From positions 1 to 64,000 of the forward strand of contig LDXO01000007.1 in assembly GCA_001443455.1 (NCBI GenBank): a stretch of DNA of 64,000 nt, given 5' to 3'. The notes under the pieces are model-generated. The model searched no databases and had not been told where the DNA came from. It saw only the letters and a list, made by a program, of their open reading frames with translations. The translations under genes and the position numbers were made by a program. Below, one piece after another: positions 1 through 64,000 of this stretch. How positions within the stretch are numbered: position 1 is the stretch's first letter; each line of letters opens with the position of its first letter. Origin of the DNA: Deltaproteobacteria bacterium CSP1-8 (lineage in GTDB: Bacteria > Desulfobacterota > Deferrimicrobia > Deferrimicrobiales > Deferrimicrobiaceae).

Positions 1-1
1 C

Positions 2-103
2 CTGCTGCTCGACGAGGCCGCGCGACAAGGGGTGGTCCGCGCCGCGCCGCTTCCGTCCGCCCCTGGGTGGGTGGAAGTGCCGGTCCGTTTCCGGCTCCGG
101 TAG
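2..103 (+). CDS. 3-prime end of a TonB-family protein gene (partial)
   Basis: An open frame enters from the left edge and stops at a TAG at 101-103, giving 33 residues. It begins LLLDEAARQGVVRAAPLP and ends WVEVPVRFRLR. A short helix followed by a strand with the pattern V-E-V-P-V-R-F-R-L is typical of the last strand of the TonB C-terminal domain, which reaches into the periplasm and contacts TonB-dependent receptors to pass on energy from the proton gradient. Only this fragment is visible, so the length, the membrane anchor and the partner ExbB/ExbD cannot be judged. The identification rests on a short motif and is moderate. Confidence 0.5.
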   Translation: MLLDEAARQGVVRAAPLPSAPGWVEVPVRFRLR

Positions 104-159
104 GTGGCCCCCCGTTGCCTCCCCCTCTTCCCCTCTTTTACTCTTCCGGCAGAAAAATA

Positions 160-170
160 TACTCTATAAT
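160..170 (+). promoter_or_regulatory. possible promoter -10 for the DksA-like gene
   Basis: A perfect TATAAT lies at 165-170, about 30 bases before the preferred start at 201. No convincing -35 stands 16-18 bases upstream; the closest is a T-rich stretch near 135-141. Weak evidence based on the hexamer and its position. Confidence 0.35.
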
Positions 171-200
171 GATTTCGTGGCAGCTCCGGAAGGGGGATGG

Positions 201-554
201 ATGGACCGCGCCGTCCTGGAAAAATGCAGGGAGGAGCTCCAGCGCCAGATGGACGAGCTGCTGGCGGGGGCGGGGAAAACGGTCTCCGACATGACCTCGG
301 TCACCGAGGATAACTTCCCGGACCCCACCGACCGGGCCCTCCTGGAATCGAACCGGAACTTCACCCTCCGCCTCCGCGACAGGGAACGGAAGCTCCTTGC
401 CAAGATCAAGGAGGCAATGAAGCGGGTCGACGACGGCACGTTCGGAATTTGCGAGGGGTGCGGCGGGGAGATCGGCGAGAAACGGCTGGTCGCGAGGCCG
501 GTTAATGCATTGTGCATCGATTGCAAGACGGTTGCCGAGGAGGAAGGCAGATAG
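201..554 (+). CDS. DksA/TraR-family zinc-finger protein
   Basis: This is a 117-residue cytosolic protein with a long N-terminal coiled-coil half and a C-terminal four-cysteine zinc finger, CEGC followed by CIDC about 21 residues later, as in DksA/TraR proteins. Known members bind the secondary channel of RNA polymerase and adjust initiation, often together with ppGpp. I prefer the ATG at 201 because GGAAGGGGG lies just upstream; an in-frame GTG at 177 would add eight residues. The DksA-type acidic pair at the coiled-coil tip is not obvious, so it may be one of the shorter DksA-like paralogs of this lineage. The family call is firm; the exact role is inferred. Confidence 0.85.
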   Translation: MDRAVLEKCREELQRQMDELLAGAGKTVSDMTSVTEDNFPDPTDRALLESNRNFTLRLRDRERKLLAKIKEAMKRVDDGTFGICEGCGGEIGEKRLVARPVNALCIDCKTVAEEEGR

Positions 555-639
555 GGGGCCATTCGCCGAACGACCCCCGTCGACGGGTTCACCCGATACC
601 GACCCTTATCGTTCCTTCCACGCCATCACCGGAGGTAAC

Positions 640-1635
640 ATGACGGAACTGCGGAAAGACCCCATCGTGGGCCGATGGGTCATCATCTCCACGGAGCGGG
701 GACGCCGCCCCCACGATTTTCCCCAGGAGAAGATCGTCCGGCAGGAGGGGTTCTGTCCCCTGTGCCCGGGGAGCGAACGGATGACCCCTCCCGAAATCCT
801 CGTCTACCAGAATGCCGATCCGGCCGGTGGCGGGGGATGGACGCTTCGCGTGGTCCCCAACAAGTTCCCGGCGCTTCGGATCGAGGGGGACCTCGGGAAG
901 GCGGGGGAGGGAATCTACGACAAGATGAACGGCATCGGGGCGCACGAGGTCGTGATCGAGACGGAGAGGCATGATATCGACTTCTTCGACCTCCCGGAGG
1001 AGAGGGTTGCCGACGTGCTCCGGGCCTACCGGGAGCGGACCCTCGACCTGAAGAAAGACCAGCGCTTCAAGTCCGTCATCATCTTCAAGAACTACGGATC
1101 GGCCGCCGGCGCCTCCCTCACGCACAGCCACTCCCAGCTGATCGCCCTCCCCGTTGTCCCGAAACGGGTGATGGAGGAGATGACCGGATGCCGGGACTAC
1201 TTGCGGTTCCGCGACCGGTGCCTGCTCTGCGACATCATCGTGCAGGAGATGGAGCAAAAGGTACGCATTGTCGAGGAGAGCATGGAGTTCCTCGCTTACT
1301 CCCCGTACGCGCCCCGGTTCCCGTTCGAGACATGGATCGTTCCCAAACGCCACCAGTGCGCGTACGAGATGATCGAGGAGGAACAGATCCGGTCGCTCGC
1401 GGCCATTTTCCGGCGTACGCTCCGCAAGCTCAAACTTGCTCTGGAGGACCCCCCGTTCAACTTCATCGTCCACAGTGCCGCCTTCCAGGCCGGGGCGGCC
1501 GAGTTCTATCATTGGCACATCGAAATCATGCCGAAGCTCACGAAAGTCGCCGGGTTCGAATGGGGTTCCGGGTTCTACATCAACCCGACTCCCCCCGAGG
1601 AGGCTGCCAAGTTTCTCCGCGAGCTGCCCGGGTAG
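640..1635 (+). CDS. galT: galactose-1-phosphate uridylyltransferase
   Basis: GalT moves the UMP group between UDP-glucose and galactose-1-phosphate in the Leloir pathway. The 331-residue protein has the family start (ELRKDPIVGRWVIISTERG), a CPLC metal-binding pair near residue 39, and the HIT-type active site THSHSQ with the nucleophilic histidine, followed by a second histidine motif HWHIEIMPK near the C-terminus. The ATG at 640 follows GGAGGTAAC, a good ribosome-binding site. It lies 19 bp before glgA, which suggests a sugar-nucleotide/glycogen operon. Some bacterial members prefer other hexose-1-phosphates, so strict galactose specificity is not proven. Confidence 0.92.
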   Translation: MTELRKDPIVGRWVIISTERGRRPHDFPQEKIVRQEGFCPLCPGSERMTPPEILVYQNADPAGGGGWTLRVVPNKFPALRIEGDLGKAGEGIYDKMNGIGAHEVVIETERHDIDFFDLPEERVADVLRAYRERTLDLKKDQRFKSVIIFKNYGSAAGASLTHSHSQLIALPVVPKRVMEEMTGCRDYLRFRDRCLLCDIIVQEMEQKVRIVEESMEFLAYSPYAPRFPFETWIVPKRHQCAYEMIEEEQIRSLAAIFRRTLRKLKLALEDPPFNFIVHSAAFQAGAAEFYHWHIEIMPKLTKVAGFEWGSGFYINPTPPEEAAKFLRELPG

Positions 1636-1654
1636 GGGGAAGACAGAGGCCGCC

Positions 1655-3118
1655 ATGAGGGTTCTCATCGCATCTTCCGAGATCGTCCCGTTTGCCAAGA
1701 CGGGAGGTCTTGCCGACGTCACCGGGTCGCTGCCGAAAGCGCTCCGCAGGATCGGCGTGGAGGCCGACTGCATCCTTCCTCTCTACCGGACGGTGGGCTG
1801 GGAGCGGTTCCCCCTCGAGCAGTCCGGGCCCCCCGTGCGGGTCCCCCTGGGTCATCGGGAGGAGACCGGCGTGGTGATGGAGACGGATGCGGGCGGCGGC
1901 GTCAGGGGATACCTGGTGCGCAACGACCGGTATTTCGACCGGGAGTTCTATTACGGGACGAAAGACGGCGACTACGTCGACAACTGCGAGCGGTTCGCCT
2001 TCTTCTGCCGGGCGATCATGGAGTGGATCGCCCGAACGGGCCGCTCTTACGACATCCTCCACTGCAACGACTGGCAGACGGCCCTCGCTCCGGCCTACGT
2101 CAAGACGCTCTACTCCCACGAGGCGGCGTTCCGGTCCACCGGGACCGTCTTCACCGTCCACAACCTCGGGTACCAGGGGTTGTTCTGGAACCACGACCTC
2201 CCGCTCACGGGGCTCGGCTGGGAGTTGTTCACCCCCAAGGGGGTCGAGTTCTACGGCAAGCTCAATGTGCTGAAGGCAGGGCTGGTGTTTTCCGACATCC
2301 TCACCACGGTAAGCGACACGTACAGCCGGGAGATCCAGACGCCCGAATACGGCCACGGGCTCGAAGGCGTACTGTACGAGCGGCGGGCCGACCTGTACGG
2401 AATCCTGAACGGCGTGGACTACGACGACTGGAACCCGGAGTCGGACCCCTTGATCGCCGCCCGGTACACCCGAAAGGATTTGTCGGGGAAGAAGGTCTGC
2501 CGCGACGACCTCCTGGCCGAGTTCGGGTGGGCGGGCCCCATGCCCGAGCCCATCATCGGGGTCGTCGGGCGCTTCACCGCCCAGAAGGGCTTCGACCTGA
2601 TCGAGCAGATCGGGGAATGGTTGGCGACGCAGGACGTGCGGGTCGTCATCCTCGGGACAGGAGAGCGGAAATACGAAGAGGCGATGGCCGAGTTCGGACG
2701 CCGCAACCCGGACCGGATCTCCCTCCGGTTCGCCTTCGACAACCGGCTGGCGCACAAGATCGAGGCCGGGGCCGACATCTACCTCATGCCCTCGCGGTAC
2801 GAGCCATGCGGCATGAACCAGATCTACAGCCTCAAGTACGGAACGGTGCCCGTCGTCCGGAACACGGGGGGCTTGGCCGACACCGTGGTGGACGCCGACG
2901 GGGACCCTGCCGGCGGAACGGGCTTCAAGTTCAACGGCTACGACACGGGGGATCTGAAGGACGCCCTGTCGCGAGCCGTAGCCGCTTACGCGGACAAGCC
3001 CCGGTGGGAGGCGATCGTGAAGCGGGGGATGGAGATGGATTTCTCCTGGGATGCCTCCGCGAAGAGGTATGTCTCCGTGTACGAGAAGGCGCTGCAAAAA
3101 AGGGGCGTGCGGATCTGA
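1655..3118 (+). CDS. glgA: glycogen/starch synthase (GT5)
   Basis: GlgA adds glucose from ADP-glucose (or UDP-glucose) to the growing alpha-1,4-glucan. The 487-residue protein has the N-terminal KTGGLADVTGSLPKAL motif with the ADP-glucose-binding lysine, a GT-B fold with the second domain beginning around IIGVVGRFTAQKGFDL, and the C-terminal EPCGMNQIYSLKYGTVPVV segment holding the conserved E-X7-E pattern. Length matches the family. It follows galT closely and precedes a sensor kinase by 8 bp, so all three may be cotranscribed. No glgB, glgC or glgP is visible here. Confidence 0.95.
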   Translation: MRVLIASSEIVPFAKTGGLADVTGSLPKALRRIGVEADCILPLYRTVGWERFPLEQSGPPVRVPLGHREETGVVMETDAGGGVRGYLVRNDRYFDREFYYGTKDGDYVDNCERFAFFCRAIMEWIARTGRSYDILHCNDWQTALAPAYVKTLYSHEAAFRSTGTVFTVHNLGYQGLFWNHDLPLTGLGWELFTPKGVEFYGKLNVLKAGLVFSDILTTVSDTYSREIQTPEYGHGLEGVLYERRADLYGILNGVDYDDWNPESDPLIAARYTRKDLSGKKVCRDDLLAEFGWAGPMPEPIIGVVGRFTAQKGFDLIEQIGEWLATQDVRVVILGTGERKYEEAMAEFGRRNPDRISLRFAFDNRLAHKIEAGADIYLMPSRYEPCGMNQIYSLKYGTVPVVRNTGGLADTVVDADGDPAGGTGFKFNGYDTGDLKDALSRAVAAYADKPRWEAIVKRGMEMDFSWDASAKRYVSVYEKALQKRGVRI

Positions 3119-3126
3119 CCGGTCCC

Positions 3127-5592
3127 ATGGACAACCCGTCCGACGCGAAGTTCGTCCTCCTCTCCCGGGTGGTCGAGATCTCCAACTCGAACATCCAGAT
3201 CGAGAACCGCCTCAAGTACATCTGCGACTTTCTGGCCCGGGAGTCCGGGGCGGAGTGTGTCTGCGTCTATCGCCGCGAGCCGCGGAAGGAGGACCTTATT
3301 CCCTGGGTATCGTCCTGCCTGGAGATCGAGGAGTGCAGCCATTTCGATTACCGGATCCGGCCGGGGGAAGGAGTGGCCGGAAAGGCGGTCCAGAAACGGG
3401 CCCCGGTTTTCTTCTCCGACGTGCAGACCTCCCCCCCGCCCCTGTCGGTTGCCAGGGAGATCCGGGACTTCCGGTCGATTCTGTCCGTCCCCATCATGGA
3501 CGACGTCTACCTCTACGGGGCGATGAACTTCTCCAGCCGATCCCCCGTCACGTTTTCCGAGGAGACCGTGCGGCTGCTGCGCGCCATAGCCACGGAGGTG
3601 GCCGGGGCGATCCGGAACAGCAAGCTCTATCACGACGCCAGGAAGAGGGTGTCGGAGCTCATTACGCTCAACGAGATCGGGCGTGCGATCACCTCCACGT
3701 TCCAGGTCCGGGACATTCTCGAATACGTGGCGAAGACCACCTCCCGTCTCCTGCAATCGGACGGGTGCACCGTCCGCCTTGCTGGGGAGAACCGGTCCGC
3801 CCTCAAGGTCATGGTGGACGAAGGCTACGAACGACCGAAATTGAAGAAGGAGATGCGTGCCCACGGGAGGCTCCTTGCCAACCAGATCTACAGGGAAAAG
3901 AGACCTCTCCTCATCAACGGGCCGGAGGATTCTTCGATGTACCTCGCCCTTTCGCGGCATGGGGTCACCTCCTTCCTCGGGCTTCCGATCGTCTCCAAGG
4001 GGAAGGCCCTGGGCGTCATCAACTACTACTCCTGCTCGTCGAACGTCGTCTTCGACATGGAAGTGATGCACCTGATGCAGACGGTGTGCAGCCAGCTCGC
4101 CAACATGATCGAGAACTCGGCGATGTTCGGGGAAGCGCAGCAGCTCGCCCGGGAGAACCAGGCCAGGGCCCAGCGGTTCGCGACGTTGTACAACGTCGCG
4201 CGGGCGCTCATGTCCACCGTGAAGACGGAGAGGCTTCTCCAGATCATGCTGTACGCGCTTACCTCCCCCACGGGGTTCAACTTCAGCAGGGCGATCCTGT
4301 TCCTTCTTTCCGACGACGGCCGAACGCTCCATGCCCGGATGGGGATGGGGCCAAGGGACGCCAGGGAGGCCCGCAAGGCCATACTGCCCGGCCGCGTCCT
4401 GCCGCAGGAGGTGGGGACGGAGGATGGCGCGAGAGAGCTCGGGAAGAGGCTCTGGCGCGACATGGAGCACCTCTCGCTCCCCATGGGCAATTCCTTGTGC
4501 CTCGTGACGAAGGCGGTCCGGGAGAGGCGATCCGTCCGGACGGACTCCGGCTGCGGGTCGAAGGCGGCGGGGCCTTCGGAGGGACTCTGCGGCAGCCATC
4601 CTCCCTCCTTCGGGACGGTCCCGCTCGTCGTCCACGGGGAGGCGAGGGGGGCCATCTATGTGGACAACATGTTCCGGGAGCGGGAGATCACGGAGGAGGA
4701 CATCCAGATCCTGACGATGTTCGCCTCCGAGGCGTGCCTCGCCATGGAGAACACCACCCTCTACGAGAGCCTGGAGGACGCGCTGGAGAAGGTCCGGAAG
4801 ACCCAGGACAGGCTCGTCCAGAGCGAGAAGCTGGCGGCGCTCGGGGAGATGGCCGCCCGGATCGCCCACGAGATCAAGAACCCCCTCACCGTGATCGGGG
4901 GGTTCGCGGCGCGCCTGAGTCGCAGGGAAAAGGGCGGCCCCCCCGACCACGTGCCGACCGAGAGGTACGCCGAGATCATCCTCAAGGAGGTGAAGCGGCT
5001 GGAACGGACCATCCAGCAGACGCTCTACTTCTCGCGGGAGGTGGTGCCCGCCTTCCAGCCGGTGGACATCAACGCCGAGATCCGGGAGGTTCTGGCCATG
5101 TTCCGGGACGAACTCGAGGAGGCCAGGGTCGAGAGGGCGGTGACCCTCTCGGAAAAGGTTCCCGAGATCTCCGTCGATCCGGACCAGATCCGGCAGGTGC
5201 TCTGGAATCTCGTCTCCAATGCGGTCCAGGCCATGGGGGGCGGGGGGAAGCTCACGATGGTCAGCCGGCCGGCCTCGGGGGGGGAGGGGGACGGCGTGGT
5301 TTTCCTCGTCGGCGATACGGGCGGGGGCATCCCCCACGACGTGGTGCACAATATCTTCAACCCCTTCTTCACCACGAAGCCGAAGGGGACGGGCCTCGGG
5401 CTTCCCATCGTCCACGCCATCGTCCAGAACCACGGGGGGACGATCCAGCTGGACAACCGGGAAGGCGAGGGCGTGACGTTCTCGGTCTTCCTGCCCCGGG
5501 TGCCGAGGGAAAAGGGGACCGGGGGACGCATCCTGGAACAGATGCGGAAAGGCGGAAGAAATGGAACCCTCGTTGGAGAGCATTCGGGATAA
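3127..5592 (+). CDS. cytosolic triple-GAF sensor histidine kinase
   Basis: The 821-residue protein has three GAF-like sensory modules at about residues 20-165, 180-335 and 350-545, a short coiled coil, a HisKA dimerization domain with the phospho-accepting His581 in AARIAHEIKNPL, and a HATPase domain with the N box (NLVSNAVQAM), G1 (GDTGGGIP), F box (FNPFFTTK) and G2 (GTGLGLP). No transmembrane segment is seen, so it should sense an intracellular signal. GAF domains of this type bind small ligands or haem in other proteins; which applies here is unknown. No response regulator lies beside it, so its partner is elsewhere. Its 3-prime end overlaps mqnE by 32 bp, suggesting coupling to menaquinone genes. 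Confidence 0.9.
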   Translation: MDNPSDAKFVLLSRVVEISNSNIQIENRLKYICDFLARESGAECVCVYRREPRKEDLIPWVSSCLEIEECSHFDYRIRPGEGVAGKAVQKRAPVFFSDVQTSPPPLSVAREIRDFRSILSVPIMDDVYLYGAMNFSSRSPVTFSEETVRLLRAIATEVAGAIRNSKLYHDARKRVSELITLNEIGRAITSTFQVRDILEYVAKTTSRLLQSDGCTVRLAGENRSALKVMVDEGYERPKLKKEMRAHGRLLANQIYREKRPLLINGPEDSSMYLALSRHGVTSFLGLPIVSKGKALGVINYYSCSSNVVFDMEVMHLMQTVCSQLANMIENSAMFGEAQQLARENQARAQRFATLYNVARALMSTVKTERLLQIMLYALTSPTGFNFSRAILFLLSDDGRTLHARMGMGPRDAREARKAILPGRVLPQEVGTEDGARELGKRLWRDMEHLSLPMGNSLCLVTKAVRERRSVRTDSGCGSKAAGPSEGLCGSHPPSFGTVPLVVHGEARGAIYVDNMFREREITEEDIQILTMFASEACLAMENTTLYESLEDALEKVRKTQDRLVQSEKLAALGEMAARIAHEIKNPLTVIGGFAARLSRREKGGPPDHVPTERYAEIILKEVKRLERTIQQTLYFSREVVPAFQPVDINAEIREVLAMFRDELEEARVERAVTLSEKVPEISVDPDQIRQVLWNLVSNAVQAMGGGGKLTMVSRPASGGEGDGVVFLVGDTGGGIPHDVVHNIFNPFFTTKPKGTGLGLPIVHAIVQNHGGTIQLDNREGEGVTFSVFLPRVPREKGTGGRILEQMRKGGRNGTLVGEHSG

Positions 5593-6655
5593 AGTGTCCG
5601 CCGGGGTGAGGCTTTCCGAGGAGGACGCCCTTGCCCTGTTCCGCAGCCGGGACATCCACGCGGTGGGGGAGATGGCGGACTTCGTCAACCGGCGCGTGAA
5701 CGGCGATCGCGTGTACTTCATCGTCAACCGGCATATCAACCCCACCAACCTCTGCGTCAACCGGTGCAAATTCTGCGCGTTCGGCAAGGGCAGGGAAGAG
5801 CCCCTCGCCTATACCATGACGATGGATGAGATCCTCGTACGCGCGGAAGAAGCGTGGTACCAGAACGCGACGGAGCTGCATATCGTCGGCGGGCTCCACC
5901 CGGACCTGCCGTTCGACTTCTATCTCCGTATGCTCCGCATCATCCGGGAGCGTTTTCCCGGGATGCACATCCAGGCGTTCACCGCCGTGGAGATCGACCA
6001 CTTCTCCCGGATCACGGGGCTTTCCCTGGGGGAGGTCATCCGCCAGCTGAAGGAGGCAGGCCTGGGGAGCCTGCCGGGAGGGGGGGCGGAGATCTTCGAC
6101 CCGGAGGTCAGGAACCGGATCTGCCCCGAGAAGATCTCGGGGGACCGGTGGCTCGAGGTCATGGAAGAGGTCCACGGCGCAGGGCTGCGGAGCAACGCGA
6201 CGATGTTGTACGGCCACGTGGAGACGCTTGCGTCCCGCGTCGACCACATGCGCCGCCTCCGGGAGCTGCAGGACCGGACCGGCGGCTTCCAGTCGTTCAT
6301 CCCTTTGGCGTTTCACCCGAAGAACACGGAGATCGCAAAGGGGTACACGACGGGCCTTACGGACCTTCTCTCCCTCGCGGTGGGGAGAATCTACCTCGAC
6401 AACTTCCTCCACGTGAAGTCGTTCTGGATCATGGTGGGGCCCAGGATCGCCCAGATCTCCCTCCACTTCGGCGTGGACGACATCGACGGAACGGTGGTGG
6501 AGGAGAAGATTACCCACGCCGCAGGCGCCCAAACGGGGCAGGAGATGACGGTTGCCGGGCTGGTCTCCATGATCCGCCAGGCAGGCAAGATCCCGGTCGA
6601 GCGCGACACGTTGTACAACGTGGTCCGCGAGTGGCCGGAAGGCGAAACGGCGTGA
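5561..6655 (+). CDS. mqnE: aminofutalosine synthase (radical SAM)
   Basis: MqnE joins an adenosyl radical to 3-(1-carboxyvinyloxy)benzoate to give aminofutalosine, an early step of the futalosine route to menaquinone. The 364-residue protein carries the radical-SAM cluster CX3CX2C at Cys65, Cys69 and Cys72 inside NLCVNRCKFCAF, then GGLHPDLPF and LPGGGAEIF, both typical of the MqnE/MqnC pair. The next gene, mqnC, begins inside its stop codon (GTGA), so the two enzymes are translationally coupled. mqnA, mqnB and mqnD are not in the window. Confusion with CofH-type enzymes is possible, but the pairing with mqnC makes MqnE by far the best call. Confidence 0.9.
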   Translation: MEPSLESIRDKVSAGVRLSEEDALALFRSRDIHAVGEMADFVNRRVNGDRVYFIVNRHINPTNLCVNRCKFCAFGKGREEPLAYTMTMDEILVRAEEAWYQNATELHIVGGLHPDLPFDFYLRMLRIIRERFPGMHIQAFTAVEIDHFSRITGLSLGEVIRQLKEAGLGSLPGGGAEIFDPEVRNRICPEKISGDRWLEVMEEVHGAGLRSNATMLYGHVETLASRVDHMRRLRELQDRTGGFQSFIPLAFHPKNTEIAKGYTTGLTDLLSLAVGRIYLDNFLHVKSFWIMVGPRIAQISLHFGVDDIDGTVVEEKITHAAGAQTGQEMTVAGLVSMIRQAGKIPVERDTLYNVVREWPEGETA

Positions 6656-7743
6656 CGTCCACCCTTTCCTGGCGTGACGCGCTCGAAAGGGCCGCGGAGG
6701 ACCGGGGCAACGTCGAGGACGCGGTGCTCCTCCTCCGGGAACCCCCGCTGTTCGACCTGGGACGCGCTGCCGACGCCGTCCGGAGGCGTCTGCATCCGGG
6801 CGACGTGGTCACCTACATCGTCGACCGGAATATCAACTACACGAACATCTGCTCGTGCCAGTGCTCGTTCTGCGCCTTTTCCCGGGAGAAAGGCGCCCCC
6901 GACGCGTACGTCCTCTCCGATTCCGAGCTCTCGAGGAAAATCGAGGAGACCCTCGACGCGGGGGGGACCCAGGTCCTCCTCCAGGGGGGTCTGCACCCCG
7001 ACTGGGGGCTTGCGGAAGCGGTCCGGCTGGTAAGGGCGGTGAAGAGACATCCCATTCGACTCCATGGCTTCTCCCCGCCGGAAATATGGCATTTCTCGAA
7101 CCGGTCCGGCGTTTCCGTCGCCGAGACGATCTTTCGGCTGAAGGAGGCCGGCCTGGACTCCCTCCCCGGCGGCGGCGCGGAGATTCTCGACGACGAGGTA
7201 CGGGGAGTGATCAGCCCGAGGAAAATCGGCTGGCGGCAATGGGCTGAGGTGATGCGCGAGGCGCACCGGCAGGGGTTGCCCACCTCCGCCACGATGATGT
7301 TCGGCAGCGTGGAGACCCCGGAGCACATCGCCGCCCACCTGGTCCGCGTCCGGGAACTCCAGGAGGAGACGGGAGGCTTCACCTCGTTCATCCCCTGGAC
7401 CTTCCAATCCGGAAACACGCTCCTTTCCCGCGACCCCCGGTTCGGGGAGCGTCGGGTATCGGGGTTCGGCCACGCGATCGGCTACCTCCGCGTGCTGGCC
7501 GTCTCGAGGATCATTCTCCGGAACGTCCGCACGGTCCAGGTGTCGTGGGTGACGATGGGGGCGAAGGTCGCCCAGGTCGGGCTCTTCTTCGGCGGGAACG
7601 ACTACGGGAGCACGATGATGGAGGAGAACGTAGTGGCGTCCGCAGGAGTGGCCTTCCGGATGTCCGAGGAGGAGATCGTCTCGACGATCCGGGACGCGGG
7701 GTTTCGTCCGATGAGACGGGAGGAGCATCGATGCTCGACGTGA
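6652..7743 (+). CDS. mqnC: cyclic dehypoxanthinyl futalosine synthase (radical SAM)
   Basis: MqnC cyclizes dehypoxanthinyl futalosine in the futalosine pathway. The 363-residue product starts with GTG at 6652, overlapping the mqnE stop, and has the cluster motif CX3CX2C at Cys67, Cys71 and Cys74 with an extra cysteine at 69 ([10 protein letters not shown]). It shares GGLHPDWG and LPGGGAEIL with MqnE, as the two families are homologous. The conserved tail near [14 protein letters not shown] is also present. It overlaps serS by 13 bp, an unusual link between menaquinone synthesis and tRNA charging that probably reflects gene packing only. Confidence 0.9.
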
Positions 7744-9020
7744 AGTTCGTGCGGGAGAACATGGATGCCGTCCGGGAGGCACTCAGGCGCCGCCGGTCCC
7801 CGGTCACCCTTGCCGGGTTCGAGGAGCTCGACCGGGAACGGAGGGAAACCCTCTCCGCGGTCGAGAAACTTCGGGCGGAACGGAACGCGGCCTCCGAGGA
7901 GATCGGGCACCTGCGCAGGGAGGGGAACGACGCCTCCGCCCTGATGGAGCGGATGCGGGAGGTCTCCGCGGCGATCAAGGAGAAGGAGGCGGGTCTTCCC
8001 GATATCGAGCACCGGATGGAGGAGGTGCTCCATTCGCTCCCCAACGTCCCCGATCCGTCGGTCCCCGAGGGGGAAAGGGAGGAGGACAACCCGACCGTCC
8101 GGACGTGGGGAGATCGCCCCGCGTTCTCCTTCCCGGTGCGGGACCACGTCGACATCGGGACGGCCTTGGACATCCTCGATTTTGACCGGGCCGCCAAGAT
8201 CGCGGGCGCAAGGTTTTGCCTGATGAAGGGCGCGGGGGCCCTCATGGAGCGGGCGCTCATCAACTTCATGCTGGATGTCCACACCCGCGAGCACGGCTAC
8301 ACGGAAGTCCTCCCGCCTTTCCTCGCGAACTCCGCCTCCTTTTTCGGCACCGGGCAGCTCCCCAAGTTCGAGGAGGACCTGTTCCACGTGACCGGGACCG
8401 ACTACTACCTCGTGCCCACGGCCGAGGTGCCGCTCACCAACATCGTCCGGGACGAGATCCTTTCCGCCGGGTCGCTTCCCCTCAAGATGACGGCGTACAC
8501 CCCCTGCTTCCGGGCGGAGGCCGGGTCGCACGGGAAGGACGTCCGCGGGATGATCCGCCAGCACCAGTTCAACAAGGTGGAGCTGGTCAAGATCTGCCGG
8601 CCCGAGGAGTCGCGGGGCGAGCTCGAGACCCTGACCGCCGACGCGGAACGAATCCTTGAGCGCCTATCCCTTCCGTACCGCGTGGTGACCCTGTGCACGG
8701 CGGACCTGGGGTTCTCGGCCGCCAAGACGTACGACATCGAGGCATGGATCCCCTCGCAGGGGCGGTACCGGGAGATCTCCTCCTGCAGCAACTTCACCGA
8801 CTTCCAGGCGCGCCGGGCGAAGATCCGGTTCCGGGACGGCGCCACGGGGAAGATCCGGCTCGCTCACACCCTGAACGGCTCGGGATTGGCCGTGGGCCGG
8901 ACAGTGGTCGCCATCCTCGAGAACTTCCAGCAGGAAGACGGTTCCGTCCGGATCCCGGAGGCGCTCCGGCCCTACATGGGCGGGATGGACCGGATCACAA
9001 AAGCAAAGGGACGTTCTTAA
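7731..9020 (+). CDS. serS: seryl-tRNA synthetase
   Basis: SerS charges tRNA-Ser (and tRNA-Sec where present) with serine. The 429-residue protein has the N-terminal helical-arm domain ([18 protein letters not shown], then a coiled coil to about residue 105) and a class II catalytic core with motif 2 ([20 protein letters not shown]), the serine-binding [12 protein letters not shown] and motif 3 ([17 protein letters not shown]). Length is normal. The last three codons and stop lie inside a repeated GGGACGTTCTTAAAAC sequence, so the C-terminus (GRS) is contributed by that repeat. Three serine tRNA genes lie about 12.5 kb downstream. Confidence 0.97.
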
Positions 9021-9031
9021 AACTTTTCATA
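9009..9031 (+). repeat. REP-like element family 2, copy at the serS stop
   Basis: The 23 bases GGGACGTTCTTAAAAC plus TTTTCAT recur exactly at 54350-54372 after priA. With upstream AAAAG the sequence can fold as a hairpin closed by AAAAG and CTTTT. Both copies sit at the 3-prime end of a housekeeping gene. It could be a mobile REP or a processed terminator; no neighbouring transposase is seen. Confidence 0.7.
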
Positions 9032-9141
9032 TCCACGACGACGCACCTGCTCGCGATACTATCCCCCCCGTACCCGATGAGGGTCGCGCCGGGTGGGAAA
9101 ACCTGGACCCGAACGATTTCCTTGCCCTGTCAGGGAGGTGG

Positions 9142-9474
9142 ATGGTTATGGTTCAGACCTGGGTTCCGGCAGACATCGTCCCCCGGGAGCTCGCACCCGG
9201 GGTCACGGCGAGGATCGCCTCCGGGGAGAAGGTGATGCTCTCGCTCGTCACGCTTGCGCCGAACGCGGTCGTCCCCGACCATGCCCATCCCCACGAACAG
9301 GTGGGGATGATGGTGTCGGGCGCGATGGAGCTGACCGTCGCCGGAGAAACGCGCACCCTCTCCGGGAACGCGATCTACCTCGTACCGGGGGGGGTTCCCC
9401 ACAAAGCCGTCGCGGGCCCGGAAGGGGCGGTCGCCCTCGACGCTTTCTCGCCTCCCCGCGAGGAGTACCGCTAG
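9142..9474 (+). CDS. small cupin-domain protein
   Basis: A 110-residue single-domain cupin. The metal-binding motif is visible as DHAHPHEQVGMMVSGAMEL (two histidines and a glutamate), with the second cupin motif ending in YLVPGGVPHKAV, which provides the last histidine. AGGGAGG precedes the ATG at 9142; a second in-frame ATG at 9148 is possible. Small cupins of this type act as metal-dependent isomerases, dioxygenases or sugar-binding proteins, and nothing nearby fixes the substrate. It stands alone between serS and the leuA region. Confidence 0.75.
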   Translation: MVMVQTWVPADIVPRELAPGVTARIASGEKVMLSLVTLAPNAVVPDHAHPHEQVGMMVSGAMELTVAGETRTLSGNAIYLVPGGVPHKAVAGPEGAVALDAFSPPREEYR

Positions 9475-9494
9475 TGCAGCGTCTCGCAAATACC

Positions 9495-9660
9495 CTGGCA
9501 TTCGACCGCCGCTGCATCCGCTCCGGCTGCGTTGCGCTCCTTGCGATGAGGGGGGACACTCTTTCTTTTTTCGACGAGAGAAACAAGAGTGTCCCCCGCC
9601 ACCCTCAGTCGCGCGCTTTGCCGGCGCGGCGCATCGACGGTCTCGGTGCGTCAGCCCATT
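9495..9660. repeat. R1-type long repeat interrupted by a REP
   Basis: The sequence GGCATTCG-CCGCCGCTGCATC and the later GGCGCATCGAC-GTCTCGGTGC correspond to the R1 module seen at 23.3, 51.4 and 54.7 kb. In the other copies these two parts are separated by a short GC-rich stretch; here the middle is occupied by the hairpin at 9551-9597. No gene is supported between 9475 and 9750. Confidence 0.65.
9551..9597. repeat. REP-like hairpin family 1
   Basis: Perfect 13-bp inverted arms, GGGGGACACTCTT (9551-9563) and AAGAGTGTCCCCC (9585-9597), enclose a 21-base T- and A-rich loop. The same arm type recurs at 21.47, 21.8, 37.28 and 45.14 kb. Confidence 0.85.
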
Positions 9661-9750
9661 TGCAAGGCGCTACACTAGGCGGCGGTCGGAACGCCGTGCC
9701 GGTTCCCGCCAGACGCGTTTTGCCCTGTCTTGCCCGAACCCACCCTCCGG

Positions 9751-11328
9751 TTACGGGGAGGCGACGGCAATTTTCTTTCGGGGTTTCCCCTTTGCTTTCC
9801 TGCTCGACTTGGTCTTCTCCTCCTCGGCGACCCACCGGTTGATGGCGTTCAGGTAGGCCTTGACCGCCGCCTCGATGATGTCCGTGGAGCTTGCCGCCCC
9901 CGCGAAGATCGTCCCGTTGTCCCGGATCCTAACCGTCGCCTCACCGATCGCGTCCTTGCCCGAGGTGACGGCGGAGAGCCCGAAGTTGATCAGTCGGAAC
10001 TTCTTCCCGACGATCCGCTCGATGCAATTGTAGGCGGCCTCGATCGGCCCGTTCCCCGTGGACGCCTCTTCGATCACCTCGTCCTGGCGCCTGAGCCTGA
10101 GGGCGGCCATCGGCGTCGCCTCCGTGCTCGAGAGGATCTGCACGTGCTCCAGCCGGTACGTCTCGGGAACCTTGAAGAGCTCCTCCTGCACGAGGACCTC
10201 CAGATCCTCGACCATCACCTCCTTCTTCTTGTCCGCCAGGTGGAGGAACTTCTCGTAGATCGCGTCCAGCTGGGAGTCGGTGAGCTTGTGCCCCAGGCCC
10301 GAGATGTGGTGCTTGAGGGCAGCCCGCCCGGATCTCGCGGTGAGGGTGAAGGTGTGGGCGGTTCCGCCCACGTCCTCGGGGCGGATGATCTCGTAGGTGG
10401 ACCGGTCCTTGATGATCCCGTCCTGGTGGATGCCGGAGGAGTGGGCGAATGCGTTCGTGCCCACGATGGCCTTGTTCCTCTGGACGGGGAGTCCCATGAG
10501 GGCCGATACCATCTTGCTCGTCTTCATGATCTCCTTCATGTTGATCCCCGTGAGGAGGTTCCCGAAGATCTCCTTCCGGGTATGGATCGCCAGGACCACC
10601 TCTTCAAGGGCCGCATTCCCCGCCCGTTCCCCGATCCCGTTCACGGTCACCTCGGCCTGCCTCGCCCCTGCGAGGATCCCCGCCAGGGTGTTGGCGGTCG
10701 CCAGCCCGAGGTCGTTGTGGCAGTGCATGGAGAGGATCACCTTGTCCAGCGCGGGGACTTTTTCCTTGAGGCGGCGGATGCGGTCCGCCATCTCCTGGGG
10801 AGTCGCATACCCCACGGTATCGGGGACGTTGATCGTCTTCGCCCCTGCTTTCACGACCGCCTCGACGGTCCGGCACAGGAAGTCGAAGTCCGTCCGCGAG
10901 GCGTCCTCGGTGGAGAACTCCACGTCGGGACAGAGGGAGCAGGCATACTTGACCGTGTCCACGCACCACTGGAGAATCTTTTCCCGATCGGAACGGAACT
11001 TCTTCTGGATGTGGATGTCCGACGTGCCGAGGAACGTGTGGATCCGCGGGCGCTTGGCGCCCTTGACGGCCTCCCACAGGGTGTCGATGTCCTTCTTGAC
11101 CGCCCGCGCAAGCCCGGTCACAACGGTTCCCTTGACTTCCCGGGCGACCGCCTGGACGGACTCGAAATCCCCCGGGGAGGAGGCGGGGAAGCCCGCCTCG
11201 ATGATGTCCACCCCCAGCGCCGCGAGCTGCCGGGCGATCTTGACCTTTTGCTCCTTCGCCAGTTTCGCCCCCGGGACCTGTTCCCCGTCCCGCAATGTCG
11301 TGTCGAAGATGAATACCCTTTCCGCCAT
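9751..11328 (-). CDS. leuA: 2-isopropylmalate synthase
   Basis: LeuA condenses acetyl-CoA with 2-oxoisovalerate, the committed step of leucine synthesis. The 525-residue protein has the catalytic start FDTTLRDGEQVPGA, the metal-binding HCHNDLG motif and a C-terminal LeuA regulatory domain (GKDAIGEATVRIRDNG), where leucine gives feedback inhibition. The ATG at 11328 follows AAGGAGGAAG. The in-frame extension upstream to 11400 is REP sequence and is unlikely to be translated. The gene stands alone without other leu genes and is preceded by a leader peptide and terminator that indicate transcription attenuation by leucine. The closest alternative would be a citramalate synthase, but the leader supports LeuA. 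Confidence 0.95.
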   Translation of the reverse strand: MAERVFIFDTTLRDGEQVPGAKLAKEQKVKIARQLAALGVDIIEAGFPASSPGDFESVQAVAREVKGTVVTGLARAVKKDIDTLWEAVKGAKRPRIHTFLGTSDIHIQKKFRSDREKILQWCVDTVKYACSLCPDVEFSTEDASRTDFDFLCRTVEAVVKAGAKTINVPDTVGYATPQEMADRIRRLKEKVPALDKVILSMHCHNDLGLATANTLAGILAGARQAEVTVNGIGERAGNAALEEVVLAIHTRKEIFGNLLTGINMKEIMKTSKMVSALMGLPVQRNKAIVGTNAFAHSSGIHQDGIIKDRSTYEIIRPEDVGGTAHTFTLTARSGRAALKHHISGLGHKLTDSQLDAIYEKFLHLADKKKEVMVEDLEVLVQEELFKVPETYRLEHVQILSSTEATPMAALRLRRQDEVIEEASTGNGPIEAAYNCIERIVGKKFRLINFGLSAVTSGKDAIGEATVRIRDNGTIFAGAASSTDIIEAAVKAYLNAINRWVAEEEKTKSSRKAKGKPRKKIAVASP

Positions 11329-11355
11329 CTCTTCCTCCTTTGTGTTTTTCTTTCC

Positions 11356-11392
11356 GGGGAACATCCCTTTCCGCCCCGGGGTGTCCCCCGCC
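11356..11392. repeat. degenerate REP-like family 1 element in the leuA 5-prime region
   Basis: GGGGAACATCCC and GGGGTGTCCCCCGCC resemble the arms of the family 1 hairpins with several mismatches. It lies between the attenuator and the leuA ribosome-binding site. Confidence 0.45.
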
Positions 11393-11398
11393 AGCAAC

Positions 11399-11432
11399 AA
11401 AAAGGCCGCCGGGTGAACGGTTCCCGACGGCC
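11399..11432 (-). terminator. leuA attenuator (intrinsic terminator)
   Basis: Read on the minus strand, GGCCGTCGGG pairs with CCCGGCGGCC over a 9-base loop (one G-T pair), followed by TTTTTG. It lies between the leucine-rich leader peptide and leuA. An upstream GACGGCC near 11471-11477 could pair with GGCCGTC of the terminator stem and serve as the antiterminator. Confidence 0.75.
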
Positions 11433-11507
11433 GGAAAGCGAAACGGCCGCGGGAATCTCTGCCGGTCCCCGAGGCCGTCCGAGCGTATTGGTTATTTCGT
11501 CATGCGC

Positions 11508-11597
11508 TCACGCGGACGCGGGCCGGCACCCCCGTAGGCCCAGTAGGGCGAGGCCGCCAAGTCGAAGGATCTGCCGAGCAAGCGTCACCGGAAACAT
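11508..11597 (-). CDS. leucine leader peptide (leuL-like)
   Basis: An ATG on the minus strand at 11597 opens a 29-codon frame ending at TGA. The peptide starts MFPVTLARQILRLGG and continues LALLGLRG; 7 of 29 residues are leucine, five of them between residues 11 and 19 or close by. A terminator hairpin follows before leuA. This is the classic arrangement for ribosome-mediated attenuation, in which scarcity of charged tRNA-Leu stalls the ribosome and prevents terminator formation. The ribosome-binding site is weak (GGGACC). A chance frame cannot be excluded, but leucine enrichment plus the terminator and gene identity fit well together. Confidence 0.7.
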   Translation of the reverse strand: MFPVTLARQILRLGGLALLGLRGCRPASA

Positions 11598-11606
11598 GGT
11601 CCCATA

Positions 11607-11636
11607 AGGGTATGGGGGCGACAAAGGTCTTGTCAA
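11607..11636 (-). promoter_or_regulatory. putative leuA promoter
   Basis: A consensus -35 TTGACA is read on the minus strand at 11636-11631. TACCCT (11612-11607) stands 18 bases downstream as a weak -10. The -35 overlaps the stop codon of the DUF502 gene. The leader peptide begins about 10 bases after the -10. Confidence 0.45.
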
Positions 11637-12244
11637 GCTTGTTTTTTGGATGAGGTAAACCGTGACGGCGATGCGATCCCCACGGAAACGATGATGCGGA
11701 TCGCCTGCTCGACCGGCATGTCCAGGCGCACCACGTTCTCCTCGGGGAGGAAAAGCACCTCCCCGAAGTAGATGTGGTTGGTGGGGACGAACACGATGGC
11801 CAGCACCCTCCCCTCCCTCTCCACCGTGCCCGTGCGAAAGCCGATCGCCTGCGAGCCCTCCCTCGGGTAGTCCACCAGGACCACTTCCTTCACCGAGCGG
11901 GTGTTGTCGGGAGAGAAGGCGTCCGTCAGCTGTTTCACCGTGGAGTAGATCGTCCGGTACCAGGGGATCCGGTTGATGAACCGGTCCAGGGCGGCCAGGA
12001 CCCGCTCACCCGCGACGTTCCTCGTGAAGAACCCGACGACGAGGATGATCACCAGCCCCGTGAGAATTCCCGTCCCCGGGATGTGGTCGATACCCGGGGC
12101 AATCGTTTTCACGACGCCGTGGATGATGGGGGAGAACAGGTTGTCCACTTTCTGGAAAAACCAGACGAGGAGGGCGACGGATACCACCAGCGGTACAATG
12201 ATGAAGAGGCCGGCGAGGAAAGTGTTCTTCAGGTTTCTCTGCAC
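11633..12244 (-). CDS. DUF502 membrane protein
   Basis: The 203-residue protein has two N-terminal membrane helices (about residues 8-30 and 58-78) and a soluble C-terminal part containing the DUF502 features IPWYRTIYSTVKQ and VFVPTNHIYFGEV. The function of this widespread family is not established; plant relatives (LIKE-COV) affect vascular patterning, which says little for bacteria. It lies divergently from manC with about 42 bp between start codons, so a shared promoter region is likely, and upstream of leuA on the same strand. Confidence 0.85.
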   Translation of the reverse strand: MQRNLKNTFLAGLFIIVPLVVSVALLVWFFQKVDNLFSPIIHGVVKTIAPGIDHIPGTGILTGLVIILVVGFFTRNVAGERVLAALDRFINRIPWYRTIYSTVKQLTDAFSPDNTRSVKEVVLVDYPREGSQAIGFRTGTVEREGRVLAIVFVPTNHIYFGEVLFLPEENVVRLDMPVEQAIRIIVSVGIASPSRFTSSKKQA

Positions 12245-12286
12245 CGTTGTATTCTATCGTAAATTGCGGGGGGAGGTGATGTTCGA

Positions 12287-13348
12287 ATGGACCACGCGGT
12301 CGTCTTGGCGGGAGGTTCGGGGACGAGGTTTTGGCCCGAGAGCCGGATGCGACGATCGAAGCAGTTCCTGAACCTGACGGGTGAGGGTCCGATGATCGCC
12401 GAGACGGTGCGGCGCCTTCTCCCCCTCGTACCCCGGGAGAACATCTGGGTGGTGGCGGGGGAAAAGGACTCCCCCCACCTTTCGGCCCGCGGGCTCGGTG
12501 TCCCGCCCGGGAACATCCTGCTGGAACCGGAAGGAAGGAACACCGCTCCCGCCGTGGCCTTGGCCGCTGCCCGCATCGAGCGCCGGGACGCGGACGCGGT
12601 GATCGCCGCCACCCCGGCCGACCACGCCGTGGCGGACGCGGCGTCCTTCCGGTCGGCGCTTCGGAAGGGGTTCCGTCTTGCCCGGCGCACTGGCCGGTTC
12701 GTCACGCTGGGGATTTCTCCCGCCCACCCGGCGACCGGGTACGGTTACATCGAGCGGGGGGCCCCGTTTCGGGGAGGGGGGAAGGGCGTGTACCTGGTGC
12801 GCAGGTTCACGGAGAAGCCCGATCTCCGCACCGCCCGGAGATTTCTCCGCTCCGGCCGGTTCTACTGGAACAGCGGCGTTTTCCTTGTCCGCGCGGCCAC
12901 CTACCGCGATCGGATGGCCCGCTTCCTCCCCCCGGTCCACCGGAAACTGGAGCGGGCGGTCCGCGACTCCGGGAAAAAGGGATTCCGGGACCGTTTGCAC
13001 CGCGCCTACACGGGCATGCCATCGGTCTCCGTGGACTACGGGATTCTGGAGAAGGAAGACGGGATCCTCGTCATTCCGTCGGAGTTCGGGTGGAACGACA
13101 TCGGCACCTGGCGGTCCCTCCACGAGTTCCTGGGGACGGAGAAGAACGTCACCGCCGGGAACGTGATTCTCGCGGACTGCCGGGGCGCCCTCGTCCGGTC
13201 GGACCGGGGGGTGATCGCGGTAATCGGGATGGAGGACGTGGTGGTCGTCCGGAACGGGGACGCGGTCCTTGTCTGTCCCCGGCACCGTTCGGAGGAGGTA
13301 AAGGGGATCGCGGAGGAGGTGCAGAGGAAGTTTCCCGGGCTTGCGTAG
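12287..13348 (+). CDS. manC: mannose-1-phosphate guanylyltransferase
   Basis: This enzyme makes GDP-mannose from mannose-1-phosphate and GTP for surface glycans. The 353-residue protein has the nucleotidyltransferase signature LAGGSGTRFWPESR with the following KQFL, then ATPADH and FTEKPDLRTA motifs of the ManC class. It ends soon after the nucleotidyltransferase domain and lacks the C-terminal cupin isomerase domain of the longer ManC/AlgA enzymes, so it is the single-function form. The start at 12287 has GGGGAGGTG a little upstream. It probably serves the LPS/glycan genes further along the window. Confidence 0.9.
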   Translation: MDHAVVLAGGSGTRFWPESRMRRSKQFLNLTGEGPMIAETVRRLLPLVPRENIWVVAGEKDSPHLSARGLGVPPGNILLEPEGRNTAPAVALAAARIERRDADAVIAATPADHAVADAASFRSALRKGFRLARRTGRFVTLGISPAHPATGYGYIERGAPFRGGGKGVYLVRRFTEKPDLRTARRFLRSGRFYWNSGVFLVRAATYRDRMARFLPPVHRKLERAVRDSGKKGFRDRLHRAYTGMPSVSVDYGILEKEDGILVIPSEFGWNDIGTWRSLHEFLGTEKNVTAGNVILADCRGALVRSDRGVIAVIGMEDVVVVRNGDAVLVCPRHRSEEVKGIAEEVQRKFPGLA

Positions 13349-13353
13349 CCCCT

Positions 13354-13836
13354 TTACCCCAGCGTGTCGCCGAAGATCGTGACGATCCCCGTCACCTCGA
13401 ATTCCAGCGTTCCCTTCGGCGCCTGCACCGTCACCGTGTCGCCCGGCCTCCGGTTGAGGAGGGCCCTCCCCACAGGCGAGGCGATCGAGACGAAGTTCTT
13501 CTTCCCGTCGGCAACCTCCGGGATCACCAGCATGTAGCGGATCTCCTGCCCCGTCTCGGCGTTTTCGACGGTTACCTCGCTGCCGAGACCCGCGCGGTCT
13601 TTCGGGATGGTAGCCACGTCGATCCGGGAGAGGTCGGCCAGCCTCTTCTGAATCTGGGCGAGACGGGCATTCAGGGTGATCTGCCTCTCCTTGGCCGCTT
13701 CGTACTCGCCGTTCTCCGAGATGTCCCCGTGCGCAAGCGCCGTGTTGATCTCCTTCGGAAGGACCACCCGGAGTTCGTACTCGATCTGCTTCGCCTCTTC
13801 GGTGAGCCGGTCCATCGACTCGCGGAGAAAATCCAT
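13354..13836 (-). CDS. greA: transcript cleavage factor GreA
   Basis: The 160-residue protein has the N-terminal antiparallel coiled coil with the tip region NTALAHGDISENGEYEAAKER, whose acidic residues (D and E) enter the RNA polymerase secondary channel, and a C-terminal FKBP-like domain ending FEVTGIVTIFGDTLG. GreA stimulates cleavage of backtracked RNA. I chose ATG 13836, which follows AGGGGG and gives the usual length; the frame is open further upstream but that part overlaps the next gene. It lies 8 bp downstream of the rubrerythrin fragment. Confidence 0.93.
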   Translation of the reverse strand: MDFLRESMDRLTEEAKQIEYELRVVLPKEINTALAHGDISENGEYEAAKERQITLNARLAQIQKRLADLSRIDVATIPKDRAGLGSEVTVENAETGQEIRYMLVIPEVADGKKNFVSIASPVGRALLNRRPGDTVTVQAPKGTLEFEVTGIVTIFGDTLG

Positions 13837-13844
13837 CACGCCCC

Positions 13845-14024
13845 CTACTGCTCCATCGTGAATTCCCGCATGTCGAACCAGAAGCCGCTCTGGCCGATGG
13901 CGTCCACCTCCGCCTGCAGGATCCTGGCGTGCATCTCCTCCTCCTTGGCCAGGGAGAGGAACATCTCTTTCGTCTCGGCCGTCTGCGCCGATTTCGCGAT
14001 GTTGACGATTTCCGGTGATGGCAT
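13845..14024 (-). CDS. short rubrerythrin-like ferritin-fold protein (C-terminal half)
   Basis: A 59-residue product with its own ribosome-binding site (AGGGAGG) and ATG. The segment FLSLAKEEEMHARILQAEVDAI followed by GFWFDMREF is the last helix pair and tail of rubrerythrin-type ferritin-like proteins, including one E-x-x-H metal-ligand pair. A full four-helix bundle needs about 130 residues and there is no room upstream for the missing half, so this is either a truncated gene or a half-bundle that dimerizes. A separate rubredoxin-like domain is encoded about 600 bp away on the same strand. Confidence 0.65.
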   Translation of the reverse strand: MPSPEIVNIAKSAQTAETKEMFLSLAKEEEMHARILQAEVDAIGQSGFWFDMREFTMEQ

Positions 14025-14069
14025 CGGTTTCCTCCCTCTCGTTGGATAACGTGGCCGGTCGTTCCGATT

Positions 14070-14492
14070 CTAGTGGAAAACGAGCTTTCCGCCATAATGG
14101 CCAAGGACTACGCATATCACGACGCAGGCGAAGAGAAGGGTGCCGTAGATCCACCCGGGCCCCGCGAGCGGCAAGATGCCGACGTCCGGTACGAAGGTCC
14201 GCAATAGGACTGCGGGGACGGAAAGCCCGATGAGGACGAACGCGCCGACGATCTTGATCCGGAACACGGACGTCATGTACCCCTTGTACCGGATTTTCCA
14301 GTCGATGAACCCGGTGACGGTGCTCGCCGGCGTGAGGACGGCGCCGAAGGCGGCAGAGAGATACGCCCCCACCTCGAAGTCCCGTGCTCCCGTTGCGAGA
14401 TACAGCAGGAACGACGCGAACGAAACAGGGAAGAGCGCCAGGGGAAAATGGACGAATTTCGGGTGGTAATAGATGGTTTCCAGGATCTTCAT
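14070..14492 (-). CDS. DUF2231 membrane protein
   Basis: The 140-residue protein has four predicted membrane helices and begins MKILETIYYHPKFVHFPLA. The H-P-x-x-V-H-F-P pattern at the start of the first helix is the hallmark of DUF2231, proposed by others to bind haem through conserved histidines; this is not proven. I chose ATG 14492, preceded by GAGGAACC, over an in-frame start at 14522. It sits between the rubrerythrin fragment and the rubredoxin-like gene, a redox-flavoured cluster. Confidence 0.75.
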   Translation of the reverse strand: MKILETIYYHPKFVHFPLALFPVSFASFLLYLATGARDFEVGAYLSAAFGAVLTPASTVTGFIDWKIRYKGYMTSVFRIKIVGAFVLIGLSVPAVLLRTFVPDVGILPLAGPGWIYGTLLFACVVICVVLGHYGGKLVFH

Positions 14493-14624
14493 CCGGTTCC
14501 TCGGTCCCTGCTCCGTATCCAAAGGATTCGGGTCGTTCCTGTTCGTCCGTACCGTAGACTGCGATGCACCTTCGGGCCTGTCAGTTCCGGGTGTGCCCCG
14601 GACACCAGCGACGGGGGCGGTTTT

Positions 14625-14738
14625 TCAATCCTCAAGGAGGCGGAAAAATTCCTTGGGCGCGTCACATACGGGGCAGATTCCGGGTGGCTCCTCTCCCTCG
14701 TGGATGTATCCGCAGATGACGCACTCCCACCGTTTCAT
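14625..14738 (-). CDS. rubredoxin-like domain protein
   Basis: A 37-residue protein starting MKRWECVICGYIHEGE and containing two C-x-x-C knuckles, CVIC and CPVC, spaced as in the rubredoxin domain that ends classic rubrerythrins (PPGICPVCDAPKEFF). It should bind one iron with four cysteines and act as a small electron carrier. AGGAGGAGAT-like sequence lies near the start on the minus strand. It may function together with the nearby ferritin-like fragment, as the two halves of a split rubrerythrin. Confidence 0.85.
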   Translation of the reverse strand: MKRWECVICGYIHEGEEPPGICPVCDAPKEFFRLLED

Positions 14739-14807
14739 TCAGGAGGAGATTCTACCAGAGGGTACCGCCGGGGGGCAAAATGTTCACGTGGCAGGAAACG
14801 GGGTCGG

Positions 14808-16130
14808 CTACGGGGACCGCATGAGGTTGCCCGGGGGCTGGGATACCGCGTTGCCCGCCACGTCCGGAAGTACATACCCGGCATCCGGGATGACCAGGGG
14901 CGGAGGCAGGCCATCGAGCATCATTTCCGCCTTGCGGATGGCGTCGTCGAGGGAGCGCGCGGGGGTCATTCCCATCCTTTCCACGTCCTCCGGCCGCAGG
15001 GAGGAAACCAGAATCACCCTGCACGCCTTCGCCTTGGAAAGCGTCGCATGTGCCGTCTGTCCGTAGATCTGGTAATTTGTCCGAAGCTCGGTTTCCATTT
15101 CCCCGGGGTCCTCGAAGCGGAACCACGGGAAGAAGGACGTGCTCCCGAACCCGTCCCGGCACTCGGCAAGGAGGATGATGACCCCCTCTTCCTCGGCGGT
15201 CACGAACGCGTTGTCCAGCGCCTTGTGGGACTGGATGAAGTCGATGTCCTTGGGGTACCCCCCTGCGGAGGCGATCACGAGAGGGTACCTCCTCGGCACA
15301 GGCACGCGGTAGGTCTTCGCGTACCTCGCGCACCCCTCTTCGTGCGCTTTCTTCCAGTGCCCGGCGAAGGCGTCGAAGATCTCCTTCTCCGGGGTGAGCA
15401 GCGTGTTGAACAGGAACGTCGGGGACGCCATGGCGACGGCCTCGACGATGTCTTCGTGCACGGGATTCCCCGCGAGGACTCCGGGGCGGGAGAGCGGGTG
15501 CTTTCCGGGGCCGTCCGTCCGGAAGATGCGGAAGTGCGTGGCGGACGCGGTCTCCCTCGCCGCGCACCCCGGGACAAGGGCTTTCCTCCCCCCCCCGAAC
15601 CCCGCGAAGTAGTGGAAGGTGATGGTCCCCGTGAGCACGATCCTGTCGTGCTCCATCAGGGGACGGCTGATCCGCACGGGGGTCCCGCGGGAGGTGACGC
15701 CGAGCGCGACGGTATCCCCGTCGGGGTCCGACTGCTTCACGCCGATCCCGGAGGAGATCTCCGGCCCGACGACCGTCCGAAGTTCCTCGTCCGAAAGGGC
15801 ACGGTGAATCCCCCGCGCGACGAAGACGGTCACCCGCTTCCTCGGGATTCCCGCGGCGTCGGTCTCCTCGAGGATGGGGGTGAGGAACTTTTCCGTGGCG
15901 GAGTAGCGCGTGATGTCCGACACGGCGATGGCGACCGAGTCCGAGGGACGGACGAGCATCCGGAGGGGGAGGGACCCGACGGGGCGCGAAATCCTCTGGC
16001 GGATCCGGGTGTGCTCGTCGGGAGGAAGGATGGGAGGACGGGCGGCCAACCGGTAGACGCTGCGGAAGATCCCTTCCTCGAGGATCGCCTTGGTTTGCCC
16101 GTATTTCAGGATGATCGACCCTTTCTTCAC
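14808..16130 (-). CDS. larA: LarA-family nickel-pincer racemase/epimerase
   Basis: LarA-type enzymes racemize lactate or related 2-hydroxyacids using a nickel-pincer nucleotide. The 440-residue protein starts with GTG overlapping the stop of the transporter ATPase gene. Family features seen are SDITRY, the GTITFHYFAGFGGGRKALVPG segment holding catalytic and cofactor-binding His and Lys residues, and ASAGGYPKDIDFIQSHKALDNA. It is the last gene of a coupled block with a complete ECF-type nickel/cobalt transporter, which strongly supports nickel use. The cofactor-building genes larB, larC and larE are absent from the window. The substrate could be lactate or another 2-hydroxyacid. Confidence 0.85.
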   Translation of the reverse strand: MKKGSIILKYGQTKAILEEGIFRSVYRLAARPPILPPDEHTRIRQRISRPVGSLPLRMLVRPSDSVAIAVSDITRYSATEKFLTPILEETDAAGIPRKRVTVFVARGIHRALSDEELRTVVGPEISSGIGVKQSDPDGDTVALGVTSRGTPVRISRPLMEHDRIVLTGTITFHYFAGFGGGRKALVPGCAARETASATHFRIFRTDGPGKHPLSRPGVLAGNPVHEDIVEAVAMASPTFLFNTLLTPEKEIFDAFAGHWKKAHEEGCARYAKTYRVPVPRRYPLVIASAGGYPKDIDFIQSHKALDNAFVTAEEEGVIILLAECRDGFGSTSFFPWFRFEDPGEMETELRTNYQIYGQTAHATLSKAKACRVILVSSLRPEDVERMGMTPARSLDDAIRKAEMMLDGLPPPLVIPDAGYVLPDVAGNAVSQPPGNLMRSP

Positions 16131-17008
16131 CGTTCCTTTCCTTCCTGGGGGCTCCCGTCGTGGTGCTCGTGGATGTGAAAGACCTCGGGATGTTCATGCT
16201 CGTGGGCGTGCCAGTAATCCTCGTGGGCGTGCCGGTGCAGGTGGACGAGGTTGGCGGAGAGGAGCAGGGACCGGTTCGTGAGGATCTCCTCCGGGGTCCC
16301 GGACGCGAGGATCCGCCGGTCCTCCCCGAACACGAGGACCCTGCGCGAAATCTCCGAGACGACGTGCAGGTCGTGCGTGGCCGTTACCACCGTTTTTCCC
16401 GACTCCTCCGCCTCGATAATCGCGTCGACGAGCGCCCGGCTGCTCCGGGGGTCGAGCCCCGCGGTGGGCTCGTCCAGCAGGAGGACCTGCGGGTCCATCA
16501 CCATCATGGAGGCGATCGCCACCTTCCTTTTTTCCCCCCCTGAAAGCTCGTAGGGTGCGCGGTCCTTGAGCGCCCCGATTCCGAACAACTCGATCGCTTT
16601 CCGGACCTTCGACCGGATCTCCTCGGGGGGGTCGTTCATCTGCAGGGGCCCGAAGGCGATCTCGTCCTCGACGGTGGGGTTGAACAGCTGCGCGTCGGAG
16701 TTCTGGAAGAGGACCCCGACCTCTTTCCGGAAGAACATCCCGAAGGGGTCGCGGGAAAGCAGGCGGTCGTCGATCCGCCGCCCGAAGGCCCGGTAGGAGC
16801 CACTCTGGGGGAAGATCAGCCCCCCCATGAGCTTGAGCAACGTGGATTTGCCGCATCCGTTCGCGCCAAGCACCGCAATTCGTTCCCCGGGGTACACCGA
16901 AAGGGAAATGCCGGAGAGCGCCGGGATTCCCTCCCGATACGCGTAATGGATGTCGGCAAGCTCCAGAAGAGGGGCCAGGGTTTGGCCGCTGTGCGCCGTC
17001 ATCGTCAT
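16127..17008 (-). CDS. cbiO: energy-coupling ATPase of an ECF nickel/cobalt transporter
   Basis: The 293-residue ABC ATPase has Walker A (GANGCGKST), the Q loop (LFQNSDAQLF), the signature LSGGEKRKVAIA and Walker B (VLLLDEPTAGLD). This is the CbiO/NikO type that powers uptake with CbiQ/NikQ. The C-terminal 40 residues are unusually histidine-rich (HLHRHAHEDYWHAHEHEH, then HIHEHHD) and are a likely metal-binding or metal-sensing tail, favouring nickel. I chose ATG 17008, one base after the cbiQ stop. It overlaps the start of larA. Confidence 0.9.
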   Translation of the reverse strand: MTMTAHSGQTLAPLLELADIHYAYREGIPALSGISLSVYPGERIAVLGANGCGKSTLLKLMGGLIFPQSGSYRAFGRRIDDRLLSRDPFGMFFRKEVGVLFQNSDAQLFNPTVEDEIAFGPLQMNDPPEEIRSKVRKAIELFGIGALKDRAPYELSGGEKRKVAIASMMVMDPQVLLLDEPTAGLDPRSSRALVDAIIEAEESGKTVVTATHDLHVVSEISRRVLVFGEDRRILASGTPEEILTNRSLLLSANLVHLHRHAHEDYWHAHEHEHPEVFHIHEHHDGSPQEGKER

Positions 17009-17009
17009 G

Positions 17010-17927
17010 TCAGGCGATGTGTGCACCCGCACAGAATACCACGACCACGACGAGCAGGCCCCATTCCGGGGCCCCGAACCACGGGCCGGCGGGGAACTTT
17101 GCATCGCCCGTGAAGCCGCGGGCGGCCATCGCCATGCTCACCTCCTCCATCAGTTGGATGCTCCTTTCCCAGGATCGGCCGATCCGGGAGCCTACCCACG
17201 CCTGTTCGTGCGCGGTACGCGTCCGGCACACGGTGCGGCTCTTCTTTCCGAGGTGGACTTCCTCGGAGTGGCGAAGCAGAGCGTGGGTGTACCGGACGGT
17301 CATCCCGACCACCTGAAGAAAGATCGCGGGGAGGCGGAGGAACCGGAGTGACCGGAGGAGGTCGGCCCACCTCGTGGAAAGGGTAAGCCACAATACGGCG
17401 GCGACGGAGGCCAGAACGCGGAGCAGGAACGTAGCGGCGGAAAGAAGGCCTTCCCGGGTGATCCCGATCACGGACGGAAGGAAGTACGGCCCGTAGCGCC
17501 ATTCCCGCCCCCGGTCGACCAGGGGAAGGACGACCGTACCGTCGAAAAACACGTTCAGCGTCGCCGGGGCCGCCATGAGGACCGAGAAGACGACCGCGAC
17601 GAGAAACCCCGCCCGCAGGAACTCCCCCGGGCGGATGCGGGACAGGGTGATGGCCGCCAGGGGGAGGACGGCGTGGGCGGAAAGCTCGGGGATCGTTCGG
17701 GCGAGGCTTACGCTCACCAGGAAAAAAAGCGCGGCCAAAAGCCTGGCCCTCGGGTCCACCCTCTGCAGGAGGCCGGGGCGGCGCGCCGTCTCCTCCCGGA
17801 ACAGGGAGCGGGTAAAAAACGAGGACAGTTCCCGGAGGGTCTTCTCGACGTAAGTCCTCCCTGCGGGGCGAAGGCCCCGCGATTCGGCCATTTCGAGGAA
17901 TCGCTGTTCCCGGGAGGATTCGCCCAT
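17010..17927 (-). CDS. cbiQ: transmembrane component of an ECF nickel/cobalt transporter
   Basis: The 305-residue membrane protein matches CbiQ/NikQ: it couples the metal-binding subunit to the ATPase. It has several membrane helices after a soluble N-terminus of about 50 residues, and the coupling-helix motif AMAARGFTG near residue 275, as in the A-R-G signature of ECF T-components. The start at 17927 lies 8 bp after the preceding gene and gives a sensible N-terminus; the longer open frame upstream lies in the cbiN-like gene. Confidence 0.85.
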   Translation of the reverse strand: MGESSREQRFLEMAESRGLRPAGRTYVEKTLRELSSFFTRSLFREETARRPGLLQRVDPRARLLAALFFLVSVSLARTIPELSAHAVLPLAAITLSRIRPGEFLRAGFLVAVVFSVLMAAPATLNVFFDGTVVLPLVDRGREWRYGPYFLPSVIGITREGLLSAATFLLRVLASVAAVLWLTLSTRWADLLRSLRFLRLPAIFLQVVGMTVRYTHALLRHSEEVHLGKKSRTVCRTRTAHEQAWVGSRIGRSWERSIQLMEEVSMAMAARGFTGDAKFPAGPWFGAPEWGLLVVVVVFCAGAHIA

Positions 17928-17935
17928 TGGCCCCC

Positions 17936-18292
17936 TCACGGCCGCCTGTCGGCTGGCAGCCGCCCCCGGCCGGTCAGCCAGCGGGCGAGCAGGTACGCGG
18001 CCCCCCCGCAGGCGACGATCCCTGCGAAAGCCGAAAGGAGGTAATAGAAGCCCTGCGTCGGAGAGGGGATGTTCCCCCGCCCCGGGGGGCCGTAGCCGGG
18101 CATCGGGGCCTTCCACGTATCTGCCGTCTTCTCCATGCCGGCCGGGGTGTACCCGACCATCTTCCTGACCTCGTGGATTCCCCATTCCCCCCAGGCAGCC
18201 CCTGCCTTCAGGATCTGGGGGAGATACAGACCGATGGGGGTGAGGAGCGCCATCACACCCAGAGCGATCAGCAGATTCCGGTATTCCCTCAT
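17936..18292 (-). CDS. PDGLE/CbiN-like accessory subunit
   Basis: The 118-residue protein has one membrane helix near each end (residues 7-27 and 82-104) and a short extracytoplasmic loop with the sequence WKAPMPGYGPPG. This topology and its position between the M and Q subunits match the CbiN/NikN/PDGLE accessory subunits, which are needed for full metal uptake in nickel and cobalt ECF systems. Its ATG overlaps the cbiM stop (ATGA), so the two are translationally coupled. Confidence 0.8.
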   Translation of the reverse strand: MREYRNLLIALGVMALLTPIGLYLPQILKAGAAWGEWGIHEVRKMVGYTPAGMEKTADTWKAPMPGYGPPGRGNIPSPTQGFYYLLSAFAGIVACGGAAYLLARWLTGRGRLPADRRP

Positions 18293-18981
18293 CGGGCGGA
18301 CCCGCTATTGGCCTGGCCGAGAATCCAGGCGGATCTCGACCGCTGCAGGTAAGAGATCACGATCCCCGTGATCATGGCCTCGACGGCCCCGAAGACGGTC
18401 ATGTGCTGGAGCATCATGGCGTGTATGGCCACGGAGAGGGGATAGGGGGAGTAGAGGGCCCGCCCGTCGGGCGCCGTGTGCAGCAGGGGCTGGATCCCGA
18501 ACATGACCGCCGTGGTGAACGCTGCCGCGTTCAGGCCGACCCATCCCCCGACGGCAGCCGCCACCGCTCTCCCCCTGTCGGAGGAAAGCGCGGGGGACAG
18601 GAGGCGGTACGTGCAGTACCCCGTGAACGGCATCACGAACGCGATGTTGAGGCAGTTCGCCCCGATCGCCGTCACCCCGCCGTCGCCGAAGAGCAGAGCC
18701 TGGATGACGAGGGCGATGCTGATGGAGAGCATCGCTCCCCAGGGCCCGACGGCGATCGCGATCAAAACGCCCCCCACCGCGTGGCCCGTGCTCCCTCCCG
18801 GGAGGGGGACGTTGAACATCATCACGAGGAAGGAGAACGCCGCGGAAATGGCGAGGAGGGGGGCCCTTCGCGTGTCAAGGCTTTCTCTCACCTTGCGGGC
18901 GGCGATCGCCCAGAGGGGGGAGCAGGCAGCGTAGGCGGCGAGGTACGTCGGGGGTCCGAGATATCCGTCGGGAATATGCAT
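18289..18981 (-). CDS. cbiM: substrate-specific subunit of an ECF nickel/cobalt transporter
   Basis: The 230-residue membrane protein begins MHIPDGYL, the invariant N-terminus of CbiM/NikM; the main-chain amine and His2 are metal ligands in characterized members. For that reason I chose ATG 18981 over the in-frame GTG at 18990, which would bury the ligand. GSTGHAVGGVLIAIAVGPWGA carries the second conserved histidine. Nickel rather than cobalt is inferred from linkage to larA and the histidine-rich ATPase tail. Confidence 0.9.
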   Translation of the reverse strand: MHIPDGYLGPPTYLAAYAACSPLWAIAARKVRESLDTRRAPLLAISAAFSFLVMMFNVPLPGGSTGHAVGGVLIAIAVGPWGAMLSISIALVIQALLFGDGGVTAIGANCLNIAFVMPFTGYCTYRLLSPALSSDRGRAVAAAVGGWVGLNAAAFTTAVMFGIQPLLHTAPDGRALYSPYPLSVAIHAMMLQHMTVFGAVEAMITGIVISYLQRSRSAWILGQANSGSAR

Positions 18982-19035
18982 CTCGTCCACTGTCTCCTGT
19001 CTTGTCTCCCTGCCCCCTGTCCCGGGGCTTCGCGC

Positions 19036-19640
19036 TCATCGAGCGGGTGTCCACCCGCCGTCTTCCCCCCCGAAAAAGGCGAGGGTGATCCCCGCGAGGA
19101 AGGTAACGTCGGGCGACGCGCTGGTGGTCCCCCACGCGAGGCTCGTCTGTACGCTGTCGTCCCGGTCCTGGCTCCCGACGGGACGTCCGGCAATGGTGGC
19201 GCCCGCGTTGGCGTGGACAAGGACGGCGCCAACCTCCCAGTCGGCGATGACGGTAAGAAGACCGCTTGCCGGCCCGCCCCGAGCCCTTTCGTCTCCTCCC
19301 CCGTGGGAAGCAGCGCGCCCGCCTTGATTCCTGCGGTCGGGATCCACCCATTGCCGTCACGGAACGATGTCTTGAGCGTCACCTTCGTGTCACCCATGCC
19401 CCGGACCGATTCCGCGTCGTCGCCCGGGTCGCGGAACAGGTAGGCGAACGAGACGGCAAGGTCGATCCGGCGGGGCAGTCCCAGCGTGTAGGTGTTTCCG
19501 AGGGAAGATTCGCGGCCCCCTCCGCCAATGGAGGAATGCTCGTAGTTGAACTCCACCTCGACGTTCCCCTTGCCCCGCGTCTCGGCGTCCTCCGTACCGA
19601 GCGGGTGCCCCGCGCGGGCGGGCCCGGCGGGGGCGACTTC
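19036..19640 (-). pseudogene. broken outer-membrane transporter-like beta-barrel gene
   Basis: On the minus strand a frame from 19640 encodes AGHPLGTEDAETRGKGNVEVEF and YTLGLPRRIDLAVSFAYLF, typical of the start of a mature beta-barrel of the transporter (MetA-pathway phenol degradation) type. Near 19275-19300, after GEETKGLGAG, the frame breaks; one missing base restores PASGLLTVIADWEVGA and then a barrel-like end (LAGITLAFF) to the TGA at 19036. There is no start codon: the residues before AGHPL look like the end of a signal peptide but run straight into a TAG that ends the lipoprotein gene upstream. Both defects suggest decay; the frameshift alone could be a sequencing error. Confidence 0.7.
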
Positions 19641-19796
19641 CTATTGTCCCAGTTTTTCAGGCACGGGAAATTCCCGGCCGCAATGCGGGCAGATGATGCT
19701 GTCGCCGGGCTGCCAGATCCGCACCTCCTTCTTGGCGGCGCAAGCCGGCATCAGGAGAAGGAGAATCAGCAGAACGACAAGGCGTCGGAACTTCAT
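19641..19796 (-). CDS. small lipoprotein with a zinc-knuckle-like CPHC motif
   Basis: A 51-residue product with a lipoprotein signal peptide (MKFRRLVVLLILLLLMPAC, lipobox L-M-P-A-C) and a short mature part containing DSIICPHCGREF. One C-x-x-C pair can bind a metal only in a dimer or with other ligands. The ATG at 19796 follows GGAGGAAAG. Its TAG stop is directly followed, in the same frame, by the truncated barrel remnant, so it may itself be the start of a rearranged fusion. No family recognized. Confidence 0.6.
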   Translation of the reverse strand: MKFRRLVVLLILLLLMPACAAKKEVRIWQPGDSIICPHCGREFPVPEKLGQ

Positions 19797-19839
19797 CGCG
19801 GACACTTTCCTCCGGCGATTCCGGTGATTCGTGCAACTC

Positions 19840-19868
19840 TTGCGGGGCCGGCACAATCACCATACTAT
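19840..19868 (+). promoter_or_regulatory. putative suhB promoter
   Basis: TTGCGG (19840-19845) and TACTAT (19863-19868) are separated by 17 bases, about 44 bases before the suhB start. The overlapping TATAATG offers an alternative -10. Confidence 0.5.
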
Positions 19869-19911
19869 AATGACCCGGCGCGCGATGCAAAGCAGCCGGG
19901 GGGGAGTCGCG

Positions 19912-20709
19912 ATGGGATACCGGGAATGGGTGGAATTTGCCGAGGACATGGCGCAGGGGGCGGGGAAGATCCTCCGTCGGAACTACGGGAAGCGGCAGTC
20001 GATCCATTTCAAGGGGGAGATCAACCTCGTGACGGACGTGGACCGCCAGTCCGAGGCGTACATCATGGAGCGGATCCGGTCCTCGTTTCCGGATCACGGG
20101 ATCCTCTCCGAGGAGAGTTCGGAACACGTGTCCCCCTCGCCCTACCGCTGGATCATCGACCCCCTCGACGGGACGACCAACTACGCCCACAACTACCCCT
20201 GTTTCTGCGTCTCCGTGGCGCTCGAGAGGAACGGGGAACTCCTTGCCGGGGCCGTATTCGATCCGCTCCTGTCCGAGTCGTTCACCGCGTCGGCGGGGGG
20301 CGGGGCCTTCCTCAACGGGGAGCGGATCACGGTGTCCGCGATCGAGAACCTGCGCCGGTCCCTCCTCTCCACCGGCTTCGCCTACGACGTAAACCAGTCG
20401 ACCGACAACAACCTCGACTTCTTCCGGGAGTTCGTCTTCACGGGACAGGCGATCCGGCGCGACGGGTCGGCGGCCCTCGACATGTGCTACCTCGCCTGCG
20501 GGAGGTTCGACGGATTCTGGGAACTGAAGCTTCGGCCCTGGGACACGGCGGCGGGGCTTCTCATCCTCCGGGAGGCGGGAGGGGTGGCGACCCGGCTTGA
20601 CGGCTCCCCGTACGACATCCACCAGCCCGACATTCTCGCCTCGAACGGAAGGATCCACGAGCAGATGATGGCGGTGGTCCGCCGGGCAATGGGCGGAAAA
20701 ACCCCGTAG
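19912..20709 (+). CDS. suhB: inositol-1-monophosphatase family protein
   Basis: The 265-residue protein has the metal-dependent phosphatase motifs of the family: ILSEES (metal-binding glutamate), DPLDGTTNYAHNYP and the C-terminal WDTAAGLLILREAGG. Members hydrolyse inositol-1-phosphate and sometimes related sugar phosphates; in enterobacteria SuhB also assists rRNA antitermination. The ATG at 19912 is preceded by GGGGGAG; an earlier in-frame start at 19831 would add an unlikely N-terminus overlapping the promoter. It faces the DUF2155 gene and is followed by a hairpin. Confidence 0.88.
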   Translation: MGYREWVEFAEDMAQGAGKILRRNYGKRQSIHFKGEINLVTDVDRQSEAYIMERIRSSFPDHGILSEESSEHVSPSPYRWIIDPLDGTTNYAHNYPCFCVSVALERNGELLAGAVFDPLLSESFTASAGGGAFLNGERITVSAIENLRRSLLSTGFAYDVNQSTDNNLDFFREFVFTGQAIRRDGSAALDMCYLACGRFDGFWELKLRPWDTAAGLLILREAGGVATRLDGSPYDIHQPDILASNGRIHEQMMAVVRRAMGGKTP

Positions 20710-20719
20710 AAAACATGGC

Positions 20720-20766
20720 GGGGGACGCTCCCCGGCGGGCGCCTTGCGCCCCGGAGAACGTCCCCC
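20720..20766. terminator. hairpin between convergent genes
   Basis: GGGGGACG (20720-20727) and CGTCCCCC (20759-20766) enclose further GC-rich pairing (GGCGGGCGCC). It lies between the convergent suhB and DUF2155 genes and could stop transcription from both sides, though neither side has a T tract. The arms resemble REP family 1. Confidence 0.5.
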
Positions 20767-20790
20767 GGAAAGGGCCTCCCCGGGAGGGGG

Positions 20791-21303
20791 TTACTTCCTC
20801 ACGCCCTCCAGAAGTTTCACTCCGTACTTGCCGTGCTCGAACGGGTGGATATCCGGGTACCGGGCGAAAAGCCACCCCTTGAACGCCTGGTTTCCACCCA
20901 CCAGGACCTCGATGTTGCAGGCCGGATTCGACAGATCGTTGGAGGCGGAAGTGATCTGGTCGGCCGCCATCGAGAAGTGGGGGAGGAAGGCGCCGGTCTT
21001 CAGGGTCAGGTCGGTGTCGGGCACCTTGAACTCGGAGTTCAACGGGATGGTGAACTGCTTCTTGTTCTTCTTCTCCTTGAACTCCACCTCGATCTTGACG
21101 GCCGTCCACACCGCCTTGATGTCCTCGGGGACGACGACCTTCTTTTCCTGGCCCCCCCCCATCATGCCGTGCGGCGCGGCGGCCTGGCCGGGTGCCCCTT
21201 CCTGTTTCGGCGGCATAACCGGAGCCTGCTCCTTCTTCTTGCACGACGTTCCCGCAAGAGCGAACACGAGAAATGCGACGAATACCAGGTAGAATCTCTT
21301 CAT
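20791..21303 (-). CDS. DUF2155-type lipoprotein
   Basis: The 170-residue product has a lipoprotein signal (MKRFYLVFVAFLVFALAGTSC with a C-K-K-K following), a low-complexity linker rich in Pro, Gly and Met, and a C-terminal beta-rich domain (about residues 65-165) with VGGNQAFKGWLFARYPDIHPFEH, the DUF2155 signature. The function is unknown; the fold resembles a small beta-sandwich and the protein should sit in the periplasm, lipid-anchored. The ATG at 21303 follows GGAGGAAAAAGGGG. Confidence 0.75.
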   Translation of the reverse strand: MKRFYLVFVAFLVFALAGTSCKKKEQAPVMPPKQEGAPGQAAAPHGMMGGGQEKKVVVPEDIKAVWTAVKIEVEFKEKKNKKQFTIPLNSEFKVPDTDLTLKTGAFLPHFSMAADQITSASNDLSNPACNIEVLVGGNQAFKGWLFARYPDIHPFEHGKYGVKLLEGVRK

Positions 21304-21470
21304 TTCCCCTTTTTCCTCCTCTTTCCTTTCCGTCCCCTCGCCGGGACGGAGATTGAATGCGACAATGGCGATGGCGGAGAGGGAGGGATTCCCCTCCGGG
21401 GCTCGACCTCCTCGCCCCTCCGGGCCTCCTCGCCCGGCTGCCGCGCGCAGCCATCGGCCGTTCGCTTTTC

Positions 21471-21514
21471 GGGGACATTCCTTAACTCGAGTTTCAAGTT
21501 GAAGGAGTGTCCCC
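21471..21514. repeat. REP-like hairpin family 1
   Basis: GGGGACATTCCTT (21471-21483) and AAGGAGTGTCCCC (21502-21514) form arms with one mismatch around an 18-base loop that itself contains AACTCGAGTT. It lies just downstream of the serine tRNA cluster in its direction of transcription. Confidence 0.8.
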
Positions 21515-21570
21515 TTACATCCGGCGCCGGGCTCGGTTCGAATCCCCGAATCTCCGGTCGTCGAAAATCG

Positions 21571-21664
21571 TGGCGGAGAGGGAGGGATTCGAACCCTCGA
21601 GGCGGGGTTTAGCCACCTACGCGATTTCCAGTCGCGTTCCTTCGGCCAGCTCGGACACCTCTCC
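21571..21664 (-). tRNA. tRNA-Ser (anticodon GGA)
   Basis: On the minus strand the acceptor stem GGAGAGG pairs with CCTCTCC, followed by discriminator G and an encoded CCA. The anticodon loop is CTGGAAA, giving GGA. A long variable arm and the T arm GGGTTCGAATCCC complete a type II tRNA. Reads UCC and UCU codons. Confidence 0.93.
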
Positions 21665-21703
21665 GCGTTTCGGACCTGCTGCGACCCTTTTGGCGAAGGA
21701 GGG

Positions 21704-21796
<93 letters not shown>

Positions 21797-21804
21797 GGTC
21801 CATC

Positions 21805-21897
21805 GGGGACATTCCCAAGGGGGACATTCCTACCGGGGACACTCCTTATCTTATCGTCGAGAAACCCAGGAGTGTCCCCGCACATAGGAGTGTCCCC
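21805..21897. repeat. compound REP-like element family 1
   Basis: Three left arms (GGGGACATTCC at 21805 and 21820, GGGGACACTCC at 21835) are followed by two right arms (GGAGTGTCCCC at 21869 and 21887). This looks like nested or repeated insertion of the family 1 hairpin between two tRNA genes. Confidence 0.8.
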
Positions 21898-21905
21898 GCC
21901 CAATC

Positions 21906-21993
21906 TGGCGGAGGGAGTAGGATTTGAACCTACGGAAGCTTGCGCTTCAGCGGTTTTCAAGACCGCCGCCTTCAGCCGCTCGGCCATCCCTCC
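21906..21993 (-). tRNA. tRNA-Ser (anticodon TGA)
   Basis: Type II tRNA on the minus strand with acceptor GGAGGGA/TCCCTCC, anticodon loop CTTGAAA (anticodon TGA), variable arm and T arm (AGGTTCAAATCCT), and encoded CCA. Reads UCA, UCG and possibly other UCN codons. Confidence 0.93.
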
Positions 21994-22127
21994 GCAATCT
22001 TCCACTTATAGCAATTCCCTCCTGCGAGTGCCACCAAAAACGGGGTGAAAATTGGAAAACCCTCGGGGGTGTGGTACAAGAAAAAAATGTTGCCGTGCGG
22101 TACGCGCTAAGGAAAGGATCATCTTCC

Positions 22128-23222
22128 ATGAAGTTCGTCGATCTGCAGAGCCAGTTTGCGGCCTACGAGCCCGAGATCCGAAGGGAGATCGAGGAGGTTT
22201 TGCAGGGCGCCCAGTTCATCCTGGGGCCCAAGGGGAGCGAGCTGGAGGGGAAGCTGGCCGCCTACGTGGGGGCGAAGCACGCGATCGGATGCTCCTCCGG
22301 CACCGACGCCCTCCTCCTCGCCCTCATGGCGTACGGGGTCAAAGCGGGGGACGAGATCGTCACCTCCCCTTTCACCTTCATCGCCACGGCCGAAATGATC
22401 GCGCTCGTCGGTGCTACCCCGGTGTTCGTGGATATCGATCCGGCGACGTACAACATCGGCGCAGCCGGGATCGAGGAGGCGATCACGAAGAACACCCGCG
22501 GAATCATCGCGGTGAGCCTCTACGGGCAGTGCCCGGAGATGGAGGCGTTCCTTTCGGTCGCCGGGGAATACGGGCTGTTCGTCATCGAGGACGGAGCCCA
22601 GTCGTTCGGGGCGGAGCGTAACGGCCGTCGGTCGTGCGGCTGGCCGCACGTGGGGGCCACCTCCTTTTTCCCGTCCAAGCCGCTCGGCTGCTACGGGGAC
22701 GGGGGGATGCTGTTCACATCGGACGACGGGTTGGCCGGGCAGATCCGGGGACTGCGCAACCACGGGCAGTGGGAGCGGTACCAGCACAGGGTCATCGGGA
22801 TCAACGGCCGGCTCGACGAGCTGCAGGCGGCGGTTCTTCTCGGTAAATTTCCCCGGTTTCCCGATGAGGTGAGCGCCCGCGCTTACATGGGAGCGCGCTA
22901 CTCCGACCGCCTGGGCGACGTCGTCGGCGTGCCCGCCGTGAGCCCCGGGAACACCCATGTCTTCGCGCAGTACACCATCCGCACGCCGAGGAGGGACGAC
23001 CTGGTCGCCCACCTGCGGGAGAACGGGGTCCCCACCGCGGTCCATTACCCGATCCCCCTCCACTTGCAGGAGGCGTTCCGGGGACTGGGGTACGAAAAGG
23101 GGGATTTCCCGGAAAGCGAGGCGGCGGCGCGCGAGGTGGTGTCGCTCCCCATGTCCGCCTTTCTCTCCGAGGCGGACCAGGACGAGGTGATCCGGCAGGT
23201 CCGGAGGTTCTTCGGGAAATAG
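22128..23222 (+). CDS. DegT/DnrJ/EryC1-family sugar aminotransferase
   Basis: PLP-dependent enzymes of this family transfer an amino group to nucleotide-linked keto-sugars used in surface glycans. The 364-residue protein starts MKFVDLQSQFAAYEPEI, has SSGTDALLLAL (cofactor phosphate binding), IEDGAQSFGA (aspartate contacting PLP) and the catalytic Lys184 in SFFPSKPLGCYGDGG. The pattern is closest to WbpE/WlbC-type aminotransferases that act on UDP-3-keto-glucuronamide-type sugars, but specificity cannot be read from sequence. It is separated from the heptosyltransferase genes by an R1/R2 repeat of about 360 bp, so it probably has its own promoter. Confidence 0.88.
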   Translation: MKFVDLQSQFAAYEPEIRREIEEVLQGAQFILGPKGSELEGKLAAYVGAKHAIGCSSGTDALLLALMAYGVKAGDEIVTSPFTFIATAEMIALVGATPVFVDIDPATYNIGAAGIEEAITKNTRGIIAVSLYGQCPEMEAFLSVAGEYGLFVIEDGAQSFGAERNGRRSCGWPHVGATSFFPSKPLGCYGDGGMLFTSDDGLAGQIRGLRNHGQWERYQHRVIGINGRLDELQAAVLLGKFPRFPDEVSARAYMGARYSDRLGDVVGVPAVSPGNTHVFAQYTIRTPRRDDLVAHLRENGVPTAVHYPIPLHLQEAFRGLGYEKGDFPESEAAAREVVSLPMSAFLSEADQDEVIRQVRRFFGK

Positions 23223-23234
23223 GGTGCCCGGGAA

Positions 23235-23512
23235 CCCTGGCTCACCGGCCTCCAGAGATCCATTCCCTCAGATCCCGGCATTCGAGGGCCGCTGCATCCG
23301 CTCCGGCTTCGTTGCCTGCCCTCACCGTACCGCGGTGGGTACGCCTCGGTCAGGCGCCTCGCCGGAAGCAGCGCATCGACCCTCTCGGTGCACGGCCTCT
23401 TCAGGAACGGATCTCTGCAGGCCGGGGGTCCCCTTAGGCTACGCTCGCGACCTGCGTCCGCTCGCTGCCTGCGCTCATACGTTTGCGAAAAACCGGTGCC
23501 CCGGGTCCCCCC
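23235..23512. repeat. R1 plus R2 long repeat modules
   Basis: The block starting CCTGGCTCACCGGCCTCC and containing GGCATTCGAGGGCCGCTGC (R1) runs to about 23425 and is nearly identical to 51405-51598. It is followed by R2 (GGCTACGCTCGCGACCTGCG, then CCCGCTCGCTGC-like sequence), shared with 36.7, 51.6 and, inverted, 54.9 kb. No plausible gene lies between 23223 and 23583. Confidence 0.75.
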
Positions 23513-23541
23513 TTGACATTGCGTCGGTGCGCCCTTCCGAT
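23513..23541 (+). promoter_or_regulatory. possible promoter for the LPS core operon
   Basis: A consensus -35 TTGACA (23513-23518) is followed after 17 bases by TCCGAT (23536-23541). It lies directly after the R2 repeat and 43 bases before the waaF ATG. The -10 is weak. Confidence 0.4.
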
Positions 23542-23583
23542 AGGGCGCTACCCCGGCGAATCTCCATCTGATATTCTATTTTG

Positions 23584-24636
23584 ATGCAGCCGTTTCCTTC
23601 CTCCCGGCCGGAGAAGCTACTCGTGCGGGCCGTCAACTGGCTGGGGGACGCGGTCCTGACGACTCCCGCTCTCGGGGCGTTGCGGGCGGCGTGCCCGCAA
23701 GCACGGATCACGATCGCCGCCAAGCCGCTTGTCGCGGAACTGTTCCGGTATCACCCGCACATCGACGGGATCGAGGTGTACGACAAGGAGGGCGCGCACG
23801 CCGGGGCCATCGGCATGTTCCGGAAGGCCAGGGAATTGCGGAGAGGAGGATACGAAGCCGCCGTCCTGCTCCAGAACGCGATCGACGCCGCGCTTCTCAC
23901 CTTTCTCGCCGGCATACCGGAAAGGATGGGGTATGCGACAGACGGGAGGCGGCTGCTCCTTTCGCGGCCTGTCCCGGTGACGGAGGAGATCCTGTCCCTG
24001 CATCACGCGGAATATTACCTGCGGCTCCTCGCGGAGCTCGGGGTTCCCCGCCCGGAAGCCCCCCGGCTTTTGCTGCGTGTGACCGGGGAGGAACGGGAGT
24101 CGATGCGGTCCCGGCTCGCCGGGCTGGGCGTCCCCGAGGGGAGGAGGATCGTGGGGATCAACCCGGGGGCGACCTACGGGTCGGCGAAGCGCTGGTTCCC
24201 GGACCGGTTCGCGCAGGTGGCCGACACCCTGTCGGAGGAGTGGGACGCCGCCGTCGTCCTGATGGGATCGGCCTCGGAGGCGCCTCTTTCCGCGGAGATC
24301 GAGGCGACAATGGGCCGCAAGGCGGTGAACCTCGCCGGCCGCACCACGGTGCGGGAGATGATGGCCCTGCTTTCCTCCTGCTCGTTCCTGGTGACGAACG
24401 ACTCGGGGCCGATGCACATCGGCGCGGCGTTCGGCGTTCCGATGGTGACCATTTTCGGACCGACGGATTGGCGGAAGACGTCGCCGTGGACGGACCGGGC
24501 GAAGATCGTCCGCGTGGACGTCGACTGCTCCCCCTGCCACCGGAGGGAGTGCGACCGGGGGCATGAATGCATGTTGGGGGTCACCGCGGGCATGGTCGTC
24601 GCGGCGGCGCGTGAACTCATGGCGGAGGTCCGGTGA
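23584..24636 (+). CDS. waaF: lipopolysaccharide heptosyltransferase II (GT9)
   Basis: WaaF adds the second L-glycero-D-manno-heptose to the LPS inner core on the cytoplasmic face of the inner membrane. The 350-residue protein has the GT9 start LLVRAVNWLGDAVLTTPAL, GINPGATYGSAKRWFPDRFAQ in the second Rossmann domain, and TNDSGPMHIGAAFGVPMVTIFGPT, the donor-binding segment. The Cys-rich tail (CSPCHRRECDRGHECM) is typical of WaaF. It starts a run of nine tightly packed genes; waaC follows after one base. Confidence 0.9.
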   Translation: MQPFPSSRPEKLLVRAVNWLGDAVLTTPALGALRAACPQARITIAAKPLVAELFRYHPHIDGIEVYDKEGAHAGAIGMFRKARELRRGGYEAAVLLQNAIDAALLTFLAGIPERMGYATDGRRLLLSRPVPVTEEILSLHHAEYYLRLLAELGVPRPEAPRLLLRVTGEERESMRSRLAGLGVPEGRRIVGINPGATYGSAKRWFPDRFAQVADTLSEEWDAAVVLMGSASEAPLSAEIEATMGRKAVNLAGRTTVREMMALLSSCSFLVTNDSGPMHIGAAFGVPMVTIFGPTDWRKTSPWTDRAKIVRVDVDCSPCHRRECDRGHECMLGVTAGMVVAAARELMAEVR

Positions 24637-24637
24637 G

Positions 24638-25717
24638 ATGGGGCCGCCGGGTATCCGGAGGATCCTCGTGGTGAAACTCTCGGCGCTGGGGGACGTGGCC
24701 CACGCCCTCCCCGTCGTCGACTACCTCCGCAAGGAGGCCCCCGGCGCGCAGGTGGACTGGGTGGTCGAACGGCGGTTCGCCCCCCTGCTCGAGAGGAATC
24801 CGGGCCTGCGCCGCGTGATCCCTCTCGACCTCAAGGCGTGGAAGAGGCAGTGGACGGCCCGGGATGCCCGCCGGGAAGCCGGGGAGGCGGTCCGGAACCT
24901 GCGCGACGGGAAGTACGACCTCGCCTTCGACATCCAGGGGAACGCCAAGAGCGGGGTCGTGACCCGCCTCTCGGGCGCCCCGTTGCGATACGGGTTCGAC
25001 CGGCAGGGGGTGCGGGAGGTCCCGAATCTCCTTTTCACCAACCGGAAGATCGCCCTGCAGCCGGAGGACCGCCACGTCAGCCAGAAATACCTGCGGGTCG
25101 TGGCCGCCCCGTTCGGCGGCCGGTTCGACCTCGGTGCGCTTACGATGGACATCGCGACCTCTCCCGGGGAGGAGGAACTCGCGGGGCGCACCGTGCGGGA
25201 ACTCGCGCCCGGCGCGTCGCCGGTCGTGGTCGTTCACCCCGGCACGACCTGGGGCACCAAGCGGATGGCCCCCGAGTTCTGGGCCGGGGCGGTACGCGTT
25301 CTGCAGGCTCGGTACTCCCGGCTGGGGGTCCTCCTCTCCTGGGGGAGCGCGGAGGAACGGGACGAGGCCGTGAGGATCCGGGTGAGGGCCGGAACGGGGG
25401 TGGAGCTGCTCCCTCGGCTCTCCCTCAAGGAGCTCGCTGCGGTTTTTCGCCGTTGCGGGTATCTCCTCGCGCCCGACACGGGCCCCCTGCACATCGCGGC
25501 GGCGGTGGGCGCCAGGACCGTTTCCGTCTTCCGCGTGACCGACGGGAACCGGAACGCGCCGTACGGGCCGAACCACCGGTTCGTGCAGGCGCCGATGCCG
25601 TGTACCGCCTGCCTGCGCAAGCGGTGCGACCGGGACGCCGAGTGCCGGGAGAGCATTTCGCCGGAGGACGTGGCGAAGGAGATGGTGTCGCTCATCGGAG
25701 AGGGGCAATCCGCATGA
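24638..25717 (+). CDS. waaC: lipopolysaccharide heptosyltransferase I (GT9)
   Basis: WaaC adds the first heptose to Kdo of lipid A. The 359-residue GT9 protein starts ILVVKLSALGDVAHALPVV, as in WaaC, contains VDWVVERRFAPLLERNP and DIQGNAKSGVVTRLSGA, and ends with the donor-site motif APDTGPLHIAAAVGARTVSVF. It lies one base after waaF and overlaps the next gene by four bases, so it is part of the same operon. The presence of WaaC, WaaF and further GT9 proteins shows a heptose-containing core. Confidence 0.88.
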   Translation: MGPPGIRRILVVKLSALGDVAHALPVVDYLRKEAPGAQVDWVVERRFAPLLERNPGLRRVIPLDLKAWKRQWTARDARREAGEAVRNLRDGKYDLAFDIQGNAKSGVVTRLSGAPLRYGFDRQGVREVPNLLFTNRKIALQPEDRHVSQKYLRVVAAPFGGRFDLGALTMDIATSPGEEELAGRTVRELAPGASPVVVVHPGTTWGTKRMAPEFWAGAVRVLQARYSRLGVLLSWGSAEERDEAVRIRVRAGTGVELLPRLSLKELAAVFRRCGYLLAPDTGPLHIAAAVGARTVSVFRVTDGNRNAPYGPNHRFVQAPMPCTACLRKRCDRDAECRESISPEDVAKEMVSLIGEGQSA

Positions 25718-26463
25718 AGAAATTCAGCGCGATCCTGATCACGAAGAACGAGGAGCGAAACGTCGCCGAATGCATCGCAACCCTCACGTTCGTCGACGAG
25801 GTGGTCGTGGTCGACTCGGGGAGCACGGACCGCACGGAAGAACTGTGCCGCCGGGACCCGCGCGTTCGGTGGTTCGCGGAGGAATGGAAGGGGTACGGGC
25901 CGCAGAAGAACAGCGCCCTCGAGAAGGCGGCGGCCCCGTGGGTCTTCAGCATCGACGCCGACGAGCGGGTCACGCCCGATCTCGCGGAGGAGATCCAAGC
26001 GCTCGATCTCCTGCATGCGCCGGAAGAAGGGTTCCGGGTTTCCCGGAGGAATTTCTTCGGGGGGAAATGGGTCCGCGGGGGGGGGTGGTACCCCGATTAC
26101 GTGGTGCGGCTCTGGCGCAAGGACCGGGGGCGCTTCGACGGCCGCGCGGTCCACGAGTCGGTACATGTGGCTGGTCCCGTGGGTACCCTCAAGGGGGAGA
26201 TGCTCCACTTCACATACCGGGACACGGCCGACTTCCTCGACCGGATGAACCGCTACTCCACCCTGGCGGCGCGGGAGATGGCCCGTTCGGGCAGACGGGC
26301 CAAGTCCCTTGACCTACTGTTCCGGCCTGCGTTCACCTTTTTCCGGATGTTCGTACTGAAGCGCGGCTTTCTCGACGGGGCGCTGGGCTTCCGGCTCGCG
26401 GTCCTGTATGCGGCGTACACCTTCGCGAAGTACGCCAAGCTGGGGGAAACGGATGGGGGATAG
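25714..26463 (+). CDS. GT2 glycosyltransferase, WaaE/KdtX-like
   Basis: The 249-residue GT-A enzyme begins FSAILITKNEERNVAECI, has VVVDSGSTDRTEEL and the DxD-type SIDADERVTPDL, and the family block GGGWYPDYVVRLWRKDRGRF. This combination matches WaaE/KdtX-type transferases, which add beta-glucose to heptose I of the LPS core. Its ATG overlaps the waaC stop. A C-terminal amphipathic stretch (FFRMFVLKRGFLDGALGF) is shared by relatives and probably touches the membrane. Confidence 0.85.
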   Translation: MKKFSAILITKNEERNVAECIATLTFVDEVVVVDSGSTDRTEELCRRDPRVRWFAEEWKGYGPQKNSALEKAAAPWVFSIDADERVTPDLAEEIQALDLLHAPEEGFRVSRRNFFGGKWVRGGGWYPDYVVRLWRKDRGRFDGRAVHESVHVAGPVGTLKGEMLHFTYRDTADFLDRMNRYSTLAAREMARSGRRAKSLDLLFRPAFTFFRMFVLKRGFLDGALGFRLAVLYAAYTFAKYAKLGETDGG

Positions 26464-26514
26464 GCTCGCGAGGATGTCCGGGCCCGCGGAGCGCTCCCAC
26501 GGACGACAGGTTGC

Positions 26515-27654
26515 ATGATGCCGGGATTGCGGTTGGCATTCATCAAGAAACGGTTTTCCTTCCATGGGGGGGGAGAGCGCTACCTCCAGACACTTGTCGG
26601 CCAACTAGGGAAGGAAGGGCATGAGGTTCACGTATTTGCCGAAAATTGGTCGGAGGAGAAAGGGATACGATTTCACAGGGTGAAAGGCTCCCGCCGGGGT
26701 TCTTTTTCCTCCGTGCTCGCGTTCAACCGGAATGCCGGCAGGGCACTACGGTCCCGGGACGCTTTCCACTGTGTGGTCAGTTTCGAACGCACCACCTGCC
26801 AGGACATCTATCGCGCCGGCGAGGGATGCCATGCCGAATGGCTGCGCAAACGGTCTGCCGTCGAGCCGCTATACAAGCGCCTCTCGTTCCGGGTGAACCC
26901 GCTCCACATCTCTCTCCTCCGTCTCGAGCGGGAGATCTTCGACCGGACAAAGGTGCTGATCGCTAACTCCCGCATGGTGAAAGACGAGATCGTTCGCCAC
27001 TACGGGGTCTCACCCGGGAAGATCACCGTGCTCTACAACGGAGTGGACGTCCGTCGCTTTTCCCCGGAGAACCGGGCTCTCTGGAGGGAGAGGATGCGGA
27101 AGGAGCTGCGGATCCCGGATTCCACCGCGGTGGTGCTCTTCGTCGGAACCGGGTTTGCCCGGAAAGGGCTGGGTGCCCTGGTGGAGGCAATGGGACTCCT
27201 GAAAAGCGACGACCTGTGCCTTTGGGTCGTCGGCAGGGGGGGCGCAGCCCCGTATCTCGGGAAGGCGGAGAACGCGGGTGTGAAAGACCGGATCCATTTC
27301 CTCGGACCGCGGGAGGGGATCGAGCGTTATTATGCCGCGGCTGACCTCTTCGTCTTGCCGACCCTGTATGACCCGGGGAGCAATGCCACGATGGAGGCGC
27401 TGGCGGCCGGACTTCCTGTGATCACCACGACCGGCAACGGCGTGGCGGAGCTGATCTCCGACGGGGAGGAAGGGTACGCGGTGGAGGACCCGCTGGACGC
27501 CCGGAGGTTGGCGGACCGGATGCGGGCCTGCCTGGGCTCGCGGGAGGCCATGGGAAGAAAGGCGGTGGAAGTGGCCAGGCGATATACCATCGAGGCATCC
27601 GCCCGGGAGTTCATCGCGTTGATTAACAAGGTCGGGGAAAACGGGGCAGGGTGA
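26515..27654 (+). CDS. GT4 glycosyltransferase, WaaG-like
   Basis: The 379-residue GT-B enzyme begins RLAFIKKRFSFHGGGERYLQ, a start shared with WaaG-type LPS core transferases, and has LYNGVDVRRFSPENR in the linker, a second domain beginning VVLFVGTGFARKGL, and the E-X7-E motif in YDPGSNATMEALAAGLPVI. WaaG adds glucose to heptose II in enterobacteria; here the sugar is uncertain. Two in-frame ATGs (26515 and 26518) are possible. It follows the GT2 gene after 51 bp. Confidence 0.85.
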   Translation: MMPGLRLAFIKKRFSFHGGGERYLQTLVGQLGKEGHEVHVFAENWSEEKGIRFHRVKGSRRGSFSSVLAFNRNAGRALRSRDAFHCVVSFERTTCQDIYRAGEGCHAEWLRKRSAVEPLYKRLSFRVNPLHISLLRLEREIFDRTKVLIANSRMVKDEIVRHYGVSPGKITVLYNGVDVRRFSPENRALWRERMRKELRIPDSTAVVLFVGTGFARKGLGALVEAMGLLKSDDLCLWVVGRGGAAPYLGKAENAGVKDRIHFLGPREGIERYYAAADLFVLPTLYDPGSNATMEALAAGLPVITTTGNGVAELISDGEEGYAVEDPLDARRLADRMRACLGSREAMGRKAVEVARRYTIEASAREFIALINKVGENGAG

Positions 27655-27662
27655 GGGGGCGC

Positions 27663-28802
27663 ATGATCGATTTCCATGACATTCTCCGCATCCTGGTGAT
27701 CAAGCTGCGGCACATCGGAGATGTCCTTCTCACCGCCCCGGTATTCCGGGCCCTTCGGGAAACCTTTCCGGGGGCAAGGATATGCGCGCTTGTTCATTCC
27801 GGCACCCAGGACGTCCTTGAGGGGAACCCGGACATCGACGAGGTGCTCGTGTTCGACCGGGGGGTGAAGAACCTCCCCTTCCCCCGGCAGGTTGTGCGGG
27901 AGGGGAAGTTCGCCCGCGGGATTCGGGAAAGGGGCTTCGACCTTGCCATCGATCTCACCGGGGGCGATCGCGCGGCGATCCTCTCGTATCTCTCCGGCGC
28001 GAGATACCGGATCGGGTGGCGGGACCGGAAGGGGTTTGCGGGCAAGCGGTGGATGTACACGAACCTGCATTCACCCGACCAGAATTGCCACATGGTGGCG
28101 CAGAACCTCTCCGTCGTCCGATCCGTGGGGATAACGACGCGAAACGCAGCAGTTACCTTTCCCGTCTCTGCCAAAGACCGGGAAAGGGCGAAAGAGATCC
28201 TGCGGGAATATTCCGGGAACGGGCGCATCGTACACGTCCACCCCACGTCGCGGTGGATGTTCAAGTGCTGGAAAGACGAGTACGTCGCGGAGGTGATCCG
28301 CCGCCTGGTGGACCGGGGTGTCACCGTGCTCCTCACGACCTCGCCCGCCCCCCGGGAAGTGGAACGAGGCGGGAGGATCAAGGTGCTCCTCGGGGATGCT
28401 CCCGGCGTCGTGGACCTGCGCGGGAGGGTTACCCTCAGGCAGCTCGGAGCGCTATCGGAGATCTCCGACCTGTTTCTGGGCGTGGATTCGGCTCCCATGC
28501 ACATCGCCGCCGCGGTGGGGACTCCCGTCGTGGCCCTGTTCGGTCCCTCCGGCGTTCACAATTGGGGTCCCTGGGACAATGAGTCGGCCCGGGAGGCGGG
28601 GGAAAGCCTCCGGATGCCGTACGCCCGGAGAAGGGGGAACCAGGTTTTCGGCATCCACACGGCGGTTCAAAGAGACTGGGATTGCGTCCCCTGCGGGGAA
28701 AGCGGGTGTGAATCCACGAAGTGGTGCCGCTGTCTCGATGATATTCTGCCGGAGGAAATTTTCCCTCTCGTCGCAGGGAAATTAGGACTCGGAGAAGGGT
28801 GA
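27663..28802 (+). CDS. third heptosyltransferase-like GT9 protein (WaaQ-like)
   Basis: The 379-residue GT9 protein starts ILVIKLRHIGDVLLTAPVF, as in WaaQ (heptosyltransferase III), and has HVHPTSRWMFKCWKDEYVAE and GVDSAPMHIAAAVGTPVVALFGPS at the donor site. WaaQ adds a branching heptose to heptose II. I prefer ATG 27663, which has GAGGGGGC upstream, over the GTG at 27651 that overlaps the previous stop. The C-terminus holds five cysteines (CVPCGESGCESTKWCRC), perhaps a metal site. Confidence 0.82.
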   Translation: MIDFHDILRILVIKLRHIGDVLLTAPVFRALRETFPGARICALVHSGTQDVLEGNPDIDEVLVFDRGVKNLPFPRQVVREGKFARGIRERGFDLAIDLTGGDRAAILSYLSGARYRIGWRDRKGFAGKRWMYTNLHSPDQNCHMVAQNLSVVRSVGITTRNAAVTFPVSAKDRERAKEILREYSGNGRIVHVHPTSRWMFKCWKDEYVAEVIRRLVDRGVTVLLTTSPAPREVERGGRIKVLLGDAPGVVDLRGRVTLRQLGALSEISDLFLGVDSAPMHIAAAVGTPVVALFGPSGVHNWGPWDNESAREAGESLRMPYARRRGNQVFGIHTAVQRDWDCVPCGESGCESTKWCRCLDDILPEEIFPLVAGKLGLGEG

Positions 28803-29939
28803 ATGCTCACGATCCTCCATACGGAATCCTCCGACGGGTGGGGAGGGCAGGAGATACGGATCCTGCGCGAGTCCCTGGGAATGGCGCGACGGGGACACAG
28901 GGTCCTCATCGCGGCGGCTCCCGAGGCTTCTCTCTACGACCGGGCGAAAGCCTCGGGGCTGACCGCCATCCCTTTCCGGTTCAACAAGCGGAACCCCGTC
29001 GATTATTATCGCCTCTCGGTCCTCGTGAACCGGGAACGGGTGGACATCGTCAACACCCATAGCTCCGGCGACAGCTGGGTGGCCGGGGTCGGAGCGAAAT
29101 TTGCCAGAAGAGCCCCCCTCATCATCCGGACACGCCACCTCTCCACGCCGATCAGCCGCTCTTTCCTCAGCAGGATCCTGTACGACTCCCTCCCCGATGT
29201 CGTGTTGACCACGGGAGAGGAGATCCGCAGGCGGATGATCGCGGTCAATCGATTCCGGGGAGAAAGGATCCTCTCGGTTCCCACCGGCGTCGACGTGGAG
29301 CGTTTCGACCCGGAGAAGGTGAAGCCGTCCCTCGCGGCGGGAAGCGCGGCCGTCGGGATGGTGTCCGTGCTCCGGAGCTGGAAAGGGCATGAGCACTTCC
29401 TCCGGGCGGTTCCCGGGATTCGCCAGGAAGTTCCGCTGGCGACGTTCGTCATCGTCGGGGATGGCCCCCAGCGGGACAACATCAGGAACCTCGTGGCGGA
29501 CCTGGGGTTGCAGGACAGGGTCCTGCTGCTGGGTCACCGGGAAGACATCCCGGAAGTCATCGCTTCCCTGGACGTCCTGGTTCACCCTTCCTACGCCAAC
29601 GAGGGAGTTCCGCAGTCGGTTCTGCAGGCTCTTCTGATGGGGAAGCCGGTGGTCGCAGCGGATGTGGGGGGCATCGGCGAGGTGGTGCGGGACGGGGAGA
29701 CGGGGTACCTCATTCCGCCGAAAGATCCTTCCGCCCTCGCCGCGAAAGTGGTTGCCCTGCTCCGAAATAGGGAACTGGGGAAACGACTCGCGGACCGGGG
29801 GAGAACCCTAGTCCTTCGGGAGTACTCCTTCGAAAGCATGCTGGACCGGATCGAGGATCTGTACCGGCGATTGCGGGAGGGGCGGGATATCGCCCGGCCC
29901 GCTGCGGATGGACGATGGGAAAAACCTGGAAGAGGATGA
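28803..29939 (+). CDS. GT4 glycosyltransferase
   Basis: The 378-residue GT-B enzyme begins ILHTESSDGWGGQEIRILRE, has SVPTGVDVERFDPEK in the linker, GDGPQRDNIRNLVADLGL in the second domain, and the donor motif YANEGVPQSVLQALLMGKPV followed by VGGIGEVVRDGETGYL. This start resembles LPS core transferases that sit next to WaaQ-like genes. Substrate unknown. It begins immediately after the previous stop and overlaps the next gene by 25 bp, so expression is coupled. Confidence 0.82.
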   Translation: MLTILHTESSDGWGGQEIRILRESLGMARRGHRVLIAAAPEASLYDRAKASGLTAIPFRFNKRNPVDYYRLSVLVNRERVDIVNTHSSGDSWVAGVGAKFARRAPLIIRTRHLSTPISRSFLSRILYDSLPDVVLTTGEEIRRRMIAVNRFRGERILSVPTGVDVERFDPEKVKPSLAAGSAAVGMVSVLRSWKGHEHFLRAVPGIRQEVPLATFVIVGDGPQRDNIRNLVADLGLQDRVLLLGHREDIPEVIASLDVLVHPSYANEGVPQSVLQALLMGKPVVAADVGGIGEVVRDGETGYLIPPKDPSALAAKVVALLRNRELGKRLADRGRTLVLREYSFESMLDRIEDLYRRLREGRDIARPAADGRWEKPGRG

Positions 29940-31039
29940 AAAACGCCGCCCTTCTCCGTGCGGTAGCCGCGTATCGGAGACGGCATCTCCCCGACGGGAA
30001 GGGTTCCCGTGGCGGGGCGTCCCGTTTTCTGATCGTCAGCTCCACCGGCATCGGGGATACCCTGTGGGGAACTCCTGCGATTTATGCCCTCCGAAAGGCG
30101 CTGCCGGATTCTTCCATTGCGGTGCTGACGAGCGACGCAGGACAGGAGGTGCTCGCGGGGAACCCGGCCATCGACGAGATATTCGTGTTTCGGCGCGGCG
30201 CGGCGGGATATTGGCGGCTTGTGCGTTCCCTGATGACGGTCCGGCGGAGGGGAGTGGACGCGGTCCTTTTCTTCCACGCCTCGGACCGGATACTCTGGCC
30301 CTTGTGCGCCTTCATGGGGGCACCCTTTCTCATCGGCCTTGCCGGGCAGAGCAAGGGGCAGGACGAGATCCTGACCGCCGCGATTTCCTTGGGGGATGAG
30401 ATTCATTGGGCACAAGCGCGGTTTTCCCTCCTTCGGGAAGTGGGCGTGAATGCGACACCAGGCCCCATACGCTTGTATTTGAACGGCAAGGACAGGGAAA
30501 GGCCGGAACGGCTGCTTAAGGAAACCGGTTGGGGCAACGTCCCCTTGCTCGTGGGTCTTCATCCGGGATCCAAGGATCCCTTCAAGCAGTGGCCGGAGGA
30601 TAAGTTCGCCCGCCTGGGGAGGGCCTTGGAAAACAAAGCGGGCGCGAAGATCGTGGTTACGGGAGACGCGGAAGAGAGTGCGCTGGCGGCCAAGGTTGCG
30701 GGAAAGATCCCCCAGGCGCTTTCGATGGCGGGGAAACTGTCCATGCGGGAGACCGCGGCGCTGATCGAGAGGATGTCCCTCTTCATCACGAATGACACGG
30801 GCCCGATGCACATCGCCTTTGCCGTGAAGACGCCGACCGTGGCGCTTTTCTCCCCCACGGACCCGGCGCTGTGCGGCCCTTTCCGGGCGGAGGGGTTGAC
30901 CGCCATCATCCGGAAGGAGAAGACCTGTCCGACCTCCTGCGTCGGGAAAGGGTGCGTGGACCCGGTGTGCATGGACCAGATCACCGTTATGGAAGTGTTG
31001 GAAGAGGCGGAGCGGTTGCTCTTCCGGGGAGGCAGATAG
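29915..31039 (+). CDS. fourth GT9 heptosyltransferase-like protein
   Basis: The 374-residue protein has a basic N-terminal extension of about 35 residues, then FLIVSSTGIGDTLWGTPAI (GT9 start), GLHPGSKDPFKQWPEDKFA, and ITNDTGPMHIAFAVKTPTVALF. The extension could be a membrane-binding patch. A start at 29936 would remove seven residues. Its C-terminus has a cysteine cluster (CPTSCVGKGCVDPVC) like the other GT9 proteins of this operon. Four GT9 enzymes in one cluster imply several heptose additions or a heptose-rich outer core. Confidence 0.8.
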   Translation: MGKTWKRMKNAALLRAVAAYRRRHLPDGKGSRGGASRFLIVSSTGIGDTLWGTPAIYALRKALPDSSIAVLTSDAGQEVLAGNPAIDEIFVFRRGAAGYWRLVRSLMTVRRRGVDAVLFFHASDRILWPLCAFMGAPFLIGLAGQSKGQDEILTAAISLGDEIHWAQARFSLLREVGVNATPGPIRLYLNGKDRERPERLLKETGWGNVPLLVGLHPGSKDPFKQWPEDKFARLGRALENKAGAKIVVTGDAEESALAAKVAGKIPQALSMAGKLSMRETAALIERMSLFITNDTGPMHIAFAVKTPTVALFSPTDPALCGPFRAEGLTAIIRKEKTCPTSCVGKGCVDPVCMDQITVMEVLEEAERLLFRGGR

Positions 31040-31042
31040 CGA

Positions 31043-32002
31043 ATGCGGGTCGTCCTCAATTACCGGCGCCCGAACGAACGCCTCGAATACGCGCTCGGGG
31101 AACTGGGGCACGACTGGGTCTACCATTTGTGGGACATACGGAACATTGAGGCCCAGGGGGCTGACGCCGTTCTCTTCGAGTTCAAGCAGATCGTGAAGGA
31201 GGAGCTCCGGTTCGCGGCCCTTTCCCTCCGGCTCCGGAAATGCGGCATCCCGACGGCTACTTGGTGCCTCGACAATCCCAACATCGGGTCGCGGATGTGG
31301 AAACTTCACGCAATCGCGAAGTATCGGCTGGTCGACGTTCTCGCCACCCACTCTCTCCAGGGTTTGGAAGGATACGGAAACGTCCTTTACCTGCCGAACG
31401 CGGCGATGACGCAGCACTACAACCTGGGCGTGCATACCCTGGAGGAGATGCGCGATCCGGGTTTCTGCACCGTGGACGTCTCCTTCATCGGGAACTTCGA
31501 CGGCGAGAGATACCCCGAGCACAGGGAACGGATGCGGCTTCTCGGCGCCCTGGAGGGTATCCTGCGAAAACTAGGTCGTTCCTGCCGGTTCGTGGGAGGG
31601 GACTCCATGGACTACGGCGCGCAGACGGATCTCATTCGGAGAAGCCGGATCAACCTGAACGTCGGTTGCGCCGCCGACCGGTACGACCGGAGGAGCTGGG
31701 GGCTGCCGGAACGATGCTACGGAATCCCCGCGTGCGGCGGGTTCCTTCTGTCCGACGACCGGGAACACGCGAAGGATGATTTCGCGATCGGCGAGGAGAT
31801 CGACCTGTTCCGGGAGCTGCCCGATTGCGTGGAGAAGATCCGCCATTATCTCGATGCACACGAGGAGTCCCGGCGGATCGCGGAGAACGCATATGCCCGG
31901 GTTCACCGCGAACATACTTACCGGCACAGGGTTGCCCGGCTCCTGGGCGCGTTGATGCGGGCAACCGATGGATATTCCGGGGGAAGGGGAAAAACATCGT
32001 GA
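31043..32002 (+). CDS. CgeB-like glycosyltransferase
   Basis: The 319-residue protein resembles the CgeB/spore-maturation group of GT-B proteins: TATWCLDNPNIGSRMWKL, VSFIGNFDGERYPEHRERM, and the C-terminal GLPERCYGIPACGGFLLSDDREH with a conserved glutamate in the donor region. It is shorter than most GT4 enzymes. It lies 3 bp after the GT9 gene and overlaps the methyltransferase start (GTGA). Role inferred: glycan assembly on LPS. Confidence 0.7.
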   Translation: MRVVLNYRRPNERLEYALGELGHDWVYHLWDIRNIEAQGADAVLFEFKQIVKEELRFAALSLRLRKCGIPTATWCLDNPNIGSRMWKLHAIAKYRLVDVLATHSLQGLEGYGNVLYLPNAAMTQHYNLGVHTLEEMRDPGFCTVDVSFIGNFDGERYPEHRERMRLLGALEGILRKLGRSCRFVGGDSMDYGAQTDLIRRSRINLNVGCAADRYDRRSWGLPERCYGIPACGGFLLSDDREHAKDDFAIGEEIDLFRELPDCVEKIRHYLDAHEESRRIAENAYARVHREHTYRHRVARLLGALMRATDGYSGGRGKTS

Positions 32003-32673
32003 GGGTGGAGTACGTATCGTTTACCGACCGGATGGCCCGTATCGAATATGTTGCGACAAGGTTCCGGCGTTTCCTGGCCGGCAAGGTGCTGGATGTCGGC
32101 TGTGACCGGTCGAATCTGAAAACGCTGATTCCGGACATCGCGTATACCGGCCTGGACATCGCCGGGGACCCGGACGTCAAGCTGAACCTGGAAACGATGG
32201 ACCGGTTGCCCTTCGATGACGACTCGTACGAATGCGTGGTCTGCACGGACGTCCTGGAGCATCTCGACAACCTGCACTTCGTGTTCGGCGAGTTGGTCCG
32301 CGTTGCCAGGAACCATCTGATTGTCTCCCTGCCCAACAATTGGACCAACGCCCGGTTGCCCATCGAAAGAGGAAAGGGCTCCTTCGACAAGTACGGCCTG
32401 CCGGTCGAGCCTCCTCCCGATCGCCACAAGTGGTTTTTCGGTCTCCAGGAAGCGGTCGAATTCTTGAGAGGACAGGAGAAAAAATATCCGTTTTCGATTC
32501 TCGAGATGCGGGTTACCGAGAAACCAAGGCCCGTCATGGTCCGCGCGCTGAGAAGGGTGCGGTACCCCTCCCGGGAACGGTACTGGAATCGGTATGCCCA
32601 TACGGTGTGGGCGGTCATGGAAAAAGACCGTGCGAAAGATCCGGACAGAGAAGGGAGGAATCCGTCCGGATAG
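31999..32673 (+). CDS. class I SAM-dependent methyltransferase
   Basis: A 224-residue enzyme with motif I KVLDVGCDRSNLKTL, an acidic residue after strand 2 (YTGLDIAG) and motif IV-like CVVCTDVLEHLDNLHFVF, typical of type-11 methyltransferases. It starts with GTG overlapping the previous stop. Enzymes like this in LPS clusters methylate sugars or end-cap chains; the target is not known. The stop codon lies directly on a short segment homologous to the 3-prime end of the downstream polymerase gene. Confidence 0.8.
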   Translation: MRVEYVSFTDRMARIEYVATRFRRFLAGKVLDVGCDRSNLKTLIPDIAYTGLDIAGDPDVKLNLETMDRLPFDDDSYECVVCTDVLEHLDNLHFVFGELVRVARNHLIVSLPNNWTNARLPIERGKGSFDKYGLPVEPPPDRHKWFFGLQEAVEFLRGQEKKYPFSILEMRVTEKPRPVMVRALRRVRYPSRERYWNRYAHTVWAVMEKDRAKDPDREGRNPSG

Positions 32674-32744
32674 GCCAGAGCACTTCCTCTGCCGCCTCCC
32701 GCAGCATCTCCTCGTACGTGGCGATGTCCGGGGTCTCGCTGCCG
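32671..32744 (-). repeat. polymerase C-terminal fragment, copy 1
   Basis: Read on the minus strand this encodes GSETPDIATYEEMLREAAEE and VL, closely matching the last 25 residues of the polymerase at 34334-36622 (GSEAPDLAKYEEMLREAAEE). It begins at the stop codon of the methyltransferase gene. A third copy lies at 45011-45093. It has no start and no upstream polymerase sequence, so it is a remnant. Confidence 0.75.
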
Positions 32745-32854
32745 AACGGAAGGCCCGTCGGCCGGGCGGATCGGGTCTGCGATTGGGGTGCGGGAGATAA
32801 GCAGGAAGCGGTAGTGCTTGATAGAACAAGCCGAATCCACCGGAAGGATGAGGC

Positions 32855-34327
32855 ATGACCCAGCAGGAAACGGAGGGATTGGCACCGGCCCGGCGGCCGA
32901 AGGTCCTGATCGTCGTCCCGCCGCCCGGTGCGGGATGTCGGGAGGCGGAGGCGTTCATCGGGGCCCTCCTGAGCTCCCGCATCCGGCAGGGGTTCGAACT
33001 GCGGCTGGCCCTGCGGGGGACTTCCCTGCCGGATGGGGCAGAATTGCCGAACGGCGTGGGAAGCCTGCCTTTCGAGGAAACGTCGACGGACGGCTCCCGC
33101 TTTGCCCTGCGAAGAGCGCTCCGCAGGGCGGGCAAGATCCATCGGGAATACCCCTTCGCGATCGTCCACACGTTCACCGGCGAGGACCAGAGGGTTTTCG
33201 GCGCCTGGAAGCGGCGGTCCGGGGAAGCTGTTTTCCTCATTCGGACGTGGTTCACCCCGGAGGCGATTCCGGACACGCGGGAAAACCGCACCTTGCACAC
33301 CAGGACCACGGATATCAACATGATCCTCGGCCACGAGACGCTCCGGCGGATGCGGGAGGATCGGCCGAAAGGGACCCTTCTGCTCGACCATCCGTGCGTT
33401 GTCGGAGAGGCGCCGGACCTGTCGGGACCCGGGATCGACAACCTCGAGCATTGCTACCTCGCGCTCACCGCCCCGACCCGCCGCCACCCCGTCGGCGGGG
33501 AGAAGTCCGACTGGTCCCACATCAGCTTATCCTACGTCACCCACTTCTACCTCAACCAGGAATCCCCGGAGGCGGTCCTGGGGATGCTTCGTCGATACGA
33601 GCGGTACTCCGCCGACCTCATGGACCGGGTCCAATTCGTGATCGTGGATGACGGCTCGCCGCTTTACTTCGAGATCCCGGACCTTGACCTGAATCTGACG
33701 TGGCTTCGGATCGACGAGGACATCCGCTGGAACAACCCCGGGTCGAGGAACCTCGGGGTGGTCTGGGCAAAATCCGACAAAGTCCTCCTGACGGACCTGG
33801 ACCACGAATTCCCCGAGGAGACCCTCCGGGCGATGGCCGATGCGCCGCCGTGCGGGAAGAACATATACAAGATCTACCGTCGGGATACGGAGTCCGGCGC
33901 GCTCCGGAAAGGGCACTCGAACACGTTCTTCCTCTCCCGGGCGAGGTTCCTGCGTTTCGGCGGCTACGACGAGGAGTTCTGCGGCCACTACGGTTCGGAC
34001 GACACCCGGTTCGTCAAGTATCAAAAGGCCCAAGGGACGCGCTTCCTCTACTTTCCGAAGGATTATGTCTGCTTCCACCGCCCGGACATCGACAAGTCAC
34101 GGGCATACCACAACCTGCATCGGGACCTGAGCTTCAACACACCGGTCGATTCGCGCAAGAGGCTCGAGATGGAGGTCCACGGCCACGAGGCGGGGCACAG
34201 CCGGATGTTTCTCAACTTTACCTGGACGAAGGTCCGCGAGAGTCGGCGCGATGTCACGGTGGTCCGCCCGGTCGACCGCCTCTGGAAGCGCCTCTGGGTT
34301 CTCCGCTGGCCCGCGGGGGGCTGGTAG
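32855..34327 (+). CDS. two-part glycosyltransferase (GT-B remnant plus GT2 domain)
   Basis: The 490-residue protein has an N-terminal half (about 15-190) resembling the first Rossmann domain of GT4 enzymes (KVLIVVPPPGAGCREAEAF, IVHTFTGEDQRVFGAWKR) without a donor-binding half, and a C-terminal GT-A domain (about 225-440) with FVIVDDGSPLYF, NNPGSRNLGVVWAKSDKVLL and the DxD-like TDLDHEF. The second half should be catalytic. It is flanked on both sides by polymerase-tail copies in the same orientation, and its stop lies 7 bp from the polymerase stop, so it looks like an inserted cassette at the end of the LPS operon. Confidence 0.72.
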   Translation: MTQQETEGLAPARRPKVLIVVPPPGAGCREAEAFIGALLSSRIRQGFELRLALRGTSLPDGAELPNGVGSLPFEETSTDGSRFALRRALRRAGKIHREYPFAIVHTFTGEDQRVFGAWKRRSGEAVFLIRTWFTPEAIPDTRENRTLHTRTTDINMILGHETLRRMREDRPKGTLLLDHPCVVGEAPDLSGPGIDNLEHCYLALTAPTRRHPVGGEKSDWSHISLSYVTHFYLNQESPEAVLGMLRRYERYSADLMDRVQFVIVDDGSPLYFEIPDLDLNLTWLRIDEDIRWNNPGSRNLGVVWAKSDKVLLTDLDHEFPEETLRAMADAPPCGKNIYKIYRRDTESGALRKGHSNTFFLSRARFLRFGGYDEEFCGHYGSDDTRFVKYQKAQGTRFLYFPKDYVCFHRPDIDKSRAYHNLHRDLSFNTPVDSRKRLEMEVHGHEAGHSRMFLNFTWTKVRESRRDVTVVRPVDRLWKRLWVLRWPAGGW

Positions 34328-34333
34328 GGCCCT

Positions 34334-36622
34334 CTAGGCCAGCATCCCCAGCACCTCTTCCGCCGCCTCCCGCAGCATCTCTTCGTACTTCGCCAGATCA
34401 GGCGCCTCGCTGCCGTCCAGAAAACCCATCGCCCGGACGCATGGGGGGACATTCCTGGCTTTTGCGCGCAAGCCCCCGCAGGCGAGACCCCCCCCTTCCG
34501 TCAGCAGGTACCGGATCTTTGAGCCGGCGCGCAGCGTCACCCCCCGGCCGCACAGTTCCCGAGTGACCTCTGCGGCCGCGGTGCGGGTGACGTACCGCTC
34601 CGGCGCCTTGGACAGGCGCCGTGCGACGGCCAGCTCTTCCGGGGGGACGCGTCCCTCCCGCAGTTCGGCCGCCGCGGCGTCCACGGTCTCCCGCAGGGGA
34701 GGCAGCATCGCGCGCAGGGCGGGAAGGTCCGCCGCCGCAGCCATTGCCGCAAGGAGTCGCCGCTGGAGGGAGGCGACGAAGGGAGGGGTGTCGGTGCGGC
34801 GCATCGCGATCCCCCGCGCCTTGATCTCCCCGCCCGCGAACGCCCCGACGAACCGGTTCGGGACGGCGACGGAGGGGTTTTGCTTCGAAGGGAGGAAGGA
34901 GAGCCACCGGTAGACTCCCTCCAGCGCGATCGGCATCCCCGTTTCATCGGTGATGGTCTCGGCCAAGCGGCGGTACTCTTCTTCCGTCGCGCCGTCGCGC
35001 GCGACCCAGACGGCGTCGGTCAGGCCGTGCAGGAAGAAAAACCCCTCGCGCTCGGCGATCTCCTTGGCGCAGAGGAGCATCTCCCGCCCCCAGGCGGTGA
35101 CCGCCTCGTGCGCCTCGATCCGGCCGAACCGGGCGTTCTTGTATCCGAGGAACCCGAAGCAGACGACGAGGATCCACTTGAGCGCCGTCTGCCGCTTCCG
35201 GAAGACGTTGCGCTCCCCGGGGGTGGCGGCCGCCTTCTGGCGCTCCTTGAGGAGGTGCCGCTTCGCGAGGACGGGGGCAAGCATCCCGGGGATGAGCCCT
35301 CTCCGCCGGACGCACGTGTGGAAGCCAATCCCGGGGACAGGGAGGCCGGGGCAGCAGCAGCGGCAGTTGATCGTCTCCGGGGAGATGTTGTGCCGGTCCA
35401 TGAGGGACGGGTACATCGAGGCGAAGTCGAACTCGCCGACGTTTTCGTGCAGGCCGGGCCGGGGGAGGTAGGTGAGCCCCCCCTTGTCGGTCGCGACGAG
35501 CTCCGTCCCCGTCTTGAAGCCTTCCGGCTCCCGCTTCTTGTAGGGGACGAGGATCCCCCGCGAGAGCGCCGCCGCGACCTGCATCGCCGAGATGGCGGTC
35601 CCCGGCGACGAGCGGGCCAGGCGCTGCAGGGGGATGCCGGAAAGGCGGCAGAGTTCGATCAGGCCCGGGAGGCCGGTCTCCCCGAAGAGGAAGGAGTTGC
35701 GGGCGTCCACGTGCCACCGGCCGGAAAGGGTGTGCGCCGCGGCGCGGAAGACCACCCGGCCGTACGAGAAATACGACCGCTCGCGGGCGCGCCGGACGCC
35801 GCCTTTTTCCGGGCCCTTCCCCTCCCGCGCGCGGCGTGGCCGGGAACCGGCCGCCTCGCCCGGGGGGCGGGGGGTGCGTCCGAGGGAAAGCGGTGCGCCG
35901 AGCCTGGCGGCTAAGGCGAGCATCCTCGGCAGGATGTAGTCGTCGCCGTACTCCGTCACCAGCAGATCGGGGTCCGCCGCCTCGAGGAGCCGCAGGAACT
36001 CCCGGAGGAACCCCGCGCCGTCCTCCCAGCACAGGACGTGGGTCGTGCCGCCGGCCGAAAAGGCGAGCGGTTGCGTCCGCCCGTGCGCGGGGTGCCCCGT
36101 CCCTTCCGCTCGCAGCAACGCCCGGGAAAGCGGTGGGAGCGGCATGTCGACGTCCCACGGCGAGTAGAGAACCCGGGCGGAGAGGATCCTCCCATCCTCG
36201 GCGCACTCGACCTCGGCGAAGGAGAACGGGAAAAGCCCGGTGGCATAGGCGAACTGCTGCTCCGGGGCGATGTCGGCGTTTGCGAGCGCCTCCGGCCCGA
36301 ACGCGCTTTCCGCTTTCCCTACGGTTGCCCTGAGGAGGGAAGGCGCGGCGACGGCGAACGTCCATGCCGGGACCGTCCTCCCGGAGAAAAACTCTGTTCC
36401 CTCGCCCCGCTGGAGGCCGCACCTCCACCGTTCGGCTGCCGCGCGCACCGCCGCCTCCCGCACGCCCCGGCCCGCCACGACGAACGAGGGCCGGAAGGGG
36501 GCGAACAGGGTCACGGTGTCGCCCGCGGCCGTCCGGAACCAGATCTCCATCCCGTCCCGCGCGGGGAGGAGGTCGAGCACCCACCCGGTCAAATGCCCAG
36601 CGACGTGCCTACCGCGATTCAT
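34334..36622 (-). CDS. divergent B-family DNA polymerase
   Basis: The 762-residue protein has motif A DFASMYPSL with the catalytic aspartate at 399, a motif B region KWILVVCFGFLGYKNARFG (482-500) in which the usual N-S of K-x3-N-S-x-Y-G is V-V, and motif C HGLTDAVWV (532-540), which keeps only the second aspartate (D536) of Y-G-D-T-D-S. The N-terminal part has no clear exonuclease carboxylates; exo I is at best FAEVEC near 135. This suggests an active but non-proofreading enzyme, possibly for lesion bypass. ATG 36622 follows GGGAGG. It is the last gene of a lexA-led block, but an R2/R3 repeat separates it from the preceding gene. A GGGGGGACATTCCT stretch at 34443-34456, like a REP half-arm, lies in the coding region. 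Confidence 0.8.
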   Translation of the reverse strand: MNRGRHVAGHLTGWVLDLLPARDGMEIWFRTAAGDTVTLFAPFRPSFVVAGRGVREAAVRAAAERWRCGLQRGEGTEFFSGRTVPAWTFAVAAPSLLRATVGKAESAFGPEALANADIAPEQQFAYATGLFPFSFAEVECAEDGRILSARVLYSPWDVDMPLPPLSRALLRAEGTGHPAHGRTQPLAFSAGGTTHVLCWEDGAGFLREFLRLLEAADPDLLVTEYGDDYILPRMLALAARLGAPLSLGRTPRPPGEAAGSRPRRAREGKGPEKGGVRRARERSYFSYGRVVFRAAAHTLSGRWHVDARNSFLFGETGLPGLIELCRLSGIPLQRLARSSPGTAISAMQVAAALSRGILVPYKKREPEGFKTGTELVATDKGGLTYLPRPGLHENVGEFDFASMYPSLMDRHNISPETINCRCCCPGLPVPGIGFHTCVRRRGLIPGMLAPVLAKRHLLKERQKAAATPGERNVFRKRQTALKWILVVCFGFLGYKNARFGRIEAHEAVTAWGREMLLCAKEIAEREGFFFLHGLTDAVWVARDGATEEEYRRLAETITDETGMPIALEGVYRWLSFLPSKQNPSVAVPNRFVGAFAGGEIKARGIAMRRTDTPPFVASLQRRLLAAMAAAADLPALRAMLPPLRETVDAAAAELREGRVPPEELAVARRLSKAPERYVTRTAAAEVTRELCGRGVTLRAGSKIRYLLTEGGGLACGGLRAKARNVPPCVRAMGFLDGSEAPDLAKYEEMLREAAEEVLGMLA

Positions 36623-36679
36623 GTCCGCCTCCCGTCGCATTGCGCGCCCCGTCGGGAGAGTGCAGATGACCGGGGCCCC

Positions 36680-36940
36680 TGGCTCGCGGGGGCTTCCCCT
36701 CGGCTACGCTCGCGACCTTCGCCCGCTCGCTGCCGTTCCGCTCGCCGGACCAGCAACCTCGCTCCACAGGCCGCCTCGTGGAACCCTCCGCCTCGCCCCG
36801 GGTTCCCGGCTGCCGGCGCAGCGGCCGCAGGAGGAGGGCCGGAGTGAGGTAAAGCGCAGCCGTGCGGGTTTACCGCACGGCGAGCCACGAACGAAGGCCC
36901 CCTCCGAGGCTGCGGAGCCGTCCTCGGGTGCCCTGTCGAC
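36680..36940. repeat. R2 module followed by inverted R3 module
   Basis: GGCTCGCGGGGGCTTCCCC, CTACGCTCGCGACC and ACCTCGCTCCACAGGCCGC (R2) are followed by sequence that on the other strand matches R3 of 51.8 and 54.6 kb (TGCGGTAAACCCGCACGGC, GGAGGGGGCCTTCG). It fills the 346-bp gap between the small helical gene and the polymerase, apparently interrupting the operon. No gene recognized. Confidence 0.7.
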
Positions 36941-36968
36941 AGAAAACTCGATTGTGGCGGGAGGCGGG

Positions 36969-37262
36969 TCATGGCTCGTCCTCCGGCCGGCGGGAGAGGG
37001 CCTCGACCCGCTCCGCGAGGGCGGGGAGCCGGGCCGACAGCTCCCGGACCGCCCGGCGCTCCTCGAGGAGGATGCTCATCAGGATCGCCTCGAACGGGAC
37101 GGCGCGCCCCGAGCAGGTGCAGGCGGCGGTGTGGTACCGGGCCGCGGCGAACAGCTCGTCGAACATGGCGCGGTCCTCGCGGCGCAGCGCGCGCCGGTAG
37201 CTCTTCCATGACTCCTCCTCGCGGTACAGTTCCTGGGTGAAGGGGAGCACCGTGCGGCCCAT
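36969..37262 (-). CDS. small helical protein of the lexA-polymerase cassette
   Basis: A 97-residue, highly charged protein, starting MGRTVLPFTQELYREEESW and predicted almost wholly helical, with a C-terminal leucine-rich stretch (RELSARLPALAERVEALSR) that could form a coiled coil. A C-T-C pair lies at about residues 48-50. No known domain is recognized. Its place between the RecA-like and polymerase genes suggests an adaptor or regulator of the polymerase. The ATG at 37262 follows AAAGG by about 11 bases; a REP hairpin covers the upstream gap. Confidence 0.65.
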   Translation of the reverse strand: MGRTVLPFTQELYREEESWKSYRRALRREDRAMFDELFAAARYHTAACTCSGRAVPFEAILMSILLEERRAVRELSARLPALAERVEALSRRPEDEP

Positions 37263-37280
37263 ATTATGCTTTACCTTTCA

Positions 37281-37327
37281 GGGGGACATCTCCTTGGCTC
37301 AAGTCTTTCGTTGCAGGAGTGTCCCCC
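37281..37327. repeat. REP-like hairpin family 1
   Basis: GGGGGACATCTCCTT (37281-37295) and CAGGAGTGTCCCCC (37314-37327) flank an 18-base spacer. The right part encodes the last residues (W-R-G-T-L-L-Q-R-K-T) of the RecA-like protein on the minus strand, so the element replaced the original 3-prime end. Confidence 0.8.
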
Positions 37328-37943
37328 GCCAGAAGTCCCGCCATTCTTCCTCCTCCCGGCGCAGGAGAAGGCACGGGTCGGCGATCCGGACGAGGTGGCG
37401 GAAGAAGCCGACCCGGTTGCCGGGGAGCCCCGGGGCGTTGCCTTCCCCGACCAGCACCACCCGCGTCCCCCCCGCCGCGAGCCGGCGCAGCGAGGAAAGG
37501 CAACTCCGGAAGATCCGGCACGCCTCCGCGAAGGGGACGTCGGCGTCCGTGAACGTCTCCGGCAGGCCGAAGACGACCGCGATCCTTGCCCCCGAGCGGT
37601 CGAGGGCGGGGCCAAGCCGCCGCGCCAGGAGCGCCTCCATCTGGTGGCACGTGAAGGCGCGGGAGACGAGAATGCGGGAGAGCACCACCCTGCCGCTTCC
37701 CCCCAGCGCCCTCTCCGCCTTGCCGATCTCGTACGGGTCGAACCGATTTCCGCCGTCCACCGCCACCACGGGCTCTCCGGCCAGGAGGGGGCGGGCCAGC
37801 GCGCGCAGCGCCAGCCGGTGGGCTCCCGTTCCGAAGAAGCCGGCAAGTTTCCCCGGCGCGGGGCGCAGGCAAAGGGCGGAGGCGCGCTCGATCTCCGCGG
37901 CGGCAGGGAAGGCGGCTGGCGTATGGGGCGCGCGACCGGTCAA
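37299..37943 (-). CDS. RecA/ImuA-like protein without a P-loop
   Basis: The 214-residue product reads through a RecA-like order: FFGTGAHRLALRALARPLLA where a Walker A would sit but without the G-K-T/S, VVAVDGGNRFDPYEIGKAER (strand plus helix), IAVVFGLPETFTDADV, and RVVLVGEGNAPGL. ImuA proteins of SOS mutasomes are also RecA-like with a degenerate ATP site, so an ImuA-type partner role is plausible. A TTG at 37943 with GGGAGG five bases upstream is the best start, 17 bp after lexA. The start codon and family assignment are inferred. The C-terminus is formed by a REP. Confidence 0.65.
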   Translation of the reverse strand: MTGRAPHTPAAFPAAAEIERASALCLRPAPGKLAGFFGTGAHRLALRALARPLLAGEPVVAVDGGNRFDPYEIGKAERALGGSGRVVLSRILVSRAFTCHQMEALLARRLGPALDRSGARIAVVFGLPETFTDADVPFAEACRIFRSCLSSLRRLAAGGTRVVLVGEGNAPGLPGNRVGFFRHLVRIADPCLLLRREEEEWRDFWRGTLLQRKT

Positions 37944-37960
37944 GGCGGCCTCCCGGATTC

Positions 37961-38572
37961 CTACAGTTTCCGGAAAATGCCGACGACTTTCCCCGCGATC
38001 CGGAAGGACGGGGCGCCGTTCGGCACGTCGAGGGGGGCGTAGGCGGGGTTGGCCGGTTCGAGCCGGAGGCCCTCCTTTTGCCGGCGGATCCGCTTGACCG
38101 TGGCCTCCCCCTCGACGACGGCGACCACGATCTCCCCGTCCTCGGCGGTCTCCTGCGCCCGGACGAGGACGTAGTCCCCCTCGCAGATGTGGGCCCCCTC
38201 CATGCTGTCCCCCTTCACGCGGAGGGAGAAGATCTCCCCCTCCCCGGCCAGAAACGGGTCCAGGAGGAGCTCCTCCTCGACGAGTTCGACCGCCTCCCGG
38301 GGGCTCCCGGCGGGCACCCGTCCCAGTACCGGAACGCGCAGGAGGGCCGGAAGCGCCGCCTCCCCGAGGAACTCGATCCGGCGGGGGGATTTTCGGCGGC
38401 GGCGGATGTACCCCTTCCGCTCCAGCAACTCCAGGTAATAGAAGGCGTTTTTCTCGGCAATTCCGAAACGGCCCGCCACCTCCATCGCGGTGGGGGCGAA
38501 GGAGCGGGAGCGGGCGAACTCCCGGAGGAACTCGAGCACGCTGCGCTGCTTGTCGGTCAACGGTCTGTCCAT
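37961..38572 (-). CDS. lexA: LexA-type SOS repressor
   Basis: The 203-residue protein has the N-terminal winged-helix domain (LTDKQRSVLEFLREFARSRS, FAPTAMEVAGRFGIAEKNAF), a linker with the autocleavage-type AGSP near PVLGRVPAGSPREAV, and a C-terminal S24 protease domain with the catalytic serine in VKGDSMEGAHICEGD and lysine in GEATVKRI. RecA-ssDNA should trigger self-cleavage. The usual cleavage pair A-G is replaced in context by V-P-A-G, still A-G. The start overlaps a palindromic operator, so it is autoregulated and may be leaderless. It heads the polymerase cassette; a genome-wide LexA may exist elsewhere. Confidence 0.92.
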   Translation of the reverse strand: MDRPLTDKQRSVLEFLREFARSRSFAPTAMEVAGRFGIAEKNAFYYLELLERKGYIRRRRKSPRRIEFLGEAALPALLRVPVLGRVPAGSPREAVELVEEELLLDPFLAGEGEIFSLRVKGDSMEGAHICEGDYVLVRAQETAEDGEIVVAVVEGEATVKRIRRQKEGLRLEPANPAYAPLDVPNGAPSFRIAGKVVGIFRKL

Positions 38573-38598
38573 ATAGGTATGTTGACATACCTATATGG
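38569..38598. promoter_or_regulatory. palindromic LexA-type operator at the lexA start
   Basis: Two 13-bp arms, CATATAGGTATGT (38570-38582) and ACATACCTATATG (38585-38597), are perfect inverted repeats around TG; one more base pair extends each side. The left arm contains the lexA start codon on the minus strand. The core GGTATGT-TG-ACATACC resembles LexA boxes of the form GGT-N-ACC. No second copy was noticed in the window. Confidence 0.85.
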
Positions 38599-38629
38599 GC
38601 AGGTCAAGGGGCGCGGGAAGAGGCGGTCG

Positions 38630-39412
38630 CTATTCCCCCCGGAAGGCGGGCGGCCGCTTTTCGAGAAACGCCCGGACCCCCTCGCGGAAGTCCCCGGTCC
38701 GGGCGGACTCGGCGATCCGCTGGCGCTCGTCCTCGAGCTGCGCCTCCAGCGGCTGGCACAGCGCCCGGTTGTACAGCTCCTTCGCCCTCGCGTAGGCGAG
38801 GGTGGGGCCGGAGGCGATACGCGCCGCCAGTTCCGCCATCCCGACCTCGAACGAGTCGTCGGGGAGGACCCGCTGGACGAGCCCCCACGAGGCCGCCTCC
38901 TCCGCGGTGAGCGTCCTGCCGGTCAGGGTGAGCTCCATCGCCCGGTGGGTCCCGATGGCCCGGGCGAGGAAGAAGGTCGCCCCGCCGTCCGGCGAGAGCC
39001 CGATGTTCTGGTACGCCAGGGTGAAGCGGGCCGACCCCGCGGCGACCACGAGGTCGCCTGCCAGCGCCAGGGAGATCCCCGCCCCCGCCGCAACGCCGTT
39101 GACCGCGGAGAGGACGGGCCTGGGGACTCGCCGAAGGGACGCGATGAAGGCGTGCAGCCGGATCGTGAGTTCCCGGAAGTTCGCGGCGGCCGGAGGCGGG
39201 AAGGATCCCATCAGGGCCACGTCGCCGCCGGCCGAGAATACCCTCCCGCTCCCGGTGAGAACGATGCAGCGGACGCCCGGGTCGTCGCCCAGGGCCGAAA
39301 CGGCGTCGAGCAGTTCCTTCCCCATCTCGAAATCGTACGCGTTCATCCGGTCGGGCCGGTTCATCCTCATTGTTGCCACGCCCCCCTGCAGTTCGACGAT
39401 CACCGTGCTCAT
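38630..39412 (-). CDS. enoyl-CoA hydratase/isomerase family protein
   Basis: The 260-residue crotonase-fold enzyme has the oxyanion-hole segments [13 protein letters not shown] and [20 protein letters not shown], and [20 protein letters not shown], where the usual second catalytic glutamate is aspartate or shifted, as in PaaG-type isomerases. It acts on acyl-CoA esters, probably as a hydratase or double-bond isomerase. ATG 39412 follows AAGGAGGGGG; earlier in-frame codons lie in repeat sequence. It stands alone, upstream of the lexA operator on the same strand. Confidence 0.85.
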
Positions 39413-39801
39413 CGGTCCCCCTCCTTGTCCTATAGATGTTTCCGCGGGCCTTCCTGTCAGCGTTGTACAACGGGCCGGCGCGGTTGGGCTATCATTTTGC
39501 CATCCTTTTTCCCGGATGACATGTCCTTGCAAAAGACTCCGGTATTCCCAGCTCCCGCAGGGCACGACGAGGTCCATTTCGGCAAAGGGAGTCCATCACC
39601 AGAGGGGCAATCTGAACACGGGCGGGAAAACAAAACGACAGCACGAAAAATTCTATACAAGTTATTTCATAAGTTGATGTAAGAACAGGGGCACCAACGA
39701 GTACGATTACCACATCGGTATTCCCCTGAGGGAGGAGGGCGCGGGGCCGAGGAAACATTCAGGAAAGGTTCAAGTGGGTATTTCGGAAAGGGTTTATAAG
39801 A
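39413..39801. other. intergenic region with a degenerate duplicated segment
   Basis: This 389-bp gap holds the degraded copy C of the promoter/start segment (39461-39532) and then turns AT-rich towards the methyltransferase gene. A minus-strand open frame at 39492-39758 has no ribosome-binding site or recognizable domain and is not called. Confidence 0.5.
39461..39532 (+). repeat. duplicated promoter/start segment, degenerate copy C
   Basis: CGTTGTACAACGGGCCGGCG, then GGGCTATCATTTTGCCATCC and CCCGGATGACATGTCC match, with losses, copies at 40833 and 45251. The TATAAT has become TATCAT and the start codon is lost. Confidence 0.7.
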
Positions 39802-40494
39802 TTACGTATTTTTTTCCTTTATATTCCAGGTCATCCTTGTCTTGTCTTTTTTTTGGATGTATTTTTTTGGCACAAATATTTTATAGAAAGAGAGTTTTAT
39901 CTTTTTCGGGAGTGTTTTGTCATATTTGAAGATGTTCTTGCATTCATCTTCGTATTTTTGTTGAAATTTTAAAAGCGTATCCCTCCACGCAGTTTTATCT
40001 TTCGTCTTGATTCCAATGCCGAACACCGAGATCGGAGATTCCGGGTTTCCTTGTCCGCCTATCAGTGCGACATCGAAACTTGAAAAAAGCCTCAAGAGAC
40101 AATATGGGGTGAATCTCCAATAATCGAAAGGATATGAGTGGATCTTGAAATGGAACAAGGAACTGGCAATCAATATCCCCTCATCATCTCTCAGGATACG
40201 GTTCATTTCCTTCATTGCCGTAAATACGTCGAAGACATGCTCAAGAGTATCCATGCAGAGGACGGCCGATGCGGAGCCATCCTGAATCGTGAGTCCTTTC
40301 TCCATGTCTTCGATTTTATCCACACCGGCCCCGGGCTGCATGTCGCATCCGATGTATTCTTTCCCGGGGAAAAAGGACCTGAGATCGGCAAAGCCTTCTT
40401 GTCCGGGTACCTGAAGAGAACCAAATTCATATATGGGGCTGTCCGGGACCAGTTCCGAAAATGTCTTCACAAAAAGCTTCACATGATCCTGCAT
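39802..40494 (-). CDS. class I SAM methyltransferase, AT-rich and probably acquired
   Basis: The 230-residue protein has a motif I region SPIYEFGSLQVPGQEGFADL in place of a classic glycine-rich loop, YIGCDMQPGAGVDKI, and CMDTLEHVFDVFTAMKEM, as in type-11 methyltransferases of polysaccharide clusters. Base composition is clearly lower in GC than its neighbours, and the last 60 residues are lysine-rich (KIKLSFYKIFVPKKYIQKKD), both signs of transfer. I prefer ATG 40494, since residues before it (to 40569) lack family similarity. It forms the left part of a foreign island. Confidence 0.7.
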   Translation of the reverse strand: MQDHVKLFVKTFSELVPDSPIYEFGSLQVPGQEGFADLRSFFPGKEYIGCDMQPGAGVDKIEDMEKGLTIQDGSASAVLCMDTLEHVFDVFTAMKEMNRILRDDEGILIASSLFHFKIHSYPFDYWRFTPYCLLRLFSSFDVALIGGQGNPESPISVFGIGIKTKDKTAWRDTLLKFQQKYEDECKNIFKYDKTLPKKIKLSFYKIFVPKKYIQKKDKTRMTWNIKEKNT

Positions 40495-40832
40495 TGTCGT
40501 CTCTCTCCCACGGACAGATATGGAAATGAAGCCATCGGGGATTACGTGCGTTTTTCCACCGAATCGCATCGATGCGGCGTGATCACGGGATAGGTCCTCT
40601 TTGCGATAAGTGTATCAAACACGAATCTTGCTTGAGGTGAAAAAACCCTCCCTGGCTTCCTCTCCGCTCGTGGGACGCATGTGCTGTGATCTCAATGCTT
40701 CGCGGGCAGTGCAAATCCGTTCTGGATAATCCAACACGATACTTAGGGAACCGTATTTTGCATCGGGGATTCCATTTGCGCACATCGGCCCCCCTCCTTC
40801 CGCGTTCGATGGTTCCCGGTCTTCCTCTCTAA
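40495..40832. other. intergenic region, nothing recognized
   Basis: The sequence between the methyltransferase start and the duplicated promoter segment has no supported gene, tRNA or clear repeat. Short open frames on both strands lack start signals or similarity. A promoter for the methyltransferase presumably lies here, but no clear box is seen. Confidence 0.4.
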
Positions 40833-40938
40833 GCGTGGTACAAAGTACCGGCGTGGTTGCGCTATAATTTTACCATGCCCCTTTCCCGGATGACCTGTCC
40901 CGCCTGCGGGGCGGATCTTGTCTACGATTCCCACGAGG
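40833..40938 (+). repeat. duplicated promoter/start segment, copy B
   Basis: GCGTGGTACAAAGTACCGGC, CGCTATAATTTTACCATG and the first 18 codons that follow are nearly identical to 45251-45358. It includes a TATAAT box and the small palindrome GGTAC-AAA-GTACC. Confidence 0.85.
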
Positions 40939-41168
40939 CGGCCATCGCCGTGCCTACGGACCTGTCCGGGGCGGTCTGGGAAATGGGGTGGCTCGGTGTG
41001 GGGGCGATCGCGGAACGGAAGGAAAAACTCCTGTCGTCGGGCCCGAGACGCGGGATGGGGGAGAAGGGGAGGGACGCGGCGGAAGCGTTCCCTCTCGAGA
41101 GGATCCACCGGGAGACGCACGGCTGCCTTGCCCGGGTGTGGGAAGAGGGGACGGTTGGGCCATGGTAG
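40875..41168 (+). CDS. chimeric open reading frame made from two neighbouring genes
   Basis: The 97-residue frame starts MPLSRMTCPACGADLVYDSH, as does the gene at 45293, then switches to VPTDLSGAVWEMGWLGVGAI, which matches an internal part of the permease at 46568 (STDLSGAVREMGWLGVGAI). The rest (to position 97) matches nothing recognized. The fusion is in frame. A copied 45.3-47.2 kb segment with an internal deletion of about 1.8 kb would explain it. Whether the protein is made is unknown; the promoter-like TATAAT is intact. Its end overlaps the sialidase-like gene by 7 bp. Confidence 0.6.
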   Translation: MPLSRMTCPACGADLVYDSHEAAIAVPTDLSGAVWEMGWLGVGAIAERKEKLLSSGPRRGMGEKGRDAAEAFPLERIHRETHGCLARVWEEGTVGPW

Positions 41169-42337
41169 AGAATCCATTGACGTGCGCGAAAAAGAGGAAA
41201 GCCCGAATCCTTATTCTGGTCGTGCTCGCGCTCGTGCTGCTCGTGGCCGGTATGTACCATGACCGGCACGCCGCATCCGCGTATGACGAGCGAAACGTCT
41301 GGATCCGCGCGTTCTCCCCGGCGGAAGAAGAGGGACCGTTCTTTGCCGAGGGCTTCGTGGATCCGGCCGGGCCGGGGCGGATGAGCCATGTCTCCTCGGT
41401 GGCGCCTCTGCCCGGCGGGAATGTCGCGGTGGTCTGGTACTCGGGCTCGCGGGAGGGCGCCCGCGACATCGCGATTCATTACGCCGAGTACGATCCGGAA
41501 AGCGGGTGGGGAGCGTCCCGCGTGCTCCTGACCTGCGAGCAGTGCGCCCACGAGCTCGGGCGACACGTGAAAAAGCTCGGCAACCCGGTTCTTGTCAGCG
41601 ACGCGATGGACCGCCTCTGGCTGTTTTACGCATCGGTCGTCGAAGGAGGCTGGTCCATGGCCTCGATCAACTACAAGGTTTCCCGCGATTGGGGCAAGAC
41701 CTGGAGCCGGAGCGAAAAGATCGTCCTGAGCCCGTTCTTCAACCTCACGAACAACGTCAAGAACAAAGCCCTCCTGCTCGACGACGGCTCCTTTCTGCTG
41801 CCCGTCTACCACGAGCTCATCAGGAAGATGTCCTACATCCTGCACGTCATTCCGAACGACGGCGGTCTGCGCTGCGAACTGATCCGCATCGGAACGAAGG
41901 GGAAGGCGATCCAGCCCGCGCTCCTCCACGAAGGCGGCCGCAGCCTCCTGGCCCTCATGCGAAACATGAACGGCGGCTCCGCCCTCATGAGCAGGAGCTA
42001 TGACCTGGGGCGCACATGGACCCCCATCGTGGAATCTTCGCTTCCGAACCCGAACTCGGGGTTCGACGCGATCGGAGTCGACGGCGCGGGCTACCTGGCC
42101 GTGGTCAACGATTCGGGGGACCGGAGCAGGCTTGCCCTCATGCTTTCTGCGGACCGGGGGCGCACGTGGCGCACCATACATGTGCTCGAAGACCGGGCGG
42201 GCAGGGAGTACTCCTACCCGAGCATCGTCCGGTCGGGAAACGGGCGCTATCACATCACCTACACCTACGAGCGCACGCGGATCAAGCACGCCACGTTCAA
42301 CAGTGCGTGGCTCGAGGAGAAGATCGATAGGCGTTAA
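41162..42337 (+). CDS. membrane-anchored BNR/sialidase-like protein
   Basis: The 391-residue protein has an N-terminal membrane anchor (about residues 14-31: ILILVVLALVLLVAGMY) and an extracytoplasmic beta-propeller with three Asp-box motifs S-x-D-x-G-x-T-W: SRDWGKTWS, SYDLGRTWT and SADRGRTWR. YSGSREGARDIAI holds an arginine typical of the sialidase active site. Function could be release or recognition of acidic sugars on surface glycans; true sialidase activity is not shown. It belongs to an island with an LTA-synthase-like enzyme. Confidence 0.78.
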   Translation: MVENPLTCAKKRKARILILVVLALVLLVAGMYHDRHAASAYDERNVWIRAFSPAEEEGPFFAEGFVDPAGPGRMSHVSSVAPLPGGNVAVVWYSGSREGARDIAIHYAEYDPESGWGASRVLLTCEQCAHELGRHVKKLGNPVLVSDAMDRLWLFYASVVEGGWSMASINYKVSRDWGKTWSRSEKIVLSPFFNLTNNVKNKALLLDDGSFLLPVYHELIRKMSYILHVIPNDGGLRCELIRIGTKGKAIQPALLHEGGRSLLALMRNMNGGSALMSRSYDLGRTWTPIVESSLPNPNSGFDAIGVDGAGYLAVVNDSGDRSRLALMLSADRGRTWRTIHVLEDRAGREYSYPSIVRSGNGRYHITYTYERTRIKHATFNSAWLEEKIDRR

Positions 42338-42344
42338 GGAGATA

Positions 42345-42938
42345 TTGCCGAGTATCGGTGCGGTGCTCTTTCTCGTCTGGGCCGTCCTCGCCCTGGCCGG
42401 CATGAGAGACGGGAGGCAGCGGAACGGGGTCCCACGGTTTGCACTCGTGCTGACTTTCTTTCTCGCGGTTTTGGGAAGCACTCTCCTCCTGCCTGACCGT
42501 TATTCCGTCGGGTGGCTGCTCCTTTCCATTACCCCGGTGTTTTCCGTCACGGGGGTTTTGCTCCTTGCTGCCTTGATCGATCTCCGTTTCCTCGGGGGAA
42601 CGATCTTTCGCCCTCGGGCGGCAACAGGCCTTGCCGTTCTGGTCGTTGCCGTATCCGTGCCCCTTTATGCGTCATCGCTTGGCCTTGTGCCGTACGATGT
42701 GTATGTCCTTGGATACCGGGGCGGCCCGGTCCTGCCGATCTTTCTGGTCGCGGCAGTGGCTCTGTCCGCCACGGGGAGGCATGTATTGTCCTTTGCGATT
42801 TTGCTTGCTGCCGCAACCCGTGAACTCGGATTGCTGCCCTCGGACAATTACTTCGATCACCTGACGGACGGACTGACGTTTATCCTATCGGCCGGCTTTT
42901 TGATTTTTTCCGCGCCCCGAAAGAAACTCTCCGTATAA
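42345..42938 (+). CDS. polytopic membrane protein of unknown function
   Basis: The 197-residue product has about six hydrophobic segments (for example AVLFLVWAVLALAGM, FALVLTFFLAVLGSTLL, LLLSITPVFSVTGVLLLAAL). The best start is TTG at 42345, preceded by AAGGAGA, seven bases after the sialidase-like stop. No known domain is recognized. Its place between a sialidase-like and an LTA-synthase-like gene suggests a role in the same surface-glycan process. Confidence 0.6.
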   Translation: MPSIGAVLFLVWAVLALAGMRDGRQRNGVPRFALVLTFFLAVLGSTLLLPDRYSVGWLLLSITPVFSVTGVLLLAALIDLRFLGGTIFRPRAATGLAVLVVAVSVPLYASSLGLVPYDVYVLGYRGGPVLPIFLVAAVALSATGRHVLSFAILLAAATRELGLLPSDNYFDHLTDGLTFILSAGFLIFSAPRKKLSV

Positions 42939-42974
42939 TATGGGAAACGAGAAATTTCCGGAAAACAGGAGCGC

Positions 42975-44990
42975 ATGAAGCACGCACCGATACGGTCCTC
43001 GGTCGTTTTTCTGGCATGTTCCGTCCTTCTGAACGTCGCGGTGTATTCGGCCCTGCGGGTCGTGTTCTATATGATCTTCCGAATTCCGGCGGACCCCGTG
43101 CCCACGGCCATCTTACTCAAGTCCCTTTACATCGGGTTCAAGTTCGACCTCCGGCTTTCCCTTCTCATGAACGCTCCGGTCTTCGTCTTCTCCCTTCTCC
43201 GTCCGCTCAATATCTTTGCGTCCGCCTTCGGCCGGAGGCTCTGGACCGTCTACCTTCTCCTCGCCAATCTCTTTGTCCTCTTCGTCTATATCGTCGACTT
43301 CGGCCACTACGATTACCTCCAGAGCAGGCTCAACGTCACGGCTGTGCGCTTACTCTACAACCTGTCCACCTCCCTCCAGATGATCTGGGATACCTATCCG
43401 GTGGTCTGGTCCCTGCTCGGCCTCGGCATGTTCATCGCCGCCTTATGGTTTTTCATTTACCGCGCCGTTTCCTGGCTTTCGAGCTTCGACAGGCCGAAAA
43501 AGGCCGGTCGCCTGAGGACCGCGGCGACTTTCGCCCTGGTCATCCTTCTGATCGCCACCGGCATTTACGGCAAGCTCTCCTGGTACCCCCTGCGCTGGTC
43601 CGATGCCTTCTTCAGTCCCTACCAGTTTGCCTCCGCGCTTGCCTCAAACCCCGTGCTCTATTTCTTCGATACGGTCAAGAAAGAGATTTCGCCGTACGAC
43701 CTCGAAAAGACCCGCGAGCACTACCCCCTCATGGCCGGCTACCTGGGCGTCGACCGCACGGACTCCGAGCGGCTGAGCTTTACACGCTTCATCGCCCCGA
43801 AGCAGCCTCGCAAGCGGAAGCTCAATGTCGTCATCGTTTTTCTCGAGTCCTTCGCGTTCTACAAGACCAGCGTCTTCGGCAATCCCCTTCGGTCATCCCC
43901 TCAATTCGACGAGATCGCAGGCAACGGGGCCCTCTTTCCCCGCTTCTACGTCCCGAGTACCGGCACCGCCCGCTCCGTGTTCGCCGCGGTTACCGGCATA
44001 CCGGACGTTGAGACCCAAAACACCGCCTCGCGTAACCCCTTGATCATCAATCAAAACACGATCGTCAACGCATTCGAGGGTTATGAGAAGTTCTATTTTC
44101 TCGGCGGGAGCCTCAACTGGGCCAATATCCGGGGCTTCCTGTCCTCGAACATACCCGGACTCAGGATATACGAGGAAGGCAGCTACACCTCTCAGCGCGT
44201 CGACGTCTGGGGAATCTCCGACCTCCATCTCTTCGAGGAGGCAAACAAGGTGTTTCGCGCCCAGAACAAGCCTTTCTTCGCGTTCATCCAGACCTCCGGC
44301 AACCACCGCCCCTATAACATCCCGGAGGACAACCGTGGTTTCCCCAAGGTCGAGACCACCGACGAGGATGTCACGAGCCATGGTTTCGAGTCGGTCAAGG
44401 AGTACAACGCCTTCCGCTTCATGGATCACTCCATCGGATTTTTCATCAAGACCGCGAGCAGGGAAAGTTACTTCCGGGATACCGTCTTCGTCTTCTTTGG
44501 CGACCACGGCATTGGCGGAAATGCCGCGCATATACCGAAATCCGAGGAGCAGCTCCACCTGACCCACTTCCACGTCCCCCTCGTCATCTACGCCCCCGGC
44601 TTCATCCCCCCCGCGGTCTACGACGCCCCCGCAAGCGAAGTGGATATCCTGCCCACCGTGGCCGGGCTCGCCGACGTACCCTACCTCAATTCTACGCTCG
44701 GCCGCGACCTCTTCGACCCCCGCTTCGAGGGTACGCGCTACGCGTTTACCATCGGCAACCAGTCCGCTACCCCGGAAATCGGCCTTGTCGGCAAAGATTA
44801 CTATTTCCTCATGCTCGCCGACGGCTCCCGAAAAAGCCTCCACGAATACGGCTCGGATACCCCCCGCGAGGATGTCGCCGGAAGATACCCCGTGGTCGCA
44901 GAGCAAATGGAAACCTTGACCCGCGCGATCTTCGAGACATCCCGCTATATGCCCTACTTCAACTCCCTGGAACGTGTAAGAGGAAAATAG
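42975..44990 (+). CDS. LTA-synthase-family membrane sulfatase/phosphoglycerol transferase
   Basis: The 671-residue protein has about five N-terminal membrane helices (to about residue 200) and a C-terminal alkaline-phosphatase-fold domain with VVIVFLESFAFY (metal-binding Glu), the likely threonine nucleophile in STGTARSVFAAVTG, and VFVFFGDHGIGG (Asp-His pair), then HFHVPLVIYAPGF. Relatives are LtaS, MdoB and Gram-negative phosphoglycerol or phosphoethanolamine transferases. In a Gram-negative cell it probably decorates LPS, capsule or periplasmic glucans. The preceding 30 bp hold a TATAAT-like box near 42936. Confidence 0.85.
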   Translation: MKHAPIRSSVVFLACSVLLNVAVYSALRVVFYMIFRIPADPVPTAILLKSLYIGFKFDLRLSLLMNAPVFVFSLLRPLNIFASAFGRRLWTVYLLLANLFVLFVYIVDFGHYDYLQSRLNVTAVRLLYNLSTSLQMIWDTYPVVWSLLGLGMFIAALWFFIYRAVSWLSSFDRPKKAGRLRTAATFALVILLIATGIYGKLSWYPLRWSDAFFSPYQFASALASNPVLYFFDTVKKEISPYDLEKTREHYPLMAGYLGVDRTDSERLSFTRFIAPKQPRKRKLNVVIVFLESFAFYKTSVFGNPLRSSPQFDEIAGNGALFPRFYVPSTGTARSVFAAVTGIPDVETQNTASRNPLIINQNTIVNAFEGYEKFYFLGGSLNWANIRGFLSSNIPGLRIYEEGSYTSQRVDVWGISDLHLFEEANKVFRAQNKPFFAFIQTSGNHRPYNIPEDNRGFPKVETTDEDVTSHGFESVKEYNAFRFMDHSIGFFIKTASRESYFRDTVFVFFGDHGIGGNAAHIPKSEEQLHLTHFHVPLVIYAPGFIPPAVYDAPASEVDILPTVAGLADVPYLNSTLGRDLFDPRFEGTRYAFTIGNQSATPEIGLVGKDYYFLMLADGSRKSLHEYGSDTPREDVAGRYPVVAEQMETLTRAIFETSRYMPYFNSLERVRGK

Positions 44991-45010
44991 GGGGCAGGGT
45001 AGGTTGCAGG

Positions 45011-45093
45011 AAGGCCAGAACCTCCTGCGCCGCCTCCCGCAGTATTTCCTCAGTATTTCCTCGTACGCTGCGATGTCCGGCGCCTCGCTGCCC
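45011..45093 (-). pseudogene. polymerase C-terminal fragment, copy 2
   Basis: On the minus strand, GSEAPDIAAYEEILRKY matches the end of the B-family polymerase, then an 11-bp tandem duplication (CAGTATTTCCT twice) breaks the frame. It begins about 20 bp after the stop of the LTA-synthase-like gene, the same convergent arrangement as at 32671 and 34334. Confidence 0.75.
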
Positions 45094-45138
45094 CTCCGCT
45101 CGATGCCATCCGCCCCCTTCCGGGAGGACGCTCTCACC

Positions 45139-45185
45139 GGGGACATTCCTGATTCATCTCCGGGATGCGGGAGCGGAGTGTCCCC
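45139..45185. repeat. REP-like hairpin family 1
   Basis: GGGGACATTCC (45139-45149) and GGAGTGTCCCC (45175-45185) flank a 25-base spacer. One mismatch between the arms. Confidence 0.8.
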
Positions 45186-45250
45186 GCACATCCCTTGGCA
45201 CCGGGCGGCACGCACGGATACTTTGCCGTATTCATGAAATGAACCACTCC

Positions 45251-45358
45251 GCGTGGTACAACGTACCGGCGTGGGTGCGCTATAATTTTACCATGCCTCT
45301 TTCCCGGATGACCTGCCCGGCTTGCGGGGCGGACCTTGCCTACGATTCCCACCAGGCG
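45251..45358 (+). repeat. duplicated promoter/start segment, copy A (probable original)
   Basis: GCGTGGTACAACGTACCGGC with the palindrome GGTAC-AAC-GTACC, then CGCTATAATTTTACCATG and the first codons of the gene at 45293. This copy is joined to an intact gene, so it is the likely parent of copies B and C. TATAAT lies 16 bases before the ATG; no clear -35 is seen, and the palindrome may be an operator. Confidence 0.8.
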
Positions 45359-45775
45359 GAAAAAGGCCCGGACGGGAAGGAGATGTGCCCCTACCTGGGC
45401 CGGCCATACTCCAAGCTGCGGGCGGCGCACGATCTGATCTATTTCGGCAAATGGAGGAAGATGGACGCCACGACGACCGACATCCGGCGGGCCTACCATC
45501 AGATCGGAAGGCACCTGAAGGCGATCGGCGAGGTCCTGGGAACGAAGGATCTCCCCGCGGCGCGGCGGGATCTCGGCAAGGCGGTCGAGGCGTTCCAGGC
45601 GGGGGATCCCGAGGGGGAGTCTCCGGATTCCCTCCGGTTCATGGACCACGCCCTCTCCTACGCCCACACGGCGATCGACGATCTCCTGCACGAGGAGGGC
45701 CTGCCCCCCCACGACCCCATGGAATTCTCGAAATGGTACGACGCGGTGGAAGTGCCGTTCAAGGAGGAGTGGTGA
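45293..45775 (+). CDS. conserved-looking helical protein with an N-terminal zinc-knuckle
   Basis: The 160-residue protein begins MPLSRMTCPACGADLAYDSH, a single C-x-x-C knuckle with a further cysteine at about 32 (MCPYLG), and continues as a charged helical domain (about residues 45-150: LRAAHDLIYFGKWRKMDATT and later FMDHALSYAHTAIDDLLHEE). No family is recognized. It lies 28 bp before a GNAT gene, perhaps in one operon. Two degenerate copies of its promoter and 5-prime end lie 4.4 and 5.8 kb upstream. Confidence 0.65.
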   Translation: MPLSRMTCPACGADLAYDSHQAEKGPDGKEMCPYLGRPYSKLRAAHDLIYFGKWRKMDATTTDIRRAYHQIGRHLKAIGEVLGTKDLPAARRDLGKAVEAFQAGDPEGESPDSLRFMDHALSYAHTAIDDLLHEEGLPPHDPMEFSKWYDAVEVPFKEEW

Positions 45776-45803
45776 CCGGTACCGGTACTCGAGGAGGAAA
45801 CCG

Positions 45804-46373
45804 ATGATATCGCTCGAACGATACCCCAGGGAAATCACACTGCGCGACGGCGCAAGGCTTACCCTGCGTCCGATGGTCCCGGAGGATGCAGACCGGCTCT
45901 GGGATTTCTTCCGCCGGATCCCGCCGGAAGACAAGATGTTCTTCCGGGAGGACGTAAGCCGAAAAGAAGTGGTGGAACGGTGGGCGGAACATCTCGACTA
46001 CGATTCGGTGCTTCCCATCCTCGCCCTCGAGGGGGACCGTGTGGTGGGAGATGCCACCCTCCACAGGAACAAGACCGGCTGGAAGCAGCGCGTCGGGACG
46101 GTCCGGGTCCAGATCGCTCCGGATTTCCGGAAGCGGGGCCTGGGCATGTCGATGATCCGGGAGATGCGGCACCTGGGCGAGAAGGCCGCCCTGCACTACC
46201 TCCTGGCCGAAGCGATCGAGGAGCAGCAGCCTGCGATACGGGCGTTCGAGAAGATGGGGTTCGTGCACGCAGTCGTGTACCGGAACTTCGTGAACGACCA
46301 GAAGGGCGCTCTGCACAATCTCGTCGTGCTGCTGTACCACATGACGTATTCCGAGGAGGAGATGTCCTTCTGA
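45804..46373 (+). CDS. GNAT-family acetyltransferase
   Basis: A 189-residue enzyme with the N-terminal ITLRDGARLTLRPMVPEDAD, strand 4 TVRVQIAPDF and the acetyl-CoA pyrophosphate loop RKRGLGMSMIREM (motif A, Q/R-x-x-G-x-G/A), then AIRAFEKMGFVHAVVYRNF. It transfers acetyl from acetyl-CoA to an amine; the substrate is unknown. AGGAGGAAA lies just before the ATG. It follows the zinc-knuckle gene closely and is followed by a hairpin terminator. Confidence 0.85.
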   Translation: MISLERYPREITLRDGARLTLRPMVPEDADRLWDFFRRIPPEDKMFFREDVSRKEVVERWAEHLDYDSVLPILALEGDRVVGDATLHRNKTGWKQRVGTVRVQIAPDFRKRGLGMSMIREMRHLGEKAALHYLLAEAIEEQQPAIRAFEKMGFVHAVVYRNFVNDQKGALHNLVVLLYHMTYSEEEMSF

Positions 46374-46404
46374 TTTCCCGCGGATGTTTCCCTAAAGTTT
46401 TGCC

Positions 46405-46500
46405 GTTGACCGGACGATATCGTTACCCAAGGATGGCCGGGAGTCAGTCAACCCCAACCGGATCGGGGGCCTTACGGACACAGGCCCCCCGTTTTTTTTT
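46405..46500 (+). terminator. structured segment and strong intrinsic terminator before the permease gene
   Basis: CGGGGGCCT (46464-46472) pairs with AGGCCCCCCG (46482-46491), followed by nine T. Upstream, GTTGAC (46405-46410) pairs with GTCAAC (46447-46452), enclosing the small palindrome CGATATCG and a CCGG/CCGG pair. It may end the GNAT transcript, or form an attenuator/riboswitch for the permease gene 68 bp downstream. It does not match a riboswitch class I can name. Confidence 0.6.
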
Positions 46501-46567
46501 GACGGGGGGGGGCGGGCCCGCATATCATGGAAACTCGTGACGTGAGGGGGGCGGCCGGGACTCATCC

Positions 46568-48544
46568 ATGGGGAATCCATCCTTTTTCCAGCGCGCCAAG
46601 CGGTTCCTGCTGGGAGCTCCCCGCGACCTGTTCGATCCGAAGATCTTCCACAAGATCTCCCTGATCGCCTTCTTCGCGTGGATCGGCCTGGGCGCCGACG
46701 GGATCTCCTCGTCCTGCTACGGTCCCGAGGAGGCGTACCTCGCCCTGGGCGGCCACACGGTCTTGGCCATCTTCGTAGCCATCGCCACGGTATTCACGAT
46801 CTTCATCATTTCGGGGAGTTACGCCCAGATCATCGAGGTATTCCCCTCCGGCGCGGGCGGGTACAACGTCGCCTCCAAGCTGCTCGGGGAGAAGGCCGGG
46901 GTCGTCTCGGGCTCGGCCCTGGTCATCGACTACGTGCTGACCATCACGATCTCCGTCGCCGCGGGAGCCGACGCGGTCTTCAGCTTCCTCCCCCTTTCCT
47001 GGGGTCCCTACAAGTTCTGGTTCATCGCTTTCATGATCATGACGCTTATCTGGCTCAACCTGCGCGGCGTGAAGGAGTCCGTGACCGTCCTCACCCCCAT
47101 CTTCATGGCCTTCATGCTGAGCCACATCCCGCTTGTCCTCTATGCGGTGGGGCACCATGCCGCCGAACTGCCCACGGTGGCCTCCGCCGTCTCCACGGAT
47201 CTGTCCGGCGCGGTCCGGGAGATGGGGTGGCTCGGGGTGGGGGCGATCCTCGTGCGCGCCTATACCATGGGCGCCGGGACGTACACGGGGATCGAGGCGA
47301 TCAGCAACTCGATGCCGACGTTGCGCGAACCGAGGGTACAGACCGGGAAGAAGGCGATGCTGTACATGGCCGTCTCCCTCTCCTTCATTGCCGGCGGGAT
47401 CATCCTGGGGTACGTACTGAACGACGTGCGGCCCACGGAGGGCAAGACCCTGAACGCCGTCCTCTTCGGGAAGCTCCTGGTAGGACTATGGGGGTCCGGC
47501 ACGGGGGAAGTGGTGGTCGCGTTCGTCCTGGCCGCGGAGGCGGCCCTTTTGTTCGTTGCCGCCCAGACCGGGTTCCTCGGCGGCCCGCAGGTCCTCTCGA
47601 ACATGGCGATCGACTCTTTCATGCCGCACCGGTTCGCCCACCTCTCCGAGAGGCTGGTGGCCAAGTACGGCATCTACTTCATGGGGGGGATGGCGTACCT
47701 GATGCTTTACATCACCGGGGGGTCGGTGAAGTACCTCGTCATCATGTACTCCATCAACGTGTTCATCACCTTCTCCCTCTCCCAGTTCGGGATGTGCGTG
47801 CACTGGTGGAAGGACCGCCACGAGGCGCAGGGGTGGAAGTTCGGGCTCGGGATGAACGGCGTCGGGTTCCTGCTGACCGCCTCGATCCTGTGCCTGACGG
47901 TGTGGATCAAGTTCCCGGAGGGGGGCTGGGTGACGCTGCTCATCACGGGGTCGTTCATCGTCGCCAGCTTCGTGATCCGGCGCCACTACCGGAAGGCCCA
48001 GGGGCACCTGCGGCGGCTTGACGAACTCCTTCTGCAGCTCCCCTCGGTCACCGTCCCGGCCGCGCAGGAACCTGCCCTCCGCCGGGACGCCCCGACGGCT
48101 ATCCTCATGGTGTCCGGGTACAACGGCCTCGGCATGCACGTCTTCTTCTCCATCGTCCGGTCGTTCCCGGGGACCTTCCGGAACTTCGTGTTCCTCTCGG
48201 CGGGGGTCATCGACTCCAGCACGTTCAAGGGGGCGGACGAGGTGGAGAACCTGGGCCGGGACCTGAGCAGGCAACTCCAGAACTATGTCGAGTTCGTCAA
48301 GGGGCACGGGTATTACGCGGAGGCGCGCTGCGAGGTGGGGACGGAGGTGATCGAGATCATCGACCATCTCGCCGAGGGGGCCGCCGCGGATTTCCCCAAC
48401 GCCGTATTCTTCGCGGGGCAGCTCGTGTTCAAGGAGGAGGGCTTCTTCAACCGGCTGCTCCACAACCATACCGCGTTCCTCGCACAGAAGAAGCTGGTGT
48501 TCGCGGGTCTTCCGATGATCGTCATGCCCATCCGGGTGCTGTAG
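46568..48544 (+). CDS. APC-superfamily permease with a cytoplasmic C-terminal domain
   Basis: The 658-residue protein begins with IFHKISLIAFFAWIGLGADG, typical of a group of APC permeases including the KimA-like potassium importers, with about 12 membrane helices to residue 475, and a soluble C-terminal domain of about 170 residues (AILMVSGYNGLGMHVFFSIV). KimA-type proteins import K+ with H+; other APC members carry amino acids, so the substrate is not fixed. No good ribosome-binding site stands directly before ATG 46568; GAGGGGGG lies about 18 bases upstream. The region around residues 208-228 was copied into the chimeric gene at 40875. Confidence 0.75.
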   Translation: MGNPSFFQRAKRFLLGAPRDLFDPKIFHKISLIAFFAWIGLGADGISSSCYGPEEAYLALGGHTVLAIFVAIATVFTIFIISGSYAQIIEVFPSGAGGYNVASKLLGEKAGVVSGSALVIDYVLTITISVAAGADAVFSFLPLSWGPYKFWFIAFMIMTLIWLNLRGVKESVTVLTPIFMAFMLSHIPLVLYAVGHHAAELPTVASAVSTDLSGAVREMGWLGVGAILVRAYTMGAGTYTGIEAISNSMPTLREPRVQTGKKAMLYMAVSLSFIAGGIILGYVLNDVRPTEGKTLNAVLFGKLLVGLWGSGTGEVVVAFVLAAEAALLFVAAQTGFLGGPQVLSNMAIDSFMPHRFAHLSERLVAKYGIYFMGGMAYLMLYITGGSVKYLVIMYSINVFITFSLSQFGMCVHWWKDRHEAQGWKFGLGMNGVGFLLTASILCLTVWIKFPEGGWVTLLITGSFIVASFVIRRHYRKAQGHLRRLDELLLQLPSVTVPAAQEPALRRDAPTAILMVSGYNGLGMHVFFSIVRSFPGTFRNFVFLSAGVIDSSTFKGADEVENLGRDLSRQLQNYVEFVKGHGYYAEARCEVGTEVIEIIDHLAEGAAADFPNAVFFAGQLVFKEEGFFNRLLHNHTAFLAQKKLVFAGLPMIVMPIRVL

Positions 48545-48600
48545 GGTTGCGCCGGTTGGATTCGTGCGGGAAATGGGGTAGAAGGGGAGCCGGAACTAAG

Positions 48601-49149
48601 ATGACGGGACGGGAGGTCGGCAAGGAGATGGCGGGAAGGGCATGCCGCAGACTCCTCCTCGCGCTGGCCCTGTCCCTTGCGCTTCTCCCCGTTCCCCTCG
48701 CGAGCGAGGATGGGCTCTTGGGCCCCGCGGCCGATCCCCATTCCCATTTCCGCAATCCCGAAAGTTGCCGCCAGTGCCATGTCTCCGATGAGTCCGCGCT
48801 GGAGCCGGACCGGTTTATCCCGGGTGCAGACGCGTTCTGCCTGGGTTGCCACTCGGCGGAGGGACTCGGGGTAACCCACTCCCGCAACATCCGGCCCACA
48901 GACCACCCTTCCGGCATGACGGTCCCGAACGACCTTCGGCTGGACGCCGAGGGGAGAATGTTCTGCCTCACCTGCCACAACGCGCACGGGCCGTTCCTCT
49001 CTCCGACCCGGGCGTTCGCGGCCCAGGAGCCGGAGAACCCGGGTGCCCCGGCGGGGACAGGGCCCGCCTTCCGGACCTACTTCGCGAGGCGGTCCGATCC
49101 CGTGCGGGGATTCGTCCCCCTGTGCGAAGGGTGCCACGGGAAACGATGA
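48601..49149 (+). CDS. tetraheme c-type cytochrome
   Basis: The 182-residue protein has an N-terminal signal peptide (CRRLLLALALSLALLPVPLAS) and four haem-binding C-x-x-C-H sites: CRQCH, CLGCH, CLTCH and CEGCH. It should be a periplasmic electron carrier. ATG 48601 has AAGGGGAG a little upstream; ATG 48628 would leave a tighter signal peptide and is a fair alternative. Its stop overlaps the start of the next gene, which encodes a membrane protein with a HAMP-like segment, so the two are coupled. Confidence 0.85.
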   Translation: MTGREVGKEMAGRACRRLLLALALSLALLPVPLASEDGLLGPAADPHSHFRNPESCRQCHVSDESALEPDRFIPGADAFCLGCHSAEGLGVTHSRNIRPTDHPSGMTVPNDLRLDAEGRMFCLTCHNAHGPFLSPTRAFAAQEPENPGAPAGTGPAFRTYFARRSDPVRGFVPLCEGCHGKR

Positions 49150-49700
49150 GGCAAACTCCCCATTTCGCTATCCGGCGACGGAACAAGCTGGTCAACCCGA
49201 GGCTCCAGGGAGGGGTGGCGATCCAGATCGCCGCCATCGTCCTCGTCGCCGGGTCGCTGGTTGCGCTGCTCCTGTTCCGTGACATCCGGCAGGCGCTTTG
49301 GGACGCCTCCTACAGCGGCCACTTCGGGTTTTCGACGCCCTTCCGGATCGTGAACGGAATCCTGGTCCGGCGGCTTCTTGTCCTGTTCGCCCTCGTCTTC
49401 GCGGGAGGATCGCTCGCGTTTCTGTGGTACGTTCGCAGGGTCCGGAGGGGGATCTTCCGGCTGGTGGAGGCGTTCCAGGCTTCCGGGGAGGGGGACCTCT
49501 CCTCCCCGGCGGATGCCCGGGGGCCGGGGGGGATCATCGATGTCGGGAAGGCAATCGACGACGTCCGGTCCCACACCCTCGCTCGTATCGGAGAAGTCCG
49601 GGGGGCGGTGGAAGCCATGCGGGCGTCCGCCCTGCCGGAAGAGGAGTTCACCAGGCGATGGGAAACGCTCAAGGGGAAGATCGAGAGGATCATCCCGTGA
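49146..49700 (+). CDS. HAMP-like two-helix membrane protein 1
   Basis: A 184-residue protein with membrane helices at about residues 26-45 and 73-95 and a cytoplasmic tail containing a HAMP-like turn (VRRVRRGIFRLVEAFQASGE, GDLSSPADARGPGGI), then a coiled coil. It has no kinase, cyclase or methyl-accepting domain. It starts in the stop codon of the tetraheme cytochrome and ends in the start codon of a second similar protein. A role in sensing or relaying redox state from the cytochrome is plausible but unproven. Confidence 0.65.
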   Translation: MRQTPHFAIRRRNKLVNPRLQGGVAIQIAAIVLVAGSLVALLLFRDIRQALWDASYSGHFGFSTPFRIVNGILVRRLLVLFALVFAGGSLAFLWYVRRVRRGIFRLVEAFQASGEGDLSSPADARGPGGIIDVGKAIDDVRSHTLARIGEVRGAVEAMRASALPEEEFTRRWETLKGKIERIIP

Positions 49701-50254
49701 ACCCGACGAGATGGGGGAAGACCAGCCCGGCCAGGAGTGTCTCTTTCTGGGGAAGGTTCCTTCTTTTCTGGCTGGTGATTTCCGGATTGGGAACGCTTTC
49801 CCTGTTTCTTTTCCTTTTCCGGTTTTTCTCGTCTCCTCTCACGGGCGGGTACGGCGCATCGTTTTACGCCCTGCGACACCTGGCGGAGATCCTGCCTTCC
49901 GTCGTCGCCCTTTCCATGCTGGCCTACGTCCTCCTCGTCGGCGGGGGCGCGGCCCTGCTCTGCATCGCCTTGATCCACAGGATCGCCGGCCCGATCTTCC
50001 GGCTGGAGAGGGCTCTGGAGAACTGCCTCGACGGGGAGCCGGTCAAGCCGTTCTTTCTCCGCCACGGCGATCTGGTTCAGGAGCTCGCCTCGGCGTTCAA
50101 CGGGTTCGTGGGCCGGCTGCGGGAGGACCGGCAGAGGTGGACGAGTGTCATGGAGAACGCGGATCGCCTTTGCCTTCAGGAGCGGGAGACGTGTCGCGTC
50201 GAAATGGAAAGGGCCCTGGCCGAGCTGGACACTCTCCTTTCCCGGTACCGCTAA
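49697..50254 (+). CDS. HAMP-like two-helix membrane protein 2
   Basis: A 185-residue protein with a GTG start overlapping the previous stop, membrane helices at about residues 20-45 and 70-97, and a HAMP-like cytoplasmic segment beginning HRIAGPIFRLERALENCLDG. IAGP-hinge and E in the first HAMP helix match the P-x-x-x-L-E pattern. The C-terminus is a coiled coil. With its neighbour it could form a heterodimeric sensor whose output is protein binding rather than enzyme activity. Confidence 0.65.
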   Translation: MNPTRWGKTSPARSVSFWGRFLLFWLVISGLGTLSLFLFLFRFFSSPLTGGYGASFYALRHLAEILPSVVALSMLAYVLLVGGGAALLCIALIHRIAGPIFRLERALENCLDGEPVKPFFLRHGDLVQELASAFNGFVGRLREDRQRWTSVMENADRLCLQERETCRVEMERALAELDTLLSRYR

Positions 50255-50398
50255 ACGGGTCCACCGGCCCCGATCGCATGGCTGCGAAAGAGCCATTGGC
50301 GAAGGGGGAAGTTATCGACTTGTCCGATCGGCGGATTTTTGCGAAGATAGGGGAAAAGAAGCGGGAATGGGCGGAATATCCTCGAAGGAGGTCGGCAT

Positions 50399-50803
50399 AT
50401 GAATGCGATCCGCAAGGCGGGCTGGTTTCTCTCATTGGCTTTGATGATGGCGTGCTGGATGGGAGTGCTCGGGTCGATCCGGGGGGAGGCACTGGCAGGC
50501 GTCATCCCGTCCCGCGGGACGGACGGCGCGGCGGTCCGGGACGCCGACATCGGGAGGCTCCAGGCATTGTTGGAAAAGAAGATCGTCCTCCAGAAGCTCA
50601 CGGACTACGGGGTTTCCTCGGAGGAGGCGATGGCCAAGATCCGCGCCATGACCGACAGGGATCTGCACCGCCTGGCCTCTCTCACCGACAGGGCTGCCGA
50701 AGGGGCGGATGACGCGCTCGGGTTCCTGATCGGAGCGGCGATCCTGATCATCCTCATCATCGTGATCGTCAAGCTGATGAACAAGGAGATCGTCATCCGC
50801 TGA
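50399..50803 (+). CDS. PA2779-like small membrane protein
   Basis: The 134-residue protein has a signal peptide or anchor (FLSLALMMACWMGVLGSI), a periplasmic helical part with LEKKIVLQKLTDYGVSSEEAMAKI and MTDRDLHRLA, and a C-terminal membrane helix (FLIGAAILIILIIVIVKLM). The two-helix topology with a Y-G-x-S-x-E-E-A motif matches the PA2779 family of unknown function. It precedes a C39-like peptidase lipoprotein, as in pseudomonads. AAGGAGG stands before the ATG. Confidence 0.7.
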   Translation: MNAIRKAGWFLSLALMMACWMGVLGSIRGEALAGVIPSRGTDGAAVRDADIGRLQALLEKKIVLQKLTDYGVSSEEAMAKIRAMTDRDLHRLASLTDRAAEGADDALGFLIGAAILIILIIVIVKLMNKEIVIR

Positions 50804-50805
50804 AC

Positions 50806-51396
50806 ATGACGGGGAGAGCCATTCTGGGCGCCGTCCTGATCGCAGGCGGCGCCCTTTTCGTTCCGGGGGGGTGCTCGCGGGATACCGGGATCCGGGGGTG
50901 GGGAGCCTCTGCCCCGGGGACGGCGGCAAGCGTCCCGGCGCTCGGTTCGACCGTGATCCCGGAAGTTCCCTTCCTGCCGCAGGAAGAGGACACCTGCGGC
51001 CCCTCATCGCTCGCGATGCTTCTTCGGTTTCACGGGAAGGAAGCACGAACCGGGGAGATCGCACGGGAAACGAGGACCGCGGGGCTCCGGGGAACGCTCA
51101 TCACCGACCTGGCGGAGGCCGCGAGGAAGCGGGGGTTCGAGGCGGAGGTCGTGGACCTCGATCTTCCACGCCTGCGGGAAAAGATTTCGGAAGGAATCCC
51201 CGTGATCCTGCTGGTGGACCTGGGGACCTGGATCTATAGCCGCCCGCACTACCTGCTGGCCTTCGGCGTGACTTCCGAAGGGGTGGTGGCCCACTCGGGG
51301 AGGGAAGAGAGGAAAGTGATTCCCTTCTCCACGCTGGACGCGCAGTGGGCGAAGATGGGGCGGCTGGCGATCGTCGTGAGAAGGGGGGCTTCTTGA
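50806..51396 (+). CDS. PA2778-like C39-type peptidase lipoprotein
   Basis: The 196-residue product has a lipoprotein signal (lipobox P-G-G-C at about residue 23) and a papain-like C39 fold with the catalytic cysteine in EEDTCGPSSLAMLLRFHG, the histidine in SRPHYLLAFGV and VAHSGREER following. Homologs in Pseudomonas also carry a C-terminal TPR that is absent here. It starts two bases after the PA2779-like stop, so the pair acts together, perhaps in maturation of an envelope component. The substrate is unknown. Confidence 0.78.
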   Translation: MTGRAILGAVLIAGGALFVPGGCSRDTGIRGWGASAPGTAASVPALGSTVIPEVPFLPQEEDTCGPSSLAMLLRFHGKEARTGEIARETRTAGLRGTLITDLAEAARKRGFEAEVVDLDLPRLREKISEGIPVILLVDLGTWIYSRPHYLLAFGVTSEGVVAHSGREERKVIPFSTLDAQWAKMGRLAIVVRRGAS

Positions 51397-51404
51397 CGGG
51401 AAGG

Positions 51405-52010
51405 ACCCTGGCTCGCCGGCCTCCAGAGATCCATTCCCTCAGATCCCGGCATTCGAGGGCCGCTGCATCCGCGCCGGCTTCGTTGCCCGCCCTCACCGTA
51501 CCGCGGCGGGTACGCCTCGGCCGGGCGCCTCGCCGGACGGGGCGCATCGACCCTCTCGGTGCACGGCCTCTTCAGGAACGGACCTCTGGATGCCGGGGGG
51601 CTCCGTTATCAAACGGTCGCAATCTTCGCCCGCTCGCTGCCGTTCCGCTCGCCGCAAACCTAACCTCGCTCCACAGGCCGCTTCGTGGGACCCCCCGCAT
51701 CGCCTCGGGTCCCCGGTTGCGTTGCCGCGGTCTGCGGCGGAGCCTGTCCCTGGTGCCCTCGCAACAAGACGCAACCGGGGTTGCGCTGACTCAGAGGGGG
51801 GCCGCTCGCTTCGTCGCAAACGCCCCGGCTTGCGAGGCCCTGATCCGCTCCGCTGCCTTGGAGGGGGTCTTCGCTTCGTCGCTCGACGTGCGATACACCC
51901 GCACGTCTGCGCTCGCCCTTCCTCCCCGAAAAGCTCCGCTCACACCCCTCCTGCGGCTGCTGCGCGCTGTCGACCTCGCCAACGGGGGGGCAGGGGCCGG
52001 CTCCCCTCCT
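51405..52010. repeat. R1-R2-R3 mosaic repeat block
   Basis: R1 (51405-51598) is nearly identical to 23235-23425; R2 (about 51600-51720) contains CGCCCGCTCGCTGCCGTTCC and CCTCGCTCCACAGGCCGC; R3 (about 51805-51970) contains CTGCCTTGGAGGGGGTCTTC and CGATACACCCGCACGTCTGC, shared with 54.6 kb. Open frames here have no start signals and no domain. No gene called between 51397 and 52103. Confidence 0.75.
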
Positions 52011-52103
52011 TGAGGAGGGACTTACGCGATGGGGACCCGGAGGGGGCCATGGGGGAGGGGGGCCCTTACCCGTCGATGGTTCCTCCGGTAGAATCGAGGG
52101 GAG

Positions 52104-54341
52104 ATGGATACCCTTTACGCACTCCCCCTGTTCGTGGAAGTGGCGGTGCCCCTTCCGATCGACCATCCTTTCACCTATCGCGTTCCGTTGGGACAGCAGG
52201 CGCGCGCGCAGGTCGGCGTCCGCGTTCTGGTTCCGTTCGGGCGCCGAAAGGTCACCGGGCTGATTACCGCGCTTGCGGACGGTTCTTCCCTGGGAGAACG
52301 GGAGGCCCGGGAGGTCCTCGCGTTTCTGGACGACGAGCCGTACGTCTCCCCCGCACACCTCGCATTTCTTTCCGCCGCAGCCCGTGAGTGCCTGGCCCCC
52401 CTGGGCGAGATGCTGCGGGCGGCGCTCCCCGGGGGTCTCCCGCGTCGGGAGGCACCGGCGTCCCCGAGAACCGAGATGGTATACCGCGCGGCGGACAGCT
52501 CCCCCGATGCATCGTTGACGCCCAAGCAGCGCAAGGTCTACGCGGCCGTTCTCGGGGCGGGGGAGATCTCCTCGCCGGACCTGTCGGCGCTCGTCCCCGG
52601 AGGGTCGGAGGTCGCCCGAAGGCTCGCCGCGAAGGGGATCCTTGCCGGTTCGGTGCGGGAGAAGTCCCAACCGCTTTCCGCCCCTCGTCTGTTCGACGCC
52701 ACCGGGGTGCTCGTCCCCACTTCCCACCAGGAGGCGGCCCTTGCGAGGACCGGCGTAGCCATCGCGTCCGGCGGGTTCGCCGCCTTCGTTCTCCACGGGA
52801 TCACCGGGTCGGGGAAGACCGAGGTGTACCTGAGGGCGATCGAGCAGGCCCGGCTCACCGGGAGACAGACGGTGTACCTGGTACCCGAGATCGCGCTCAC
52901 CCCGCAGCTTTTGGGCCGTGTCCTGACGCGGTTCGGGGAGGGGGCGGCGGTCCTCCACAGCGGACTCACGCGGGCCGAACGTGCCTTCCAGTGGCGAAGG
53001 ATCCGGGCGGGCGAGGTCTTCCTATGCATCGGGGCGCGCTCCGCCGTGTTCTCGCCCTTTTCGTCCCCGGGGCTGTTCATCGTCGACGAGGAGCACGATT
53101 CGGCCTACAAGCAGGAGGAGGGGGTCCGCTACCAGGCGCGGGACCTTGCCGTAATGCGCGCGAAGATGGAGGGGGCGGTCGTTCTCCTGGGCTCCGCCAC
53201 CCCCTCCGCGGAGTCGATCCACCTCGTCCGGTCGGGGGAAGCGACGCTATTGTCTCTCCCGGAGAGGATCGGTACGCGGCATCTTCCCTCGATCTCTGTC
53301 GTGGACCTGAAGGGCCAGGCGGCGCGCAGGGGCGCGGACCGGTACTTCTCGCCCGAGCTGGAGGACGCGGTCGAGGAGACGCTCTCCCGGGGGGAGAAGG
53401 CGATGCTGTTTCTCAACCGGCGCGGCTATGCGCCGGCCCTGACCTGCCTGGACTGCGGGACGACCGTCCAGTGCCGGAACTGTCAGGTGTCGCTCACCTA
53501 CCACAAGCAGGACGGGGCCCTTCTGTGCCATTACTGCAGCGCGAAGGAGGTTCCTCCCGAGCGATGCGGTGTCTGCGGAGGGCACAAGGTGGCGCAGGTC
53601 GGGATCGGCACGGAGCGGCTGGTCGCGTGGGCCGCCAAGAGGTGGAAGGAGGCCCGGGTTGCGCGGCTCGACTCGGACCTCGGCCGGAAGAAGGGTTTCT
53701 ACGGGGAGGTCCTCTCCCGGATGCAGCGGGGGGAGGTGGACATCCTCGTAGGCACGCAGATCATCGCCAAGGGGCACGACTTCCCCGAGGTGACATTCGT
53801 GGGCGTGCTCCTCGCCGACCAGTCGCTCTCCTTCCCGGATTTCCGGTCGGCGGAGCGGACGTTCCAGATCCTGACCCAGGTGTCGGGGCGAGCGGGGCGG
53901 GGGGACAGGCCCGGGACGGTCATCATCCAGACCCTGTCGCCGGAGCACGTCTGCATCCGGAAGGCGGCCGAGCACGACTTCCACGGGTTCATGGAAGCGG
54001 AACTGGCGGAACGGGAGTCGCTTGGCTACCCGCCGTTCGGCCGCATGCTCCTGTTGCGTTTCTGGGGGCCGAAACTCGAGCGCATCCGGGAGGTCGCCGA
54101 GAGCGTGGCGGAGGCGCTTTCCCGGCCGCTTTCCGAGGCGGGGATCCGGTTGCTGGGTCCAGCGCCGTCTCCCATCGCGCGGGTCAAGAGGAAATACCGC
54201 TACCAGATCCTGCTGAAGATCCCCCCGCGGTTCTCTGTCGGCGCGTTCTTCCCGGAAATTTTTCGCCCCCTGCGCGATATTGTGAAGAAGGCCGGCGTCC
54301 GGATGGAGGCCGATGTCGACCCCTACAACCTCATGGTGTGA
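52104..54341 (+). CDS. priA: primosomal replication restart helicase
   Basis: PriA rebuilds replication forks at branched DNA. The 745-residue protein has the N-terminal 3-prime-end-binding domain, Walker A (GITGSGKTEVY), the DEEH box (VDEEHDSAYK), a zinc-binding insertion with paired cysteines (CLDC, CRNC, CHYC, CGVC), and helicase motifs V and VI (GTQIIAKGHDFPEVT, QVSGRAGRGDRPG). Length is normal. It lies alone between repeat blocks; ATG 52104 has GAGGGGAG upstream. A REP-like element follows its stop after 8 bp. Confidence 0.96.
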   Translation: MDTLYALPLFVEVAVPLPIDHPFTYRVPLGQQARAQVGVRVLVPFGRRKVTGLITALADGSSLGEREAREVLAFLDDEPYVSPAHLAFLSAAARECLAPLGEMLRAALPGGLPRREAPASPRTEMVYRAADSSPDASLTPKQRKVYAAVLGAGEISSPDLSALVPGGSEVARRLAAKGILAGSVREKSQPLSAPRLFDATGVLVPTSHQEAALARTGVAIASGGFAAFVLHGITGSGKTEVYLRAIEQARLTGRQTVYLVPEIALTPQLLGRVLTRFGEGAAVLHSGLTRAERAFQWRRIRAGEVFLCIGARSAVFSPFSSPGLFIVDEEHDSAYKQEEGVRYQARDLAVMRAKMEGAVVLLGSATPSAESIHLVRSGEATLLSLPERIGTRHLPSISVVDLKGQAARRGADRYFSPELEDAVEETLSRGEKAMLFLNRRGYAPALTCLDCGTTVQCRNCQVSLTYHKQDGALLCHYCSAKEVPPERCGVCGGHKVAQVGIGTERLVAWAAKRWKEARVARLDSDLGRKKGFYGEVLSRMQRGEVDILVGTQIIAKGHDFPEVTFVGVLLADQSLSFPDFRSAERTFQILTQVSGRAGRGDRPGTVIIQTLSPEHVCIRKAAEHDFHGFMEAELAERESLGYPPFGRMLLLRFWGPKLERIREVAESVAEALSRPLSEAGIRLLGPAPSPIARVKRKYRYQILLKIPPRFSVGAFFPEIFRPLRDIVKKAGVRMEADVDPYNLMV

Positions 54342-54349
54342 AAAGTTCA

Positions 54350-54372
54350 GGGACGTTCTTAAAACTTTTCAT
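54350..54372 (+). repeat. REP-like element family 2, copy after priA
   Basis: Exact 23-base match to 9009-9031. Here GAAAAGTT (54340-54347) can pair with AACTTTTC (54363-54370) to make an 8-bp stem. Confidence 0.75.
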
Positions 54373-54539
54373 CCCCGCGACCCATAAGCGCGCCGGGAGC
54401 GGCTTTGGCTCCGGGAATCCCGGCTCGCGATCCGCCGGGGGCCTCCCCGGCCGGACACAAAGGGGGCCCCTCCTGCGGCTGCTCCGCGCCAGAGCGCCCT
54501 CACAACGGGGCGCACCACCGAGGCGCCCGCCGCAGGGAT

Positions 54540-55016
54540 TCCGCTCGCTCCGCAAATGCTTTGGATTGCGGGGCCTTAACCCGCTTCGCTGCCTTGGAGG
54601 GGGTCTTCGCTTCGTCGCTCGACGTGCGATGAACCCGCACGTCTGCGCTCCGGCCTCCAGGGGTCCATTCCCGGAAGATCCCGGCATTCGAGGGCCGCTG
54701 CATCCGCTCCGGCTTCGTTGCCCCCCTCACCGTACCGCAGTGGGTACGCTTTGGTCGAGCGCCTCGCCGGAAGCGGCGCATCGACCCTCTCGGTGCACGG
54801 CCTCTTCGGCAACGGACCCCTGGAGGCCGGCCTCACTTCGCCCCCCATCCTGCGGCTGTTGCGCTCTATACCGGGGGACCCGGGGCGACGCGGGGGGTTC
54901 CGCGAAGCGGCCTGTGGAGCGAGGAAGAAATCGCGTCGAGCGGAACCGGCAGCGAGCGGGCGCAGGTCGCGAGCGTAGCGGAAGCCCCCCGCGAGCCAGG
55001 GTCCCCGAGTTTCTCC
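54540..55016. repeat. R3-R1-inverted R2 mosaic repeat block
   Basis: R3 (about 54540-54655) and R1 (about 54656-54835) match 51.8 and 51.4 kb in the same orientation but in reversed order; R2 (about 54850-55016) is inverted (GAAGCGGCCTGTGGAGCGAG, CAGCGAGCGGGCGCAGGTCG). No gene called between 54342 and 55098. Confidence 0.75.
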
Positions 55017-55098
55017 TAGTGCAGAGAGCGCAGGAGTCCGTCGATGGCACGTGATTTGCGCCGCGTCCGGTCAAATACTCCATCAAGGAGGTTAGGCC

Positions 55099-55458
55099 AT
55101 GCGGGTGCATTACATTCTGAATCACGGCGCTGCGCCGGAATCGAAGCTGGCGGACGTGGAAATCCACTTCGAGGAAGGGATCCTTTCCGGACTCAAACTG
55201 GTAGGATGTTCGGTCTGGCGGTCGAAAAAGGGGGAAGGCCCGGCGGTCCTCGTCCCCTCGAGGTCCTACGCCACCGCCGGCGGGATCCGGTATTACGAGC
55301 TTCTGCGCTCTTCGGAAGAGGGGGGAACGGCCGAGGATGCGCGCGGCAAGATCGCCGTCAGGAACTTCCGGCAGTACATCCGTGACGAATATCTGAAGAT
55401 CGCGAATCTTCCGCAGGGGGAGGAAACGAGGAAGGGAAAAACATCTGCCGGGAGGTGA
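55099..55458 (+). CDS. conserved-looking small protein of unknown function
   Basis: The 119-residue cytosolic protein begins MRVHYILNHGAAPESKLADV and has a compact alpha/beta core with LVGCSVWRSKKGEGPAVLVP and SRSYATAGGIRYYELLRSSE. The way it sets a C-S-V-W strand beside a V-P-S-R-S-Y loop recalls SpoVG-like DNA-binding proteins, but this is a weak resemblance. CAAGGAGG precedes the ATG. No neighbour gives a functional clue. Confidence 0.6.
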   Translation: MRVHYILNHGAAPESKLADVEIHFEEGILSGLKLVGCSVWRSKKGEGPAVLVPSRSYATAGGIRYYELLRSSEEGGTAEDARGKIAVRNFRQYIRDEYLKIANLPQGEETRKGKTSAGR

Positions 55459-55575
55459 CGGCCCGTGAAGGGATGCGCGGGGGGAAGCGTCGGCAGCGAG
55501 GAAGGCCGTTCTTCCCTCCCCTCCCCGAAGGGATGCTCGATCCCCGGCGGCCTGCGGGCGGAGACGGGGGCCGGT

Positions 55576-55773
55576 TCAGAAGGGCCTGGGGCCCGGGCGC
55601 TCGACGGCGATGCGGAGCGCCTCCTCCGGTGAGGAGGAATACGCTTTCCTCGCCAGGCGCAACAGGCCGATCATGTTGCCGCCCCTCTCCTTCGCGCGGC
55701 GCTCCACCACCGAACCGATGGGAACTTTCGTCTTCCTGACGTAATCCACCTGATAAACGGTTACGTTTCTCAT
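55576..55773 (-). CDS. small conserved basic protein
   Basis: A 65-residue protein, beginning MRNVTVYQVDYVRKTKVPIG and then VVERRAKERGGNMIGLLRLA. It is basic, with a C-terminal helix (SSSPEEALRIAVE). I recall similar short proteins in Geobacter-like genomes but cannot name a domain. ATG 55773 is preferred; a GTG at 55785 is possible. It is transcribed from an AT-rich region shared with the diheme cytochrome on the other strand. Confidence 0.6.
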   Translation of the reverse strand: MRNVTVYQVDYVRKTKVPIGSVVERRAKERGGNMIGLLRLARKAYSSSPEEALRIAVERPGPRPF

Positions 55774-55920
55774 GAATGACCCCACCGTACCGTTATGTAA
55801 CTAAAAGTAAAACAAAATTCTGAAATAATCAATAGAAAAAACAGGTGTAATTTTTCCCTGGGCCGCCCTACAATCGTTCCTTGCGCTTTTCTTCGAAAGT
55901 TCCGGATCGAGGAGTGACCG
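55774..55920. promoter_or_regulatory. AT-rich divergent promoter region
   Basis: This 147-bp gap between divergent genes contains a clearly AT-rich stretch (about 55795-55860, for example ATGTAACTAAAAGTAAAAC) unlike the surrounding DNA. It is likely to hold promoters for both genes. The plus-strand gene has GAGGAGTGACC before its ATG. Confidence 0.5.
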
Positions 55921-56157
55921 ATGAAGACCAGGGACATCCATTTCCTCATCATGGTGGTCGTTGTCGTCGGATTTCTCGTCATCCTCTCCGTGACGGGGCG
56001 TCAACGGTACCTGACCCGGACGCCGCCCCACCTTTCGGCCGCCTCCGACATGGAGTGCTTCTCCTGCCACGACGAAGGGAAACAGTTCCCGATGACCAAG
56101 GAGCACCCGCTCCGCAAGAAAAACTGCCGCCAGTGCCACCGGTTCGAAAGAGGATAG
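55921..56157 (+). CDS. membrane-anchored diheme c-type cytochrome
   Basis: The 78-residue protein has an uncleaved N-terminal anchor (about residues 7-25: FLIMVVVVVGFLVILSV) and two haem sites, CFSCH and CRQCH, in a short periplasmic part. Small two-haem proteins like this can pass electrons between quinol oxidizing complexes and larger cytochromes. GAGGAG precedes the ATG. The nfo gene begins within its 3-prime end. Confidence 0.78.
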   Translation: MKTRDIHFLIMVVVVVGFLVILSVTGRQRYLTRTPPHLSAASDMECFSCHDEGKQFPMTKEHPLRKKNCRQCHRFERG

Positions 56158-57044
56158 CGGCCGCCCCCGGGACGGCGAAGACCCCTCGCTTCGGAGCGCA
56201 CGTCTCGGTGGCGGGGGGGCTCGCCACCGCCCCGGGCAGGGGTGTGCGGATCGGGGCGGACGTCCTGCAGATCTTCTCCAAGCAGAACACCCGGTGGATG
56301 GGAAAGGCCCTCGGGGAGGAGGAAGCCGGGTCCTTCCGCGAAGAGGGCGCCCGCTCGGGCGTCCGGACGGTCGCCATCCATTGCGCCTACCTGATCAACC
56401 TCGCTTCCGCCAAGGAGGCGGTGAGGACCCGCTCCCTCTACGCGCTGGAGGACGAGGCGGCGCGCGCGGCGATGCTCGGCGTCCCGTATCTCGTCATGCA
56501 CCCCGGTTCGTCCGGGGACGACCCGGAGGAGACGGGGGAAGGGCGGATTACTTCTGCTCTTCGCGCATTTGGCCGGTTTCCCCGGGGGGTGACCCTTCTT
56601 CTGGAAAACACGGCGGGACAGGGAAATTCGATCGGCCGGACGATGGAACAGCTCCGCCGCCTGATCGACGCCTCCGGGGCGCCGCCTGACATAGCGGTCT
56701 GCCTCGACAGCGCGCACCTCTTCGAAGCGGGGTATGATATAGCAGCCGAGAAAGGGTGGGAGAGGCTCCTCGAGGAGATCGCCCGCCACGGGATCTTCCC
56801 GCTCGTACGGATGTGGCATCTGAACGACTCGAAGACGGACCTCGGCAGCCGGGTCGACCGCCATTTCCACATCGGCGAGGGAAAGATCGGGCTTCCGGGA
56901 TTCCGCCGGATTGTGACGCACCCCGCATTCCGGACCCTGCCGATGGTGCTGGAGACGCCCAAGGACGGAGTGGACGAGTTCGAGAAGGACATACAAAACC
57001 TGGCGGCGCTCAGGAACCTCTGCGACGCCGGGGATCGGGAGTAA
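56133..57044 (+). CDS. nfo: endonuclease IV
   Basis: Nfo cuts DNA at abasic sites and removes 3-prime blocking groups in base excision repair. The protein has FGAHVSVAGGLATAPGRGV at the start, HPGSSGDDPEE, LLENTAGQGNSIGRTM, CLDSAHLFEAGYD and the metal-binding HLNDSKTDLGSRVDRHFHIG, all zinc-ligand motifs of the family. The only start before the conserved region is GTG 56133, inside the cytochrome gene, giving 303 residues; non-canonical initiation near 56159 is possible. The family call is sure; the start is not. Confidence 0.9.
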   Translation: MPPVRKRIAAAPGTAKTPRFGAHVSVAGGLATAPGRGVRIGADVLQIFSKQNTRWMGKALGEEEAGSFREEGARSGVRTVAIHCAYLINLASAKEAVRTRSLYALEDEAARAAMLGVPYLVMHPGSSGDDPEETGEGRITSALRAFGRFPRGVTLLLENTAGQGNSIGRTMEQLRRLIDASGAPPDIAVCLDSAHLFEAGYDIAAEKGWERLLEEIARHGIFPLVRMWHLNDSKTDLGSRVDRHFHIGEGKIGLPGFRRIVTHPAFRTLPMVLETPKDGVDEFEKDIQNLAALRNLCDAGDRE

Positions 57045-57049
57045 CGCAG

Positions 57050-57640
57050 ATGGACTACGAGGGGATCAAGGGCCTGGCCAAGCATCACAAGCAGGCCTTC
57101 GGGCGGATCGTGAAGTGCGAAATGTACCAACTGGAAAAGGGGAAGATCCTGGCCCTCACCCGTATGCATGACGACTACCACGACATGAACCTCGCGATCC
57201 TTTTGGACGACTCCTACCGCATCGAGGAGATCGGAGGGAAAATGGACCGGATCCCCTACCCGTGCTGCGAGGAGAAACCGCTTGCCATGCTTTCGGACCT
57301 CACGGGGATCTCCGTCCTCGAGCGGGGGGGCTTGAAGAAGGTGAAGGAACGGATCCCACGGAACGCCGGGTGCAGCCACGTCTACGAGATGATCGAATCG
57401 ACCTTCCGGGCGATCTTCGTCGGCTCGTACAGCATCGTCGACCGGAATTGGAACGGAGTCCTCTCCCTGGACCTGGAGGAGCACCGCCAGCTGGGCCTTG
57501 CGTCACCGATCCTCGCCGACACCTGCTACGCCTTCAACCGGGCGTCGGCCGACGAAGAGATCCTCCAGCGGTCTCGGAGGAAAGTCGAGGAAGCAAAGAA
57601 GAAGATGGAGGCGATCGAGGCGGTCAAGGGAGGGAAGTAG
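57050..57640 (+). CDS. DUF2889-like protein
   Basis: A 196-residue cytosolic protein with RMHDDYHDMNLAILLDDSYR, RIPYPCCEEKPLAML and NAGCSHVYEMIESTFRAIF, a pattern of cysteines and histidine like the DUF2889 family, whose function is unknown. The C-terminus is a charged helix (RSRRKVEEAKKKMEAIEAV). It starts 5 bp after nfo, so it is cotranscribed. A metal-binding site formed by the C and H residues is likely. Confidence 0.6.
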   Translation: MDYEGIKGLAKHHKQAFGRIVKCEMYQLEKGKILALTRMHDDYHDMNLAILLDDSYRIEEIGGKMDRIPYPCCEEKPLAMLSDLTGISVLERGGLKKVKERIPRNAGCSHVYEMIESTFRAIFVGSYSIVDRNWNGVLSLDLEEHRQLGLASPILADTCYAFNRASADEEILQRSRRKVEEAKKKMEAIEAVKGGK

Positions 57641-57762
57641 CCCTCCTCCCGGCCCCGCAGGGAACCTTTTCCGCCGGTCGGGGTTCTCCTATCGCGAGGG
57701 CAAACAGCCCCGGCCGACGCCGCTCGCGCGGCTGTCGAAATCTTCGTAACGCGAGGTGGGTG

Positions 57763-59385
57763 ATGCGCCGAAACCTCATTCCGGCTACGCTGGCGATCGT
57801 CTTTCTGGCATCCGTTCTTCCCTTTCCCGTCTTTTCCGCCGAATATCCCTCCCGCGTCGACCGGGTGGTGCTCTACCCTGACATGGCCGAGGTCACCCGC
57901 GTGGTGGAGGTGGACCGGCCGGAGGCGATTGTCGCCCTTCCCGGCCTTACCCCCAATCTCCTGCCGGATACCCTCTCGGCGAGGGTTTTAAGCGGCGCCG
58001 CGCGGATCACGGGGGTGTCCGTCGAGGACCTCTTCCGGACCGAACCGGTCGACGAGCGTGTGGGCGAGCTCACCCGGCGGATCGAGGAGCTGTCCGACGG
58101 GAAGAGGCGGGCGGAGGAGGCGGCGGCGGCCGGCCGCCGCGAAAAGGACCTGCTGGAGCGTGGCGTCCTCGCAATCTATGCCCCGGGAGAGGTGGCGAAG
58201 GACGGGGAGAAAGGGCGCCCCCCCCGTCTTTCCGTCGCGGAGGTCGATGCGGCTCTCTCCCTCTACCGTGCCCGGGTCGAGGGGCTCGACGGAAACGTGT
58301 TCGAGAACGACCGGAGGGCTCGGGAGCTGGAGAAAAAGATCGCGGCCGCCCGGCAGGAACTGGACAAGATCCGGAACCCGCGCCCGACCCAGGAGAAGGT
58401 CGTCCGGGTCGACCTCGCCCCCGCCGGGAAGTGCCGCCTCGCCGTCACCTACCGGGTCCCGGCGGCGGGGTTTGTTCCCCTCTACAACGCGAGGCTTGGG
58501 CCCGGGACGGGGACCCTTTCCCTGGAGCTCATCGCGGAAGGCTGGCAGCGGACAGGCGAGGACTGGAAGGAGGCGACCCTCACCTTCTCGACCGCGAGGC
58601 CGGGACGAACGGCCCAGCTGCCCCCCCTTCCTCCCTGGGAGCTCGATTTCCCCCAGCCCCCGGTCGCGCGCCCGATGATGAAGATGCGCACCGAGGCGGC
58701 GGATGCGTTGCTTGCCGGAGCGCCCGCCTCCGAGGCAAAGGAGGAAGCCGCCCTCCCGCCGCCGGCGAGGAGATTCGCCTCGCTCGAGGCGACCCTGGAG
58801 GGAAGACATGCGCTCGGCGGCAACGGGGAGAGGAAGACGTTCCTCCTTGCCCGCCAGGAACAGAAGGCGAACGTTGCGTGGCGCGCCGTCCCGAAGATGA
58901 TCGAGGGAGCGTTTCTCGCGGCGACCGGCAGGAACGAGACCGGCCTGCCGGTGTTCGCGGCGCCCGCAGCGCTTTTCCTCGAAGACGCCTACGTGGGAAA
59001 GGGGCGCCTCCCGGACATCCCGGATGGGGAGGAATTCAAGATCGACTTCGGGCAGGACCCGGGCGTTCGGATCAAGCGAAAGGAACTGGAGCGGAAACGG
59101 GAGGAGGGCGGGGTCTTCGCGAAGGTGAAGAGGGTGAGGTTCCGGTACGAGATCACGGTGCAGAACTTCCGGAAAGAAACGGTGCCGCTCACCGTCCTCG
59201 ACCAGATTCCGTTCCCCCGGCACAAGGACATCGCGGTGAAGGACGTGGAGATTGCCGGCGGAGGAAAGGCAGGAGAGCAGGGGGAGATCACGTGGGAGTT
59301 CCCGCTTGCGGGGGGAGAAAAAAAGGTGCTGGGGCTCTCCTTCACGGTGGAGTACCCGGCGGACAAGGAGATCCATGGGCTCTGA
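57763..59385 (+). CDS. DUF4139 (mucoidy-inhibitor-like) secreted protein
   Basis: The 540-residue product has a signal peptide (LIPATLAIVFLASVLPFPVF), an N-terminal domain (YPSRVDRVVLYPDMAEVTRV), a coiled coil at about 95-200, and a C-terminal beta-rich DUF4139 domain with RVRFRYEITVQNFRKETVPL and VLDQIPFPRHKDI. Members are named after MuiA but their role is unclear; they are secreted and found in envelope-related operons. The ATG follows GAGGTGGG. It overlaps the next gene by 11 bp. Confidence 0.82.
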   Translation: MRRNLIPATLAIVFLASVLPFPVFSAEYPSRVDRVVLYPDMAEVTRVVEVDRPEAIVALPGLTPNLLPDTLSARVLSGAARITGVSVEDLFRTEPVDERVGELTRRIEELSDGKRRAEEAAAAGRREKDLLERGVLAIYAPGEVAKDGEKGRPPRLSVAEVDAALSLYRARVEGLDGNVFENDRRARELEKKIAAARQELDKIRNPRPTQEKVVRVDLAPAGKCRLAVTYRVPAAGFVPLYNARLGPGTGTLSLELIAEGWQRTGEDWKEATLTFSTARPGRTAQLPPLPPWELDFPQPPVARPMMKMRTEAADALLAGAPASEAKEEAALPPPARRFASLEATLEGRHALGGNGERKTFLLARQEQKANVAWRAVPKMIEGAFLAATGRNETGLPVFAAPAALFLEDAYVGKGRLPDIPDGEEFKIDFGQDPGVRIKRKELERKREEGGVFAKVKRVRFRYEITVQNFRKETVPLTVLDQIPFPRHKDIAVKDVEIAGGGKAGEQGEITWEFPLAGGEKKVLGLSFTVEYPADKEIHGL

Positions 59386-60484
59386 ACGGCAGGTGAACCG
59401 GCTGGCGGAAATCCTCGTCCGGCATTCGGTCAAGGCGAAACGGGGCGAGATCGTCCGGATCTCGGGAAGCGAGCTGTCCCAACCTCTCGCCCTGGCGGTC
59501 TACCGCGAGGTGCTGCGGGCGGGAGCCCACCCGCTCCTTGCGGTCGGGTTCGAGGACGCGCAGAGGATCTTCTTCGAGGAGGCTTCCGCGGAGCAGATCC
59601 GCCACCTTCCGCCTACCAAGCGGTACGAGGCGAAGAGGATCGACGCCGACATCATCCTCCTGGCCCCGTCGAACACCCGGCAATTGAGCCACATCCCGCC
59701 GAAGAGGATGGCCGAGCGGCGGAAGGCGCTCAAACCGGTTTCCGAGATCGTCCTGCGCAGGGTCCGCTGGGTCCTGACCAACTTCCCGACCGAGGCGCTC
59801 TCCCAGGAGTGCGACCGGTCCCTCCCCGAGTACGAGAAGTTCTACTATCGCGCCGTCTTGCAGGACTGGGCCGCGATGGCGAGGATGCTGGGACGGGCAA
59901 AAAGGATCCTCGAGAGGAGCCGCTCCGTCCGCATCGTGGGGAAGGAGACCGACCTTTCCTTTTCCATCAGGGGGCGGAAGGCGATCCCGTGCGCGGGGGA
60001 GTACAACATGCCGGACGGGGAGATCTTCACGGGCCCCGTGGAGACTTCCGCCTCCGGGAAGGTCTTCTTCGAGTTTCCCGCGATCGCGGGGGGCCGGGAG
60101 GTGTCGGGGATCCGCCTGACATTCCGGCGGGGGAAGGTCGTGGAGGCCACGGCAGAGAAGAACGAGGCGTATCTGAAGGAGATGCTTGCTGCCGACCCCG
60201 GGGCCTCCCGGCTGGGCGAGTTCGGGATCGGGGCGAATGCAGGGGTGACGGCTTTCACCCGCGACATCCTCCTGGACGAGAAGATGGGAGGGACGATCCA
60301 CCTGGCCGTCGGCCGCTCCTATCCCGAGTCGGGGGGGAGGAACCGGTCCGCCGTCCACTGGGACATGATCAAGGACCTGCGCAAGGAGGGGGAGCTCTAC
60401 CTGGACGGCAAACCGGTATTGCGGACGGGCCACCTGTTCGGAAAGGTTCCCGCGGGGATGCGGAAGCGGGGACAGGGTCCGTGA
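59375..60484 (+). CDS. M29-family aminopeptidase
   Basis: The 369-residue metallopeptidase has the M29 pattern: GEYNMPDGEIFTGPVETSA with metal-binding glutamates, ANAGVTAFTRDILLDEKMGG, and GRNRSAVHWDMIKDL with the catalytic His and Asp. Relatives (aminopeptidase T/AmpS) release N-terminal residues using cobalt or zinc. It overlaps the DUF4139 gene and its stop overlaps the epimerase start (GTGA), so it is translationally linked to both. Confidence 0.85.
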   Translation: MGSERQVNRLAEILVRHSVKAKRGEIVRISGSELSQPLALAVYREVLRAGAHPLLAVGFEDAQRIFFEEASAEQIRHLPPTKRYEAKRIDADIILLAPSNTRQLSHIPPKRMAERRKALKPVSEIVLRRVRWVLTNFPTEALSQECDRSLPEYEKFYYRAVLQDWAAMARMLGRAKRILERSRSVRIVGKETDLSFSIRGRKAIPCAGEYNMPDGEIFTGPVETSASGKVFFEFPAIAGGREVSGIRLTFRRGKVVEATAEKNEAYLKEMLAADPGASRLGEFGIGANAGVTAFTRDILLDEKMGGTIHLAVGRSYPESGGRNRSAVHWDMIKDLRKEGELYLDGKPVLRTGHLFGKVPAGMRKRGQGP

Positions 60485-61359
60485 ACCGTGTCTTGATCGT
60501 CGGCTGCGGGGACATCGGCAGGCGCGTGGCGCGGCTGTGGCGGGAAGAAGGGGTCCCGGTATGCGCTCTCGCCCGCTCGTCGCAAAGCGCGCGGCGGCTG
60601 GAAGTCCTGGGCATCACCCCGGTGGCGGGGGACCTCGACGAACCGGAGTCGCTTGCCGGCCTGCCGACGAAGGGCGCACTGGCGTACTACCTCGCCCCTC
60701 CGCCGGGAAGGGGGGAGACGGATCCGCGGATGCGGGCGTTCCTGGAATGCATCCCGCCCGGGGAGGAACCGGAAACCATCGTGTACATGAGCACGACTGC
60801 GGTGTACGGGGATCTTCGCGGTGGGTGGGCGACGGAGGAGACCCCGCCCTCGCCGTCTGCGGCGCGCGGGATGCGTCGCCTCGACGCCGAGAACGCCCTT
60901 CTTGCGTGGGGGCGCCAGGGAAGCGTCCCCGTGGTGATCCTGCGCGTCGCGGGGATCTACGGGCCGGGCCGGCTGCCCATCGAAAAGGTGCGGGAGGGCG
61001 CTCCGGTGCTCGCCGGGAACGATTCTCCGTTCAGCAACCGGATCCACTCCGAGGACCTCGCCCGGGTCTGCGTCGCGGCCGCGAGGCGGGGAACGGGCGG
61101 GGCCGTCTACAACGTGAGCGACGGGCAACCCGGAACCATCGCCCAGTACTATTGCGCCGTCGCCGACCTGCTCGGAGTCCCGCGACCTCCCACGATGACG
61201 ATGGCCGAGGCAAGGCGGGTGATGAGCCAGGCGATGCTTTCCTACCTCTCCGAATCCAAAAGGGTCGACAACCGGAAGATGCGGGAGCAACTGGGGGTTA
61301 CGCTTCTCCATCCCACCCTGGAGACGGGCCTCGCGGCCAGCCTGGACGGGGAAGAATAA
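60481..61359 (+). CDS. NAD(P)-dependent epimerase/reductase (extended SDR)
   Basis: The 292-residue protein has the dinucleotide-binding start VLIVGCGDIGRRVARLWREE, YMSTTAVYGDLRGG and the RVAGIYGPGRLPIEKVREG block of atypical extended SDRs close to YeeZ. The usual Y-x3-K is Y-G-D-L in this group, so catalysis may be altered. Substrate unknown. GTG 60481 overlaps the peptidase stop. It converges on the OmpA gene, 31 bp apart, with no clear terminator between. Confidence 0.78.
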   Translation: MNRVLIVGCGDIGRRVARLWREEGVPVCALARSSQSARRLEVLGITPVAGDLDEPESLAGLPTKGALAYYLAPPPGRGETDPRMRAFLECIPPGEEPETIVYMSTTAVYGDLRGGWATEETPPSPSAARGMRRLDAENALLAWGRQGSVPVVILRVAGIYGPGRLPIEKVREGAPVLAGNDSPFSNRIHSEDLARVCVAAARRGTGGAVYNVSDGQPGTIAQYYCAVADLLGVPRPPTMTMAEARRVMSQAMLSYLSESKRVDNRKMREQLGVTLLHPTLETGLAASLDGEE

Positions 61360-61390
61360 GCGGGTTTCCTCCGGCAACAGCCCGATCCGA

Positions 61391-62968
61391 TTATTGGGCC
61401 TCCGGGGCCCTGGGCATGATCACCACGTCGATTCGCCGGTTGATCGCCCGTCCTTCCTCGGTGTCGTTGGACGCCAGGGGCCTGCTGGAACCGTACCCGA
61501 CGGAGGAAATCCGCTCCTCGGGGAGGGTTCCGTTGGCCACGAAGTAGGCGCGGACCGCTTCCGCCCTTTTCTGCGACAGGTGTTCGTTCAGCGCCTTCGT
61601 CCCCGTGCTGTCCGTGTGCCCCTCCACGGTGACGTCGGGCTCGCCGAACGTGCGGATGGCCCGCTGCACCTTGGTCAACAGGCCGTAGTTGTCGGGCAGG
61701 ATCACTTCCTTGCCCACGGGGAAACGGATTTCCCGCAGCCGGATCACGAGGCGGTTCCCCTCCTTGTAGACCTCCGCCTCGTTCGGGGCGAAGAAGGCCC
61801 GGACGTCGTTGTACTTGAGCTGGAACTCCCTTTCCGCTGCCAGCCGCTCCTTCTCGGCCCGGACCCGCTCGGTCTCGCCCTCCAGGGCGGCGATCTGCTT
61901 CCTCGAGGCTTCGTCCAAGGCGGCGATCTTCCTCCGCGCGGTCTCGTCCAGGGTGGCGAGCCGCTTTTGCGTGGATACCTGGAGGTCGGTCAGCTCTCTC
62001 TTCCTGGCCTCGAGTTCCGCATGCTGGGACCTCACCTTGCCCGCGAGGAACTGCTGGTCCTTCTGCAGCCCGTCGATCGATCCGAGGATGTTCTCCACCT
62101 GCAGGTCGATCGGTTCGGAGCGCATGTCGGAGACCGAGAGCTTCCCCGTGATCCTGCTCAATATACCTTCCATCCAGAGGGCGGTCTGCTCCGGCTGCAT
62201 GGTGCGGATCTTCTCGCTCTGCCGGGTCACCTGGACAAGTCGGCGGGCATGGAAGACCGCCTCGGCCGCATTCGCCTGCACGTTCTCTTTCTGGTATCGC
62301 TGCCCGGAGATGAAGGCATCGGCCTCCCCCAGTTTCCTTTTCGCGCCCGTAAGCGTTTCCGGGGCCAGCTTCCGCGCGCTTTCCTTCTCCGCCTGCCCGA
62401 TCAGATTCCGCACCTCGCCCAGGGTTTGCTCCTTGATCGCCCGCAGCTCGAGCTGGTCGAAGGCGCCGGCGACCTTCCCCTGGTTTCTGCGGGCCCAGTC
62501 CAGATCGTTGTTCTCGATCGCCTTGGTCAGGTCGAGGAACGATTCCTCCACCCCGGCGTAATCCTTCCCGAAGTTTGTGGCACCGGCGGCCCGGGCCAGC
62601 TCGCGTGCCCGGATGGCGTCGGGGATCGCCGGTTTGGCCACTTCCGTCATTTCTTTTGCCCGCTGGAGCCCGGCCCGGCCGTAGGCGACGTCCTGCAGGA
62701 TCCCGGAGAGGGGTTCCCCGCGTGCCAGGCCTTTCTTCGCTTCCCCGAGCGACGTCTCGGCCCTGGCGAACCAGGTCGGCGACAGGACGTTGACCCGGTC
62801 TTTCCTCGCCGTTCCGATATCGTTTTCCAGGAGGTTGACCTGTTCCGCGGGACTTTCCGTCGTCGCGATCGGCTCCACCTTCAGTTTGCCCGGACCCGCG
62901 CACCCTCCCAGGAGAGTAACGACGGCGATGAGCGCCGGCAGGATGACAAGAGTTCCTTCCCCTCTCAT
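61391..62968 (-). CDS. OmpA-family peptidoglycan-binding lipoprotein
   Basis: The 525-residue product has a lipoprotein signal (lipobox L-G-G-C at about residue 23), a long helical region (about 40-390) with coiled coils rich in charged residues, and a C-terminal OmpA domain: VTVEGHTDSTGTKALNEHLS, RAEAVRAYF and NRRIDVVI. It should link the outer membrane to peptidoglycan. The extended helical part is longer than in Pal and may span the periplasm. AAAGGAGGAAGG precedes the ATG at 62968. Confidence 0.88.
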   Translation of the reverse strand: MRGEGTLVILPALIAVVTLLGGCAGPGKLKVEPIATTESPAEQVNLLENDIGTARKDRVNVLSPTWFARAETSLGEAKKGLARGEPLSGILQDVAYGRAGLQRAKEMTEVAKPAIPDAIRARELARAAGATNFGKDYAGVEESFLDLTKAIENNDLDWARRNQGKVAGAFDQLELRAIKEQTLGEVRNLIGQAEKESARKLAPETLTGAKRKLGEADAFISGQRYQKENVQANAAEAVFHARRLVQVTRQSEKIRTMQPEQTALWMEGILSRITGKLSVSDMRSEPIDLQVENILGSIDGLQKDQQFLAGKVRSQHAELEARKRELTDLQVSTQKRLATLDETARRKIAALDEASRKQIAALEGETERVRAEKERLAAEREFQLKYNDVRAFFAPNEAEVYKEGNRLVIRLREIRFPVGKEVILPDNYGLLTKVQRAIRTFGEPDVTVEGHTDSTGTKALNEHLSQKRAEAVRAYFVANGTLPEERISSVGYGSSRPLASNDTEEGRAINRRIDVVIMPRAPEAQ

Positions 62969-63169
62969 ACCTTCCTCCTTTCGGGGAACCCCCGCGGAAA
63001 GAGCACCCTTGCGGGTACCGTATGGAAATCAGTATACCGGAACGGGATGCCCGGGCGGAACGCCCCTGCTTCCCCGATGCGGTGGAATACCCCGATCCGT
63101 ATCTTTTGGGATTGGGGTGGTCCACGGATTCCGCCCTGTCGTATACTGATACGGCTGTTTTGTTTTCCT

Positions 63170-63200
63170 CGCCCCTCCCGGGCCGCGGCCCGGGAGGGCG
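63170..63200. promoter_or_regulatory. long perfect palindrome in the FKBP 5-prime region
   Basis: CCTCCCGGGCCG followed by its exact complement (63174-63197) makes a 24-bp palindrome, extended to about 30 bp with one bulge. A TATACT box lies at 63142-63147 and the FKBP ATG at 63235. It could be an mRNA hairpin, an operator or a terminator for upstream transcription. Confidence 0.6.
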
Positions 63201-63234
63201 AGCATTTCTCTTAGGAAACGGGAAAGGAGAACCG

Positions 63235-63972
63235 ATGAAACTCCGTTGGGGGGCGGCGGCGGCCGCACTGCTTCTGGCCGGTCACGGTAGCGCGGGGGAT
63301 GCTCCGAAGCTTACGGACCAGAAGGACAAGGTCAGCTACAGCATCGGGATAGACATCGGCAACAACCTGAAAAGGCAGTCGATCGATATCGCCCCGGACC
63401 TCCTCGCGAAAGGGGTCCGGGACGCCATGTCCGGCGGGGAAACCCTTCTTTCCGCCGAGGAGATGCGAGAGACGCTGATCGCCCTGCAGAAGGAGACGAT
63501 GGCCAAGGCCCAGGAGCAACGGAAGCAGGTCGCGGAAAAGAACAAGAAGGAGGGGGAGACCTTCCTGGCCGGGAACAGGAAGAAGGAGGGAGTCGTCACC
63601 CTCCCGAGCGGTCTGCAGTACAAGGTGGTCAAGGCGGGCGACGGCGCCTCGCCGAAGGAAACCGACACGGTGGAGACCAACTACCGGGGCACCCTGATCG
63701 ACGGAACCGAGTTCGACAGCTCCTACAAACGGGGGCAGGCGGCGGTCTTCCCGGTCAACGGGGTCATCCCGGGATGGACCGAGGCGCTCCAGCGGATGAA
63801 GGTCGGCGACAAGTGGCAACTTTTTCTCCCGCCCGAACTCGCCTACGGGGAGCAGGGCGCCGGGCCGATCGGGCCGAACTCGACCCTCATCTTCGATGTC
63901 GAGCTGATGTCGGTCAAAAGGGAGGCGGAAGCGGAGCAAGCCGGGCAAGGCAGTCCCGCGGGGAATCGCTGA
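63235..63972 (+). CDS. FKBP-type peptidyl-prolyl isomerase (FkpA/Mip-like)
   Basis: The 245-residue protein has a signal-like N-terminus, an N-terminal helical dimerization domain (VSYSIGIDIGNNLKRQSIDI, then a long helix to about residue 115) and an FKBP domain with YRGTLIDGTEFDSSYKRGQA, VIPGWTEALQRMKVGDKWQL and LAYGEQGAGPIGPNSTLIFD. This is the layout of periplasmic Mip/FkpA chaperones that help fold envelope proteins. AAAGGAG stands before ATG 63235. The signal sequence is short, so export is likely but not certain. Confidence 0.9.
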   Translation: MKLRWGAAAAALLLAGHGSAGDAPKLTDQKDKVSYSIGIDIGNNLKRQSIDIAPDLLAKGVRDAMSGGETLLSAEEMRETLIALQKETMAKAQEQRKQVAEKNKKEGETFLAGNRKKEGVVTLPSGLQYKVVKAGDGASPKETDTVETNYRGTLIDGTEFDSSYKRGQAAVFPVNGVIPGWTEALQRMKVGDKWQLFLPPELAYGEQGAGPIGPNSTLIFDVELMSVKREAEAEQAGQGSPAGNR

Positions 63973-63978
63973 CAAACT

Positions 63979-63995
63979 CGCCCGTTTCGCGGGCG
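63979..63995 (+). terminator. possible terminator after the FKBP gene
   Basis: CGCCCG and CGGGCG form a 6-bp stem around TTTCG seven bases after the stop. The window ends before a T tract could be seen. Confidence 0.35.
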
Positions 63996-64000
63996 GAATG

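Follow-up and report, generated by a model that had tools for sequence, protein, structure and literature searches.

A candidate leucine attenuator with tandem terminators upstream of leuA in Deltaproteobacteria bacterium CSP1-8, and similar leaders across its phylum

How might a bacterium known from its genome sequence adjust transcription of leuA, encoding 2-isopropylmalate synthase, to its supply of leucine? We approached this question in Deltaproteobacteria bacterium CSP1-8, in a 64,000-nucleotide stretch of contig LDXO01000007.1 (positions 1 to 64,000; here called the window), where a short region separates a DUF502 gene (11633-12244) from leuA, all on the minus strand. A preliminary description, made from the letters of the window, had noted a TTGACA box, a 29-codon leader with seven leucine codons and a GC-rich terminator with a T run before leuA, and had read these as leucine attenuation. 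All of them are present where it had placed them (Table 1), and a comparison of 20 loci from the same family supports the reading as right in kind. From this comparison, we consider it very probable that the leuA leader is a ribosome-mediated transcription attenuator responding to leucine. To the earlier account we add a further hairpin (T1), a small one at the stop codon of the leader, the potential of the T1 3' arm to pair with the second terminator (T2), and the close spacing of the -10 hexamer and the leader ATG.

Conservation of the leuA leader

We searched 59 genomes for leuA, the window's own and those of 58 relatives, and obtained a match in 57. The window's family comprises 24 genomes, 20 of which have a usable leuA upstream region; these 20 loci, which are related and do not represent independent lineages, are the basis of the family counts below. 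The four genomes left out are G004, in which a leuA match was absent, G006 and G011, which gave distant leuA matches only, and G023 (L005), whose contig ends 90 nt upstream. The element itself is present in G006, at the end of a contig (L151).

Table 1. Features of the leuA upstream region in the window
Feature	Position	Strand	Basis
leuA, 2-isopropylmalate synthase, putative controlled gene (ATG 11328; AGGAGG at 11339-11334, a good ribosome site)	9754..11328	minus	Pfam HMGL-like and LeuA_dimer
Predicted sigma70-type promoter (TTGACA 11636-11631, 18-nt spacer, TACCCT 11612-11607)	11607..11636	minus	TTGAC conservation and TAnnnT placement
Leader peptide ORF, 29 codons, MFPVTLARQILRLGGLALLGLRGCRPASA, 7 Leu (ATG 11597, stop TGA 11510-11508)	11508..11597	minus	Frame kept in 20/20 loci
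Control codons CTC GCC CTA CTG GGC CTA (L-A-L-L-G-L); CTC and first CTA (11546-11544) invariant	11535..11552	minus	20/20 loci
Segment 1, GCCGGCCCGC, leader end, putative antiterminator 5' half	11518..11527	minus	GCCGG invariant; RNAalifold pairing with T1
Stop-codon hairpin P0 (TGAGCG...CGCTCG), nested in the antiterminator	11480..11510	minus	Folding, RNAalifold
First terminator hairpin T1; 5' arm and loop (GGGGACCGGC), segment 2; 3' arm, segment 3	11442..11479	minus	20/20 loci
Second terminator hairpin T2 (11432-11404, GC-rich) and T tract (T run begins 11403); 5' arm and loop start, segment 4	11396..11432	minus	19/20 loci

In every family locus, as in leader-peptide attenuators generally, a short ORF with codons for the amino acid of the pathway lies between the predicted promoter and the first gene. 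This ORF starts with ATG and is in frame in 20/20 loci, and it contains an invariant CTC followed two codons later by an invariant CTA; the distance from the ATG to the first CTA is 42, 45 or 51 nt. CTA accounts for 32 of 101 leucine codons in the 20 family leaders, compared with 1 of 703 in 21 family leuA genes and 1 of 165 in six genes of the window. The seven leucine codons singled out earlier are present in the window but are not conserved as a set: only the CTC-x-CTA core is invariant across the family, and leaders in some genera have just two to four leucine codons. Because both the frame and the rare codons are conserved, we regard the leader ORF for MFPVTLARQILRLGGLALLGLRGCRPASA as genuine and not spurious.

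The family alignment has indels in multiples of three before the CTA and, after it, indels that are not always so. Some of the latter break the frame, and as a result the C-terminal residues vary between genera while the RNA persists; the N-terminal half of the leader is variable as well. Stops in all three frames precede T1 in 13 of the 20 loci (per-locus chance, 0.2 to 17% by shuffling, the loci being related). In the window, the stops after the leader are TGA, TGA and TAA at +0, +8 and +16 (11510-11492). The sequences would be expected to look like this if what counts is which codons are used as far as the CTA, together with where the stop lies, rather than the peptide. Leader peptides can act in trans, as described for peTrpL of Sinorhizobium (PMC7298713), and attenuation could then be secondary to a small protein; given the frame shifts in the C-terminal part, where the RNA stays, and the variable N-terminal half, we think this very unlikely.

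Upstream of the leader, TTGAC is found in 20/20 loci (TTGACA in 19), and an 18-nt spacer separates it from a TAnnnT -10-like hexamer. By reading, the distance from the hexamer to the leader ATG is 9 or 10 nt in every locus; an automated placement that fixed this gap at 9 for most loci shows some hexamers shifted by one. In the window, 9 nt separate TACCCT from the ATG. There is no room for a Shine-Dalgarno sequence between the hexamer and the ATG. Since the ATG follows the -10 box at merely 9 to 10 nt, we propose a leaderless start; the leader in the window's family is probably translated from leaderless mRNA, judging by this spacing. In the sister-family loci L016 and L017, and also in L021, the leader is longer and AGGA-like sites are present. 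Leaderless leader ORFs have been described for S. meliloti trpL, where the 5' end of the RNA is the ATG (PMC7298713), and for S. lividans (PMC8079986).

The TTGACA box overlaps the stop codon of the DUF502 gene (TGA 11635-11633), and the hairpins follow that gene, as they would if their role were to stop DUF502 readthrough and the ORF were spurious. Yet in 4 of the 20 family loci (L011, L013, L014 and L022) a DUF502 gene was not found upstream, and the leader and hairpins are still with leuA; together with the conserved frame and rare codons, this makes such an explanation highly unlikely. A different alternative is a T-box or another ligand-binding leader that senses leucine or tRNA-Leu directly. 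The leuA leader here is short for a T-box. At gathering scores, Rfam models matched three tRNAs only in the whole window, and neither Leu_leader nor T-box; in the leader, nothing relevant appeared up to an E value of 10. T-boxes do precede leuA in Geobacter sulfurreducens and Pelobacter carbinolicus (PMC2494555), but with these Rfam results we hold direct sensing here to be exceedingly unlikely. As the main function of the element, we have rejected a T-box or riboswitch, DUF502 terminators, a spurious ORF and a trans-acting peptide. The three tRNA genes stand in a row at 21574-21993 on the minus strand.

Generic scans did not single out the region. A consensus scan did not flag the promoter and returned 1 terminator-like site versus 1.1 expected. 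Shuffled sequences fold about as well as the leader taken whole (z -0.30) but less well than the segment from the stop codon to T2 (z -2.83). As far as sequence can tell, it is conservation across the 20 loci, not generic scans, that raises the element above chance. Relatives that retain leuA but have lost the frame of the leader or the terminator, named in the preliminary description as evidence that would count against attenuation, were not seen: the frame, the leucine motif and T1 are kept in 20/20 loci and T2 is kept in 19/20.

Predicted antiterminator and paired terminators

Segment 1, at the end of the leader, is complementary to the T1 5' arm and loop, and its GCCGG is invariant in 20/20 loci at 18 to 20 nt past the first CTA. 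The possible antiterminator of the preliminary description is supported, with the difference that its partner is T1, a hairpin that had been missed. We folded nascent RNA that stopped at the T1 loop, representing the ribosome as a mask, and scored the pairing as formed when at least 4 pairs were expected. With the ribosome stalled at the first CTA, segment 1 pairs with the T1 5' side in 19/20 loci; with a stall at the second CTA, or without a ribosome, it does so in 15/20. With the ribosome at the stop codon, the pairing occurs in 1/20 loci, a result mostly forced by the geometry of the mask; in L007, the stop is too far downstream to free T1 in this test. RNAalifold on the segment ending at the T1 loop yields the antiterminator with the stop-codon hairpin inside. 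Part of the antiterminator is lost in L012.

When the full RNA is folded at equilibrium, both terminators persist in nearly all loci at every ribosome position, and the masks do not discriminate. Since the terminators win at equilibrium, any switch must be kinetic and would need co-transcriptional folding, on which classical attenuators likewise rely. In most family loci, segment 1 pairs with T1 no better than in dinucleotide shuffles (window z, +0.35). Comparing own with swapped antiterminators is uninformative within the family, where segment 1 and the stretch it pairs with hardly vary. Among 17 hand-picked leaders from different lineages and genes, the own antiterminator was stronger, at -23.4 kcal/mol versus -19.4 kcal/mol when swapped (Wilcoxon p 2e-4, rows not independent), and in 59 further loci the own antiterminator beat the foreign mean in 57 (p 1e-10). 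An antiterminator that excludes the terminator, is freed by a stall and is masked at the stop thus appears in the mask, RNAalifold and swap tests and is invisible at equilibrium.

The terminator noted earlier is present but is not single, as T1 lies between it and the leader. T1 was found in 20/20 family loci and T2 in 19/20, so that the tandem pair is kept in 19/20; T1 and/or T2 were set by hand in L009, L010, L015 and L022 (T1 in L010, L015 and L022). The T run of T1 in the window is poor (TTTCGCTTT). The exception is L020, where T2 is lost and T1 retained and which we excluded from the T2 and coupling tests. Its leuA upstream region has an inserted-looking segment, starting with GGGACGGTCCTGAG and ending with CTCAGGACCGTCCC, in place of T2. 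In the window, a dispersed GGCGGGGGACACNCC repeat lies between T2 and leuA (11392-11378) and again at 37330-37316; the genome holds 6 exact and 12 one-mismatch copies, with 0 for the reversed control.

For the stems and their coupling, we aligned 21 sequences (19 family loci plus L146 and L147). The T1 and T2 stems have 95.9% paired cells, and their covariation agrees with the prediction of intrinsic terminators before the first gene. A further helix, in which the T1 3' arm pairs with the T2 5' arm and loop, has 92.6% paired cells; it contains 10 double-change cells versus 2.5 in shuffles (0 of 500 shuffles reach 10), and slid out of register, it is at most 60% paired. These data suggest a relay in which a freed T1 3' arm invades T2 and couples both terminators, a reading that we favor by a little. 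Alternatively, leucine attenuation may be real and T2 a back-up or separately controlled terminator, the likeness of the arms having come from copying and not from pairing. The T2 5' arms do resemble the T1 5' arms, a likeness sufficient in itself to produce complementarity to the T1 3' arm; T2 is also dispensable, being absent in L020, and most Desulfobacterales leuA leaders that we read have a single terminator. Against this, T2 positions outside its own stem stay complementary to T1: the loop columns 65, 67 and 66 are complementary in 21/21, 19/19 and 15/20 rows, respectively, and columns 65 and 67 are 89 to 95% conserved, compared with at most 53% in loop columns 68 to 73. Column 64 of T2 pairs with T1 in 21/21 rows and with its own stem partner in 15/20. 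A strong T2 without control would, moreover, hold leuA off. We therefore treat the back-up reading as possible but doubtful. With respect to the relay, the own coupling helix beat foreign ones in 45 of the 59 further loci (p 5e-7), which is weaker than the antiterminator result and comes from loci picked by a model that favors such arms.

Occurrence across the phylum and across pathways

We built two covariance models, R1, spanning the leucine motif to T1, and R2, limited to the T1-T2 pair and built from leuA, leuB and ilvB leaders. R1 matched 22 of the 24 family genomes, 21 of them at E 5e-14 or better, and gave weak matches in other families to leaders before ilvB, leuB-leuA, leuA and a DAHP synthase; the R1 matches L148, L150, L156 and L157 looked like chance and were rejected. 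A pattern search with CTCGCNCTACTNGNNCTN over 297 genomes was too strict and returned mostly family matches. Of 395 genomes from the phylum, 141 gave an R2 match at E<=1e-3. R2 matched the window at 11397-11476 with E 9e-17, the window being part of the training set, and the leuA copy is the sole strong match in the window's own genome. In a control of 32 further genomes at E<=1e-3, it matched 4/4 with a Desulfobacterales-type leuA leader and 6/28 others; none of those six, when read, had a clear amino-acid-rich leader.

From the top of the R2 list, we picked 60 strong non-family matches by hand, leaving out some of similar strength (e.g., G144:C159). An upstream ORF with at least four W/F/Y or six L/I/V in eight residues was found in 49/60 loci, compared with 75/1,200 shuffles and 10/60 on the reverse strand; several of the 11 remaining loci carry three W. 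One locus (L203, trpE by eye) was left out of the gene assignments because its alignment row and locus sequence did not match. By NCBIfam, 49 of the 59 downstream ORFs are Trp, Phe/Tyr or Leu/Ile/Val biosynthesis genes (20 DAHP synthases, 9 ADH synthases, 13 TrpE, 4 TrpB-like, and one each of LeuA, LeuB and IlvB). The others are one each of aminotransferase, PaaK, acyl-CoA dehydrogenase and MurA, and 6 without a family. By reading, W-rich leaders precede 17/17 TrpE/TrpB-like genes and L/I/V-rich leaders precede 3/3 branched-chain genes.

The loci L188 to L247, from many families, resemble attenuators with two terminators in series; their leaders are rich in Trp or in Phe/Tyr, and the genes behind them encode DAHP synthase, ADH synthase, TrpE and TrpB-like proteins. 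TrpB-like PLP enzymes stand behind W-rich leaders at L206, L207, L211 and L230, which lends support to a role of these enzymes in tryptophan metabolism. F/Y-rich leaders with tandem terminators also precede genes outside biosynthesis (L216, L234, L240, L247 and L219): four lie before ABC substrate-binding-like proteins (by eye) and L219 lies before a phenylacetate-CoA ligase (NCBIfam). Among 18 sampled sister loci, Rfam gave 0/18 attenuator matches and one cobalamin riboswitch only, which adjoins an aromatic attenuator (L154:19-185, minus strand).

We see about an even chance that these loci share a phylum-wide relay design, in which a single ribosome, whether stalled or finished, sets both terminators at once before Leu, Ile/Val, Trp and Phe/Tyr genes, outside Rfam in the sample tested and leaderless in the window's family. 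The predicted leader peptides provide a readable amino acid regulon for a group of mostly uncultured anaerobes, each naming the signal of the gene it precedes, as with the Trp leaders before TrpB-like enzymes. R2, the covariance model for the two hairpins, can be used to annotate switches of this type. A relay, if true, would let a single sensing event make attenuation tighter; if it is false, the leuA leader is a new and well-supported example of a classical mechanism, with a back-up terminator that is conserved.

Proposed mechanism and relation to known systems

We postulate that transcription starts at the leader ATG or a few nucleotides away. When leucine is plentiful, the ribosome would reach the stop codon and cover segment 1 and the stop-codon hairpin; the nascent RNA would form T1 and then T2, and leuA would be off. 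When charged tRNA-Leu is scarce, the ribosome would stall at the rare CTA codons (or at the CTC, or the second CTA), leaving segment 1 free to pair with the emerging T1 5' arm and loop; this pairing would enclose the stop-codon hairpin. The released T1 3' arm may then pair with the T2 5' arm and loop, such that T2 would also fail and leuA would be transcribed.

By its sequence, the element is classical in logic and apparently new in layout, with two coupled-looking terminators, a probably leaderless start and a design that seems to be shared across the phylum and across pathways. Among open-licence papers, we recognized none that describes, for this group, either leader peptides of leuA or attenuators that combine a leader peptide with two terminators in series. 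The closest comparison is the leuL attenuator of the enterobacterial leu operon (Leu_leader in Rfam), whose leader contains rare CUA codons. Like leuL, the element has a short Leu-rich leader with rare CUA codons and an antiterminator opposed to an intrinsic terminator before leuA. Unlike leuL, it has no Rfam match, its leucine codons are interspersed and do not form a run, it has two tandem terminators and a stop-codon hairpin inside the antiterminator, and it has no Shine-Dalgarno sequence and is probably leaderless.

The LEU element of Actinobacteria is also a leader with Leu codons before leuA, but it is described as a pseudoknot, with Leu codons paired with the leuA Shine-Dalgarno sequence (PMC1262725), in place of the intrinsic terminators predicted here. 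The T-box of Geobacter and Pelobacter precedes the same gene in the same broad bacterial group; it is a tRNA-binding RNA without a leader peptide (PMC2494555), whereas here an Rfam match is absent. Tandem terminators with a potential antiterminator likewise occur in the rimP-leader of Gammaproteobacteria, which precedes a different gene and for which a leader peptide goes unmentioned in the passage cited (PMC2965389). Ribosome-mediated attenuation through a leaderless leader ORF, suggested here by sequence, is described for the trpL attenuator of Sinorhizobium meliloti; that system responds to Trp and has a single terminator in the described scheme (PMC7298713), whereas the leuA leader carries Leu codons and two.

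Follow-up and report, generated by a model that had tools for sequence, protein, structure and literature searches.

A lexA-iRadA-PPB2-PolB2 cassette in a deltaproteobacterial genome, very probably a PolB2 mutasome operon under LexA control

Does a gene cassette that places a B-family DNA polymerase behind lexA represent a mutasome newly invented in parallel to ImuA-ImuB-DnaE2, or one of a kind already described? The question is raised by a stretch of 64,000 nucleotides from Deltaproteobacteria bacterium CSP1-8 (GCA_001443455.1 LDXO01000007.1:1-64000), here called the window, in which three consecutive tRNA genes are also found on the minus strand (21574-21993; Rfam). An earlier note, made from the sequence alone, had described four minus-strand genes in the order lexA, a RecA-like gene, a gene for a helical protein and a B-family polymerase gene, and had proposed a LexA-controlled B-family mutasome. 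All four genes were found at this place and in this order (Table 1). Their linkage is not new to the literature. PolB2, an inactivated RadA and arCOG07300 were described as linked in 2014 by Makarova and colleagues, with lexA in the same predicted operon in some bacteria, the four-gene example being LFML04_0990-0993 of Leptospirillum ferriphilum (PMC4104785). Timinskas and colleagues (2025) named iRadA and PPB2, modelled the complex as a pentamer and called the set a mutasome; the MGRT arm of PPB2, the loss of the first motif C Asp in PolB2, the iRadA-PPB2-PolB2 order of the bacterial genes and an enrichment of lexA are given in the same work (PMC11791011). The gene set in the window is of this published kind, a bacterial copy of the archaeal-type PolB2-iRadA-PPB2 damage-tolerance module, set under LexA. 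A new parallel invention was set aside, since the module is known and has been described as an archaeal one that was passed to bacteria. The proposed LexA-controlled mutasome is supported and corresponds to the published reading (PMC11791011, PMC4104785). The cassette is therefore very probably a LexA-controlled PolB2 mutasome operon of the bacterial type. The four genes, their order and the predicted operator with its conservation are established at the level of sequence.

Table 1. Features of the cassette and of the gap between PPB2 and PolB2, in window coordinates
Feature	Position	Strand	Basis or remark
lexA-iRadA-PPB2-PolB2 cassette	34334-38598	minus	four genes in that order, operator at the lexA end
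PolB2, B-family DNA polymerase, 762 aa	34334-36622	minus	PF00136 E 1.2e-31; motif A DFASMYPS, motif C LTD
Dispersed GC-rich (75%) repeat, ~250 bp	36670-36918	minus	in the PPB2-PolB2 gap; outside the mutasome proper
PPB2 (arCOG07300-type), 97 aa	36969-37262	minus	begins MGRT; aligned homologues and all-helix model
iRadA, RadA/Rad51-like, 214 aa, TTG start	37299-37943	minus	profile against PDB and AlphaFold2/Foldseek; P-loop lysine missing
lexA, SOS repressor, 203 aa	37961-38572	minus	TIGR00498 176.9 bits (cut-off 110.95); Peptidase_S24 E 1.7e-30
Predicted LexA operator	38569-38598	none	perfect inverted repeat CCATATAGGTATGT-N2-ACATACCTATATGG; overlaps the lexA start codon

As a single query, the 214-aa protein gave no match in Pfam or NCBIfam. 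A profile built from 24 iRadA homologues identified RadA in the PDB (5l8v, E 1.8e-10), and the AlphaFold2 model (pLDDT 89.5, pTM 0.86) led in Foldseek to RadA/Rad51 structures (E 8.6e-10, TM 0.67). No Walker A GK[ST] was seen at the P-loop in the aligned iRadA homologues. The predicted RecA-like fold lacking the Walker A lysine was thus recovered, and the protein has the hallmark of iRadA, a RadA/Rad51 core without ATPase residues and without the N-terminal domain.

The 97-aa protein is all-helical in structure prediction, as had been noticed before. Its N-terminus MGRTV is invariant among 17 aligned homologues, and the MGRT motif is the conserved arm of PPB2 (PMC11791011). The structure search returned no significant relative of PPB2, and the Pfam search no Y-family match. 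In the published model PPB2 forms a trimer whose N-terminal arm extends to the polymerase active site (PMC11791011); by these models the arm would be more like UmuD' than like a clamp adaptor of the ImuB type. The ImuB-like adaptor role that the earlier note had given to the helical protein is unsupported, the protein being PPB2 with a published role as an arm into the polymerase. In a simple pattern scan of the three proteins, the only beta-clamp motif seen was an internal QPLAF in PolB2; there was none in iRadA, none in PPB2 and none at the C-terminus of PolB2. Such a motif is not obligatory for membership, because only a fraction of the bacterial PolB2 operons have one in iRadA or PolB2.

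These protein identities bear on the idea that the cassette is a polymerase-swapped variant of ImuA-ImuB-DnaE2, with the 214-aa protein as a diverged ImuA and the helical protein standing in for ImuB. Both modules share the position behind lexA, and one member of the host's family (G152) carries lexA-imuA-imuB-dnaE2 (L144 4244-10605) and no PolB2, its ImuA reaching 208 bits with the ImuA model NF033429 and its DnaE2 1511 bits. However, the 214-aa protein misses this ImuA model and is RadA-like in both profile and fold, so that its identification as ImuA or as an ImuA counterpart was rejected, and PPB2 is without a Y-family match. In the LexA tree, G152 forms a long separate branch, whereas those LexA proteins of the family that are linked to a cassette cluster with one another; therefore, the two modules look independently acquired. 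Descent of the cassette from ImuA-ImuB-DnaE2 by a change of polymerase is extremely improbable on these grounds. It appears instead that the PolB2 and ImuABC mutasomes can occupy the same place behind lexA, each with its own LexA. Of the parallel design to imuABC proposed before, this shared place stands, as G152 illustrates, and the new invention does not. The genome G159, in which PolB2 and PPB2 are both absent, retains a LexA of the cassette type. Before lexA of G152 lies a different candidate operator, ACTGTATATACATACAGT. In the window's own genome, which is 79% complete, neither an IMS domain nor DnaE2 was found, and the cassette itself holds neither a Y-family-like ImuB nor a C-family DnaE2. 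A mutual exclusion of PolB2 and DnaE2 across a phylum sample of 148 genomes was also considered and dropped: they occur in 21 and 6 genomes with zero overlap, where an overlap of 0.85 is expected, and the difference is not significant.

The divergent B-family polymerase seen at the end of the cassette was confirmed by its Pfam match and by its best relatives in the PDB, which are archaeal family B polymerases. With the model NF004416 it scores 355 bits, under the cut-off of 516. In motif C, LTD stands in place of DTD, so that the first Asp is substituted; the homologues have LTD, ITD, LVD or IVD, mostly with Leu or Ile for this Asp. The ExoII region reads TEYGDDYILP compared to TYNGDNFDFA in an archaeal PolB, and its Asn and second Asp appear lost, while ExoI was unalignable by pairwise search. 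The replaced Asp and the lost ExoII residues are in line with the older view of an inactivated polymerase (PMC4104785), in which PolB2 would be catalytically dead and the operon would encode a complex with a structural or regulatory task at stalled forks. Against this, D399 of motif A and D536, the second Asp of motif C, are invariant in an alignment of 15 PolB2 sequences. Moreover, Sulfolobus Dpo2, the studied PolB2, has its first motif C Asp likewise replaced (PMC11791011) and is nevertheless an exonuclease-free extender polymerase with robust activity (PMC8764526), damage-inducible and responsible for targeted mutagenesis (PMC7390963). A dead PolB2 is therefore very unlikely. Because the first Asp of motif C is lost, the activity of the bacterial PolB2 is taken over from archaeal Dpo2, by analogy with which we assume it.

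Some PolB2 genes of other loci (L047, L044, L046, L049 and L050) carry in-frame, Pro/Gly-rich inserts of up to ~70 residues, e.g., NPSPLAGEGKGEGE. They are placed either in the stretch from motif A to motif B or shortly behind motif C and look like translated repeat elements within loops of the polymerase.

The neighbourhood of the four genes is conserved. True PolB2, defined by E below 1e-60, is present in 21 of the 148 genomes of the phylum sample; in the host's family, 19 of the 24 genomes have PolB2. Apart from the window's genome, 11 of the phylum sample have lexA-iRadA-PPB2-PolB2 in order within the fetched stretches. A broader set of 80 named loci from Deltaproteobacteria, Nitrospirota, Chloroflexi, Rokubacteria, Armatimonadetes, Acidobacteria and others shows the four genes in order in 35 cases and iRadA-PPB2-PolB2 in a further 31. 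The order of the latter three genes is thus kept at 66 of 80 loci and is never any other; most of the remaining loci start near a contig end. Four family members without PolB2 (G152, G153, G159 and G164) lack PPB2 as well. Two outcomes that would have refuted the earlier note, a neighbourhood not conserved in relatives and a 214-residue protein with no RecA-like fold, were thus not borne out.

At the lexA end of the cassette, the predicted operator consists of two arms of 14 bp with a spacer of 2 bp and covers the lexA ATG, which agrees with the operator that the earlier note had seen on the start codon. Among perfect inverted repeats with spacers of 0-4 bases, none in the window is longer. 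The second longest, CCCTCCCGGGCCGCGGCCCGGGAGGG, lies at 63173-63198 and has arms of 13 bp and no spacer. The core of the operator, GGTATGTNNACATACC (38576-38591), was searched against the 24 genomes of the host's family. With at most one mismatch, 11 sites were found, and 11 of 11 are located at cassette genes, compared to a chance expectation of ~2.9 sites anywhere in that much DNA (65% G+C). A chance repeat at the start of lexA is ruled out by this recurrence across the family. In the window's own genome, two further matches with two mismatches occur on the contigs C1 and C13; the one on C13 lies within an open reading frame and the one on C1 not clearly at a gene start. The same genome, 79% complete, has a single LexA match, that of the cassette. 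No LexA operator was found at recA in 20 genomes, where the best matches have 5-7 mismatches.

Several relatives outside the family have, upstream of lexA, a TTGACA box and, ~17 bases from it, a TATA-like box; in some of them these lie immediately 5' of the lexA ATG. Boxes at this position suggest a leaderless transcript, with the repressor presumably sitting across the promoter. The operator evidence is apparently a modest new element, as it was not found in the open-licence literature, the only literature that could be searched.

The operator could also belong to lexA alone, LexA being a mere neighbour and the polymerase genes having their own constitutive or damage-independent promoters. 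Autoregulation by itself would keep the repeat, and the repeat element in the PPB2-PolB2 gap of the genus points the same way. However, an iRadA-PPB2 pair or a PolB2 gene that stands apart from lexA has an operator copy of its own. In the split cassette of G154, one site each precedes lexA (three mismatches), iRadA-PPB2 and PolB2; in those of G155 and G160, lexA and PolB2 each have one. In G064, lexA with its operator lies directly 5' of PolB2, and iRadA-PPB2 is encoded on the other strand at a distance of ~6 kb, preceded by a lexA stub (L031 15400-16001). The stub comprises 27 N-terminal codons, followed by an internal deletion and a frame shift, and still retains an operator-like site with three mismatches despite its wrecked coding part. 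This arrangement looks like a duplication of the cassette with subsequent reciprocal loss. In the split genes, the ATG is again located inside the site or immediately after it. The parsimonious reading of the re-used operator is that selection has kept every part under LexA control, and a LexA without a hold on the polymerase genes is very unlikely. Another type of split is found on contig C222 of G142 (L038, L253), where PPB2 and PolB2 share a strand but are ~10 kb apart, PPB2 being the upstream gene.

The gap of 330 bp between PPB2 and PolB2 is occupied by a dispersed repeat. The own genome contains at least 47 matches to it, and each of the other four genomes of the genus contains many. Partial copies are located in the window at 54831-55007, 51613-51720 and 23421-23469, and smaller modules (query ~53-155 and ~162-303) are found alone. 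A structured RNA in the gap was set aside in favour of this repeat: there was no Rfam match, and the fold is not clearly above shuffled sequences (z -1.25). The repeat might weaken the co-transcription of PolB2. In several other members of the family, the PPB2-PolB2 gap comprises only tens of bp.

A further reading of the operator data can be put forward tentatively for the host's family. LexA might be a private switch of the mutasome, with the strict operator only at cassette genes and absent at recA, so that the SOS response would amount to induced mutagenesis. Operator, promoter and start codon might then form one possibly leaderless cartridge, copied before iRadA or PolB2 at each split of the cassette. 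We regard this as possible, with the balance somewhat against it.

For the operon itself, the following course of events can be assumed. As long as the cell is undamaged, LexA dimers bound to the operator would cover promoter and start codon and repress lexA-iRadA-PPB2-PolB2. After DNA damage, RecA would be activated, LexA would cleave itself and the operon would be expressed. If the models published for relatives apply, a single PolB2, a single iRadA and three PPB2 subunits would assemble into a complex. In it, PolB2 would contact iRadA in the manner of neighbouring RadA subunits, and an N-terminal MGRT arm of PPB2 would enter the polymerase active site. By analogy with Sulfolobus Dpo2, this complex may extend distorted primer ends past lesions without proofreading, so that survival is bought with mutations. 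The outcome in the host bacterium would be SOS mutagenesis after LexA cleavage.

In the literature consulted, bacterial PolB2 mutasomes are proposed from genome context and models only. The operator evidence links every part of the module to LexA and supplies a short DNA site which can be tested. It also points to a family in which the place behind lexA is taken by a PolB2 cassette or by an ImuABC cassette. SOS mutagenesis by a second route, with a B-family enzyme, would thereby become testable in bacteria.

Among the known systems, the bacterial four-gene operon, e.g., that of Leptospirillum ferriphilum, is closest, with the same genes in a consistent order (PMC4104785, PMC11791011), and nothing essential differs between the window and an operon of this type. 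With the bacterial PolB2 operons in general, the window shares the MGRT arm of PPB2, the lost first Asp of motif C and an iRadA without P-loop (PMC11791011). Particular to the window are the deltaproteobacterial host, the repeat between PPB2 and PolB2, and proteins in which no C-terminal clamp motif was found. The Dpo2/PolB2 operon of Sulfolobus likewise combines genes for PolB2, a RadA-like protein and PPB2 and is damage-inducible (PMC7390963, PMC8764526), but it is archaeal and without LexA. ImuA-ImuB-DnaE2 resembles the cassette as an operon that is led by lexA and combines a RecA-fold protein with an error-prone polymerase, and differs in its C-family polymerase and Y-family-like ImuB. In Escherichia coli, LexA-controlled translesion synthesis is carried out by Pol V (UmuD'2C-RecA) and Pol II. 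Pol V is similar to the cassette in joining a RecA-fold protein and a small subunit, but it is a Y-family enzyme with an active RecA, whereas Pol II shares the B-family polymerase and differs as a single subunit with active proofreading.
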